DNA of 42,113 bases from Anaerolineales bacterium (GTDB lineage: Bacteria; Chloroflexota; Anaerolineae; Anaerolineales; Villigracilaceae), in the NCBI GenBank assembly GCA_919902735.1, contig CAKKRM010000131.1, positions 1 to 42,113 of the forward strand, read 5' to 3'. A program made the translations under genes and the position numbers. Below the pieces are notes generated by a model that saw only the letters and a list, made by a program, of their open reading frames with translations, was not told the origin of the DNA and did no database searches. Position 1 is the stretch's first letter, and every line of letters begins with the position of its first letter. Shown here piece after piece: positions 1 to 42,113 of this stretch.

Positions 1-42
1 CTTGGCGTTAAAATTTTCGGCAAAGAGTTCTTCCGTGCGTAA
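1..42 (+). CDS. 3' end of an unidentified gene
   Basis: An open frame enters from the left edge, reads LGVKIFGKEFFRA and stops with TAA at 40-42. A rho-independent terminator follows directly, which supports it being the true end of a transcription unit. Only 13 residues are visible, so no function can be given. Confidence 0.45.
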   Translation, partial: LGVKIFGKEFFRA

Positions 43-60
43 GGTCAGTAATTAAATAGA

Positions 61-90
61 AAGACGGGCATTTGTTGCCCGTCTTGTTTT
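61..90. terminator. Bidirectional rho-independent terminator
   Basis: A perfect 10-bp stem (61-70 with 76-85) with a 5-nt loop is followed by GTTTT on the plus strand and preceded by A-rich sequence that becomes a T-tract on the minus strand. It sits between the convergent partial gene at 1-42 and the glycosyltransferase ending at 89, and can serve both. Confidence 0.8.
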
Positions 91-772
91 AATCGACAAA
101 CCTGTATTTAATGAGCGTCCACACGGCTTCGAAGGCGTCGTGGAGTTTGATCTTTTTTCCTTGGGTATAGTCGCGCGGGTTGAACGTGATGGGCACTTCA
201 TAAATGCGGCGCTTGCGTTTGAGGATTTTCGCGGTGAATTCAGGCTCAAAGTTGAAACTGTTGGCGCGGATGACCATGCCTTCGATCACTTCACGGCGAA
301 ACACCTTGTACCCGGTTTCCATATCGGTGAGGATGGTGTCGTAGAGGATGTTGGTCATCAAGGTCAGCGATTTGTTGGCGACCATGTGCCAGAACATCGT
401 CACACGATGGGCGCGGCCCAGAAATCGCGAGCCATACACCACATCGGCGAGACCTTCCATGATGGGTTTCAATAATTCAGGGAAATCACGCGGATCATAT
501 TCAAGGTCGGCGTCTTGAATGAGGAGGATGTCGCCCTTTGCCGCCGACATTCCAGTACGCACCGCCGCGCCTTTCCCTTGATTTTTCTCATGCAGAATGA
601 CTCGAACGCCCTTTTTGCCATCTAATTTCTTGAGTATGTCGCGGGTGCCGTCTTTCGAGCCGTCGTCCACAACGATGATCTCGTGGGTCAGCTTTGTATC
701 GTGAACACGTTTTAGGATGGTTTCGATACTTTTAGCTTCATTGTAAACAGGGATTATGACTGATAGTTTCAT
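89..772 (-). CDS. GT2 family glycosyltransferase (DPM1-like)
   Basis: The 227-residue product is a single-domain family 2 glycosyltransferase of the dolichol/polyprenyl-phosphate mannose synthase type. It probably transfers a sugar from a nucleotide sugar to a polyprenyl phosphate at the cytoplasmic membrane face. The N-terminus MKLSVIIPVYNEA is the classic GT-A opening. VVDDGSKDGT follows near residue 35, and DADLEYDP near residue 88 is the metal-binding DXD-type motif. No C-terminal membrane helices are present, unlike GtrB/ArnC-type relatives. The frame stays open further upstream, but the Met at 772 is chosen because the GT2 fold starts there and a TATAAT box lies 9 nt before it. No Shine-Dalgarno is visible, so the mRNA may be nearly leaderless. 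The family is certain; the donor and acceptor are not. Confidence 0.88.
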   Translation of the reverse strand: MKLSVIIPVYNEAKSIETILKRVHDTKLTHEIIVVDDGSKDGTRDILKKLDGKKGVRVILHEKNQGKGAAVRTGMSAAKGDILLIQDADLEYDPRDFPELLKPIMEGLADVVYGSRFLGRAHRVTMFWHMVANKSLTLMTNILYDTILTDMETGYKVFRREVIEGMVIRANSFNFEPEFTAKILKRKRRIYEVPITFNPRDYTQGKKIKLHDAFEAVWTLIKYRFVD

Positions 773-781
773 ATAAGCTGG

Positions 782-787
782 ATTATA
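782..787 (-). promoter_or_regulatory. -10 box of the glycosyltransferase gene
   Basis: A perfect TATAAT on the minus strand sits 9 nt upstream of the ATG at 772, so transcription would begin 2-3 nt before the start codon. I see no good -35 box. Confidence 0.45.
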
Positions 788-799
788 AACGAAAAGAAG

Positions 800-805
800 T
801 ATAAT
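800..805 (+). promoter_or_regulatory. -10 box of the divergent ATPase gene
   Basis: A perfect TATAAT on the plus strand lies about 30 nt upstream of the ATPase start, within the 63-nt divergent spacer shared with the glycosyltransferase. No clear -35 element is seen. Confidence 0.4.
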
Positions 806-835
806 TGATTCGTTGTTATAAAATTTATTGCCCGC

Positions 836-2182
836 ATGGGATTGGTGACCATTATGACGAAACAAACAGGACAAATTTCAGGAGCCGTCGGCGGATTTTC
901 GCCACCGCAGATCAACAGCCTTGAGGATACAGGGCTTTCTCCGCTCTGGTTGCAAGACCTGATCCTTAAAGTTCTGTACTTCCGCGGCTATTTGACCGGG
1001 TTCAAGATCGCTGAGGAAATTACCCTGCCTTTTGCAGGCGTAACCGACCAGTTAATGGTCACGTTAAAACAGGAAAAATTTATCGAAGTGAAATCATCCC
1101 AGGGCGGTTTGGGGGAAGGCGCGTACACCTACGGCATTACAAGCCAGGGCATTCTGCGCGCGCGCGAAGCGATGGAACGCAGTCAATATGCCGGTCCGGC
1201 GCCTGTGCCATTTGAAGTGTATAACGAAGCCATCCGCCGCCAGAAAAGCGGACGACTAAGCGTTACCACGCGCACCATGCGCCAGATCCTTTCGCAATTG
1301 GTCATTTCAGAATCCACATTCCAGCGGCTTGGGCCTGCGCTTAATTCAGGCTCATCCATTTTTATGTACGGCCCGCCCGGAAACGGCAAGACCAGCATCG
1401 CCCGCGCCTTCGGCAACCTTGTCCTCAGCCAGAACATGTACATTCCCTATGCCTTGTATTTGGATGGACAGGTTATCAAAGTGTATGACGCAGTCAGCCA
1501 CAGCCTTGCGCCAGACACTGAAACAGCCAACGGAGCCTCGACAGGCGGATTGCGCACGAACACCCGCCGCGACCCGCGCTGGGTACGAATTCGCAGGCCG
1601 TTCATCGTCGTCGGCGGCGAGTTGACTCTCGAAGGTCTCGACCTTGTTTTTGACGACACCACCAAATTCTACGAAGCGCCGTTTCAGGTGAAAGCCAACG
1701 GCGGCATTTTGCTCATCGATGACTTTGGCCGCCAGCAGGTTCGTCCGCGTGATTTGCTCAACCGTTGGATCGTGCCGCTCGAAAACCGACTCGATTATCT
1801 GCGCTTGCACACGGGCCGCAAAGTGGAAGTCCCCTTTGATGTGCTCATCGTTTTTTCCACGAACCTGCCGCCCAAAGACCTGGTGGATGAAGCCTTCCTG
1901 CGCCGCCTGCGCCACAAAGTCGAGATCGGCGACCCTTCCTTTGAAGAATACCGCGAAATCTTCAAGCGCGTGGCTCAGGATCGCCGCATTGAATACAACG
2001 ACCAGGGTCTCGCCTATCTGTTGCAGGAATGGTACATCAAACGCAACCGCAAAATGCGCGCCTCGCATCCGCGCGATTTATGCGACCAGATCGTAGACAT
2101 CGCCTCCTACCTGGCCGTCCCGCCCGTCATGTCCCGCGAGATGATCGATCACGCCGGCAAAGCCTACTTCGTGGATATTTAA
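836..2182 (+). CDS. AAA-family ATPase with N-terminal winged-helix-like region
   Basis: The 448-residue protein has a predicted helical/winged-helix region at about residues 30-110 and a P-loop ATPase core. Walker A is GPPGNGKTS near residue 180. Walker B is GGILLIDDFGR near residue 300. A sensor-1-like stretch (IVFSTNLPP) near residue 340 is followed by LRRLRHKVEIG, which resembles the arginine-finger/sensor-2 region. Related uncharacterised AAA proteins occur in Chloroflexota and Actinobacteria, sometimes near pilus genes; no pilus gene is present here, so the role is unknown. Two in-frame ATGs (836 and 854) compete. Neither has a strong Shine-Dalgarno, and the second start, giving MTKQTGQ, is equally plausible. 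Confidence 0.85.
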   Translation: MGLVTIMTKQTGQISGAVGGFSPPQINSLEDTGLSPLWLQDLILKVLYFRGYLTGFKIAEEITLPFAGVTDQLMVTLKQEKFIEVKSSQGGLGEGAYTYGITSQGILRAREAMERSQYAGPAPVPFEVYNEAIRRQKSGRLSVTTRTMRQILSQLVISESTFQRLGPALNSGSSIFMYGPPGNGKTSIARAFGNLVLSQNMYIPYALYLDGQVIKVYDAVSHSLAPDTETANGASTGGLRTNTRRDPRWVRIRRPFIVVGGELTLEGLDLVFDDTTKFYEAPFQVKANGGILLIDDFGRQQVRPRDLLNRWIVPLENRLDYLRLHTGRKVEVPFDVLIVFSTNLPPKDLVDEAFLRRLRHKVEIGDPSFEEYREIFKRVAQDRRIEYNDQGLAYLLQEWYIKRNRKMRASHPRDLCDQIVDIASYLAVPPVMSREMIDHAGKAYFVDI

Positions 2183-2215
2183 ACCGCCTCAATCCTTAAC
2201 CGACAACTGATTCTC

Positions 2216-2968
2216 ATGTTTGAAAATTTTCCCCACCCCATCCTCCTCGCTCATCGCGGCGATCTGGCACACGCGCCGGAGAACACCCTTCCGTCATTTA
2301 CCCAAGCCATCCAAAAAGGCGCAGACGGCGTGGAGCTGGATGCGAAGCTGACCTCCGACGGCCATGTCATCGTCATTCACGATTCGACTGTAGACCGCAC
2401 CACGAATGGCAAAGGGAAAGTTGCATCTTTTTCCCTCGATGAAATCCGCAAGCTGGATGCAGGCGCATGGTTCGATGGAAAATTTGCAGGCACAAAAGTT
2501 CCTTTACTGGAAGAAGTATTTGAAACCGTCGGCAGGGACAAATTGATCAACATCGAATTAACCAATTACTCCACCCCGCGTGATGGGCTGGCCAAAAAAG
2601 TATGCGAGCTGGTCAGGAAGCATAACAACCAAAAGCAGATCATTTTCTCGTCATTCTTCGCATCCAACTTGAAGATTGCAGAACAGACCCTGCCCGAAGC
2701 CCCGCGCGGCCTGCTTGCCACGCCGGGTGTACTGGGTTTGTGGGCGCGTTCGTTTGGATTCATGTTCGGCAATTATCAGGCATTGCACCCGCACATCTCC
2801 AGCACGAGCAGGGAGCAGATGCAGCGGGCGCACCGTCTCCAACGCCGCATCCACGTGTGGACGGCCAACACACCCGAGGAAATCCATCGGCTCAAGGATT
2901 GGGGCGTGGATGGCATCTTTAGCGACGACCCCGCAGCCGCCTTGCGGGCGCTTGGCAGGGGCGGGTGA
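2216..2968 (+). CDS. Glycerophosphodiester phosphodiesterase
   Basis: The 250-residue protein has the GDPD TIM-barrel signatures. LLAHRGDLAHAPENT at residues 10-24 contains the catalytic His-Arg and metal-binding Glu-Asn. GADGVELDAKLTSDG and VIVIHD follow with the second catalytic His. The C-terminus has the usual VHVWTANTPEE-like segment (here IHVWTANTPEE) and the closing GVDGIFSDDP. The enzyme hydrolyses glycerophosphodiesters to glycerol-3-phosphate and an alcohol. There is no signal peptide, so it is probably cytoplasmic and acts in phospholipid turnover. It follows the ATPase by 33 nt on the same strand, so co-transcription is possible. Length is typical for the bacterial UgpQ-like group. 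Confidence 0.92.
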   Translation: MFENFPHPILLAHRGDLAHAPENTLPSFTQAIQKGADGVELDAKLTSDGHVIVIHDSTVDRTTNGKGKVASFSLDEIRKLDAGAWFDGKFAGTKVPLLEEVFETVGRDKLINIELTNYSTPRDGLAKKVCELVRKHNNQKQIIFSSFFASNLKIAEQTLPEAPRGLLATPGVLGLWARSFGFMFGNYQALHPHISSTSREQMQRAHRLQRRIHVWTANTPEEIHRLKDWGVDGIFSDDPAAALRALGRGG

Positions 2969-3025
2969 ATTTGTCAGGATACCCGAAGCAAGCCTGGGCG
3001 GGGAGCGAAGCGAATGTCTGCAAGA

Positions 3026-3056
3026 GACGCCGTTCAATGAGCGGCGTCCGTTTATT
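3026..3056 (+). terminator. Probable terminator after the GDPD gene
   Basis: A 7-bp stem (3026-3032 GACGCCG with 3042-3048 CGGCGTC) and 9-nt loop is followed by the T-rich CGTTTATTCT. It separates the GDPD gene from the GH3-like gene. The T-tract is broken, so this is a moderate call. Confidence 0.5.
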
Positions 3057-3087
3057 CTGGTTGTGGAATGGTTTGCTCCAAAGACCA

Positions 3088-3105
3088 AGCGACATGAATG
3101 TCGCT
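3088..3105. repeat. Short palindrome with ACATGAATGT core
   Basis: AGCGACAT-GA-ATGTCGCT forms an 8-bp inverted repeat around GA, just upstream of the GH3-like gene. The same core in a closely related palindrome occurs at 37574-37591, upstream of rbcS. Confidence 0.5.
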
Positions 3106-3126
3106 GTACGTGATATAAGAGAACTT

Positions 3127-5859
3127 ATGCGTTTAATCCGAATTTTTTTGCTGGTTATTCTTCTTCTGTCGCTCGCGCCGCTGCCGGCGCTGGCGCAAAC
3201 TTCCACGCCTCCGCCCGGTATTCGGCTCATCCTGAATGGGATGACGCCCGAGGAAAAGGTTGGGCAGTTATTCCTTGTCACCTTCAATGGGACAGATACA
3301 AGCGCCACTTCACAAATATATGATTTGATCGCAAATTATCATGTGGGCGGCGTGATGTTGATGTCGGAAAATGATAATTTTTCCGGGACGAATATGCTCG
3401 CGCAAACTCACGCGCTGATCGAGGCGCTTCAAAGCCTGGAGTGGAATTCGGCGGTTACGCCGTTTGAAGACCCCCAAACGGGAAAAAATGTCACCTCCAC
3501 TTATGTGCCGCTTTTTATTGGCATCACCCAGGATGGGGACGGGTATCCCACAGACCAGATTTTTGGCGGACTGACCCCCTTGCCGAACGAGATGGCGATT
3601 GGCGCAACCTGGAATACGGACCTTGCCGAACAGGTGGGGCAGGTGCGCGGACGCGAGCTTACCGCTCTTGGTTTCAATTTGCAGATCGGCCCCTCGCTGG
3701 ATGTGCTGGAAACGCCATCTTCCTCTGGCGGTGATTTAGGCTCCCGCGTGTTTGGCGGCGACCCGTTTTGGGTGGGCGAGATGAGCCGCGCCTTTGTCGA
3801 GGGGTTGCACAAAGGCAGTCAAAATAACCTGCTTGTGATTGCCAAACACTTCCCAGGGGTTGGCGGTGCAGACCGATTGCCCGAGCAGGAAGTTTCCACT
3901 GTCCGCAAGTCTTTGGAACAATTGAAGCAGATCGAACTTGCGCCCTTCTTTGCTGTGACAGGCAACGCCGCCTCTGAAGAAGCCACCGTAGACGGCTTGC
4001 TTGTTTCGCACATTCGTTACCAGGGCTTCCAGGGAAATATCCGCGCCACGACCCGGCCGATCAGTTTCGACTCGCAGGCGTTGACCCAGATACTGGCTTT
4101 ACCTCAATTTACAGACTGGTACACCGATGGCGGCCTGATCGTCAGCGATAACCTTGGTAGTCCATCCGTCAGCGACTTTTACGCTTCGGGCGGCGGCCAG
4201 TTTTTTGCGCGCGTTGCAGCGCGGGATGCCTTCCTTGCAGGCAATGATGTGCTCAACCTCGGCAATATCGTTTCCAGCGATGCGCCCGATTCATTTACCA
4301 CCACCACCCGCATCATTGATTTCTTTATCCAGAAATATAACGAAGACCCGGCCTTTGCCCAGCGGGTGGATGCGTCTGTGGCGCGCATTCTGGTTGCCAA
4401 ATTCGATTTGTACGATAATTTTATTCTCGGCAATGTACTGCAAGACGCCGCGCAATTAACCGAACTGGGGGCGGATACGGCGGTTACCTTTGCCGTGGCG
4501 CGCAATTCTGCAACCCTGATCAGCCCCGCCCTCGCTGACTTGACATCGGTTATGCCCTTGCCGCCCCAGTCCAATGAACGCCTTGTCTTTCTTACCGATA
4601 CTGTAAATGTACAACAATGCTCCGAATGTATCCCCCAGCCCTTGTTCGCGGTGGATGCGCTTGAGAGCGTTATTTTGCAGTTGTACGGCCCCCAAAGTGG
4701 AAACCAGACCGAAGGCTTCAGGCTTACCTCCTACTCGCTTGAAAATTTACAAGCCCTGCTCGACACCCCGGACGATAATCAATTCATGATCGAGAGTATC
4801 GACCGCACCGACTGGATCGTCATCTCTGTCACCGACGCAACGAATGGACAACCCGCCCTCATCAGCCGTTTTCTGCGCGAACGCCCCGACCTTTTGCGCG
4901 AAAAGAATATCGTTCTGTTTTCCTTCGGCGCGCCATATTATTTCGACACCACCACCATCTCGAAATTCACCGCCTATTACGCGCTTTACAGTAAACAACC
5001 GCAATTTGTAGATGTAGCCGCGCGATTGCTCTTTCAAGAAATGACGCCTGTCGGCGCTTCGCCTGTCTCTGTCTCAGCAGTGGGATATGACTTGAACTCC
5101 ATCATGGCCCCGGATGCCGGGCAGATTATTCCGCTCTTTCTGGACCTGCCGCCTGCTCCTGTTACCCCCGGCTCTTTGCTTACCCCCGAGCCGACCCCGG
5201 TGCCACTCTTTAGAATCGGCGACACCATCGCCATCCGTACCGGCGCAATCATGGATGGCAACGGCCACCCCGTTCCAGATGGGACAGTGGTGCAATTTGC
5301 GATGTTATTGACTGGGGAAGGCGGCGGCATTTTACAGCAGGAGGAATCGTTCACAACGCAAGGCGTGGCGCGCGCATCCTTTGGTTTGGACAAGCCCGGC
5401 CTTTTGGAAATTCGTGTTTCCAGTGAACCTGCTGTGATTTCAAACGTTGTTAAATTGGATGTTTCGCAATCCGGCGCCGTGGCGGTGACGGTGGTTGTGC
5501 CTGAACTCACCCAATCCATTGAACCGACTGCCGTGGTGGAGGTTATCGAAGAAGCGAACCCTTATATTTCCGATGATGGATTTCCACGCTTCTCTGCCTG
5601 GGCCATTGCCATGGCAGTCGTTTTAATGACTGCATGGCTGGCTTACAGCGCCATCCTGCGGATTGCGAATCGCCGTTCCGCCGTCCGCTGGGCGCTGGGG
5701 ATTTTACTTGGTGGTTTGCTTTCCTATAATTTCCTGGCCCTCGGCCTGTTTGGAATTACCAACTGGATGACAGGCAGCGGCATATTGGGCGTGATCATTT
5801 TTGTAATTCTTGGGGAATTGACCGGCTTTGTCGGCGGCTGGTTTTGGTCGCGCAGGTAA
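3127..5859 (+). CDS. Exported GH3-like glycosidase with Ig-like domain and C-terminal membrane helices
   Basis: The product is 910 residues. The start at 3127 puts a clean signal peptide first (MRLIRIFLLVILLL, ending PLPALAQ); the frame is open upstream but encodes no sensible domain. Residues about 35-430 match the GH3 N-terminal barrel (NagZ-like). EEKVGQLFLVTF, LGSRVFGGDPF, KHFPG and LIVSDNLGSP are visible, the last carrying the expected nucleophile Asp. The acid/base region reads KHFPGVGGADRLPEQEV, lacking the His of KHFPGHG and the Asp-Ser-His of NagZ, so activity may differ. A proline-rich linker follows, then a Big/invasin-like domain at about residues 695-780 (GDTIAIRTGAIMDGNGHPV). 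Three hydrophobic helices lie at the C-terminus. It is likely membrane-anchored with its catalytic domain outside. The substrate is unknown. Confidence 0.82.
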   Translation: MRLIRIFLLVILLLSLAPLPALAQTSTPPPGIRLILNGMTPEEKVGQLFLVTFNGTDTSATSQIYDLIANYHVGGVMLMSENDNFSGTNMLAQTHALIEALQSLEWNSAVTPFEDPQTGKNVTSTYVPLFIGITQDGDGYPTDQIFGGLTPLPNEMAIGATWNTDLAEQVGQVRGRELTALGFNLQIGPSLDVLETPSSSGGDLGSRVFGGDPFWVGEMSRAFVEGLHKGSQNNLLVIAKHFPGVGGADRLPEQEVSTVRKSLEQLKQIELAPFFAVTGNAASEEATVDGLLVSHIRYQGFQGNIRATTRPISFDSQALTQILALPQFTDWYTDGGLIVSDNLGSPSVSDFYASGGGQFFARVAARDAFLAGNDVLNLGNIVSSDAPDSFTTTTRIIDFFIQKYNEDPAFAQRVDASVARILVAKFDLYDNFILGNVLQDAAQLTELGADTAVTFAVARNSATLISPALADLTSVMPLPPQSNERLVFLTDTVNVQQCSECIPQPLFAVDALESVILQLYGPQSGNQTEGFRLTSYSLENLQALLDTPDDNQFMIESIDRTDWIVISVTDATNGQPALISRFLRERPDLLREKNIVLFSFGAPYYFDTTTISKFTAYYALYSKQPQFVDVAARLLFQEMTPVGASPVSVSAVGYDLNSIMAPDAGQIIPLFLDLPPAPVTPGSLLTPEPTPVPLFRIGDTIAIRTGAIMDGNGHPVPDGTVVQFAMLLTGEGGGILQQEESFTTQGVARASFGLDKPGLLEIRVSSEPAVISNVVKLDVSQSGAVAVTVVVPELTQSIEPTAVVEVIEEANPYISDDGFPRFSAWAIAMAVVLMTAWLAYSAILRIANRRSAVRWALGILLGGLLSYNFLALGLFGITNWMTGSGILGVIIFVILGELTGFVGGWFWSRR

Positions 5860-5936
5860 ATGGTACATTTGTCTGCATGTTGTTCACGAAAAAAACTGAT
5901 AATATCCTGCCAACCCTTAGGTTAGGAGTGTAGCGC

Positions 5937-6950
5937 ATGGCAACCCAGAACAAAAATAATCACAAAGAAAAACAACCGCCCATCCTTTTCGGAAAAACCC
6001 AGAACATCATTAAACAGGTCAACAAATTACTGGGCGGCACGCTGGTGACATATTTCAACAACCCACGCGGCAGTGTCTGCCATGATGATGTGCTGGCCTT
6101 ATTTGAATTACTTGAAAAGATCGGCCACCAGGAAAAAATATATCTCTTCATCAAATCCAGCGGCGGCAACGGGCAGGCCTCCCTGCGGATCGTGAATCTC
6201 CTGCGCCAGTATTGCAAGGAGGTGGTAGCGGTCATTCCGCTGGAATGCGCTTCTGCGGCAACCATGATCACGCTCGGCGCGAATGAAATTCACATGGGGC
6301 CGATGGCGTATCTCACCTCGGTGGATACTTCCCTGACGCACGCGCTCTCACCGATTGACCGGGACAATGACCGCGTCAGCGTCAGCCTGGATGAATTGAA
6401 CCGCGTGGTGAAACTGTGGCAGGCCCAGGGGTCGGATAAGAGCGAGAATCCGTACCAGCAATTGTTCCAGCATGTGCATCCCCTCGTCATTGGCGCAGTG
6501 GATCGCGCCGAGTCCCTGTCCATTATGTTGTGCAAGGAATTGCTCGCCTATCACATCGAAGATGAAAAAGAGGCGGAGAAGATCGCCGCCACATTGAATT
6601 CAAAGTACCCGTCGCACGGCTACCCGATTTTGATCGAAGAGGCCAAACGGATTGGGCTTAAGGTGAATCATCTTTCATCGGAGATCAACACACTTTTGCT
6701 GGAGTTGAACGAACTGTACAGCGAGATGGGCCAGCGCGCCACAACAGACTTCGACGACACGCACGCGCATGGCAATGAGATTCTCAACATTTGGGAGTCC
6801 ACGGGTGTGCTCGTTTATTACCGCCAGGACAAAGACTGGTTTTATCGCACCGAAGAACGCCGCTGGATCTCGCTCAACGACAACAGCAGTTGGCGGCGGG
6901 TTGCAAAGAACGGTAACCGGGTGGAGAAATCCATTCTGCATATTGCGTGA
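5937..6950 (+). CDS. SDH/ClpP-like serine protease family protein
   Basis: The 337-residue protein resembles the serine dehydrogenase proteinase family (SDH_protease; ClpP/crotonase fold related to SppA). Visible are a beta-strand/oxyanion segment IYLFIKSSGGNGQAS at about residues 64-78 and VVAVIPLECASAATMI at about 95-110. The Ser in CASAAT is the expected nucleophile, and GANEIHMGPMAYLTSVD follows, as in the family. There is no signal peptide. The C-terminal 60 residues are an extension I do not recognise, rich in Trp and Arg. The start at 5937 has an AGGAG site about 10 nt upstream. A strong convergent terminator follows immediately. Confidence 0.8.
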   Translation: MATQNKNNHKEKQPPILFGKTQNIIKQVNKLLGGTLVTYFNNPRGSVCHDDVLALFELLEKIGHQEKIYLFIKSSGGNGQASLRIVNLLRQYCKEVVAVIPLECASAATMITLGANEIHMGPMAYLTSVDTSLTHALSPIDRDNDRVSVSLDELNRVVKLWQAQGSDKSENPYQQLFQHVHPLVIGAVDRAESLSIMLCKELLAYHIEDEKEAEKIAATLNSKYPSHGYPILIEEAKRIGLKVNHLSSEINTLLLELNELYSEMGQRATTDFDDTHAHGNEILNIWESTGVLVYYRQDKDWFYRTEERRWISLNDNSSWRRVAKNGNRVEKSILHIA

Positions 6951-6952
6951 TA

Positions 6953-6988
6953 AAAAAGACTTCCAAATTATGCCTTGGAAGTCTTTTT
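6953..6988. terminator. Strong bidirectional terminator
   Basis: A perfect 14-bp stem (6953-6966 with 6975-6988) with an 8-nt loop is flanked by A-tracts and T-tracts. It lies between the convergent protease gene (ends 6950) and the cyclase-like gene, whose stop codon at 6987-6989 overlaps the stem. Confidence 0.9.
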
Positions 6989-9900
6989 ATTTTTCCAGTA
7001 ATTTGTTGACATCCATCATGTCATATTGCGCCTGACAGGCTGTAAACTGCGCCAGCGCTCTTTCGAGATGTTCCCTGCGCGCCTCGCCTTCGGAGCGCCT
7101 GCCAATCTCGCGCAAGACATTGGCTTCATCCCACGGCATGGAGAGCAGCCTCGCAGCTTGGGCGCTTGCCTGCCAATCTTTGAGGGCCGCATCGCGCCGG
7201 CCTTCCATCCATTTTTGGAGTCCCTGGTAATGGAGCAGGGCCGGCTCTCCCATCAGGAATGCTGGTTTGAATTTTTTGAGTAATTTTTGCAATGTGGCAA
7301 TGGTTTTTTGAATTTCTGCCATTGTTCGCCAGCCGGGGATGTCGAAGGTTTTCCCCTGTTCCCAGATTTCAAATGTAATCTGCGAGAGAATCCTGTAGGA
7401 TATCAGCAGGGAATAGACCTGGGGCGGAAGCGAAATTAAAATTGGGAGCGCGTTTGCCATATTTTTAACTGCATCTTCCTCCCTGCCCAATCGCCAGTTT
7501 GCCATGGCGCGGATGCTGTTCAGGTGCGCGATGTTGATGGGTGTGGGATCGAGAGATTCGCCCGCTTTTGCGTTCTGAATAGCCAGCTCGAACTCTCCGC
7601 GAAGGATGTGCAGGAAGGAAATCCCGTAGGTTGCCCAGGTGAGATGCAAATGGTTGCCCGATTTGTTGGCCTGCGAGGTCAGGTTGTTGTAATGCAGTAA
7701 ACATGCGCCAAAGTCGCCGCCGCGATAGTATTCCAAACCTGCCAGCACAGTTTCTATATTGCCTTCGAGGTGGCTGTCGGATGCGCGCAGGGCAAGCTCT
7801 TTTGCTTTTTGCAGGGCGGTTCGAGATGCGTCCCATTCGCCAACGCCGAGTTTGTAGGTGCCGACTGCCAGATTGGTCCAGATTTGTGAACGTGGATTAT
7901 CCACTTGTGATGAGGCGTGCAGGGCTTTGTCTGCGTAGTGTTTTGCCAGTTTGTGGCTGGGGATAAAGCCAAGGATTGCGCTGGCCGATCCGAGTGACCA
8001 GACCCGCGCGGGAGACATGCTGCCGCCGTCTTCGGAGAGGTTTAAACTCGCCAGCGTGTGATAGAGCATCGGCAGGCTTTCCAACTTAATGTAGTTGACA
8101 TGGCCGAGATGGGTGTAAATATGAGCCACTTCCTGGAGTTCTTTATCCTTTTCCTTCAAACGCCCGATAAAGATATTTGGAAAACGGCGGTGCAGGTTTT
8201 GGATGAACCATTGCGTGACAAGGCCGGTGAATATCCCGGCGGATGATAGCGGGCTTGGGCGTTTGAGGAGGGAAACGGCGCGGCGGAAATTTTCCCGCGC
8301 TGGGTCCATGTCGCCAAGCCCCATTTGCGCTTCGCCCATGCGCCTCAGCCAGTAGGCTTGCTTCAACGGTGGGACGTTTGCTTCGCTCGCGGCGTTCGAC
8401 TTTTCCAAGGCCTGGGAAAAGAATTGAATGGCTTCACGATAGGTTCCATTATGAAAAGCCAGCTCGCCTGATTTTTCAAGATATTCAACCGCTTTATGGG
8501 GAACATCGGCCTGCTTCCAGTGATGCGCAAGGACGGGATAGTACATCATGATATCCTGTATGAAGGAACCTTCATACCATTCGGCGATGGCGCGGTGCAG
8601 CGAGCGCCTCTGCGAGAAGAGCAGCAGGTTGTAGGCCACTTCCTGCGTGATGATGTGCTTGAATAAATAGGAAGATTCAGGATCCGGGGCGTCGAGAATG
8701 GTTAATTCCTGTTTTTCGAGATGGGTTAAATACTCCGGAAGCGCAGCCAGCTCGGATTTGATCGGATAAATGGCGGATAACTCTCGCAGGGCGAAAGCGC
8801 GTCCGATGACAGAGGCAACTTTCAGGGTGAGTTGATGCGCGGGCGGCATTTTGTCGATGCGGCTTGTGATCACCCCTTCCAGGGAGCCGGGCAGGTTAAG
8901 ATCATCCAAATTCCCGGCGCTGGAGGTGATGAGGCATTCGTTGTTTTTTATTTCGATGAAACCGTTGTCGCGCAGGGCATAGGCAAGTTCTTCGCTGTAA
9001 AAGGGATGTCCCTCCGCCTTGTTTCGGATAAAGGCCACCAGCTCGTCCGGTAATTTTTCAACATTCAACCGCTGGCATAGCAGGGTTTCAATATCAAGGT
9101 TGCCGAGCGGGGCAAGCAATAAATAACGCGTGGCGGCCATGTGGCGTATTTGCATGAATTCCATGGGCGCAACCAGCCCCATGGGGCGCGCGGTGATCAC
9201 GATCAAAAGGGGAGCGACCCGCTGCGCAACGAGACTTAATAATGCCCAGGAACCGGAATCCAGCCAATGCACGTCTTCGATCACCAGCGCGGTGGGGGTT
9301 TGGCTGGCAGTTTGGATGAGCCGTTCGAGGATCAATTGATGCATTGCGTTAGCGCGCGCATCGCCAGTGATATTGATCGTGTTTTCGTTATCAGGGATCG
9401 CAAAAGGCATGACCGCGCTCAATAAAGGCGCGCGTTCCCTGAGATCATCGTCTTTGTTGATCGCGGTTTCGAAAGCCAGCCTTTGCTCTACCGAGCTTTC
9501 CTGGGTATCGAGGTTGAATAATTTCTGTGTAATGTCCTTCCACACATGGTAGGGAGTGCTTTGCTCGATGGCCTCTCCCAGGCCAAGCAGAACTTTCACG
9601 TTCATCGCATCCGTCTGGCGGTATAGCTCCTCCACCAGCCGAGATTTTCCAAACCCGGCCTCGCCTTCGATCATCACCACCCTGCTTTCTTTTGTGATGA
9701 GGGCACGCAAAGCTTCCGCCAGCGCAAAGCGTTCATCCTCGCGCCCGATCATGTCTGTTAATGCGAGTCCCTTGCCTTTTGCGTGGCGCGCCTGCGGCAC
9801 GAACACAGGCACCGCATGAGACTTGCCGCGTACGCTAATGGGTTCGAGGGTGATAAAGTCTACGCGGCTCTTTGCGCTTTCATATGTGCTTGTATCGCAA

Positions 9901-11087
9901 ATGATCTGAATACGCTCCCCGGCAGGCGTGCGCATATCTGCGGAGACCGCCTGCATCAACCGCGATGCAAGGTTGACCGCGTCGCCGTTGATGGTGTATT
10001 CCCTGCGCTTTTCATTTCCGATCACGCCGCAGAACATGCGCCCCGTGGCAACGCCAACGTAACAAATCAAGCCAAGCTCACGGACTGCGGTAATAATATC
10101 CTGCGCCGCCAATATTCCGCGCAAGGGATCGTCTTCATGCGAGAATGGCGGAAGCCCAAATGCCGCCAGAACCGAAACGCCTTTTTCGTCCACCGCGATT
10201 TTGTTCATACTGCCTTCATAGCGATAGATCGCGCCCTGTAAAATCTGCGCCAATTTCTGCGCCACATCCGTTTCTGTTCCACGGGTCATTTCCGGGATGT
10301 TGATAAAGAGACTCGTGACGCGCCGAAGTTCTGCAAGCCAGTCAGACTGCCCGGCATCGATACGCCTCGCAATCGCTCCGGGGATGTAAGACCTTAATGC
10401 AGGGATGCTGTTATCCCGCAGATTGAAATGCCGCATCGCCTCTCTCGGAACCTGGGAACTGATTCCGCTCAACAGCATTCGCCCCCCTTCGGCTGGAGCG
10501 CCCAACGCATATCCTTTTATGTTTTCCCACGATTCCGCAGAGAGGATGATTTGCCCGGGCTTGAGCGTTTTTTGCGCCGCGCCGATCTGTTCCAGCGCAT
10601 CGCCGGTGATGACCATTTCCCAGCGGTTAAAGACCCCGCCCAGGCCGGTGACCGCAATGATCCCTGTTCCAAGTGCAATGCGAGTGGAAAGGGTGCGCTC
10701 GCCTGCATGGAAATTTTCCAATTTCTTGCGGGCCTCCAGGGCTGTTTGCGCCGCAAGCAGGGTTGCCTTTTCCAGATTGTCGTATTGCCAGACTACCAGC
10801 AGACCGTCGCCTGCGAATTTGATAATATCCCCGCCGTAACTTTTAATGATATTGATCCAGCGCCCATAAAAATCATTCAACACAGCCGAAATATCCTCTG
10901 CGCCGGAAGGTCCCTTTGCCGCAAATTGCTCCGTCAACGCGGTGAACCCGGAAATATCCACAAACAGGACAGCCGCCGAATAGCTCTCCCCAAACGGCTT
11001 GTTTGGGGGAGTTGGATCGGCTTCGATCCTTTTTTGAAGAATGTCCGGAATATAGCTTTTTAGTGTGTCGATCAGGGATAATGACAT
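6987..11087 (-). CDS. Soluble-adenylyl-cyclase-like protein: two cyclase domains, AAA ATPase, TPR region
   Basis: The 1366-residue product has the order of eukaryotic sAC (ADCY10). A class III cyclase domain C1 covers about residues 35-215 and C2 about 250-430. An NTPase with Walker A GEAGFGKSR sits near residue 477, with ALVIEDVHWLDSGSW as Walker B. A long TPR-like helical region runs from about 850 to 1300. C1 keeps both metal-binding Asp (VDISGF, FAGDG) but has TGDALEQIG where Asn and Arg should be. C2 has lost the first Asp (FINIPE) but keeps GDAVNLASR. The halves therefore complement each other to make one active site. It probably makes cAMP from ATP in the cytoplasm. The ATG at 11087 is preferred over an in-frame TTG at 11108; AGG lies 9 nt upstream and a TATAAT at 11130-11135. 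Confidence 0.88.
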   Translation of the reverse strand: MSLSLIDTLKSYIPDILQKRIEADPTPPNKPFGESYSAAVLFVDISGFTALTEQFAAKGPSGAEDISAVLNDFYGRWINIIKSYGGDIIKFAGDGLLVVWQYDNLEKATLLAAQTALEARKKLENFHAGERTLSTRIALGTGIIAVTGLGGVFNRWEMVITGDALEQIGAAQKTLKPGQIILSAESWENIKGYALGAPAEGGRMLLSGISSQVPREAMRHFNLRDNSIPALRSYIPGAIARRIDAGQSDWLAELRRVTSLFINIPEMTRGTETDVAQKLAQILQGAIYRYEGSMNKIAVDEKGVSVLAAFGLPPFSHEDDPLRGILAAQDIITAVRELGLICYVGVATGRMFCGVIGNEKRREYTINGDAVNLASRLMQAVSADMRTPAGERIQIICDTSTYESAKSRVDFITLEPISVRGKSHAVPVFVPQARHAKGKGLALTDMIGREDERFALAEALRALITKESRVVMIEGEAGFGKSRLVEELYRQTDAMNVKVLLGLGEAIEQSTPYHVWKDITQKLFNLDTQESSVEQRLAFETAINKDDDLRERAPLLSAVMPFAIPDNENTINITGDARANAMHQLILERLIQTASQTPTALVIEDVHWLDSGSWALLSLVAQRVAPLLIVITARPMGLVAPMEFMQIRHMAATRYLLLAPLGNLDIETLLCQRLNVEKLPDELVAFIRNKAEGHPFYSEELAYALRDNGFIEIKNNECLITSSAGNLDDLNLPGSLEGVITSRIDKMPPAHQLTLKVASVIGRAFALRELSAIYPIKSELAALPEYLTHLEKQELTILDAPDPESSYLFKHIITQEVAYNLLLFSQRRSLHRAIAEWYEGSFIQDIMMYYPVLAHHWKQADVPHKAVEYLEKSGELAFHNGTYREAIQFFSQALEKSNAASEANVPPLKQAYWLRRMGEAQMGLGDMDPARENFRRAVSLLKRPSPLSSAGIFTGLVTQWFIQNLHRRFPNIFIGRLKEKDKELQEVAHIYTHLGHVNYIKLESLPMLYHTLASLNLSEDGGSMSPARVWSLGSASAILGFIPSHKLAKHYADKALHASSQVDNPRSQIWTNLAVGTYKLGVGEWDASRTALQKAKELALRASDSHLEGNIETVLAGLEYYRGGDFGACLLHYNNLTSQANKSGNHLHLTWATYGISFLHILRGEFELAIQNAKAGESLDPTPINIAHLNSIRAMANWRLGREEDAVKNMANALPILISLPPQVYSLLISYRILSQITFEIWEQGKTFDIPGWRTMAEIQKTIATLQKLLKKFKPAFLMGEPALLHYQGLQKWMEGRRDAALKDWQASAQAARLLSMPWDEANVLREIGRRSEGEARREHLERALAQFTACQAQYDMMDVNKLLEK

Positions 11088-11129
11088 GGATGGGACCTGA
11101 GTCCTCAAACGATAATGGGCGTCTTTTGT

Positions 11130-11135
11130 ATTATA
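11130..11135 (-). promoter_or_regulatory. -10 box of the cyclase-like gene
   Basis: A perfect TATAAT on the minus strand lies in the 66-nt spacer between the thioredoxin lipoprotein gene and the cyclase gene, 42 nt before the ATG. No convincing -35 box is visible. It suggests the cyclase gene has its own promoter. Confidence 0.45.
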
Positions 11136-11153
11136 TCGTAGTAAGAGGCGCTT

Positions 11154-11708
11154 TCATCCACCGTGGAAGAAGGCGTCCATCACCGGGGCAATGTTCACTG
11201 GAATATCCTCGTTCCATGCGCCGCCGTCGATGACGTCGCCTGTCTGCTTTCCCTGTTCATTCAACTTAAAGTAGATTGGTATCGCCTCGAACGAGAAACT
11301 CTCAACCCTGCCATTGTTCCATCCCCATTCATCCACGTCCAGCTTGATGATATACGTCCCGTCGTATGCCTTGAGCATCAGATCGTTTTTAGCTTCCAAA
11401 TGCTGGTTGATCGCCTGGCATGGCGGACACCAGTCTGCATCAAACTCAACCACGGGCAGGAGTCCAGCGGCAATGGCCTTGCCTGCTTCCACAGCCAGCA
11501 TCTCCTCGAGATTCCCATCCTGAGGATGCAGCCGCACTTCCATAAACCCAGTCAACGCGTCATTTGCAGTTCCAGCAGGGGATGCGCCAGTTTGCGGAGC
11601 ATCCGTTGGAGCGGGCAAGGCCGTAGTCGGTTCGGCTTTTTGTGGAGGCAGGATACTGCAAGAGAGGATGAAGACAGTCGCAGCAATAAGTAATATTTTT
11701 TTGTTCAT
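11154..11708 (-). CDS. Thioredoxin-fold lipoprotein with WCPPC active site
   Basis: The 184-residue protein begins with a lipoprotein signal (MNKKILLIAATVFILSC; the Cys of LSC is the likely acylation site). A Pro/Thr/Ala-rich linker runs to about residue 50, then a thioredoxin-like domain. The active site is DADWCPPCQ near residues 89-97, and the cis-Pro region is FEAIPIYF. It should act outside the membrane as a thiol-disulfide reductase or oxidase. It follows the DsbD-alpha-like lipoprotein gene by 12 nt, so the two probably form one redox unit. AAGGGA lies about 7 nt before the ATG. The partner cysteine protein is not identified. Confidence 0.88.
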   Translation of the reverse strand: MNKKILLIAATVFILSCSILPPQKAEPTTALPAPTDAPQTGASPAGTANDALTGFMEVRLHPQDGNLEEMLAVEAGKAIAAGLLPVVEFDADWCPPCQAINQHLEAKNDLMLKAYDGTYIIKLDVDEWGWNNGRVESFSFEAIPIYFKLNEQGKQTGDVIDGGAWNEDIPVNIAPVMDAFFHGG

Positions 11709-11720
11709 TTCTTCCCTTCT

Positions 11721-12239
11721 TTATTGAATTGGAATACGCACAGCAATGATTTGATTCACCACGGGCGCTCTGCAACCCGTGTCATTGCAAGCCATGTACG
11801 TGACGCTGATTTCATCGTCCATCCAGCCCGTATCGGAAGGGAGTGTCACTGGCAGGGTGAGCGTCACCACCCCAGCGGGATAAACCAGTAATTCCTTCGG
11901 TTCAAAATCAGGGAATTGCGCAGCGACGCTTTCCATCAATTCCCCCGCCGCTTTCATCTGGCTGGCCTGTGTCAGCTCAAGAAGAGTCGGCCTGCCAAGT
12001 CCGTCAACCCCATTACGCGGAATATCCTTGCTGTAAAGATGCAAACCATCCGAAGGTACAAAGGCCGCAACAAGGAAACTTGGCCCATCCTTCGGCGTGG
12101 TTAAGTATATTGAAACAGTCACGCTGTTTTTTGTGAAATCGGCGAGCTTCAGCGCCTCATCCTTTGCAGAGCAGGCTGATGCAAGCATGGCCGAAAGAAT
12201 GACCAGAAAAACAGCTTGAAAATATTTATTGCAAGACAT
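11721..12239 (-). CDS. DsbD N-terminal-domain-like lipoprotein
   Basis: The 172-residue product has a lipoprotein signal ending LASAC. The rest resembles the periplasmic alpha domain of DsbD (DsbC/DsbD-like interchange domain). Evidence is an Ig-like beta-rich body with DGLHLYSKDIP and a C-terminal YMACNDTGCRAPV that matches the paired cysteines of DsbD-alpha (YxxCxxxxCxxP). There is no transmembrane electron-transfer domain, so it is a stand-alone alpha-like module. It is immediately upstream of the WCPPC lipoprotein gene, its likely partner. The Met at 12239 is chosen over one at 12260, because it starts a clean signal sequence and avoids overlap with the preceding gene. GGTGGA lies about 10 nt upstream. 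Confidence 0.75.
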   Translation of the reverse strand: MSCNKYFQAVFLVILSAMLASACSAKDEALKLADFTKNSVTVSIYLTTPKDGPSFLVAAFVPSDGLHLYSKDIPRNGVDGLGRPTLLELTQASQMKAAGELMESVAAQFPDFEPKELLVYPAGVVTLTLPVTLPSDTGWMDDEISVTYMACNDTGCRAPVVNQIIAVRIPIQ

Positions 12240-12244
12240 TATGT

Positions 12245-12820
12245 TTATCCACCAAACCACTTTTCATCCAGCGCAGGCCATTCGTCGCTTTGATCTGCCC
12301 GCTGCTCCCAGTTTTCCTTCCCGCTCCACGCTTCGATCTGAATGGTGTAAATCGATGTGGCGCGCAATTCCTTTTCGGTGATCTCGCGGTACTCTTTTCC
12401 TGCGCTCATGGCGGGGAAGTATTTACTGATCAAACCGTACAACAATTTTTTTGCCTCTTCGGCATCGCTGACAATGCGCGCCGTCCCAAAGACAACCACA
12501 CTGCGGAACTGGAGTGAGAATTCCAGCGCTACATTGGATGGCAGCAATTTCCCCAACTCGCTCGCTTCCATGCTGACCTTTGGGTTGGTCTCGATATTCG
12601 AGCGGACTCTTCCCGCAACATTCGAATGAAAGACGATCTGGTGATTTTCCTCATCGTACCAGAATGTGCTTGGGTTAAGAAACGGCTGTCCATCCACCGA
12701 TGTGGCGAAGTGCCCCACTTTGGCTACTTTCAGAAAAGCGCGTATCCAGGTGTCATCCTTTGTCAGGTGCGGCCTGCGTTGAAATGCGGTTGGAGATTGG
12801 TTTTGGTAGTCACGGGGCAT
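12245..12820 (-). CDS. Pyridoxamine 5'-phosphate oxidase-family FMN-binding protein
   Basis: The 191-residue protein has the split-barrel flavin-binding pattern. VGHFATSVDGQPFLNPSTFWYDEENHQIVFHSN at residues about 35-67 matches the PNPOx-like core, followed by VRSNIETNPKVSMEAS and the strand VVVFGTARIVSDAEEA. Such proteins bind FMN or F420 and reduce small molecules; the substrate cannot be told. An in-frame Met at 12844 is possible, but the Met at 12820 (MPRDYQNQ) has an AGAGAA site before it. The gene ends 5 nt before the DsbD-alpha-like lipoprotein start, so the three genes 12820-11154 look like one operon. Confidence 0.82.
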   Translation of the reverse strand: MPRDYQNQSPTAFQRRPHLTKDDTWIRAFLKVAKVGHFATSVDGQPFLNPSTFWYDEENHQIVFHSNVAGRVRSNIETNPKVSMEASELGKLLPSNVALEFSLQFRSVVVFGTARIVSDAEEAKKLLYGLISKYFPAMSAGKEYREITEKELRATSIYTIQIEAWSGKENWEQRADQSDEWPALDEKWFGG

Positions 12821-12881
12821 GGTTTTCTCTTTTCTGGAATCCATCAGCCAGGTGCCTGAAAGGATGCGCTGACGAAGTTAT

Positions 12882-13002
12882 TAGACATTATCGGAAATAA
12901 ATTGGGGACGCTGAAAAACGCTGATTTTTTTCTTTTTTATCAGCGAAATCAGCGTTTTTCAGCGTCCCAAAAATGACTTTGGCTTATTACCGATAAAGTC
13001 TA
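12882..13002. repeat. Nested palindromic element (MITE/REP-like)
   Basis: The inner arms 12905-12927 and 12946-12968 are a perfect 23-bp inverted repeat containing CGCTGAAAAACGCTGAT. The outer arms 12882-12900 and 12984-13002 match at 17 of 19 positions (TAGAC.TTATCGG.AATAA). The right end overlaps the stop codon of the membrane protein gene. A relative of the inner right arm recurs at 41992-42031. Confidence 0.75.
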
Positions 13003-13581
13003 TTGATTATCCACAAGCAGGGATTTGTACCATGCCCATTGTGCAATGTACCCTCCCAAAAGCGCGGCGGCTAATAATGCCCAGCCCCACCATTTAATAT
13101 CTCCAAGAGTCAAAAGAAGAAAATATAGGGAGGCTGCGCTGGTGATGGCGCTCAGCAAAGCCACTTCAAAGGCCATCAAGTTTGCGATGCTGTTCGGCTT
13201 GTCTGTGGCGGGCAGGGTCTTCGCTCTCCACTTGAAAGCGGATTCGATTTCCTGGTTGTGCCTGATGTAAAAATCCTTGATCGTATTCATAGCCTGTGCG
13301 GATTCGTGCCATGCGGCGCGCAGGCGGGCAAGTTGAGCCAGCGTCAACGCGCCAAGGATCGTCAGAATTAAAAACAAACCCGAAAATGCAAGCGTGGCGC
13401 CTTTTAGATCATCCGCTGAAAATAATGAGCCGAGAATGGCTGCCATCAGTGAGCCGACCGTTACAAAATAGAAGGAAGCCACCCGCGAGCGATCTTCGTT
13501 TGCCTGGAAGATGGTATTGGCAATATAGTTGTATTCCGCTTTCAGGATTTCATTTGTATCGAGCTTTGGTTTTACTGGCAT
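13000..13581 (-). CDS. Four-helix membrane protein of unknown function
   Basis: The 193-residue protein has a soluble N-terminus (about 35 residues). Hydrophobic helices lie at about 37-57, 63-83, 137-157 and 163-183. A charged middle section (about 90-130) with NTIKDFYIRHNQEIESAFKWR lies between the helix pairs. I do not recognise the family. The helix-pair, charged-middle, helix-pair layout suggests a cytoplasmic loop domain. The stop codon lies inside the right arm of the nested palindrome 12882-13002. No clear Shine-Dalgarno; GAGAAG is 4-9 nt before the ATG. Confidence 0.7.
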   Translation of the reverse strand: MPVKPKLDTNEILKAEYNYIANTIFQANEDRSRVASFYFVTVGSLMAAILGSLFSADDLKGATLAFSGLFLILTILGALTLAQLARLRAAWHESAQAMNTIKDFYIRHNQEIESAFKWRAKTLPATDKPNSIANLMAFEVALLSAITSAASLYFLLLTLGDIKWWGWALLAAALLGGYIAQWAWYKSLLVDNQ

Positions 13582-13628
13582 AATGCTTCTCCACTGTATG
13601 AGATCGACTGCTCATTGAACAGGCCTAA

Positions 13629-13660
13629 AAAATAATCCCGCTTTTAAACGGGACTATTTT
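13629..13660 (-). terminator. Terminator after the M29 aminopeptidase gene
   Basis: The stem AAAATAATCCCG (13629-13640) with CGGGACTATTTT (13649-13660), one mismatch and an 8-nt loop, is followed by T-rich sequence on the minus strand. It lies just downstream of the aminopeptidase stop at 13686. Confidence 0.75.
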
Positions 13661-13685
13661 GCATTTTGTATTGGTTAATCCCGTT

Positions 13686-14948
13686 TTACGCCTTGAATGC
13701 CCATTCGCCATTCCGCATGACAGGCTCGCGCGTGCCGTCTTTGTTGATGCCATCAATGTCCATTTTAGATGAACCGATCATGAAGTCCACATGGTTGAGG
13801 CTCACGTTGCCACCAGCGGAGATAAACTCCTCGTCTGTTAACTCCTCTCCACCCGTAAGAGTGAAGCGGTAGGCCCTTCCAATCGCAATGTGGCAGGAGG
13901 CGTTCTCATCGAATAGAGTGTTGTAGAAAAGATGTCCACGCTGGCCGATGGGGGAGGAGGCAGGCACGAGCGCCACTTCACCGAGGCGGTGCGAACCTTC
14001 GTCGGTGTCCACCAGTTTTTGCAGGGCGGCTTCGCCCTTCTTTGCATTGACTTTTACAATGCGCCCGTTTTCAAACGTCACCTGGAAATCTTCGATCAAT
14101 GTGCCGCCATAGCTGAGCGGGAAGGTGGCGGTGATCACGCCATCGGCGCGGTTGCGGTCTGGCAGGGTGAAGACTTCCTCGGTGGGCATGTTGGCGGTGA
14201 AGGCAATGCCATTCTGCGCCATGGATTGCGCGCTGATCCAAAGATGCCCATTCGGCAGGCCGAGGGTAAAGTCTGTGCCTGGGGCTTTATAGTGCAGAGC
14301 AGTGTATTGTTTGGCTTGTAAATATTTTGCGCGTTCGCGCAGGACTGCGATGTGTTTTTGCCAGGCGTCAATCGGGTCGGACTGGTCAATGCGGCAGGAT
14401 TCAAAAATCGCTTTCCATAATTTTTCCTGCGCTTTTTCAGCCGAGAGATCGGGGAAAATTTTTCTTGCCCACTCTTCGCCCGCGGCGGCAACCACGCACC
14501 AGTTGATCGCGTTGGTGGTTACCCGCTCACTGACTTTGTTGGCGATATTCAAATGCCTCGTTTGCATCATGCCGACAACTTCAGGGTCGAGGCCGCCGAG
14601 CAGGTCGGGGTTTGAGCCTGCAATCGAAAGCAGGGCATCCCCGTTGTTGACCATGCTCATGATGGCGTCAATCGTGTGGGTGGGGTATTCATCGAAGGAA
14701 TCACGCGGCGCGTATTGCGCGCGCAGGCGCATCATTTCTTCATCGCCCCAGAGAACTTCCACATATTTTGCGCCAACGCCGTAGGCGGCCTTTGCCACTT
14801 CATGCACCAGCGGCGCAAACTGATGCGGCACGCCGCGCGTTGTCATGAGCGTGATGATCAATCGCTGTCCAGCGCGAATATTCAAGCCGACTTTTACAAT
14901 CGCTTCCGCATACTTTGTCAGCATTTCCTGATGAGTATTGTCAGTCAT
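13686..14948 (-). CDS. M29 family metallo-aminopeptidase
   Basis: The 420-residue protein matches thermophilic aminopeptidases of family M29 (AmpS/AmpT type). These are cytoplasmic dinuclear metal enzymes removing N-terminal residues from peptides. Visible are the metal-site segments NMPTEEVFTLPDR (about 249-261), DEGSHRLGEVALV (about 319-331), LFYNTLFDENASCHIAIG (about 344-361) and NHVDFMIGS (about 394-402). Length is typical. GAGGCGAT is 0-8 nt before the ATG, and a TATACT -10-like box is at 14976-14981. A terminator follows. It appears to be monocistronic. Confidence 0.93.
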   Translation of the reverse strand: MTDNTHQEMLTKYAEAIVKVGLNIRAGQRLIITLMTTRGVPHQFAPLVHEVAKAAYGVGAKYVEVLWGDEEMMRLRAQYAPRDSFDEYPTHTIDAIMSMVNNGDALLSIAGSNPDLLGGLDPEVVGMMQTRHLNIANKVSERVTTNAINWCVVAAAGEEWARKIFPDLSAEKAQEKLWKAIFESCRIDQSDPIDAWQKHIAVLRERAKYLQAKQYTALHYKAPGTDFTLGLPNGHLWISAQSMAQNGIAFTANMPTEEVFTLPDRNRADGVITATFPLSYGGTLIEDFQVTFENGRIVKVNAKKGEAALQKLVDTDEGSHRLGEVALVPASSPIGQRGHLFYNTLFDENASCHIAIGRAYRFTLTGGEELTDEEFISAGGNVSLNHVDFMIGSSKMDIDGINKDGTREPVMRNGEWAFKA

Positions 14949-15134
14949 ATCGCCTCGATTAATGGGAATTTTCCAAGTATAGCACGGAGGATTATTTTTC
15001 GCCGCCCATTTTCAATTTGGATAAAAAACATCGCTTCGCCCCCGGCCTGCGGCCTGCCCGCACAACCCAAACAGCATACAACGCTGATGGTTTTTCTCTG
15101 AATGACAGCGTGACTTTCTCACAAAATTCGGGTA

Positions 15135-15159
15135 TATACTGGTAGATGAACAAAGGAGG
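15135..15159 (+). promoter_or_regulatory. -10-like box and strong Shine-Dalgarno of the GNAT-like gene
   Basis: TATACT at 15135-15140 is followed by a near-perfect ribosome binding site AAAGGAGG at 15152-15159, 5 nt before the ATG at 15165. It fixes the start codon. Confidence 0.6.
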
Positions 15160-15164
15160 CGCGC

Positions 15165-16295
15165 ATGGTAACCATCGAAAAAGTGGACACGGAAAATAAG
15201 AAGCAGGTCAGGCGTTTTGTGGAACTGCCGTATCGAATTTATGCGGACTGTCCGCAGTGGGTGCCGCCATTAAATGTGGATGCCTACAACCAGCTCAACC
15301 GCAAAAAGCACCCCTTCCACGAGCACTCGGATGTAGACTTTTTCCTCGCCGTGCGCGATGGGCGCGATGTGGGACGCATCGCCGCCATCGAGAACAAGCC
15401 TTTCAATAAATATCACAGCGAGCAGACCGCAGACTTTTACTTCTATGAATGTGAAAATGACATGGAAGCCGCAACCGCCCTGTTCAACGCCGTATTCGAT
15501 TGGTCAAAAGCGCGCGGATTGGATACCGTCATCGGCCCGAAGGGCATGGGTCCGCTGGATGGGTACGGGGTTTTGGTTTTCGGGCAGGAACACCGTCAGA
15601 CGATGACCATGCTCAATTACAACCACTCCTACTATCCGTCACTGGTGGAGGCGCAGGGTTTTGTCAAAGAGGTGGATTTTGTCTCGTGTTATCTTCCCGC
15701 AGACAAGTTCCAAATTCCTGAGAGGGTCAGGCGCATTACCGAGCGGGTGATGGAGCGCGGGCATCTTGAAATAAAAATATTCAAAAATAAAAAAGAATTA
15801 TTGCAATGGGCAGATCAGATCGGAACTGCCTACAACAATGCCTTTGTGCATAACTGGGAATACTATCCGCTTTCACAGCGCGAGATCGATTTCGTGGTTG
15901 AAAATATCATGACGATTGCAGACCATCGACTGATCAAGATCATCACGCATGACGATGATGTGGTTGGATTTTTATTCGCCTTCCATGATGTGTCTGCCGC
16001 GCTGCAACGCGCAAAAGGAAAGTTGTTTCCGTTCGGGCTGATCGACATTCTGCTGGAAATGCGCCGCACGAACATGGTCTCTGTCAACGGCATAGGCATC
16101 CTGCCTGAACATCAGGGACATGGCGGCAATGCCCTGCTTTATTATGCGATGGGCAACACCCTGCTGGAGTTCGGCCAATTTGTGCATGTGGAAATGACCC
16201 AGGTTGCCGAAACCACCGAACAAATGCGCGCGGATTTGAAGAATCTGAACGGCGTGGAATACAAGAATAACCGAGTGTATCGGAAGAAAATCTAA
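15165..16295 (+). CDS. GNAT-superfamily-like protein (YghO-type)
   Basis: The 376-residue protein resembles large GNAT-fold proteins of the YghO group. The N-terminus has YRIYADCPQWVPPL at about residues 23-36. A first half has DFFLAVRDGRDVGRIAAIENK, a typical GNAT beta-strand pair. A second half has VVGFLFAFHDVS and NGIGILPEHQGHGGNALLYYAMG at about 310-330, where the acetyl-CoA pyrophosphate loop usually lies (QGHGGNALL). The reaction and substrate are unknown. It has a very strong Shine-Dalgarno. A 7-bp repeat array follows it. Confidence 0.72.
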   Translation: MVTIEKVDTENKKQVRRFVELPYRIYADCPQWVPPLNVDAYNQLNRKKHPFHEHSDVDFFLAVRDGRDVGRIAAIENKPFNKYHSEQTADFYFYECENDMEAATALFNAVFDWSKARGLDTVIGPKGMGPLDGYGVLVFGQEHRQTMTMLNYNHSYYPSLVEAQGFVKEVDFVSCYLPADKFQIPERVRRITERVMERGHLEIKIFKNKKELLQWADQIGTAYNNAFVHNWEYYPLSQREIDFVVENIMTIADHRLIKIITHDDDVVGFLFAFHDVSAALQRAKGKLFPFGLIDILLEMRRTNMVSVNGIGILPEHQGHGGNALLYYAMGNTLLEFGQFVHVEMTQVAETTEQMRADLKNLNGVEYKNNRVYRKKI

Positions 16296-16305
16296 TTGGT
16301 TGAAC

Positions 16306-16411
16306 GTTGAAGGTTCAAGGCTGAAAGCTGCTGTCCGCAACCTCCAACCTTCAACCTTCAACCTTCAACCTTAAACCTTCAACCTTAAACCTCCAACCTT
16401 AAACCTCCAAC
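16306..16411. repeat. 7-bp tandem repeat (AACCTTM), 10 units, with inverted lead
   Basis: Ten contiguous 7-bp units run from 16339 to 16408: AACCTCC, AACCTTC and AACCTTA variants. The inverted copy GTTGAAGGTT at 16306-16315 can pair with the array. It fills the spacer between the GNAT-like gene and the small membrane protein gene, ending 10 nt before that gene's start and next to its Shine-Dalgarno (CAGGAG). Confidence 0.9.
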
Positions 16412-16421
16412 AGGAGTCCCC

Positions 16422-16946
16422 ATGAAGCGCCCGCTTGAATTTATCCCGCAAAACCTGCGAAAGCCTATGTTTTATTTCTTCTTCGTTTTTACGATTGTAA
16501 TCTTTGGTGTCTTCCGCCTGTTGGATGCGCCGCTGCACACATCCGCTGCGCCAAAGGGGATTGTCTCTTTTGAACTTGCCCGCACGGTGGATGCTTCGCA
16601 GGCGATGATCAATTCCTGGGATTCAAATGCCCGCCTCTTCGCCGCCTTTGGGTTGGGGTTTGACTACCTGTTTATGTTTGTCTACGCCCTGGCCTTGTTG
16701 CTTGGACTGTTACTGGCTGGCAACGAAAAAGCGAATTGGTATCGCGCCTTAACTATTTGGCTGGGCTGGGGCGCATTTGCCGCCGCGTTTTTTGACATGG
16801 TGGAAAATTATGCTCTCTGGCGCATCCTCACAGGGAGCCTTGATCCATCATTCCCGCAGATCGCCTGGCTGTGCGCAACAGTAAAATTCACTCTGTTGAT
16901 TGCAGGCATTCTCACCGCCCTTGCAGGCAAAGCCGTAAAAAGATAA
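16422..16946 (+). CDS. Four-helix membrane protein of unknown function
   Basis: The 174-residue protein has hydrophobic helices at about residues 16-34, 70-95, 103-123 and 142-168. An extracytoplasmic-looking loop (about 38-66) follows the first helix. Asp and Glu sit inside the third helix region (FFDMVENYALW), which is unusual for a simple anchor. I recognise no family. It has an AGGAG Shine-Dalgarno. Two different 7-bp tandem repeats bracket it closely. Confidence 0.72.
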   Translation: MKRPLEFIPQNLRKPMFYFFFVFTIVIFGVFRLLDAPLHTSAAPKGIVSFELARTVDASQAMINSWDSNARLFAAFGLGFDYLFMFVYALALLLGLLLAGNEKANWYRALTIWLGWGAFAAAFFDMVENYALWRILTGSLDPSFPQIAWLCATVKFTLLIAGILTALAGKAVKR

Positions 16947-16979
16947 AAAAACAAGCAGATGTTTTCTCATCCACCTGTC

Positions 16980-17056
16980 ACTGACCACTGACCACTGACA
17001 ACTGATCACTGACAACTGATCACTGACAACTGACCACTGATCACTGACCACTGACT
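16980..17056. repeat. 7-bp tandem repeat (ACTGAYM), 11 units
   Basis: Eleven contiguous 7-bp units (ACTGACC, ACTGACA, ACTGATC and a last ACTGACT) run without interruption in the spacer between the convergent membrane protein and sensor kinase genes. The unit differs from the array at 16339 but has the same length. Confidence 0.92.
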
Positions 17057-17075
17057 GCTGTTCACTTTTTACTCG

Positions 17076-19358
17076 TCACTTGCCCTTCATCCCTTCAGCC
17101 GCCTCAAACTTCATAACCTCACTAACCTTTTGCTGTTCGCCGTTTTCCAATTTGGTCAACGGCAAGATGACATGGAATTGACTGCCGGGAAAGTTGACTT
17201 CATCATAGCCTGGGCTTTCCACCCAGATGCGCCCGCCATGGGCTTCCACAATTCCCTTGGATAATGCCAGCCCCAACCCTGCGCCGCCGCCTTTGAAGCG
17301 CGTCTTGCTGGTGGAATGTTTGCCTAATTCCCCGGGCTGGTAAAACTTGGTGAAGATGATATCGCGCAGGTTCGGGTCCACGCCTACGCCGCTGTCGCTG
17401 ATGATGACCTCGACGCCGCCGTTCGGCAGGTTGATGATGGCAGGGATGTGATGGCCTGTGACGGTGATCTTCCCCTTGTTCGGTGTGAACTTGGCCGCAT
17501 TGCGGACAATGTGATGGAATAATTTTTTCAGCAGGTTCGGGTCCGCTTTGACATGCGGCAGGGAGGGCAGGTCAATCGTCAGGAACTGTTCGCGCTCTTT
17601 GAAAGATTTTGCCTGTTCGATGCATACTTCCTTAACCAGGTGCCCCAGTTCCACAGGCTGAAGGTGCGGCTTGAGCGAGCGCGCATCGATCTGCGCGATG
17701 TCGAACATCGAGTCCATTACCTCGTGCAGGCGCATAGTCCCTTCGTGAATGCCATTCATCATGAGTTTTATATTCGAGTCCAGGCGGCTGTCTTCCAGCA
17801 GCATTTCCGTGTAGCCTTTGATGACGGTGAGCGGGGTGCGGAGTTCGTGGGATGCGATGCTGATGAAATCGGATTTTGCCTGGTCGAGGCGTTCGAGGCT
17901 CTGGTTGTTTTTCTCCAACGCGCGGCGCGCCTGGCGCAATTCATTGTTCAGGCGCATCAGGTTGTCCACGAGGCGGGCATTTTCCAACGCCACGGCGGTC
18001 TGGCTGGCGTGTGAGCTTAAGGTGACAAGGTCATCCTTGGTGTAGCGATTGCCGCTTAATTTCGAGCCGAATGCCAGCAGGCCGATCCACTGTTTTTTGG
18101 CAAAGATGGGAATATAAACCTCGGCGCGCAACTGGCTGAACCAATCCCTCTCAAAGGGATGAGTCAGCTTGAAGGCGGGGAGCAGGTCCAGGTCATATTG
18201 AAGAAGCGGACGTTGTTCCCGAATGAAATACGAAGTCAGAATCCCGCTCTCTTCCAATTCCACAGCCACCATCTGCCGTTCCTCCGGGCTTCTTGCAGAA
18301 CGAAGTTTGTAGGTTTTGCGTCCGTCTGCCTGGCGTTCCGAATCGACAAGGAAGAGAAAGCCGCGCTCTATCTGCATGGATTCAAGGATGATGCCAACGG
18401 CAATGCTGGCGAGCCTGTCCATATCGAGGATGTTGCTGATGCTTTCGCTGTATTGATGGATGGTCAGGCTGGCGTCGTATTGATCGCCCTTCATCCATTT
18501 ATTCAGGATGCGCGAGATCAGGGAGGATAGCGGCGCAAAAATAACGGCCAGCAGCAATGAGATTGCGGCTCCCGCCAGCAGCGGGTTGAAGTTTGTGCTC
18601 CTGCCAAACGTGGCTTGTAATAACAGGAAGCCCGCAACGTAAAAACCGACAATGGAAACCACGATGGAAAGATAAACGATCACACGGCGGGAGATGCCTT
18701 TCAGGTCGGGGAGGTGATGTGTGCCGACCACATACGCCATGATGACGGCAACCGCCAGACGAAACGGCTGCCCAATCACATTGATTCCCGAAAAAAGAAT
18801 CATGTCGTTGACAAACATCAGGAAGATCGCAGGCCACCAATAATTCAAGCGGTTGCGGAATAACTGCTGGCGCGCCTGCCTGCCCGCGTTTGCAAGCGCA
18901 AGGATCAGGCCAATGGCAACGACCAGCCATCCCAGGATCACCCAGGCCGGGCCAAGCCGCGAACGCAACAATACCAGCGCGCCGTTTGTCCAAAGGGTTT
19001 CAGGCAGGTTGAGCGCATTGGTAAGGATGAGCGCGAGGCCAAGAATCCACAACGTCCACAAGCCGAACCATGCCCACCAGGTCTCGCGCTTCACGAATGT
19101 TTTTAGCGCAAGGATCATGATCGTTGCAAGCGTGAACGCAACATAGGTTTGTATTTCCTGAAAAAGAAATAAATCCTCCCCAATCGGCCAGACAGCCTCG
19201 GTTACATTTAAGACCATGGCCAGCAGCGCATAAAAAGCCACAAGCCAGGTTGCTGCTTCGTGCCCTTCGTCCCGCCGCTGGATCGCAAAAAAAATGACCG
19301 GCAGGTAGAGCGCGCCAAGCAATATTAAGTAGATGAATTGAATCAGCGATGTATTCAT
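17076..19358 (-). CDS. Membrane sensor histidine kinase with GAF domain
   Basis: The 760-residue protein has about eight or nine N-terminal membrane helices (residues about 5-310). A GAF-like domain covers about 330-480 (ESMQIERGFLFLVDSE). A short coiled coil leads to a HisKA domain with the phospho-acceptor in ISIASHELRTPLTVIKGYTEML near residue 525. The HATPase_c domain has N-box NAAKFTPNKGKI, ISDSGVGVDP and GGGAGLGLALSKGIVEAHGG. No receiver domain is attached and no regulator gene adjoins it, so it is an orphan. It is divergent from the GH13 gene with a 54-nt spacer. The start at 19358 is chosen because it opens the first membrane helix; the frame upstream overlaps the GH13 gene. A TAAAAT box is 13 nt before the ATG. 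Confidence 0.9.
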   Translation of the reverse strand: MNTSLIQFIYLILLGALYLPVIFFAIQRRDEGHEAATWLVAFYALLAMVLNVTEAVWPIGEDLFLFQEIQTYVAFTLATIMILALKTFVKRETWWAWFGLWTLWILGLALILTNALNLPETLWTNGALVLLRSRLGPAWVILGWLVVAIGLILALANAGRQARQQLFRNRLNYWWPAIFLMFVNDMILFSGINVIGQPFRLAVAVIMAYVVGTHHLPDLKGISRRVIVYLSIVVSIVGFYVAGFLLLQATFGRSTNFNPLLAGAAISLLLAVIFAPLSSLISRILNKWMKGDQYDASLTIHQYSESISNILDMDRLASIAVGIILESMQIERGFLFLVDSERQADGRKTYKLRSARSPEERQMVAVELEESGILTSYFIREQRPLLQYDLDLLPAFKLTHPFERDWFSQLRAEVYIPIFAKKQWIGLLAFGSKLSGNRYTKDDLVTLSSHASQTAVALENARLVDNLMRLNNELRQARRALEKNNQSLERLDQAKSDFISIASHELRTPLTVIKGYTEMLLEDSRLDSNIKLMMNGIHEGTMRLHEVMDSMFDIAQIDARSLKPHLQPVELGHLVKEVCIEQAKSFKEREQFLTIDLPSLPHVKADPNLLKKLFHHIVRNAAKFTPNKGKITVTGHHIPAIINLPNGGVEVIISDSGVGVDPNLRDIIFTKFYQPGELGKHSTSKTRFKGGGAGLGLALSKGIVEAHGGRIWVESPGYDEVNFPGSQFHVILPLTKLENGEQQKVSEVMKFEAAEGMKGK

Positions 19359-19412
19359 AATTAATGCTGAAATTTTACTCGAAAAATTTTCAAATCGGTT
19401 ATCATTGTTGTT

Positions 19413-22307
19413 ATGCTTACATCCCGAGCCGCCCGCCAAAAATATAATTTTTCTCTGGACTTTTTCCGCCCGGACGGGCACATCGTTTTTTCGGATTTGG
19501 CATCCGCCCGCGCATTTGCCGCCCAAATGTCAACGCTTCGCTCCGCCCCCGTACCTGCCACTGACCTATATGCACTTTCCCTGCTGGATGAGGCCTATCA
19601 CATCCTCCTCAAGCATTTTTACAGCCGTTACACAGGCGTCATGGGACGCGCCATGGGCATCTTGCAATCCAACCTCGGCTCGAAATACGATCTCACCCTC
19701 ACCAAATTCACCCAGGAATTCCCACCCCTTTCTGTTTTTCGCAGCGAAACGACAGCGGGCGTGTATCTCTCCACCAAAGTCCCACACTTTGGCGACTTTG
19801 GCCGCGGTGTGCGCGCCGCCTCCATCGAAGAGATGCTGCTCATCAACAACTCCAATAAAAACCCTGCGGTCAATCGATACAAGGATTTGATCGATGAAGC
19901 CGTGATGAACGGTTCGGCATACAAAGAATCCATGCAGTTGCTGTTGGATTTCTTCTCCCGCCAGCCTGGTTTTGGAAACGGAGAATCGTCACTTGGCGAA
20001 TCCCTTACGGATATTCTCGAAGCGCCCATCAAAGCCTCGCCCGATTCTCTGGAAGGACAGCTAAAGTATATTATCGAAAAATGGGGATATTTGCTGGGCG
20101 AATCATTCTCTGTCCGCATCCTGCGTGGACTCGATTACTTGCGCGAAGACATCCTTCGCCAGCAGGGACCCGCGGATTTCTCCAACCCCGAAACATACGT
20201 CCCATTTTTTGCATCCCCCGAATATGCCGAATCCGAACGCTACAGCGCAGACAAGGATTGGATGCCCCGCCTCGTTTTGCTCGCCAAAAACACCTATGTC
20301 TGGCTCGACCAGCTTTCCAAACAATATCAACGCGAGATCAAAACCCTCGACCAAATCCCCGACGAAGAATTGGATTTGCTCGCCTCCCGCGGATTCACTG
20401 GCCTATGGCTCATCGGTCTCTGGGAACGCAGCCACGCCTCCCAGCGCATCAAACAACGTATGGGGCAGGAAGATGCCGTCGCTTCTGCATATTCACTCCA
20501 CTCGTATGATATTGCTGGAGATTTGGGAGGCTGGGGAGCATTGGAGAATTTGAGGAGTCGCGCCTGGTCACGCGGCATTCGCCTCTCGGCAGATATGGTT
20601 CCCAACCATATGGGCATTGACTCCACCTGGGTGGTCGAACACCCCGATTGGTTTTTATCATCCCCATTCCCTCCTTATCCCTCCTACACCTTCAACAGCG
20701 AAAACCTCTCCGATGACACGCGCGCAAAAATTGTTTTGGAGGATCATTACTACAATCACTCAGATGCATCCGTTGTTTTTCAACTAGTAGACCAGCAGAC
20801 TAGCGACAAGAAGGCTAAATACATTTATCACGGCAACGACGGCACATCCTTCCCGTGGAACGATACCGCTCAACTAGACTACACCAACCCCGCCGTCCGC
20901 GAGGCGGTCATTCAAGTCATCCTGCATGTTGCGCGTAATTTCCCCGTCATTCGTTTTGACGCGGCCATGACCCTTGCCAGGAAACACGTCCAGCGTTTGT
21001 GGTTCCCCGAACCCGGCGCCGGCGGCGCAATTCCATCCCGCTCGCAATATGGCATGACCAAAGCCGAATTCGATGAAAAAGTCCCCGAAGAATTCTGGCG
21101 CGAAGTCGTGGATCGCGTTGCAGCCGAAGTCCCTGATACCCTTTTACTCGCCGAAGCCTTCTGGCTGATGGAAGGCTATTTCGTCCGCACCCTCGGAATG
21201 CACCGCGTTTACAATTCCGCCTTCATGCACATGCTCCGCGATGAAGACAACGCCAAGTATCGCCTCGCCATCAAGAACACGCTTGAGTTCGATCCGCAAA
21301 TATTAAAGCGTTACGTCAACTTCATGAACAACCCCGATGAAAAAACCGCCGTCGAGCAATTTGGCAACGGCGATAAATACTTCGGCATTTGCACCCTTCT
21401 TTCCACTTTGCCTGGCCTGCCCATGTTCGGCCACGGTCAAGTGGAAGGCTACACCGAAAAATATGGGATGGAATATCGCAGCGCCAAATGGGATGAAACC
21501 CGCGATGATGGACTCATCCGTGGGCACGAGTGGCGCATCTTTCCGCTCCTTCACCGCCGATACCTGTTCGCTGACGTCGAGCAGTTCCTACTCTATGACT
21601 TTTACCGCCCCAACGGCGGTGTGGACGAAGAAGTCTTCGCCTACTCCAACCGCTTCCAAGACGAGCGCGGCCTCGTCATCTACCACAACAAATTTGCCGA
21701 CACCCGCGGCTGGATCAAAACCTCCGCCGCCTACACTGAAAAATCCTCGGGCAAAACCAAACGCAAGAACCTCGCCGAAGGCATTGGCCTGCCCCGTGTG
21801 GGACATGTCATTTTCAAAGATTACGTCACCCAACTCGAGTACATCCGCTCCTGCAAAGAAATCTGGGACAAAGGCCTGTACGTCGAACTCGGCGCCTACC
21901 AATCCCACGCCTTCATGGACTTCCGCTTCGTAGGTGACACCGAATGGAAAACCATCTGCGATCAATTAAACGGCGCAGGCGTCCCGTCCATGCAGGATGA
22001 GTGGAAGAAATTATTTGCAGAGAAGGATGAAGGATTAGGGATGAAGGATGAAGTCCCAGTGAAGAAGAAGCGCCCTGTCCGCAAGGTGGCTGGGAGGAAG
22101 AAGCCAGTTGTGAAAAAGGCTGTTGCCAAGCCGAAAGCTGCCAAAGCTAAAAAGGCTCAGCCTAAAGCGAAAAAGGTTGTGACCGTCAAGGCGAAGTCTG
22201 CGACGAAAACGACTGCGAAGGCAAAGCCAGTTACGAAATCAAGTGCAAAAAAGGTAGCGAAGAAACCTGTGAAAAAGAAAGTGACTGCGACAAAGAAACA
22301 GAAGTAA
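19413..22307 (+). CDS. GH13 alpha-amylase-family enzyme with histone H1-like tail
   Basis: The 964-residue protein has an unassigned helical N-terminus (about 1-330), then a GH13 barrel. Region I is LSADMVPNHMG (about 390-400). Region II is VIRFDAAM near 510 with the nucleophile Asp. Region III is LLLAEAFW with the acid/base Glu. Region IV is FMNNPDE, where the usual His is Pro but the Asp is kept. It probably acts on alpha-glucans. Residues 870-881 are encoded by 7-bp repeats (22022-22056). Residues 884-964 form a tail with 32 Lys among 81 residues in KKP/AKAKK patterns like histone H1. There is no signal peptide. TATCAT lies 7 nt before the ATG and no Shine-Dalgarno is seen. Confidence 0.88.
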   Translation: MLTSRAARQKYNFSLDFFRPDGHIVFSDLASARAFAAQMSTLRSAPVPATDLYALSLLDEAYHILLKHFYSRYTGVMGRAMGILQSNLGSKYDLTLTKFTQEFPPLSVFRSETTAGVYLSTKVPHFGDFGRGVRAASIEEMLLINNSNKNPAVNRYKDLIDEAVMNGSAYKESMQLLLDFFSRQPGFGNGESSLGESLTDILEAPIKASPDSLEGQLKYIIEKWGYLLGESFSVRILRGLDYLREDILRQQGPADFSNPETYVPFFASPEYAESERYSADKDWMPRLVLLAKNTYVWLDQLSKQYQREIKTLDQIPDEELDLLASRGFTGLWLIGLWERSHASQRIKQRMGQEDAVASAYSLHSYDIAGDLGGWGALENLRSRAWSRGIRLSADMVPNHMGIDSTWVVEHPDWFLSSPFPPYPSYTFNSENLSDDTRAKIVLEDHYYNHSDASVVFQLVDQQTSDKKAKYIYHGNDGTSFPWNDTAQLDYTNPAVREAVIQVILHVARNFPVIRFDAAMTLARKHVQRLWFPEPGAGGAIPSRSQYGMTKAEFDEKVPEEFWREVVDRVAAEVPDTLLLAEAFWLMEGYFVRTLGMHRVYNSAFMHMLRDEDNAKYRLAIKNTLEFDPQILKRYVNFMNNPDEKTAVEQFGNGDKYFGICTLLSTLPGLPMFGHGQVEGYTEKYGMEYRSAKWDETRDDGLIRGHEWRIFPLLHRRYLFADVEQFLLYDFYRPNGGVDEEVFAYSNRFQDERGLVIYHNKFADTRGWIKTSAAYTEKSSGKTKRKNLAEGIGLPRVGHVIFKDYVTQLEYIRSCKEIWDKGLYVELGAYQSHAFMDFRFVGDTEWKTICDQLNGAGVPSMQDEWKKLFAEKDEGLGMKDEVPVKKKRPVRKVAGRKKPVVKKAVAKPKAAKAKKAQPKAKKVVTVKAKSATKTTAKAKPVTKSSAKKVAKKPVKKKVTATKKQK
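22022..22056 (+). repeat. 7-bp repeats inside the GH13 coding sequence
   Basis: Five consecutive 7-bp units (GAAGGAT, GAAGGAT, TAGGGAT, GAAGGAT, GAAGTCC) lie exactly between the GH13 body and the lysine-rich tail. They encode an acidic linker and keep the frame open. Confidence 0.75.
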
Positions 22308-22430
22308 AACATGAAGAACTCGGAAGTCTTACTAAATGTTTAAATTATGAAGGCGATATAAAACTACGAGAGATAGTTGGCAAAGTTGAGTTATTTTTTT
22401 AATGCAAATCCCCGCCAAGATAATTAATAT
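22308..22430. other. Spacer after the GH13 gene
   Basis: AT-rich spacer with no supported gene. It holds a short T-tract at 22394-22401 but no convincing hairpin. An unanchored open frame ending near 22402 is too short to call. Confidence 0.4.
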
Positions 22431-22576
22431 CTCACCTTACGCAGTTTTGCGTGTTTTAGGGTCATGTTGCCCTGAGCGGAGCGAAGGGTCTCTACGACTA
22501 TCTTAGAGACCCTTCGCTCGGCTCACATCGTCCCGATAGCCTTCGGGAGGGAATCATGGGCGGTGCGTAAGGTGAG
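22431..22576. repeat. 146-bp element with 13-bp terminal inverted repeats
   Basis: The ends CTCACCTTACGCA (22431-22443) and TGCGTAAGGTGAG (22564-22576) are perfect inverted repeats. Inside, 22479-22494 pairs perfectly with 22504-22519 (16 bp, GAGCGAAGGGTCTCTA), with further pairing outward. A small hairpin CCCGA...TCGGG follows. It has no coding capacity. The last bases of the window (42070-42084, TTACGCACCG) resemble the outer end, so a second copy may begin there. It looks like a non-autonomous repeat. Confidence 0.75.
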
Positions 22577-22809
22577 TTAGTAAGGTTATGGATTTGATTT
22601 GTTCACGGAATGATGGCCGATCAATGTTTGGGTGGGGAAGAGGCCCATTAAGCAGAATCAACTTTCAGACCTGCACTGAGCCGTGTCGAAGTGTTAAGTC
22701 CGAGGCGGGTTTATCGTCTGCGCGTAGGCAGTTAATAAAAAGCGCGCATCATTATCCGAATTCCACCCTACAAATGCCATACGATTCCATGACAATCTAA
22801 TTTTTGTCA
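22577..22809. other. Repeat-rich non-coding spacer
   Basis: No gene is supported. A CACTGAGC...GTCGAAGTG imperfect palindrome lies at 22674-22693. It resembles the gcgaag-type hairpin repeat of the neighbouring element. Confidence 0.35.
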
Positions 22810-22838
22810 TTGACTCGTATTTTGAAAAGTACTATACT
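22810..22838 (+). promoter_or_regulatory. Strong sigma-70-type promoter
   Basis: TTGACT (22810-22815), a 17-bp spacer and TATACT (22833-22838) match the housekeeping consensus at ten of twelve positions. Transcription would begin near 22845. The leader that follows contains a terminator at 22900-22932, before the SWIM gene. Confidence 0.8.
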
Positions 22839-22844
22839 CACCTC

Positions 22845-22932
22845 ATCGAGGTAACGCCGTCTTGCGCTTATTTCACGGAAATACCCATGCTCGTTGATTA
22901 ATACACGCGGATGTCCCCGCGTGTATTTTTTT
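22845..22932 (+). ncRNA. Candidate short RNA or attenuated leader
   Basis: From the predicted start near 22845 to the terminator's T-tract is about 88 nt. It can fold a small hairpin TATTTC-ACG-GAAATA (22869-22883) and then the terminator hairpin. It contains no obvious ORF. It is either a stand-alone small RNA or the regulated leader of the SWIM gene. I match it to no known riboswitch class. Confidence 0.45.
22900..22932 (+). terminator. Intrinsic terminator inside the SWIM gene leader
   Basis: A perfect 11-bp stem (22900-22910 with 22917-22927) has a 6-nt loop and a run of seven T. It lies downstream of the promoter at 22810 and only 30 nt before the SWIM gene start, where it would stop transcription unless antiterminated. 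Confidence 0.85.
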
Positions 22933-22961
22933 ATATTCCCTCAAAAAAGGAGATTAATACA

Positions 22962-23204
22962 ATGGATTCTGGACTGATAGGCAAGGTCGAAAAAGCAAAA
23001 CGATACGCTGAAGACAGGCATCGCTTTCACTTCAATCAGTTTGATCTTAATTTTCACGGCGATAATAGTGAACACCATGTTTCCTACAATAACGGCGTTT
23101 TTAACTGCGATTGCGAGTTTTTCATCACCCACAGGCGCTGCGGTCATTCCATGGCGCTCGAGATCCTGCTCAAGGATATGATCGTTGAAACCGTTGAAGC
23201 CTGA
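22962..23204 (+). CDS. Small SWIM-type zinc-finger protein
   Basis: The 80-residue protein carries CDCEFFITHRRCGH at about residues 50-63, an exact CxCx8CxH SWIM zinc finger. The N-terminal half is basic and rich in His and aromatic residues (KRYAEDRHRFHFNQF). SWIM domains bind DNA or proteins, for example in transposases, MEKK1 and Swi2/Snf2-related proteins. Here the domain stands alone. The ATG at 22962 has AAGGAG about 9 nt before it; an in-frame upstream ATG at 22911 lies inside the terminator hairpin and is rejected. Terminators stand on both sides, so it is a one-gene unit. Confidence 0.78.
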   Translation: MDSGLIGKVEKAKRYAEDRHRFHFNQFDLNFHGDNSEHHVSYNNGVFNCDCEFFITHRRCGHSMALEILLKDMIVETVEA

Positions 23205-23222
23205 TAAAAATTGAATACTCAG

Positions 23223-23256
23223 ACTGTCCTCCGCAACCGCGCAGGGCAGTTTTTTT
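23223..23256 (+). terminator. Terminator after the SWIM gene
   Basis: ACTGTCCT (23223-23230) pairs with AGGGCAGT (23243-23250), one G-T pair, followed by seven T. Confidence 0.85.
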
Positions 23257-23338
23257 ATCCCCCCGCACCTTCTTGACTCGCTGCTTCGCTTATTGCACTC
23301 TCATTAATTCCTAAAGATTATGGTGTAAAATTTTCTAC

Positions 23339-24421
23339 ATGAAATCAAAATTTTCACGACGTGACTTTTTAAAACTTGGCGGACTCACCCTTGGCGGGCT
23401 GGCCTTCTCGCCCTTCCTGCCAGGCTTAACCGATTTTGACGACAGCTTTGTCGTGAGAATCGCCACGGCTGAAATGCCCGTACGCAAAGAACCAACCGAT
23501 GAAAGCCGCATCGAACTGACCTGGTATCGCGATGAGCTTGTACATATTTACGGGCAGGTGACTGCCGAAGAGCCGCCGCATAACCCAGTCTGGTATCGGG
23601 TGTGGGGGGGCTACATGCATCGCGGACGTTTACAGCGCGTGAAGACGCTCTACCAAACGCCACCCAGCGCCATCGCCGAAGGCACGCGGCTTATCACTGA
23701 TGTCTCGGTTCCATTTACCACGCCCTATCGATATTCAAAAGCCTACGGCTGGCAGCCTTTGTCGCCTCCGCTGTATTATGGTTCCGTCCACTGGGTTGTC
23801 GCGTTGGAGGAAGGCCCCCCGACGGCCGATTACAAAGGCGCATGGTATCGCATTTTCGATGAGCTTGATTCGAACGTCTCTTATTATGTGCCAGCCATTC
23901 ACATGCGCGTTCTCCCACCTGAATACATGCAGCCAATTTCACCCGATGTGCCGTACGAACAAAAATTAATCGAGGTCAACCTCTCCACCCAAACCCTGTA
24001 TGCGCACGAATATGGCAAGACGGTTTTCCAAACCAATATTTCCTCTGGCGTCCCCGGCGACCCAACAGGCGGCACGGGCATCCCAACCACAACGCCCGCT
24101 GGAAAATTCTCCATTCTGGATAAAGTCCCTGCCAAGCACATGGGCAACAGCTACTTCAGCAGCGAAACCACTGGCAACCTGCTCGCCGATGTGGATAATT
24201 ATGTGTTGCCCGGCGTTCCCTGGTCATCCTTCTTCACCACGCAAGGACACGCCTTCCACGGCACCTACTGGCACGAAAATTTCGGCGCGCCCATGAGCCA
24301 CGGCTGCATCAACATGCGCACCGACGAAGCCAATTGGATATTCCGCTGGGCAAGACCCATCCATGCCAGCGACGCAGTCGCTACCCGCGGCCTTGGCACT
24401 GTTGTTGAAATCCATTATTAA
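23339..24421 (+). CDS. Tat-exported L,D-transpeptidase (YkuD domain)
   Basis: The 360-residue protein begins with a Tat signal (SRRDFLKLGG) and a hydrophobic stretch. Residues about 38-200 contain SH3-like repeats (ATAEMPVRKEP, PVWYRVWGGYMHRGRLQ). A YkuD L,D-transpeptidase domain follows at about 208-358. The catalytic motif HGTYWHENFGAPMSHGCINM sits near residues 303-322, with the nucleophile Cys in SHGC. It should cross-link or attach proteins to peptidoglycan outside the membrane, which points to a cell wall with DAP-type or similar peptides. TAAAAT lies 7 nt before the ATG with no Shine-Dalgarno, so the mRNA may be leaderless. Confidence 0.92.
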   Translation: MKSKFSRRDFLKLGGLTLGGLAFSPFLPGLTDFDDSFVVRIATAEMPVRKEPTDESRIELTWYRDELVHIYGQVTAEEPPHNPVWYRVWGGYMHRGRLQRVKTLYQTPPSAIAEGTRLITDVSVPFTTPYRYSKAYGWQPLSPPLYYGSVHWVVALEEGPPTADYKGAWYRIFDELDSNVSYYVPAIHMRVLPPEYMQPISPDVPYEQKLIEVNLSTQTLYAHEYGKTVFQTNISSGVPGDPTGGTGIPTTTPAGKFSILDKVPAKHMGNSYFSSETTGNLLADVDNYVLPGVPWSSFFTTQGHAFHGTYWHENFGAPMSHGCINMRTDEANWIFRWARPIHASDAVATRGLGTVVEIHY

Positions 24422-24505
24422 TTTTTTTTTTTAGGATTTCTCCTCCCAAACCGACTCCACACCCCAGAGATTCGACACACCTCATCCTAAAGGATACGCT
24501 TTGCT

Positions 24506-25729
24506 ATGCCCATCCTCAACTGGAACGGAAAGCATCTTCCCCCGCCCGCGCCTGCCACTCTTATTCAAGATTCATTTCTCTACCCGAATGGACGCGGCTA
24601 TCCCAAAACCCATCCCGATGGCCGCGTCATTCTCGGGGATAATCTCTCTGTGATGGCGGCGCTCCTTCCAGAATATGAAGGCCGCATCAATTTAATCTAC
24701 GCCGACCCGCCCTTTTTCACCAACCGAAAATTCTCCGCCCGCGTTGGCAGGGGCGAGGATTCGCGCAAGCCCTCCAAATGGAAACTAGCCGAGGGTTACC
24801 ACGATTCATGGCTTGATCTTGATTCATATTTGCAATTTCTCTATGAGCGGCTGACTGTCATGCACCGCCTGCTCGCGCCAAACGGAACGCTATATCTCCA
24901 CCTCGATTGGCACGCCGACGCCTACGCGCGTTTGATTTTGGATGAAATCTTCGGCGCAGAGAATTTCATCAACGAGATCATCTGGGCATATCACGGCCCT
25001 TCCCCGATCAAGACCGCTTTCAATCGCAAGCACGACACAATACTATCCTTCGCAAAGAGCAAGGATTATGTCTTCAATGCGGACGATGTCCGTGAGCCGT
25101 ACAGCCCAAACACGGTCAATACTTTTAAATCATCACGCAAGGCAGGCTTCGGAAAAATCCCTGACCTGGAGCGCGGCAAAGTCCCTGAGGATTGGTGGTA
25201 TTTCCCTGTAGTGGCGCGTTTGCATAATGAACGCACGGGCTATCCCACTCAAAAACCAGAAGCATTTTTGGAAAGAATTATCCGTGCATCTTCAAACAAA
25301 GGCGATCTTGTCGCGGACTTTTTCTGCGGCTCTGGAACTACTGCCCTTGTGGCCGCGAGGAATGGCCGTAAATTCATCACCTGCGACGAATCCGTGCGGG
25401 CAGTACAAACAGCGCGTTCACGGTTATCTGAAACCACATCTGTTTTTTCTTTTGAGCGCGATTCTGCCATCCAAAATGAGGTTGCTTATAAATCAAAGAA
25501 AATAGGTGCAGTCATTTCTGACGGCTATATTAAATTGAGGACTTCCCTGGATGTGGATTTTTGGGAGGTGGACCCTGCCTGGGATGGGAAAATGTTCAAG
25601 AGCGCTGCCCAGGCCCAACGTCACGCACGAAGCGGTGAACTTCCTCTTGAATTAAAAATAAAAATCGGAAGCAAGGTCTGCATCCGATTGGTGACTGTTC
25701 AGGGGAAACAGTTTCAGCTATATATCTAA
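24506..25729 (+). CDS. Orphan DNA methyltransferase (N6-A or N4-C, beta class)
   Basis: The 407-residue protein has the amino-methyltransferase motifs in beta-class order. Motif IV is LIYADPPFFTN near residue 64-74. Motif I is VADFFCGSGTTALVAARNG near residue 271-289, binding S-adenosylmethionine. YPTQKPEAFLERII precedes motif I, as in type III Mod and related enzymes. The C-terminal 90 residues are unassigned. No restriction endonuclease or specificity subunit is adjacent, so it may be a solitary epigenetic enzyme. Its tail overlaps the convergent response regulator gene by 12 nt. An AAAGGAT is some way upstream; the start is moderately sure. Confidence 0.9.
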   Translation: MPILNWNGKHLPPPAPATLIQDSFLYPNGRGYPKTHPDGRVILGDNLSVMAALLPEYEGRINLIYADPPFFTNRKFSARVGRGEDSRKPSKWKLAEGYHDSWLDLDSYLQFLYERLTVMHRLLAPNGTLYLHLDWHADAYARLILDEIFGAENFINEIIWAYHGPSPIKTAFNRKHDTILSFAKSKDYVFNADDVREPYSPNTVNTFKSSRKAGFGKIPDLERGKVPEDWWYFPVVARLHNERTGYPTQKPEAFLERIIRASSNKGDLVADFFCGSGTTALVAARNGRKFITCDESVRAVQTARSRLSETTSVFSFERDSAIQNEVAYKSKKIGAVISDGYIKLRTSLDVDFWEVDPAWDGKMFKSAAQAQRHARSGELPLELKIKIGSKVCIRLVTVQGKQFQLYI

Positions 25730-26374
25730 ACGATAGCCAACGCCGCGAATGGTTTTGAGGAATTTGGGATTATTAGGGTCAAGCTCGATGGCGCGCCGCA
25801 GCCAGGAGATGTGAACATCGAGGGTGCGGGTATCGCCGGTGTAATTGGTTTCCCATGCTTTTTTGAAGAGCGGCTCGCGTTCCACCACTTCACCATGTTT
25901 ATCCATGAGCAAATGCAATAACGTGACCAGCCGCGGGGTGAGTTTTGTGCTTCGGCCCAGGCAGCGCACACGGCGCTTTTCAAGGTCAAGCCGAATGGGG
26001 CCGACGTGCAAAACATTTTTGCCGTCACCGGGCAGGAGCGGCTTGATACGATTGACAAGTTTTTGCACGGTGAATGGAAGCATCAGCACCGCATCCGCGG
26101 CGTCCTTGTTTACTTCCTTGTCATTTTCGAGAATGAGTATGATCGGAAGTTTTGCATCCTTTTCGCGAATGGATTGGCAGATGCGCAAGCCTGTGCTTCT
26201 TAATGAAGCGGCATTGATCACAACCAGGCTTGGGCTTACTTCTTTAAGTAATGCAACCGCTTTGCTGCCATTTTGTGCAATATGTACATCAAATCCCTTC
26301 TTTTGCAAGTCGGAAGCAAAGGAAGGGATTTCTGCATGTTTAACTTCGATAACCAGAAGTGTGGCGGTCTTCAT
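25718..26374 (-). CDS. OmpR/PhoB-type response regulator with degenerate receiver
   Basis: The 218-residue product has a receiver-like N-terminal domain (1-115) and an intact winged-helix DNA-binding domain (about 125-218: LTPRLVTLLHLLMDKHGEVV, TRTLDVHISWLRRAIE, IRGVGYRLDI). The receiver lacks the phospho-acceptor Asp: the expected LxxxD position reads VVINAAS. The usual acidic pair after strand 1 reads VIEVKH. Phosphorylation by the standard route is therefore unlikely. The start at 26374 (MKTATLLVIEV) is taken because it opens the receiver fold. The gene has no adjacent kinase. A 9-bp dyad surrounds its -10 box. Confidence 0.87.
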   Translation of the reverse strand: MKTATLLVIEVKHAEIPSFASDLQKKGFDVHIAQNGSKAVALLKEVSPSLVVINAASLRSTGLRICQSIREKDAKLPIILILENDKEVNKDAADAVLMLPFTVQKLVNRIKPLLPGDGKNVLHVGPIRLDLEKRRVRCLGRSTKLTPRLVTLLHLLMDKHGEVVEREPLFKKAWETNYTGDTRTLDVHISWLRRAIELDPNNPKFLKTIRGVGYRLDI

Positions 26375-26444
26375 AATAAGTTTCAGATAATGCCTGTCTT
26401 GAAAAAATTTTTTGAACGGATTGGGGTTTGTTGTAGTATTTAAG

Positions 26445-26484
26445 TTTGTTAAGGTTTTTTCATTATACACCAAATCTTAACAAA
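26445..26484 (-). promoter_or_regulatory. -10 box inside a 9-bp dyad (candidate autoregulatory operator)
   Basis: TTTGTTAAG (26445-26453) and CTTAACAAA (26476-26484) are perfect inverted halves with a 22-bp gap. The minus-strand TATAAT (26462-26467) sits at the exact centre. A protein bound here would cover the promoter. The halves also contain a second TTAAG 9 bp away (26440-26444). Confidence 0.5.
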
Positions 26485-26566
26485 TGTTTTCAACCCCTGG
26501 CATCATTTTCAATGATGCTGATATTTTTGTGTTCGTTCTTCTTTTTAATCAAAATATCAACATTGC

Positions 26567-26595
26567 TTGACTTTTTTGTGTTTCGTTGGTAATAT
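26567..26595 (+). promoter_or_regulatory. tRNA promoter
   Basis: TTGACT (26567-26572), a 17-bp spacer and TAATAT (26590-26595) are followed by a GC-rich discriminator (CGGCGGGC), typical of stringently controlled stable-RNA promoters. Transcription would begin near 26603. Confidence 0.65.
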
Positions 26596-26615
26596 CGGCG
26601 GGCTAAACTAATCGA

Positions 26616-26687
26616 TGCGGGGTGGAGCAGTGGCAGCTCGTCGGGCTCATAACCCGAAGGTCGCAGGTTCAAGTCCTGCCCCCGCTA
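26616..26687 (+). tRNA. Initiator tRNA-fMet (CAT)
   Basis: The cloverleaf folds cleanly. The acceptor pairs GCGGGG with CCCCGC. The D-arm is GAGC/GCTC, the anticodon arm is TCGGG-CTCATAA-CCCGA, and the T-arm is GCAGG-TTCAAGT-CCTGC. The anticodon is CAT. The three consecutive G-C pairs in the anticodon stem and an unpaired 1-72 position mark it as the initiator. Here the mismatch is U-U rather than the C-A of E. coli. The 3' CCA is not encoded (ACTA follows). The D-loop is short. Confidence 0.95.
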
Positions 26688-26692
26688 CTAAC

Positions 26693-26722
26693 AAGAACCA
26701 TGATTGTCGTGGTTCTTATGTT
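26693..26722 (+). terminator. Terminator after tRNA-fMet
   Basis: AAGAACCA (26693-26700) pairs with TGGTTCTT (26710-26717) and is followed by ATGTTTT. It starts 6 nt after the tRNA. Confidence 0.7.
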
Positions 26723-26762
26723 TTAAGGCCTGCACATTTCGTAGCAAACCCTGTCCCCTGCT

Positions 26763-26799
26763 ACGAAAACAAGAGACCATTGAAGTCTCTTGTTTTCGT
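26763..26799. terminator. Strong bidirectional terminator
   Basis: A perfect 15-bp stem (26763-26777 with 26785-26799) of ACGAAAACAAGAGAC type has A and T runs at both ends. It backs up tRNA termination and can also end the minus-strand gene that stops at 26824. Confidence 0.85.
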
Positions 26800-26823
26800 T
26801 AATCTTATATCCCTTAAATAAAA

Positions 26824-27606
26824 TTACCACTTGCAATCTGGCGCTGTATTAATACCCGCGGATTTTCCAACACGCTTGTACATGGTCACATTGGTAAATG
26901 GTTCGCCGAGAATGCCATCGTGAATGGCCCATGATCTTTTGCGAATTTCATTTGCAGTTTCAGGCTGTCGAAATGGATTCGAGCCATCGAGCTGTGACAT
27001 TAAGTCGCCGTCATTTTGAAAGCCAGTGTGGATGCTGTCCATCAGGCGTTTGCCGATTTGGTAGGTGAAGCCGTAGCGTTCAAAGATGACTGCGTTGTGA
27101 TAATACAACGGCTCGACGAAGTACATTTCATGCCCCAGCGCGGTGATGAATTCTTCAAAGGCTTCGATGGCCTGACCCAGCAACCTCAACCCGCGTCGTA
27201 CCTGACCTGGAGCCAGCCCAGCCTCGAGAGCCTTTTGTTCCGCTTCGACATTTCTTTGCAATGTGCCGAATTTCGTAGGGGAGCCGTTTGGCATTTTGTC
27301 CACGTCGAAGCGGGGGGAATCGGGGTCATTGAGGATGTAGAGCAGAACGTGGATTTGTCCGTTGAGCGTGTCGGTGAGATGGGCGTAGAGGATTGGGTCG
27401 GGGAAATCAATTTTGTGGAAGAGTCTCATTTCCACATCGGTGGAGTTGGTTGCAAAGCGAAATTGTAAAAGGTTGTAGCCCGATGCCGAAGTAAGCGGGG
27501 GAATATTGTATTTTTCCAGAAGTTGTGCTGGAATGTAACGTGCATAGATTGCTCGTTTTTCTGCTTCGGAGAGCAGGTTGATTCCACCAATGGTTGAGGG
27601 GGGCAT
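26824..27606 (-). CDS. Conserved-looking protein of unknown function
   Basis: The 260-residue soluble protein is not recognised. It has no signal or membrane segment. Its C-terminal half contains LGHEMYFVEPLYYHNAVIF and ERYGFTYQIGKRLMDSIHTG. Its middle contains DTLNGQIHVLLYILNDPDSPRFDVDKMP. The pattern of strands followed by an aromatic-rich helix is compatible with an enzyme or ligand-binding fold but does not identify one. Codon use agrees with neighbours and no competing frame is better. It is separated from smpB by a spacer containing 7-bp repeats in inverted arms. Confidence 0.65.
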   Translation of the reverse strand: MPPSTIGGINLLSEAEKRAIYARYIPAQLLEKYNIPPLTSASGYNLLQFRFATNSTDVEMRLFHKIDFPDPILYAHLTDTLNGQIHVLLYILNDPDSPRFDVDKMPNGSPTKFGTLQRNVEAEQKALEAGLAPGQVRRGLRLLGQAIEAFEEFITALGHEMYFVEPLYYHNAVIFERYGFTYQIGKRLMDSIHTGFQNDGDLMSQLDGSNPFRQPETANEIRKRSWAIHDGILGEPFTNVTMYKRVGKSAGINTAPDCKW

Positions 27607-27615
27607 GGGTTTCCA

Positions 27616-27665
27616 TTCTTTCTTCTTTCCGCTTTCATCAAATTGAAAGAAGAAAGGGGAAAGAG
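27616..27665. repeat. 7-bp repeat in inverted arms
   Basis: TTCTTTC twice (27616-27629) and GAAAGAA, GAAAGGG, GAAAGAG (27645-27665) are 7-bp units in opposite orientation. The perfect stem is 12 bp (27618-27629 with 27645-27656). It fills the whole spacer between smpB and the unknown gene. Confidence 0.7.
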
Positions 27666-27668
27666 AGA

Positions 27669-28130
27669 CTATCTAACTCTTGACGCTCTTTCGTTGCTGC
27701 GCGCTTCGTCGCGTTTGGCGATGGTGGCGCGTTTGTCGTAGGCTTTTTTGCCTTTGGCGAGGGCGATCTCCAGCTTGGCACGTCCATCTTTGAGGTAGAC
27801 ACGGATCGGCACCACCGTCATGCCTTTGATGCGGACGTTGTTCCATAATTCGCGGATCTGTTTTTTGTGCAGGAGCAGGCGGCGTTTACGCCTGGGTTCG
27901 TGGTTGAAGTATTTTCCCGCCTGTTCATACGGAGCGATGTGCGCTTCCATGAGCCAGGCTTGTTCTCCATCCTGAACATCCACGTAGGCTTCCTGGATGC
28001 TGATCTGTCCTGCGCGGATGGATTTGATCTCCGATCCCTGCAAGACGATGCCCGCCTCGAATTTTTCCATGAGGAAGTATTCGAAGCTGGCTTTACGATT
28101 GCTTGCGATGATTTTTATGTTGTCTGTCAC
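27669..28130 (-). CDS. smpB: SsrA-binding protein SmpB
   Basis: The 153-residue protein is a full-length SmpB, the partner of tmRNA in rescue of stalled ribosomes. It shows the family signatures: NRKASFEYFLMEKFEAGIVLQGSEIKSIRAG at residues 11-41, YVDVQDGEQAWLMEAHIAPY, and NHEPRRKRRLLLHKKQI. VVPIRVYLKDGRAKLEIALAKGKKAYDKRA near the C-terminus is followed by the basic tail that enters the decoding centre. No tmRNA (ssrA) is visible nearby. Confidence 0.97.
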   Translation of the reverse strand: MTDNIKIIASNRKASFEYFLMEKFEAGIVLQGSEIKSIRAGQISIQEAYVDVQDGEQAWLMEAHIAPYEQAGKYFNHEPRRKRRLLLHKKQIRELWNNVRIKGMTVVPIRVYLKDGRAKLEIALAKGKKAYDKRATIAKRDEARSNERASRVR

Positions 28131-28146
28131 GGGATGATTTTAGCAT

Positions 28147-28230
28147 AAACGCCTAAACACAAAGGACATGAAATGCACAAAGGAATTCTTTTAAAAACCT
28201 TCGTGACTTCTGTGTTCTTTATGTTTAAAT
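28147..28230. repeat. Imperfect palindromic spacer
   Basis: TAAAC...ACACAAAGG on the left and CCTT...TGTGTTCTTTATGTTTAAA on the right are imperfect inverted arms around a central AT-rich loop. It separates smpB from the MFS gene. It belongs to the same class of repeat-like spacers as others in the window. Confidence 0.4.
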
Positions 28231-28237
28231 TTTTTTT

Positions 28238-29491
28238 CTATCCCCATTTGAGCAGGTAGATGCCTGCAAAGATGCGCAGGACGCCAAAGAGGATGAGCGC
28301 TGGGGCGAGACCTACCACGTCTGCGGTGAGGGGGCCGATGATGGAACTTGCCAGAACGGCGAAGTTGAAGATGATGGTGTACCACGCGAGATGTGAGGGA
28401 CGGTCATGGGCGGGGATGTTTTCGAGCATGTAGTTGGCGTACGCGCCGTTGACTAACGCAAATAGAAATCCGCCAAGGAAGGAGAGGGCGTAGAAGTGCC
28501 AGACGTTTTGCGCGAAGGCCAGCATGATGGGGTAGGATGCCATGCCTGCCACACCCCAGCCCGTCACCTTTTTGTGGCCGTATTTGTGGACGATGCGTCC
28601 GAGTTGTGTGGATGCGATGAGGACGGATAAGTAGTAGAAGGCCGTACCGTTGCCGAGGTGACTGTCGTTGAGTTCAAGGACGCGCACGTTGTAGAGCGGG
28701 TAAAGCGGCGATGCGAGGTAATGAATGAAATGGAAGAAGAAAAGCGCCAGCAGAACATTTTTGAAATGAGTATTCCAAATGTCGAGGCGGAGAATTGATT
28801 TAATGCTGCGGGGAGATTCTGTTTTTAGATCAGGAGCAATTGTCGGCGGGGAGGGAAGCGGAGCGCTATCATCTTGCAGGGGTTTGACGTGGTAGATGTG
28901 GTAACTGCTCATTGCTGCGCCGAATGCCCCGATCACAAAAATGATTTGATAGCCTGCGGGGAAGGTTGTGTTTTTGAGGATTGTTCCCGCGATGAGGGAG
29001 GTGAGCATGTAGGCGATGGCGAAGGTGACGTTGCGCGTGCCTGCCACTCGCGCCCTGAAACGATCTGGGACGGCTTCGGCGAAGAGCGCGTTGAAACCGA
29101 CGCCGAGCGGGGTGAGTGGAATTGCCATGAAAAAGGTGAGGATGATGAGCGCCCAGATTTGCCCCTGTGCGTTGAAGAACGAGGGCAGGGGAATGAAGAA
29201 TAGGTAGCCGATGCGAAAGATAACGGATGACCAAAAAACGGCGCGGCCTGTGTGGCGTTTGCTGATCCAATGGCCTGCGGGGATGGCGAGGAAGAGGTTG
29301 ACAACGGCGGACATGGCGGTGAGCAGGCCGATCTGCAGGCCGCTTGCGCCGAGGCGCGTGGCATAGATGTTGAGAAAGTTGACAACGGTGCCACTGAGCA
29401 CGCCGTACCAGGCGATGTCAAGATAGAGGTTTGTGAAGTTGGAACGATATTTTTCGGGGACGTCGGATTGTCGAAATAGGTTGAAACGCAT
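28238..29491 (-). CDS. Major facilitator superfamily transporter
   Basis: The 417-residue protein has about twelve hydrophobic helices in two halves. A loop at about residues 190-215 is rich in Pro and charged residues. The MFS pattern is supported by GLLTAMSAVVNLFLAIPAGHWISKRHTGR (helix 2 to loop 2-3, with the basic end) and the corresponding second-half segment GRIVHKYGHKKVTGWG. FFMAIPLTPLGVGFNALFAEAVPDRFRARVAG is typical of drug/sugar exporter-like MFS. The substrate is unknown. The Met at 29491 is chosen because a TATAAT ends 6 nt before it and the upstream frame is not membrane-like. Confidence 0.88.
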   Translation of the reverse strand: MRFNLFRQSDVPEKYRSNFTNLYLDIAWYGVLSGTVVNFLNIYATRLGASGLQIGLLTAMSAVVNLFLAIPAGHWISKRHTGRAVFWSSVIFRIGYLFFIPLPSFFNAQGQIWALIILTFFMAIPLTPLGVGFNALFAEAVPDRFRARVAGTRNVTFAIAYMLTSLIAGTILKNTTFPAGYQIIFVIGAFGAAMSSYHIYHVKPLQDDSAPLPSPPTIAPDLKTESPRSIKSILRLDIWNTHFKNVLLALFFFHFIHYLASPLYPLYNVRVLELNDSHLGNGTAFYYLSVLIASTQLGRIVHKYGHKKVTGWGVAGMASYPIMLAFAQNVWHFYALSFLGGFLFALVNGAYANYMLENIPAHDRPSHLAWYTIIFNFAVLASSIIGPLTADVVGLAPALILFGVLRIFAGIYLLKWG

Positions 29492-29497
29492 GGGGTG

Positions 29498-29503
29498 ATT
29501 ATA
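29498..29503 (-). promoter_or_regulatory. -10 box of the MFS gene (leaderless)
   Basis: A perfect TATAAT on the minus strand lies 6 nt before the ATG at 29491, leaving essentially no 5' UTR. No Shine-Dalgarno is possible. Confidence 0.5.
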
Positions 29504-29848
29504 ACAATAGAAATTATCGAAATAAAATATAAACACCGTTTTCCTGTCGTACAAATACGAGTAAACTCCGTGGCTCATGTGTAAAGAGTGTGCAGGCTGA
29601 ATGCTCGGCGCTTTCAAAGTGCAAAAAACTTAACGCGAATTTTCCGAGAGAAAACACCGTCAGGTGTAGCGCAAAACCGTCAGAGATTTTTAACGCCAAG
29701 CCGCCAAGACGCTGCGTTTTACGCTTTTTCCTTGGGACTCTGCGTCTCTGTGTTAAAGATGGAACGCGGGCGAGAATTTACCGATTTCAGGAACGGGTCG
29801 CTCTGGTATTTGAGCTTACGTCTCTACTGCGGCCTCACCCCAGTATTT
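29504..29848. other. Repeat-like non-coding spacer
   Basis: I find no supported gene in this 345-bp stretch. It holds two ACCGTCAG copies (29656-29683) and an imperfect palindrome at 29689-29757: TTTAAC...GTTAAA ends, AGACGC with GCGTCT, CCAAG with CTTGG. The left arm has AACGCCA/AGCCGCC/AAGACGC, again 7-bp units. Confidence 0.5.
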
Positions 29849-29995
29849 ATGTCTACTAAACTCGATGACTTTCGTATCTACCGCGAACGGATGAACGGTC
29901 GTATCCTTGCGGTTGATCATCTCGTCATCCCCTTCATGAGGAACGCCGTGGAAGCCATGGATATGTTAATAGCCGAACAAAATCAGATTTCATAA
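29849..29995 (+). CDS. Very short ORF resembling an AhpD-like N-terminus (possible remnant)
   Basis: A 48-residue frame (MSTKLDDFRIYRERMNGRIL...) ends just before a strong terminator, which suggests a transcription unit ends here. The first 25 residues recall the N-terminus of carboxymuconolactone decarboxylase/AhpD-family proteins, but the catalytic CxxC part is absent. It may be a truncated relic or a real microprotein. No Shine-Dalgarno is seen. Confidence 0.35.
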   Translation: MSTKLDDFRIYRERMNGRILAVDHLVIPFMRNAVEAMDMLIAEQNQIS

Positions 29996-30030
29996 CTGGC
30001 AAGCCCTGTTTCGGGTTTGCCAGTTATATT
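29994..30030 (+). terminator. Rho-independent terminator upstream of panB
   Basis: A 13-bp stem with one G-T pair (29994-30006 with 30013-30025) and a 6-nt loop is followed by ATATTTTG. It separates the short ORF from panB. Confidence 0.8.
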
Positions 30031-30058
30031 TTGTACCCCAATCCCTACGGAGGAACCC

Positions 30059-30913
30059 ATGACTGAACCAAGAAAGAAAATGACCCTGCCTGCCTTGTAC
30101 CAAAAAGTGGCAGACAAACAGCCCATCACCTGGCTTACCTGCTACGACTATCCAACCGCCTATATGCAGGAGCAGGCGGGCATTGACATGATCCTCGTCG
30201 GCGACAGCCTCGGCATGACCATGCTCGGCTACGACTCGACCCTGCCCGTCACAATGAACGATATGATGCGTCACACGGCGGCGGTGCGGCGCGGCTCGCC
30301 CAACGCCTGGATCGTGGGCGACATGCCGTATATGAGTTACCAGCCCAGCGTGGAAACCGCCATCCGCAGCGCGGGCCGCTTCATGGCCGAGACAGGCTGT
30401 GACTCGATCAAACTTGAAGGCGGAGCGGCGATGGCGGACCGCATCAAAGGGATCGTGGACGCGGGTATTCCCGCCATTGGGCATTTGGGACTCACGCCTC
30501 AATCTGTCTCCGCCCTAGGTGGGTTCAAATTACAGGGAAAGTCTGCCACGCTGGCAAAGAAGATCGTGGACGACGCCAAAGCTCTCGAAGAAGCAGGCGC
30601 GTTCTGCATCCTGCTCGAACTCGTCCCCGATAGATTGTGCAAGCTCATCACCGAGCGTGCCAACAATTGCATCATCATGTCACTGGGATCAGGCCCGCAC
30701 GCGCATGGGCAACTGCTCATCTACCATGACGCATTCGCGCTCTATCCAAAATTCAAGCCGCGCATGGCAAAAGTCTTTGCAGATGCGGGCGCGGTTATCC
30801 GCGAAGGACTCAACGGCTACGTTAAGGAAGTGACCGAGAAAACCTTCCCTGCCAAAGAGAATTGGTTCGGAATGCCCGATGAAGAATATGACGAACTGGT
30901 GAAGATGTTGTAA
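30059..30913 (+). CDS. panB: 3-methyl-2-oxobutanoate hydroxymethyltransferase
   Basis: The 284-residue enzyme transfers a hydroxymethyl group from methylene-tetrahydrofolate to alpha-ketoisovalerate, giving ketopantoate in pantothenate/CoA synthesis. Family signatures are clear: PITWLTCYDYPTAYMQEQAG, DMILVGDSLGMTMLGYDSTLPVT with the metal-binding Asp, GCDSIKLEGG, and IGHLGLTPQSVSALGGFKLQGK. The start at 30059 follows ACGGAGGAACCC (strong Shine-Dalgarno); an upstream Met at 30017 lies in the terminator. panC and panD are not in the window. It is followed by the unrecognised 419-residue gene after an 82-nt repeat-filled spacer. Confidence 0.96.
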   Translation: MTEPRKKMTLPALYQKVADKQPITWLTCYDYPTAYMQEQAGIDMILVGDSLGMTMLGYDSTLPVTMNDMMRHTAAVRRGSPNAWIVGDMPYMSYQPSVETAIRSAGRFMAETGCDSIKLEGGAAMADRIKGIVDAGIPAIGHLGLTPQSVSALGGFKLQGKSATLAKKIVDDAKALEEAGAFCILLELVPDRLCKLITERANNCIIMSLGSGPHAHGQLLIYHDAFALYPKFKPRMAKVFADAGAVIREGLNGYVKEVTEKTFPAKENWFGMPDEEYDELVKML

Positions 30914-30977
30914 CGTAGGACGTGTTACGTGTTCCGTTATAAATCACCCACAACGGAACACGCTCCACGCAACACGC
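30913..30977. repeat. 7-bp repeats in inverted arms after panB
   Basis: Units ACGTAGG, ACGTGTT, ACGTGTT (30913-30933) face AACACGC, TCCACGC, AACACGC (30957-30977). CGTGTTCCGTT (30928-30938) pairs perfectly with AACGGAACACG (30952-30962). Confidence 0.7.
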
Positions 30978-30995
30978 AATAGAAAAGGAAACATT

Positions 30996-32255
30996 ATGAA
31001 TCCCCAATCTCTTTTGAAAATAGACCCCAACCGCCTCGACGCGGTCAACTCCGTTTTGCTCGACCCCAACTCGCGCGTGATGAAAGCTTTTCTTGATGTG
31101 GTTGCCAAATACGGCGCTCCCGAAGAGATCAATCGCAAGCACCGCGAATCGCGCAAGATGGAGAATCTCTTCAAGCAAGTGGAAGCCAAAGCGCCCGAAT
31201 ACATCAAAGACCTCAACTGGCTGATCGAACAACGTGACAGCGGCGCATTTGTCTCAGTCGCAGACTACAGGCTCAAAGTTAAGGGCGAAGCGGCGAAGAC
31301 GATCAAATTCAAAGATGAGTACGCCGTCACGCTCGAAGTATCCGCATTGCAATACTTCCCGTGGATTCGCGTCATAGCGGAACAAGCCATTGCCAACAAG
31401 ACCCTTGTGCCTGGGCGATTTATCGCGGTCCGCAACATGAAAGAATCCGAAGCGGATGGCGACCTGCCCGCGATTGTCGCCGCGCTCGATATCATCGGCG
31501 CGTCGTTTGTGGAAACGCTCGACACGAAAGGCACCGACGGCTCAAACCCGCACCTCGGCGGCCCTGCCACCATCACAGGTTATTTCGGCGGCATCGGTCA
31601 GCCCAACGAACACGCGCTGATGTGGCTGGATGAATTTTTGTATTACTACACCCACTACGGCGTGCAGCATGTTTTGAATTTCAACGCGGGCACGATCCTG
31701 CTTGGTTTCATGCTCTACAAACTCGGCGTGGATATTCAATTCAAGATTTCTGTCTTCTTCGGTTCGGACAATCCCTATCATGCGCTGTGGATCATGACGA
31801 TGGCGAAACTATTCAGCCGAGATGATGGAACCAGCCCGCTGATCGGATTCAACTGGTCGAACTCGATCAACAACGAGACGATGGAACTGACCGCCGACTT
31901 CCGCAAGGCGCTTGGCTTTGAAAAAGTAGTGCGCTTCGAACATCACATTACCGAACCACAGAAGAGCATCGTCATCCAACCCTACAACCGCCGCGCTGAA
32001 CTGGTGGAGATCGCCGACCACGTAGCGAACATCGCCGCCAAGCACGAAGGCGGCGACCCCGAAGTGGACGTGACTCGCGCCCACCTCTCTGACATCCTCG
32101 ATTACTTCCGTGAGAAAAAAGAGGTGATTGAAAGCGGCGATTGGGACAACCTGCAACTCAACTTCATGGACAAAGTTGCAGCCTGCAACAACTCGGCCCA
32201 CGCGCTGACCGAGAAGGGTTTGAGTTTTATCGCGGCGAAGAATTTGCACAAGTAA
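30996..32255 (+). CDS. Large soluble protein of unrecognised family
   Basis: The 419-residue protein has no signal peptide or membrane helix. Conserved-looking blocks are DTKGTDGSNPHLGGPATIT (about 171-189), YYTHYGVQHVLNFNAGTI (about 213-230), FFGSDNPYHALWIMTMAKLF (about 249-268), IGFNWSNSINNETMEL (about 278-293) and VVRFEHHITEP (about 309-319). Gly/Asn/His-rich blocks between alternating strands and helices suggest a barrel-type enzyme. I do not recognise the function, and the panB neighbour is only suggestive. AAAAGGAAA precedes the ATG. Related 7-bp repeats flank both ends of the gene. Confidence 0.68.
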   Translation: MNPQSLLKIDPNRLDAVNSVLLDPNSRVMKAFLDVVAKYGAPEEINRKHRESRKMENLFKQVEAKAPEYIKDLNWLIEQRDSGAFVSVADYRLKVKGEAAKTIKFKDEYAVTLEVSALQYFPWIRVIAEQAIANKTLVPGRFIAVRNMKESEADGDLPAIVAALDIIGASFVETLDTKGTDGSNPHLGGPATITGYFGGIGQPNEHALMWLDEFLYYYTHYGVQHVLNFNAGTILLGFMLYKLGVDIQFKISVFFGSDNPYHALWIMTMAKLFSRDDGTSPLIGFNWSNSINNETMELTADFRKALGFEKVVRFEHHITEPQKSIVIQPYNRRAELVEIADHVANIAAKHEGGDPEVDVTRAHLSDILDYFREKKEVIESGDWDNLQLNFMDKVAACNNSAHALTEKGLSFIAAKNLHK

Positions 32256-32335
32256 GTAGATAGATACGGAAACAAGTAGACAAGTACACACGTAAAACGG
32301 AACACGCAACACGCGACACTTGTTTCCTTGTCTAC
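32251..32335. repeat. 7-bp repeat and inverted arms after the unknown gene
   Basis: AACACGC twice and GACACTT (32301-32321) follow ACGG, as in the array after panB. GTAGACAAG (32276-32284) pairs with CTTGTCTAC (32327-32335). GGAAACAAG (32268-32276) pairs with CTTGTTTCC (32319-32327). Confidence 0.65.
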
Positions 32336-32431
32336 AAAAACCTCTGAAGTCGGGCAGTTCACTTGTTCTGTGGGCGCTGCCCGAAATTCCCATCAGCAAG
32401 TTGATGAAGCCCAGAATCATAGTCTACTGAT

Positions 32432-32437
32432 TATAAT
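32432..32437 (+). promoter_or_regulatory. -10 box of the two-component genes
   Basis: A perfect TATAAT lies 53 nt before the kinase ATG. A -35 box is not convincing. GGGAAG at 32475-32480 is the likely ribosome site. Confidence 0.4.
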
Positions 32438-32490
32438 AACCCCGCATTGTTGAATGTTTCATTGATTGTAGCCCATGGGAAGTTCGAATT

Positions 32491-33174
32491 ATGCCAAACC
32501 GTGATCTTGCTGCAAAACGTCTTCTGGCTGTAACGGAAGAGGAACTCCAGCGCATTGTGCTGGATATTCACGACGGGCCGGTGCAAAATCTCTTCGCCGC
32601 GCTCAGCCAGTTGACTTTGCTTCGGTCGCGCATAAGCGCAATTCAACCGCCCGCCGATGATTGCATTGCGGTCGTCAACCGCACGATCAACCTGCTCGAA
32701 TCTTCGCTGGGGGATATTCGTGACCTGCTGGGGACGTTTCGTTCTGCAGAGTTTGCAACCCGCGGACTGGCGGAAATCGTGGAAGATATCGTGATCCAGC
32801 ATGAATCCTTCAATTCCGGCAGGGTGACGCTTGAAATGGATGGGGCGCTGCTCCAGCCTGTATCCATGCCGGTCAAAATTGCATTGTGCCGCATCTTGCA
32901 GGAGTCGCTTTCGAATGTTCGCCGCCATGCCGGGGTGGAAAATGCTTCAGTTAAATTATGGGTGGAAAAAGAAAACCTGGTTCTCGAAGTCGCCGATCAG
33001 GGACGCGGATTCGAGCCGCCTCCGTTAAGCGGGCCGCACGCAACAGAACGGCAGGAACATATTGGTCTGCGCGGGATGCGCGAGCGGGCCGCATTGGTGG
33101 GTGGAAAATTATTCGTCGAGAGTCAACCCGGCGCAGGGACGTGCGTTCGCGTGGAGGTTCCACTTCATGAGTGA
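32491..33174 (+). CDS. Cytoplasmic NarL/DegS-type histidine kinase
   Basis: The 227-residue protein lacks membrane and sensor domains. It has a HisKA_3 dimerisation domain with LDIHDGPVQNLFAALSQL at residues 24-41; the His in DIHDGPVQ is the phosphorylation site. A HATPase_c domain has the N-box ILQESLSNVRRHAG, EVADQGRGFEPPP and GLRGMRERAALVGGKL. A sensor partner would have to be another protein, since no input domain is present. The stop overlaps the response-regulator start by 8 nt (33167-33174), so translation is coupled. The pair lies just upstream of the Calvin cycle operon. Confidence 0.92.
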   Translation: MPNRDLAAKRLLAVTEEELQRIVLDIHDGPVQNLFAALSQLTLLRSRISAIQPPADDCIAVVNRTINLLESSLGDIRDLLGTFRSAEFATRGLAEIVEDIVIQHESFNSGRVTLEMDGALLQPVSMPVKIALCRILQESLSNVRRHAGVENASVKLWVEKENLVLEVADQGRGFEPPPLSGPHATERQEHIGLRGMRERAALVGGKLFVESQPGAGTCVRVEVPLHE

Positions 33175-33787
33175 TATACGGGCAATCCGTGTTGTTCTGG
33201 CAGATGACCATGCCCTCGTGCTGGAAGGTTTGCGCGCCCTGCTGTCTGCCGAGCCTGATTTAACCGTGGTTGCAACCGCTACCGATGGGGAACGCCTTCT
33301 GGATGCAGTACGCCGCTTCACTCCGGATGTGGTGGCAATGGATTTGCAAATGCCTTTCATGGATGGGTTGACCTGTTTGAAGAACATCCGCGCAGAAGGA
33401 TTGCCTGTGCGTGTGCTGGTCATCAGCGCGTTTGGAGATTCCCAATCCCTGCGCTCGGCAGTGGAAGGCGGCGCAGACGGCTTTGCCCTCAAAACCGACC
33501 CGCCCGAAATGACCCTCGCCGCCATTCGCCAGGTGGCGAGAGGGCACATGGTTTTCCCCGAAGCCGTTCGCCGCTGGTTAATTCAAAAACCAGCACAAGA
33601 CCCGAACGCGCTCACCGACCGCGAAGAGGCCGTGCTTGCGCTCATCGCGGAAGGCAAAAGCAACGCCCAGATCGGCATGGCGCTGAGCCTGAGCGAAAAT
33701 ACCGTCAAGTTCCATTTAAAGAATCTCTTCGCCAAACTTGGTGTAACCAACCGCACCGAAGCCGCCGCAAAATTTCACAAACGCTAG
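33167..33787 (+). CDS. NarL-type response regulator
   Basis: The 206-residue protein has an intact receiver (VVLADDHALVLEGLR, phospho-acceptor in VVAMDLQMPFMDGL, Lys in FALKTD). A LuxR-type helix-turn-helix lies at about residues 143-206 (LTDREEAVLALIAEGKSN, SENTVKFHLKNLFAKLGV). A GGAGG site lies 10-14 nt before the ATG, inside the kinase gene. It is the cognate partner of the preceding kinase. The aldolase gene starts 123 nt downstream, and the spacer holds a CTCACA-N9-TGTGAG dyad. It is a plausible regulator of the Calvin cycle genes (inference). Confidence 0.94.
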   Translation: MSDIRAIRVVLADDHALVLEGLRALLSAEPDLTVVATATDGERLLDAVRRFTPDVVAMDLQMPFMDGLTCLKNIRAEGLPVRVLVISAFGDSQSLRSAVEGGADGFALKTDPPEMTLAAIRQVARGHMVFPEAVRRWLIQKPAQDPNALTDREEAVLALIAEGKSNAQIGMALSLSENTVKFHLKNLFAKLGVTNRTEAAAKFHKR

Positions 33788-33825
33788 CCCGCCCAATCGG
33801 GTAGCCCTCCCTACTCGCACTAATT

Positions 33826-33877
33826 CTCACAAACTATCCATGTGAGCGTTCCCCTGCACGCGCTCCGATGCTATCCT
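33826..33877 (+). promoter_or_regulatory. Candidate operator and promoter of the Calvin cycle operon
   Basis: A perfect dyad CTCACA-N9-TGTGAG (33826-33846) is followed by TATCCT at 33872-33877, 33 nt before the aldolase ATG. The 17-bp-spaced -35 position (33849-33854, TTCCCC) is poor, as expected for an activator-dependent promoter. The dyad lies just upstream of it. Confidence 0.45.
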
Positions 33878-33909
33878 TGCTCCATGCAAACAGAGAAAGG
33901 ATGTTCCCA

Positions 33910-34872
33910 ATGATCGTATCGACTGCCGAATTATTCAAAGCTGCCTATGGAAAATTTGCGGTGGGGGCGTATAACATCAACAACATGGAGCAGGCGCTGG
34001 GCCTGTTTCAGGGGCACATCGTTGCGCAGGCTCCTTTCATTATTCAGATATCAAAAGGCGCGCGCAAGTATGCGGGGGTAACAATGCTCGAAGCCATGAT
34101 CCGCGCCTGTGACGAAATGTATCCCGAAGCCATTTACGCCGTTCACCTCGATCATGGCGACGAAAAAACCTGCTATGAATGTATCGACTCCGGCTTCTAT
34201 TCCTCCGTCATGATCGACGCTTCGCATGAATCCTTCGAGCAAAATGCCGCCATCACGCGCCGCGTTGTGGAACGCGCACATGCCAAAGGATTAAGCGTCG
34301 AAGCGGAAATGGGCATGTTGGGCGGCGTCGAGGAACACGTCAGCGTGGATGAAAAACATGCCATGCTCACCGACCCTGATGAAGCCAAAGCATTCGTAGA
34401 CCAAAGCGGATGCGACAGCCTGGCCGTTGCCATCGGCACGAGCCACGGCGCGTATAAATTCAGCGGAAGCCAGGGTCTGCACTTCGACCGCATCGCTGAA
34501 ATTCAAAAACGACTGCCCGGTTTCCCGCTGGTGATGCACGGTTCGAGTTCGGTGCCAAAAGCCGAAGTGGAGAAAATCAATTCGGCGGGCGGCCAGCTCG
34601 ACCCGTCGGCAAGAGGCGTAAATGAATCGGAGTTCGCAAAAGCCGTCCCGTTGGGAGTCACAAAAGTCAATATCGATACCGATGGCCGCCTGGTCTGGAC
34701 TCGCGTTCACCGCGAATACCTGCGCGACAATCCAAAAGATTTCGATTTCCGCAAACCGGGGGCGGCATACATCCAGGCCTATGCCGATTTCATCGTGCAA
34801 AAATCAATCGCCCTGCTTTCCACGGGCACACTCGCGGATGTGCGCGCTGCCGTCGCCGCGAGCGCCACATGA
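33910..34872 (+). CDS. fba: Class II fructose-bisphosphate aldolase
   Basis: The 320-residue zinc enzyme interconverts fructose-1,6-bisphosphate with DHAP and GAP. In the Calvin cycle it also makes sedoheptulose-1,7-bisphosphate. Class II marks are VGAYNINNMEQ, the Zn-binding VHLDHGDEK, EAEMGMLGG, AVAIGTSHGAYKFSG and LVMHGSSSVP. The C-terminal segment VTKVNIDTDGRLVWT is typical. Met at 33910 follows GAGAAAGGA at a good distance; upstream Mets are less likely. It is the first gene of the operon, and its stop overlaps the glpX start by 4 nt (ATGA). Confidence 0.94.
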   Translation: MIVSTAELFKAAYGKFAVGAYNINNMEQALGLFQGHIVAQAPFIIQISKGARKYAGVTMLEAMIRACDEMYPEAIYAVHLDHGDEKTCYECIDSGFYSSVMIDASHESFEQNAAITRRVVERAHAKGLSVEAEMGMLGGVEEHVSVDEKHAMLTDPDEAKAFVDQSGCDSLAVAIGTSHGAYKFSGSQGLHFDRIAEIQKRLPGFPLVMHGSSSVPKAEVEKINSAGGQLDPSARGVNESEFAKAVPLGVTKVNIDTDGRLVWTRVHREYLRDNPKDFDFRKPGAAYIQAYADFIVQKSIALLSTGTLADVRAAVAASAT

Positions 34873-35891
34873 AAGCCGCAGCTGATTCACAAAACCCCAT
34901 GAGTGAAACTCCGAACCGCAACCTCGCCCTCGAATTGGTGCGCGTCACCGAAGCCGCCGCGCTTGCTGCAGGTCATTGGATGGGCCGCGGCCAAAAGGAA
35001 GCCGGCGACGGCGCGGCAGTGGAAGCCATGCGGCTGATCCTTGCCACGATTGACATGGACGGCGTTGTCGTCATTGGCGAAGGCGCAAAAGATGAAGCGC
35101 CCATGCTCTTCGACGGCGAACGAATTGGCAACGGTTCTGGCCCCGCTGTCGACCTGGCTGTCGATCCCATCGAGGGAACATCCCTGCTTGCCTACGGGCG
35201 GCCCGATGCGATTTCTGTCGTAGCCATTGCCCCGCGAGGGACGATGTGGTCGCCGGGGCCGGCATATTACATGAACAAACTCGTTGTTGGAAGTGAGGCT
35301 CGCGCCGCGCTTCATCCGCGACTTTTAGCTGCTCCTGTTTCTGAGACATTATCCGCCATTGCGGCATCCCTCCGCAAACCCCTCGGCGACCTGACCATCT
35401 TCGTGCTCGACAAACCCCGCCACCAAAAACTCATCGCGGATATCCGCGAAGCCGGCGCGCGCGTTTTACTCCGCACCGATGGCGACGTGGCCGGCGCGCT
35501 CATGGCCGCCATGCCCAACTCTGGCGTGGATGTATTGATGGGCATCGGCGGCACTCCCGAAGGTGTGATTGCCGCTTGCGCGATCCGTGCCTTGGGCGGC
35601 GCCATGCTCGGCCAGCTCGCGCCGCAAAAAGAGGATGAACGCAAAGTCGTTGAAGAAGCCGGCTTTGATCTTGGCCGCGTGCTGACCGAACTCGACCTGG
35701 TGCAAAGCGACGATGTCTTCTTTGCCGCCACCGGCATCACCGACGGCGTGCTGATGCCCGGCGTGCATTACTACGGTGACGGCGCAAGCACCGTCTCCAT
35801 CGTCATGCGCGGAAAGACGGGAACCGTGCGAAGAATCCACGCCGATCACCGCCTCGATAAACTGCGCGAGATCAGCGCGGTGGCGTATTAG
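34869..35891 (+). CDS. glpX: Class II fructose-1,6-bisphosphatase (GlpX type; likely FBPase/SBPase)
   Basis: The 340-residue phosphatase removes the 1-phosphate from fructose-1,6-bisphosphate and, in cyanobacterial homologues, also from sedoheptulose-1,7-bisphosphate. All GlpX motifs are present: QKEAGDGAAVEAMR (catalytic Lys and Asp), VVIGEGAKDEAPML, DPIEGT, PGPAYYMNKLVVG, RTDGDVAGAL and GIGGTPEGV. It is the catalytically complete copy. Its start overlaps the aldolase stop. The second copy at 40210 lacks most of these residues. It is separated from rbcL by a 150-nt spacer with a nested palindrome. Confidence 0.93.
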   Translation: MKAAADSQNPMSETPNRNLALELVRVTEAAALAAGHWMGRGQKEAGDGAAVEAMRLILATIDMDGVVVIGEGAKDEAPMLFDGERIGNGSGPAVDLAVDPIEGTSLLAYGRPDAISVVAIAPRGTMWSPGPAYYMNKLVVGSEARAALHPRLLAAPVSETLSAIAASLRKPLGDLTIFVLDKPRHQKLIADIREAGARVLLRTDGDVAGALMAAMPNSGVDVLMGIGGTPEGVIAACAIRALGGAMLGQLAPQKEDERKVVEEAGFDLGRVLTELDLVQSDDVFFAATGITDGVLMPGVHYYGDGASTVSIVMRGKTGTVRRIHADHRLDKLREISAVAY

Positions 35892-36011
35892 TCGTTAGTC
35901 TCTAGTCTCTACCCTAGTACCCGAACAACATGAAGATGTAGGGTAAAAGCGGCGAAATTCAGCCGCTTTTACCCATCAATTTTAAGTTGTTCGGGCACTA
36001 GTCCCTAGCCA
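35888..36011. repeat. Nested palindrome flanked by 7-bp units between glpX and rbcL
   Basis: The inner stem GGGTAAAAGCGGC (35941-35953) pairs perfectly with 35962-35974. The outer arms CTAGTACCCGAACAAC (35914-35929) and 35986-36001 match at 15 of 16. 7-bp units TTAGTCG, TTAGTCT, CTAGTCT, CTACCCT (35888-35915) lie to the left, starting at the glpX stop codon. CTAGTCC, CTAGCCA (35998-36011) lie to the right. It can act as an mRNA processing/stability hairpin or attenuator, or be a small insertion. Confidence 0.7.
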
Positions 36012-36041
36012 ACCAGACTTTAAAACCCAAAGGAGAAACCC

Positions 36042-37496
36042 ATGTCCAAAGCGAAAGCAGATACAAAAGATGAAAAAGCGTTGTTCGATGCGGGGGTAAA
36101 GGAATACAGCGCAGCCGGTCGTTATTATTACGACATTGGCTATAAACCAACTGAAACCCAGGTGTTGGCGGCATTTCGAATCACTCCGCAGGAGGGCGTT
36201 TCGTTTGAAGAAGCGGCTGCGGCTGTGGCGGCTGAATCCTCCTTCTCTACATGGACAACCGTGTGGTCCGATTACCTGGTGGATGCCTCGCGCTATTCTG
36301 CGCGCACGTATGAAATGAAGGCCGTCCCCGGCCACCCCGATCAGATGATGGCCTACATCGCTTATCCGCTGGATTTATTTGAAGAAGGCTCGATGGGTAA
36401 CTTGATGTCGTCGCTCGTGGGTAATGTGTTTGGATTCAAACCATTGCGCGCCCTGCGCCTCGAAGACCTTTACTTCCCGCCCGCATTGCTCAGCACATTC
36501 CAGGGACCTCCGCATGGCATTCAAGTGGAGCGCGATCGCATGGACAAATATGGCCGTCCCCTGCTCGGCGCGACGATGAAACCGAAACTCGGTCTTTCTG
36601 CCAAGAACTATGGGCGCGTGGTGTACGAAGCCTTACGCGGCGGGCTGGACTTTACCAAGGATGATGAGAATATCACCTCCCAGCCTTTCATGCGCTGGCG
36701 TGACCGCTGCGAGTTCGTGATGAGCGCCGTCAAACAGGCTGAAGCCGAAACCGGCGAGCGCAAAGGACACTACCTCAACGTCACCGCCGGCGACATGGAG
36801 GAAATGTACGCCCGCGCTGAACTGGCAAAGGAACTTGGTTCGCGCATTATCATGGTGGACTATCTCATCGTCGGTTTTACCGCTTTCACATCGCTTTCCA
36901 AGTGGTGCCGTCGAAATGGAATGTTGTTACATGCCCATCGCGCCATGCACTCGGTTCTGGACCGCCAGCCGAATCACGGCATCAACTGGCGCGTGCTTGC
37001 CAAGATGTGCCGCATCGTCGGCGCGGATCACCTGCATAACGGAACCGTTGTCGGAAAACTTGAAGGCGACCGCGCCTCCACCATCGGCATCAATGAAATG
37101 ATGCGCGAAACCCGCGTTGCAACCGTGGAGCAATGCCCCGGCCATCACTTTGACCAGCCCTGGCTTTCCATGCCCGGCATGTTCCCAGTCGCTTCGGGGG
37201 GCATCCACGTTTGGCACATGCCGGAGCTAGTATCCATTTTTGGCGATGAAGTGATCCTGCAATTCGGGGGCGGGACGGTTGGACATCCGTGGGGAAGCGC
37301 GGCGGGAGCCACTGCCAACCGTGTTGCGCTGGAAGCCGTCATACAGGCGCGCAACGAAGGCCGCAACCTGCTCGCCGAGGGAACAGACATCCTCAAATCT
37401 GCCGCAAAGCATAGCGGTGAACTGCGCGCCGCCATGGAAACCTGGAAGGATATTACCTTCGATTACGAATCCGTGGACGCGCTGGAGAAACCATAA
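36042..37496 (+). CDS. rbcL: Form I RuBisCO large subunit
   Basis: The 484-residue catalytic subunit carboxylates ribulose-1,5-bisphosphate. The active site is complete: [35 protein letters not shown] with the carbamylated Lys at residue 206, HAHRAMH, loop 6 GKLEGDR with Lys339, [12 protein letters not shown] and [12 protein letters not shown]. The sequence mixes green-type marks ([22 protein letters not shown]) with red-type marks ([33 protein letters not shown]). This suggests a deep or separate Form I lineage. AAAGGAG precedes the ATG. A gene for a minimal small subunit follows. No cbbX, cbbO or cbbQ activase gene is nearby. Confidence 0.97.
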
Positions 37497-37573
37497 CCGT
37501 AGCGCACACTTGCCCTGACGTGCAAGCGCCAGGGAGATTCATCTTGCGAGTGGCGGGTTTCCCTCAAAACACG

Positions 37574-37591
37574 CGCAACATGAATGTTGCG
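37574..37591. repeat. Short palindrome upstream of rbcS
   Basis: CGCAACAT-GA-ATGTTGCG is an 8-bp inverted repeat 25 nt before the rbcS start, with the same ACATGAATGT core as 3088-3105. Confidence 0.5.
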
Positions 37592-37615
37592 GCACAAAAT
37601 CAAGGAGCAATTGAA

Positions 37616-37915
37616 ATGAAAACCGAAACCTTTTCCTATCTTCCCACCTTTACCCGTGAACAGATCGAAAAGCAGATTCAATACTTTCTGAAAAACAACT
37701 GGGTGGTCGGCATTGAATATACCTCCCAGCCGAATCCGTCCCTTGCATTTTGGGATTGGTGGAAACTGCCGCTGTTCAGCATGAAATCCGTCAGCGAAAT
37801 CATGGCTGAGATCGAAGCCTGCAAGGCGAATCACACGAATTGCTTTATCCGCATTACCAGTTATGACAACGCGCGCCAAACCCAGGTGATGAGCTTCGTT
37901 GTACACAGACCTTAA
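37616..37915 (+). CDS. rbcS: RuBisCO small subunit (minimal form)
   Basis: The 99-residue protein matches Form I small subunits: TFSYLPTFTREQIEKQIQY at residues 4-22, then GIEYT, FWDWWKLPLF (usual YWxMWKLP), VMAEIEAC-like IMAEIEAC and YDNARQTQVMSFVVHRP at the C-terminus. It ends at that point, so it has no C-terminal beta-hairpin extension of red-type (IC/ID) subunits. The beta-A/beta-B loop is also short. The start at 37616 follows AAGGAG; the frame is open further upstream but the family starts here. It completes an L8S8-type enzyme. It lies 119 nt after rbcL. Confidence 0.93.
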   Translation: MKTETFSYLPTFTREQIEKQIQYFLKNNWVVGIEYTSQPNPSLAFWDWWKLPLFSMKSVSEIMAEIEACKANHTNCFIRITSYDNARQTQVMSFVVHRP

Positions 37916-37933
37916 AAGAGAGTTTCTTAACAC

Positions 37934-37994
37934 CTTTTGTACATGGATTACGCGGATTCGAACGGAAAAACCCTTAAAAACCCGTGTACAAAAG
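37934..37994. repeat. Inverted repeat after rbcS
   Basis: CTTTTGTACA (37934-37943) pairs perfectly with TGTACAAAAG (37985-37994) across a 41-nt loop containing GGATTACGCGGATTCGAACGG. There is no T-tract after the right arm, so it is not a typical terminator; it may be an mRNA hairpin between rbcS and prk. Confidence 0.5.
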
Positions 37995-38077
37995 AAGAGT
38001 CAAGATAACATTCTCTAATGGTCCCGCATATCCAATTTCATGCAAACAGACCTGTAGGGTCTTAAGAAGGTGATCCC

Positions 38078-39076
38078 ATGATCAAACAACGCCCAATCAT
38101 CCTGGCTATTGTAGGAGACAGCGCTGCAGGAAAGAGCACCCTTACCAATGGCTTGGTTCAAATTCTAGGGGCAGACCGCGTCACAGTCGTCTGCACCGAC
38201 GACTATCACAAATATGACCGGCAGGAACGCGCGCAGCTTGACGTCACGCCTCTGCATCCCGATTGCAACTACATGGATGTGTTGGAGCTTCACCTGGAGC
38301 GCCTGCATTACGGACAGCCTTTCCTCAAGCCGGTTTATGAACATTCGAGCGGCACGCTGATCCGCCCGGAATATATTCGTCCGCGCGAATTTGTGATTGT
38401 GGAAGGCCTGCTCGGTTTTCATTCCGCTGTCATGCGCCAGTTCTATGATGTGAAGGTATTTCTAGATCCGCCGGAGGATATGAGAACGGCATGGAAGATC
38501 AAGCGCGATACCAGCAAGCGCGGTTACAAACCCGAGCAGGTAGTGGCTGAAATGAAAAAGCGCGAGGTGGATACGCTTAAATACATCCGGCCCCAGCGCG
38601 AACATGCAGATATTGTCGTCCGCTTTCACGCGGATGAAGGCGTGAAAGCGCAGGATGCCGGGCCGAACCTCAATGTTCAACTCGTTCTGCGTCCGACGAT
38701 TCCGCACCCGGACCTGACCTACCTGATTGAGGGAACGCATCATACCCCGACCGATATCCGTCTGCGGCTTGGACGAGATGGCGGCCGCCCGGTGGATTTT
38801 CTCGAAATTGCCGGCAACGTGAATGCCGACAACGCCAAAAGACTCGAAGATGCGATTTGGCAGCATCTGCCCGACCTGCGCCCCGTGCGCGAGGATCAGT
38901 TCGGCGATTACCAGGACCGCCTGGAAGTGAAACACAGCCATCCGCTGGCTCTTTCGCAATTGTTGATTACCTATCACTTGCTGCGCAAGTACAGCAACCT
39001 TGCGCAGATTCCAATGGCGCCGCCGGTGGCTGCGTTGAGTCGGATGCATTCAACGCCTTCGGCTGAGTCGGAATAG
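38078..39076 (+). CDS. prk: Phosphoribulokinase
   Basis: The 332-residue kinase phosphorylates ribulose-5-phosphate to RuBP, the defining Calvin cycle step with RuBisCO. The P-loop is GDSAAGKST at residues 13-21. VCTDDYHKYDR, the Asp/His segment TPLHPDCNYMDVLELHL, and FLKPVYEHSSGTL follow. IVEGLLGFHS is the Walker B region. The family branch is class II (cyanobacterial/plant-like), as opposed to the proteobacterial class I. AGAAGGTG precedes the ATG. It lies 162 nt after rbcS. No regulatory cysteine pair is obvious at the N-terminus. Confidence 0.96.
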   Translation: MIKQRPIILAIVGDSAAGKSTLTNGLVQILGADRVTVVCTDDYHKYDRQERAQLDVTPLHPDCNYMDVLELHLERLHYGQPFLKPVYEHSSGTLIRPEYIRPREFVIVEGLLGFHSAVMRQFYDVKVFLDPPEDMRTAWKIKRDTSKRGYKPEQVVAEMKKREVDTLKYIRPQREHADIVVRFHADEGVKAQDAGPNLNVQLVLRPTIPHPDLTYLIEGTHHTPTDIRLRLGRDGGRPVDFLEIAGNVNADNAKRLEDAIWQHLPDLRPVREDQFGDYQDRLEVKHSHPLALSQLLITYHLLRKYSNLAQIPMAPPVAALSRMHSTPSAESE

Positions 39077-39167
39077 CAGAATCAATTTTTAGCGAAGAAA
39101 AATTTGATTTGGGCGAATCAGTTGTCGGCGCGGCAGGATGCGAGAAGTCCATCGAAAAGGATTAAGC

Positions 39168-40199
39168 ATGAGCGATGAATATGACGTCACAGTGATCGGC
39201 GCGGGACCTGCCGGCTTGTTTGCCGCGTTCTATGCCGGGCTGCGAAATCTCAAAACGTTGGTTCTCGAAGCATTGCCGAGGCCGGGCGGTCAGATCACTG
39301 CGTTGTACCCGGAAAAATATATTTACGATGTGGGCGGCTTCCCCGCTATTTTGGGGCGTGACCTGGTGACGGAGCTTTATAAACAAGCGGCGCAGTTTGG
39401 CGCAGATTTCAAGTTTAACGAGCGCGTAGAATCTTTGGAGGCGCTCGAAGCGGGGCATTTGAAGTTGACCACAACCGAAGCCGCGTATTCGAGCAAGACT
39501 GTTATCATTGCCGCGGGCATTGGCGCGTTTCAACCGAACCGACTCAATGTGGCCGGCGCGGCGGAACTTGAAGGAAAAGGGGTTTCGTATGTGGTGCGCG
39601 AGCGCGAGAAATTTTTGGGGCGGCGCCTGCTGGTGATTGGCGGAGGCGATACGGCTGTGGATTGGTCGCTGGAACTTCGCAATTGGGCCAGCGAGGTGAC
39701 GTTGATCCATCGCCTCGATTATTTCGAGGCGCACCAGCGCAGTGTGATTGCCTTGTATGATTCGCAGGTGAATGTGCATACGCAAAACGAACTTATCCGC
39801 GTTTCGGGCAAGGATGCGGTGGAATGCGCCGTGATCCGTGATAATGTTACCGGCGATGAACGCACGCTGGATGTGGATGATATTCTGGTTTGCATCGGTT
39901 TTCGCGCCGACCTTGGGCCCATCAGTCAGTGGGGGCTTAATTTGGAGGGACGCAAGGTTTCAGTCAACCGACAGGCGGAGACTTCGATGCCCGGCGTTTA
40001 TGCAATCGGAGATATTGCATATCCGCAGGATGGCGTCAGCATGAATTTGATCGCCTATGGGTTTGGTCAGGCCACATTGGCGGTGGGGCACGCCAGTCAT
40101 TTCATCCACCCGAAGGAGCGCGTGACGCACGGGCACAGCAGTCAACGCAAGGGAATGAAGTATGCGCCCGCGCCCGGTTCCGCGCAGGTTGATGAATAA
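39168..40199 (+). CDS. Thioredoxin-reductase-like ferredoxin-NADP reductase
   Basis: The 343-residue flavoprotein has the TrxR fold. The FAD-binding GAGPAGLFAAFYAG is at residues 11-24, the NADPH-binding VIGGGDTAVDWSLEL lies near 160-174, and the second FAD motif is GVYAIGDIAYPQDG. It lacks the CxxC redox pair found between these in thioredoxin reductases (the region reads VVREREKFLGRRL). That makes it the YumC-like FNR type. It transfers electrons between NADPH and ferredoxin. Placed between prk and the second glpX, it could provide NADPH for GAP formation or link ferredoxin to the cycle (inference). AAAAGG precedes the ATG at 39168. Confidence 0.9.
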   Translation: MSDEYDVTVIGAGPAGLFAAFYAGLRNLKTLVLEALPRPGGQITALYPEKYIYDVGGFPAILGRDLVTELYKQAAQFGADFKFNERVESLEALEAGHLKLTTTEAAYSSKTVIIAAGIGAFQPNRLNVAGAAELEGKGVSYVVREREKFLGRRLLVIGGGDTAVDWSLELRNWASEVTLIHRLDYFEAHQRSVIALYDSQVNVHTQNELIRVSGKDAVECAVIRDNVTGDERTLDVDDILVCIGFRADLGPISQWGLNLEGRKVSVNRQAETSMPGVYAIGDIAYPQDGVSMNLIAYGFGQATLAVGHASHFIHPKERVTHGHSSQRKGMKYAPAPGSAQVDE

Positions 40200-40209
40200 G
40201 GAGAAACAC

Positions 40210-41232
40210 ATGTCAGAAAGACCACAACGGAATTTATCGCTGGAATTGGTACGCGCCACCGAAGCCGCCGCGCTTGTGGCCGCGCGTTACCGTGATCTCA
40301 AGAAATGGGACTCCGCGAATTCAGCCGCCACAAATGCCATGCGGCTTGTTTTGCAGACGATTGACATGGACGGCGTCATCATGGTGGGCGAAGGCGAGAA
40401 ACACAGCGCCCCGCTTCTTTTTCACGGCGAAATGGTTGGCACCGGCCATCCGCCCGCTGTGGATGTGGCGGCTGACCCAATCGAAGGCACACCATCCCGT
40501 TCGCTCGGACGCCCAAATACACTATCCCTCGCCGCCCTCGCCGAACGCTGGAGTCTGTGGGACCCCGGCCCCAGCATCTATGTGGATGAGATCGTGGTCG
40601 GTTCTGCCGCGCGCGACGCCATTGATTTGAATCTCAGCCCAACGGAAAACCTGCAACAGATCGCCGAGGCGTTGAATTGCGAGGTCAGCGACCTGAACGT
40701 TTTTGTTTTGGACAAACCCCGCCACGAAAATTTGATCCGCGAATTGAACGAAGCGGGCGCGCGGGTGAAGATCAACTCCGGCGGTTTCATCGTCGGCGCA
40801 ATTCTGGCGGCCATGCCCGGCACCGGCGTGGATGTGATGATGAGCATCGGGCGCGCCTCCGAATCTGTTCTCGCCGCCTGCGCCGTCAAAGCAGTGGATG
40901 GCGGGATGCAAATCCGCCGCGCGCCGCAAAGTGACGATGAAATGAAGCGCGTGCAAGCCGCGATGGGAAAACGAGCCGCTCAGACTTTAAGTGGGGCTGA
41001 TCTCTGCAAATCTGACGATGTTTTCTTCGCCGCCACAGGCATCACCGACGGCGCGCTTTTGCGCGGAGTGGATTTCCAACGCGATGGCGTAACCACAGAA
41101 AGCCTCGTGATGCGCGCGCGTTCCGGCACGATCCGCTATGTGCGCGCGCTTCATCAACTGGATAAACTCATGCGCTTCAGTCAAATCGATTACACCGGCG
41201 ATAATAAAGAAAAGGCGGAAAGCCATGGTTAA
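40210..41232 (+). CDS. GlpX paralogue with lost catalytic residues
   Basis: The 340-residue protein aligns with GlpX (34869) end to end without gaps in the key motifs. Catalytic positions differ: QKEAGD becomes KWDSAN (Lys to Trp, Asp to Asn), GEGAKDEAP becomes GEGEKHSAP (Asp-Glu to His-Ser), RTDGDVAG becomes NSGGFIVG, GGTPEGV becomes GRASESV, and YYMNK becomes IYVDE. DPIEGT and DDVFFAATGITDG are kept. The frame is intact, so it is probably a functional non-catalytic or altered-specificity protein. AGGAGA precedes the ATG at 40210. It overlaps the epimerase gene by 8 nt, so the two are translationally coupled. Confidence 0.9.
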   Translation: MSERPQRNLSLELVRATEAAALVAARYRDLKKWDSANSAATNAMRLVLQTIDMDGVIMVGEGEKHSAPLLFHGEMVGTGHPPAVDVAADPIEGTPSRSLGRPNTLSLAALAERWSLWDPGPSIYVDEIVVGSAARDAIDLNLSPTENLQQIAEALNCEVSDLNVFVLDKPRHENLIRELNEAGARVKINSGGFIVGAILAAMPGTGVDVMMSIGRASESVLAACAVKAVDGGMQIRRAPQSDDEMKRVQAAMGKRAAQTLSGADLCKSDDVFFAATGITDGALLRGVDFQRDGVTTESLVMRARSGTIRYVRALHQLDKLMRFSQIDYTGDNKEKAESHG

Positions 41233-41890
41233 ACTGGCCCCCTCCATTCTAGCCGCAAATTTTGCCCGCCTCGAAGACCACGCCCGCGAAGCCGTCAGCG
41301 CCGGGGCCGAGTGGCTGCACATCGACGTGATGGATGGACACTTCGTCCCCAACATCAGCATCGGCCCGCTCATTGTGGACGCCTTGCGTCCGCTGAAAGA
41401 AGAGACCGGCATCCTGCTCGATGTGCATTTGATGATCGAGAAACCCGAGCGCTACATTGCCGATTTTGTAAAAGCCGGCGCAGATATTATCACTGTGCAT
41501 GTGGAAACCTGCCCGCATTTGCACCGAACCATCAGCCACATCAAGGAACTGGGCGCGAAGGCGGGCGTCACGTTGAACCCATCCACTTCGCTCGACGCAT
41601 TGGAAGAGGTTTTGGCGGATGCAGACCTGGTGTTGATTATGTCCGTCAACCCCGGCTTCGGCGGTCAAAAATACATTCCAGCGTCAACGGCAAAAATCCA
41701 CCGCCTGCGCCAGATGCTGGATGCTATTGCCTCGAAAGCCTTTCTCGAAGTGGATGGGGGAGTCTATGCCGGGAACGCCGCTGAAATCGTCCACGCGGGA
41801 GCAGACGTATTGGTAGCCGGAAGCGCAATCTTCGGCGGGACGAAATCGGTCGCCGAGAACGTATCCGCATTGCGGGCAGCGTCCGGGTAG
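41225..41890 (+). CDS. rpe: Ribulose-phosphate 3-epimerase
   Basis: The 221-residue TIM-barrel enzyme converts xylulose-5-phosphate to ribulose-5-phosphate for the RuBP-regenerating step. Signatures are complete: LAPSILAANFARL, LHIDVMDGHFVPNISIGP, LDVHLMIEKPERYI, HVETCPHLHRT, MSVNPGFGGQKYI and EVDGGV. The metal-binding His and Asp residues are visible in HIDVMDG, VHLMI and VDGG. Its start overlaps the GlpX-like gene by 8 nt; AAAAGGCGG precedes the ATG. It is the last gene of the operon. No clear T-tract terminator follows. Confidence 0.97.
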   Translation: MVKLAPSILAANFARLEDHAREAVSAGAEWLHIDVMDGHFVPNISIGPLIVDALRPLKEETGILLDVHLMIEKPERYIADFVKAGADIITVHVETCPHLHRTISHIKELGAKAGVTLNPSTSLDALEEVLADADLVLIMSVNPGFGGQKYIPASTAKIHRLRQMLDAIASKAFLEVDGGVYAGNAAEIVHAGADVLVAGSAIFGGTKSVAENVSALRAASG

Positions 41891-41968
41891 CTGGTGAGGC
41901 GTTGTCCTTTCGCCTGGATAAAGCAGGTACGCCAAAACAGCCAATTCTTCTTGCTCAAGTCGCCGAGA

Positions 41969-42031
41969 GCGCTGATGAACGCAGTTTCTCTCTTTTTATC
42001 AGCGCAGCGAAATCAGCGTTTTCCAGCGTCC
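41969..42031. repeat. Relative of the nested palindrome at 12905-12968
   Basis: ATCAGCG(CAGCG)AAATCAGCGTTTTCCAGCGTCC, from 41998 on, repeats the inner right arm of the element at 12882-13002 with one 5-bp insertion. GCGCTGAT (41969-41976) pairs with ATCAGCGC (41998-42005). It lies in the 223-nt spacer after rpe; no other gene is seen there. Confidence 0.6.
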
Positions 42032-42069
42032 AAATGGGGTTTGTACGGTAGAGAGATAATTAACTGATG

Positions 42070-42113
42070 TTACGCACCGTCCCGACACTGGCGCCGCGCG
42101 CCAGTGCGGTGAG
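42070..42113. repeat. Edge of a second terminal-repeat element
   Basis: TTACGCACCGTCCC at 42070-42083 is close to the reverse complement of the right inner border of the 22431-22576 element. It is followed by a perfect 9-bp hairpin (42086-42094 with 42098-42106, CACTGGCGC). The window ends here, so its extent is unknown. Confidence 0.5.

Follow-up and report, generated by a model that had tools for sequence, protein, structure and literature searches.

The name form I-Anaero is said to go back to Schulz et al. in 2022. In the sections available of PMC11251275, PMC12663927, and PMC12999727, it denotes a deep group of Form I RuBisCO; the first lists it among form I enzymes, which are described as L8S8, the second gives form I Anaero a median rate of 3.7 per second, and the third remarks on its "positional instability," places it as sister to IC/IE and Thermus, and describes it as being without rbcS. 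The origin of the need of Form I for a small subunit (SSU) has been studied with reconstructed ancestors, and the accessible part of PMC11696622 reports five substitutions that create this dependence, with effects that vary with context. As for the small subunit itself, the available text of PMC9833052 proposes that red-type RbcS may be nearer the ancestral form. In the portion at hand of PMC10135865, Ca. Promineofilum breve is named for Form I', the related form without a small subunit.

We examined a window of 42,113 nucleotides, the whole of the analyzed stretch of contig CAKKRM010000131.1 from an Anaerolineales bacterium (Chloroflexota; GCA_919902735.1, 4.26 Mb, 96% complete). It encodes a Form I large subunit (LSU) and a short SSU, and their neighbors form part of the Calvin cycle (FBA, two GlpX, PRK, and RPE):

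32491..33174, forward strand: histidine kinase (HK), upstream; candidate cluster regulator, proposed from its conserved position
33062..33787, forward strand: LuxR-type response regulator (RR), upstream; putative regulator
33868..34872, forward strand: class II fructose-bisphosphate aldolase (FBA), in the same cluster, upstream of rbcL
34869..35891, forward strand: GlpX-type (class II) fructose-bisphosphatase, copy 1
36042..37496, forward strand: rbcL/cbbL (P0001), Form I RuBisCO large subunit, 484 aa; Pfam RuBisCO_large and RuBisCO_large_N, named by NCBIfam
37616..37915, forward strand: rbcS/cbbS (P0002), RuBisCO small subunit, 99 aa; Pfam RuBisCO_small
38078..39076, forward strand: phosphoribulokinase (PRK), above the NCBIfam subfamily cut-off
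39138..40199, forward strand: thioredoxin-reductase-like pyridine nucleotide-disulphide oxidoreductase (TrxR), under the NCBIfam thioredoxin reductase cut-off
40162..41232, forward strand: GlpX-type fructose-bisphosphatase, copy 2
41138..41890, forward strand: ribulose-phosphate 3-epimerase (RPE)

The ORFs, their lengths, and the Pfam matches bear out the RbcL and RbcS genes, the positions, and the 99-residue SSU described in an earlier note on this DNA. P0002 matches PF00101 at 126.5 bits and its gene starts 119 bases past the end of rbcL; in NCBIfam its sole match is a CcmM SSU-like domain, far under the cut-off of that model. In the genome, P0001 and the small subunit each have a single match. 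The order HK, RR, FBA, GlpX, RbcL, RbcS, PRK, TrxR, GlpX, RPE is repeated in two other genomes of the genus (L206 and L208), indicating that the window cluster is not an assembly artefact. The locus very probably encodes a working, SSU-bearing Form I RuBisCO among Calvin-cycle genes, which belongs to a deep clade apart from IA/IB and the red crown and has kept a short SSU; the genes, the clade, the intact catalytic positions, the missing hairpin, and the conserved surroundings are observed, and octamer formation, SSU dependence, activity, and membership in form I-Anaero are inferred. The RuBisCO would carboxylate RuBP supplied by the PRK encoded two genes downstream of rbcL, while the aldolase, GlpX, and epimerase would regenerate sugars. 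As in other Form I enzymes, the small subunits, here of 99 residues and free of the C-terminal hairpin of red enzymes, would cap the octamer of large subunits and hold it together; the enzyme keeps the short SSU common to the sampled deep lineages.

An HK and a LuxR-type RR also stand upstream of the RuBisCO cluster in L206, L207, L208, L223, L224, L218, L222, and L006, which makes two-component control of the cluster a possibility; no Pfam match to a LysR-type regulator (CbbR) was obtained among the 29 window proteins scanned. Two different GlpX-type fructose-bisphosphatases per cluster (34869-35891 and 40162-41232 in the window) recur in L206-L209 and L223, and one copy may, as a guess, be a sedoheptulose-bisphosphatase. 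An ORF of 419 aa at 30996-32255, without a Pfam or NCBIfam match at 1e-3, lies near the cluster in L206 as well.

Beyond the window, a Form I gene was retrieved from 8 of the 57 genomes of the genus, including the window's own, and a PF00101 match from 18 of 396 genomes of the class. Such sparse occurrence implies that the gene is dispensable for the genus and is the one point in favor of a RuBisCO that has decayed and lost its function, or of a RuBisCO-like protein. That reading is highly improbable: all 19 catalytic positions checked, mapped through 6ekc, are intact in P0001 and in its 17 aligned relatives, PRK and other Calvin-cycle genes are adjacent, and the copies in the seven other species share 90-99% identity and have no internal stops. 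A degenerate copy was rejected on the catalytic positions and these intact homologues. Farther afield, two Saprospiraceae (Bacteroidota) metagenome-assembled genomes (MAGs; L004 and L005) carry relatives at 76-77% identity, with PRK and aldolase nearby, suggesting horizontal transfer or mis-binning; one paper, to judge by its listing on vent-crab epibionts, mentions Saprospiraceae, rubisco, Calvin, and form I together. L002 and L003 are from Chloroflexota, and L003 is identical to L138, from the class of the window genome. In another genome of that class (G372), the printed alignment of RbcL with 6ura, presumably Form I' RuBisCO from Ca. Promineofilum breve, spans 462 residues and shows no mismatch. 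At L218:1112-2986 (genome G1340, 83% complete), in a family where many members hold Form I', the only match is an LSU of the window enzyme's clade with a short SSU. Searching viral contigs with P0002 gave no locus.

The earlier note had read the large subunit as a mosaic of green and red motifs. We therefore counted motifs in an LSU alignment of P0001 with 14 IA, 66 IB, 65 red, 17 focal (the clade of the window enzyme), 7 stem, and 8 Form I' sequences and two reconstructed ancestors. Large subunits of 400 aa or fewer were excluded from identity and motif counts and L123 from the motif count, P0001 itself was uncounted, and the sets hold repeats (L138 equals L003, L083 equals L008, and L145 equals L010 in the LSU; some red loci occur twice per genome, as in L087/L135 and L089/L127). 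All six quoted motifs do occur in P0001, and HRAMH and GHPWG are green-like, HRAMH being present in 8/8 Form I' sequences as well. The label "red-type" did not survive the counts: VILQFGGGT occurs in 6/65 red, 0/80 green, and 8/17 focal sequences; [12 protein letters not shown] in 12/65, 1/80, and 15/17, plus the reconstructed ancestor; and TWKDITF in 1/65, 0/80, and 5/17. On these counts, the supposed red motifs are markers of the focal clade or of an ancient state and not of red enzymes.

Diagnostic columns gave a compatible picture. Of 33 columns with one state shared by IA and IB (at least 80% each) and another in red (at least 80%), P0001 carries the green state in 19, the red state in 4, and a different one in 10; for the reconstructed ancestor (7qsw) the numbers are 26, 5, and 2. 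Every one of the 19 green-like states is also the reconstructed ancestral state, in a comparison that leans on the published tree on which the ancestor was inferred, and nine are also the Form I' majority state; they are accordingly no sign of green kinship. The red-like states lie at positions 87, 177, 193, and 470, and three of the four equal the ancestor. Recombination between a green and a red large subunit, or a chimera of the two, would account for the motif mix, but the rarity of the "red" motifs in red enzymes, the ancestral character of most red-like states, and the nearly identical column counts of the relatives L002, L138, and L141 make it very improbable, and it was rejected on motif and diagnostic-column counts. 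The pattern of P0001 is best described, from the residues compared, as retention of old states and not mixing, for which "mosaic" is the wrong word.

Phylogenetic analysis placed the enzyme outside both major lineages. Tree 1 comprised 81 LSU rows (LG+C20) and tree 2 comprised 47 LSU rows with five Form I' sequences as outgroup. Red crown labels were C. necator, S. meliloti, and Galdieria (IC, ID); 1bxn and 1bwv serve as IC/ID labels, which the structure match supports. This crown also includes rows whose phylum is that of locus L010 (Acidimicrobiia), presumably form IE, in trees that hold no labelled IE sequence. In tree 1, the focal clade (17 rows), the IA/IB crown, and the red crown received 99/100, 100/97, and 100/99, and in tree 2 the focal clade, green crown, and red crown received 100/99, 99/97, and 100/100, all starred. 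The focal clade consists of Chloroflexota plus the two Saprospiraceae MAGs. As it lies outside both crowns in each LSU tree, the proposal of a deep-branching, SSU-bearing Form I holds.

Where the clade attaches is less sharply defined. Tree 1 joins it to L010/L145, L085, and the red crown at 92/89, not starred. This would fit a stem-red Form I that split off before the red hairpin and CbbX, as would the placement of I-Anaero in the available text of PMC12999727. Against that stand a constraint tree uniting focal, green, and stem-green sequences, which scores above the free search by 3.19 log units (AU p 0.554), red-like states at only 4/33 columns, and the LSU+SSU tree, where the focal clade (100/99, starred) sits in a polytomy with green, red plus L085, L006/L084, L083/L143, and L145. 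We regard a stem-red origin as a serious possibility that falls short of probable. A stem-green or ordinary green Form I, with the focal clade as sister of IA/IB, draws on the same constraint, on the corresponding grouping in tree 2 (p 0.116; 0.241 with the green crown alone), on the 19 green-like columns, and on the best extant PDB chains of P0001 being cyanobacterial (6ekc and 2ybv). Weighed against the ancestral nature of all 19 states, an IA/IB crown that excludes the focal clade in both trees, and the results for placement with IB (p 0.043, weakly rejected) and IA (p 0.066, not quite rejected), a green affinity seems possible but rather unlikely.

For the remaining placements, the AU test gave p 0.068 for focal plus red crown in tree 2, 0.24 for focal as first-branching in the LSU data, and 4.7e-11 for focal forced with IC/ID, which is rejected; with LSU+SSU data, the values were 0.11 with the red crown, 0.328 with the red crown plus L085, and 0.198 with the green crown. 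Because the clade groups were named after the first tree had been seen, these p values are approximate. The SSU-only tree is weak, and L007, L083/L143, and L145 shift place between trees. Taken together, the sequences favor a focal clade outside the IA/IB and red crowns, for which the AU test allows stem-green, stem-red, and first-branching positions.

Given that a longer SSU from another start would have changed the picture, we inspected the rbcS start. The frame is open upstream to an in-frame GTG at 37520, giving an alternative of 131 aa. AAGGAG precedes the ATG at 37616, and the start MxTETFSYLP or a one-letter variant occurs in 12 of the 15 focal rows displayed (L140, L141, and L009 differ); the longer product was rejected on these two grounds. 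The C-terminus is set by the stop codon, so absence of the hairpin is independent of start choice. In the alignment, P0002 stops right after FVVHRP without a red-type tail, as the earlier note had said. An AlphaFold2 model from 12 sequences (pLDDT 86.9) has two helices and a final strand at 89-97 of 99; compared with solved RbcS chains, it reaches Z scores of up to 17.6, and with the ancestral chain 7qsy_B the score is Z 17.4, with an rmsd of 1.4 across 96 residues. P0002 lacks the N-terminal extension present in seven of the eight IA/IB rows displayed. The short loop singled out in the earlier note proved ordinary: the betaA-betaB loop is as long as in the ancestral SSU and nearly all IA, IB, and red rows, the exceptions being L122 (one residue longer) and L145 (shorter).

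Small subunits of the focal clade span 96-107 aa (median 100) and red ones 117-154 aa (median 140), with starts set at the first Met near the match, a rule that shortens some IA small subunits. Identity to the ancestral SSU 7qsy_B is 54.5% for P0002, and means are 54.6% for focal (n=18) and 52.9% for stem sequences (n=9), versus 42.9% for IA (n=14), 46.4% for red (n=67), and 46.6% for IB (n=65), where row L020 of the SSU table is not RbcS but a longer protein that carries an SSU-like match. The focal clade is a source of natural enzymes whose 99-aa small subunit resembles the ancestral one.

The red hairpin (betaE-betaF at the SSU C-terminus) is absent from P0002, 17 other focal rows, and 9 stem rows of the alignment. 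Red rows listed have 23-49 residues past the match, bar L105 with 12; focal and stem SSUs have short ends of up to 13 residues (L143 the longest), none equivalent to the red hairpin. Outside the red crown, no row of the alignment has it, not even that of a stem-red genome in which a CbbX-like gene is already present, and on both trees the hairpin is one change. The hairpin thus seems to have been acquired once, at a later stage, along the red branch. The survey argues against the idea of an ancestral red RbcS as worded in the available part of PMC9833052; our data point the other way. The stem-red genome is G288 (LSU L085), whose 102-aa SSU without hairpin is encoded at L232:6442-6750 (+), directly beside the CbbX-like gene at L232:6758-7681 (+; 432 bits, cut-off 459); its LSU gene, L203:6164-7624 (-), lies ~11 kb from the SSU gene. 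Support for L085 as stem-red is 99/98 in the 81-row LSU tree and in the LSU+SSU tree and 96/97 in the 47-row tree, all starred. If L085 is stem-red, this suggests that CbbX arose before the hairpin.

Activase searches covered eight focal genomes (G000, G080, G413, G414, G439, G485, G487, and G541). No CbbX match exceeded the cut-off of 459 or even 22 bits (best match in the 96% complete window genome, G000, 20.1 bits), by a criterion under which 8 of 14 control genomes matched, none over the cut-off, and the clear CbbX-like gene of G288 also fell below it. CbbQ_C gave no match in the same eight genomes and, among controls, matched only in Bacillus subtilis. As for electron donors, 17 genomes were searched for NiFe hydrogenase, with full-length matches in G413, G414, G429, and G485; the sole match in G000 scored 20.5 bits, under the cut-off of 25.8. 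Those at G414:C29:188413-189951 and G485:C103:11832-13379 contain in-frame TGA codons (1 and 2, respectively) and are possible selenocysteine enzymes.

The earlier note also placed this lineage close to the acquisition of the small subunit. The best PDB match of P0001 is 7qsw_A at 805 bits (best extant chain, 715), that of P0002 is 7qsy_B/7qsw_B, and the entry title of 7qsw gives it as the last common ancestor of Form I with an SSU. Identity between P0001 and the ancestral LSU is 75.2% (rank 95/173), and cyanobacteria reach 84.8%; the top PDB position of 7qsw therefore says little by itself, and the notion of a large subunit unusually close to the ancestor was rejected on this rank. At the five dependence sites known from the accessible text of PMC11696622, P0001 has the dependent state at four (W288, R290, N292, and I211); position 177 has Ala, where the earlier state is Gly and the ancestor has Cys. 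P0001 and P0002 are expected, as far as these residues indicate, to form an L8S8 enzyme needing its small subunit. Depth of the clade thus stood, and proximity to SSU gain was weakened by the four dependence changes and the LSU rank. That the focal clade is among the earliest surviving SSU-bearing RuBisCOs, with an ancestral SSU free of extensions and function independent of the activases CbbX and CbbQ, and so a living stand-in for the enzyme just after SSU gain, is doubtful; against calling it "the earliest," L007, a Thermaerobacter MAG, branches first in the LSU+SSU tree (97/87, starred).

Comparison with described systems returns us to form I-Anaero. As in the available accounts of that group, the focal clade is a deep Form I lineage, unstable between green and red, and its Chloroflexota hosts agree with the phyla reported (Chloroflexota or Firmicutes), for which a thermophilic or anaerobic life is described. 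Accounts of the group disagree about rbcS, which is present in the window: PMC12999727 describes I-Anaero as without it, which would exclude the window enzyme, and PMC11251275 counts I-Anaero among form I enzymes described as L8S8. By position and host phylum, the focal clade is most likely form I-Anaero or a close neighbor, and L006/L084 or L007 could equally be I-Anaero. The ancestor 7qsw (AncLS/AncSSU) resembles the window enzyme in an SSU of 99 aa without extensions, whereas cyanobacterial LSUs are nearer to it than P0001 is. Form IA/IB shares HRAMH, HVWHMP, and GHPWG and an SSU without the red hairpin, but P0001 falls outside that crown and P0002 lacks the N-terminal extension. With the red type (IC/ID and relatives), the enzyme has in common the Form I fold and a betaA-betaB loop of equal length in the alignment, but it has neither HRAG[NH] nor HAGQMH in P0001, no SSU hairpin, and no CbbX over the cut-off. 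Form I' (6ura; L107) shares the host class and LSU homology of 54%; it is described as lacking a small subunit in the accessible text of PMC10135865, whereas the window has rbcS and SSU-dependence states. Given that deep Form I branches outside green and red are already in print as form I-Anaero, in the parts of those papers available, the window enzyme is, on present comparisons, a useful further member and not a new kind of enzyme.
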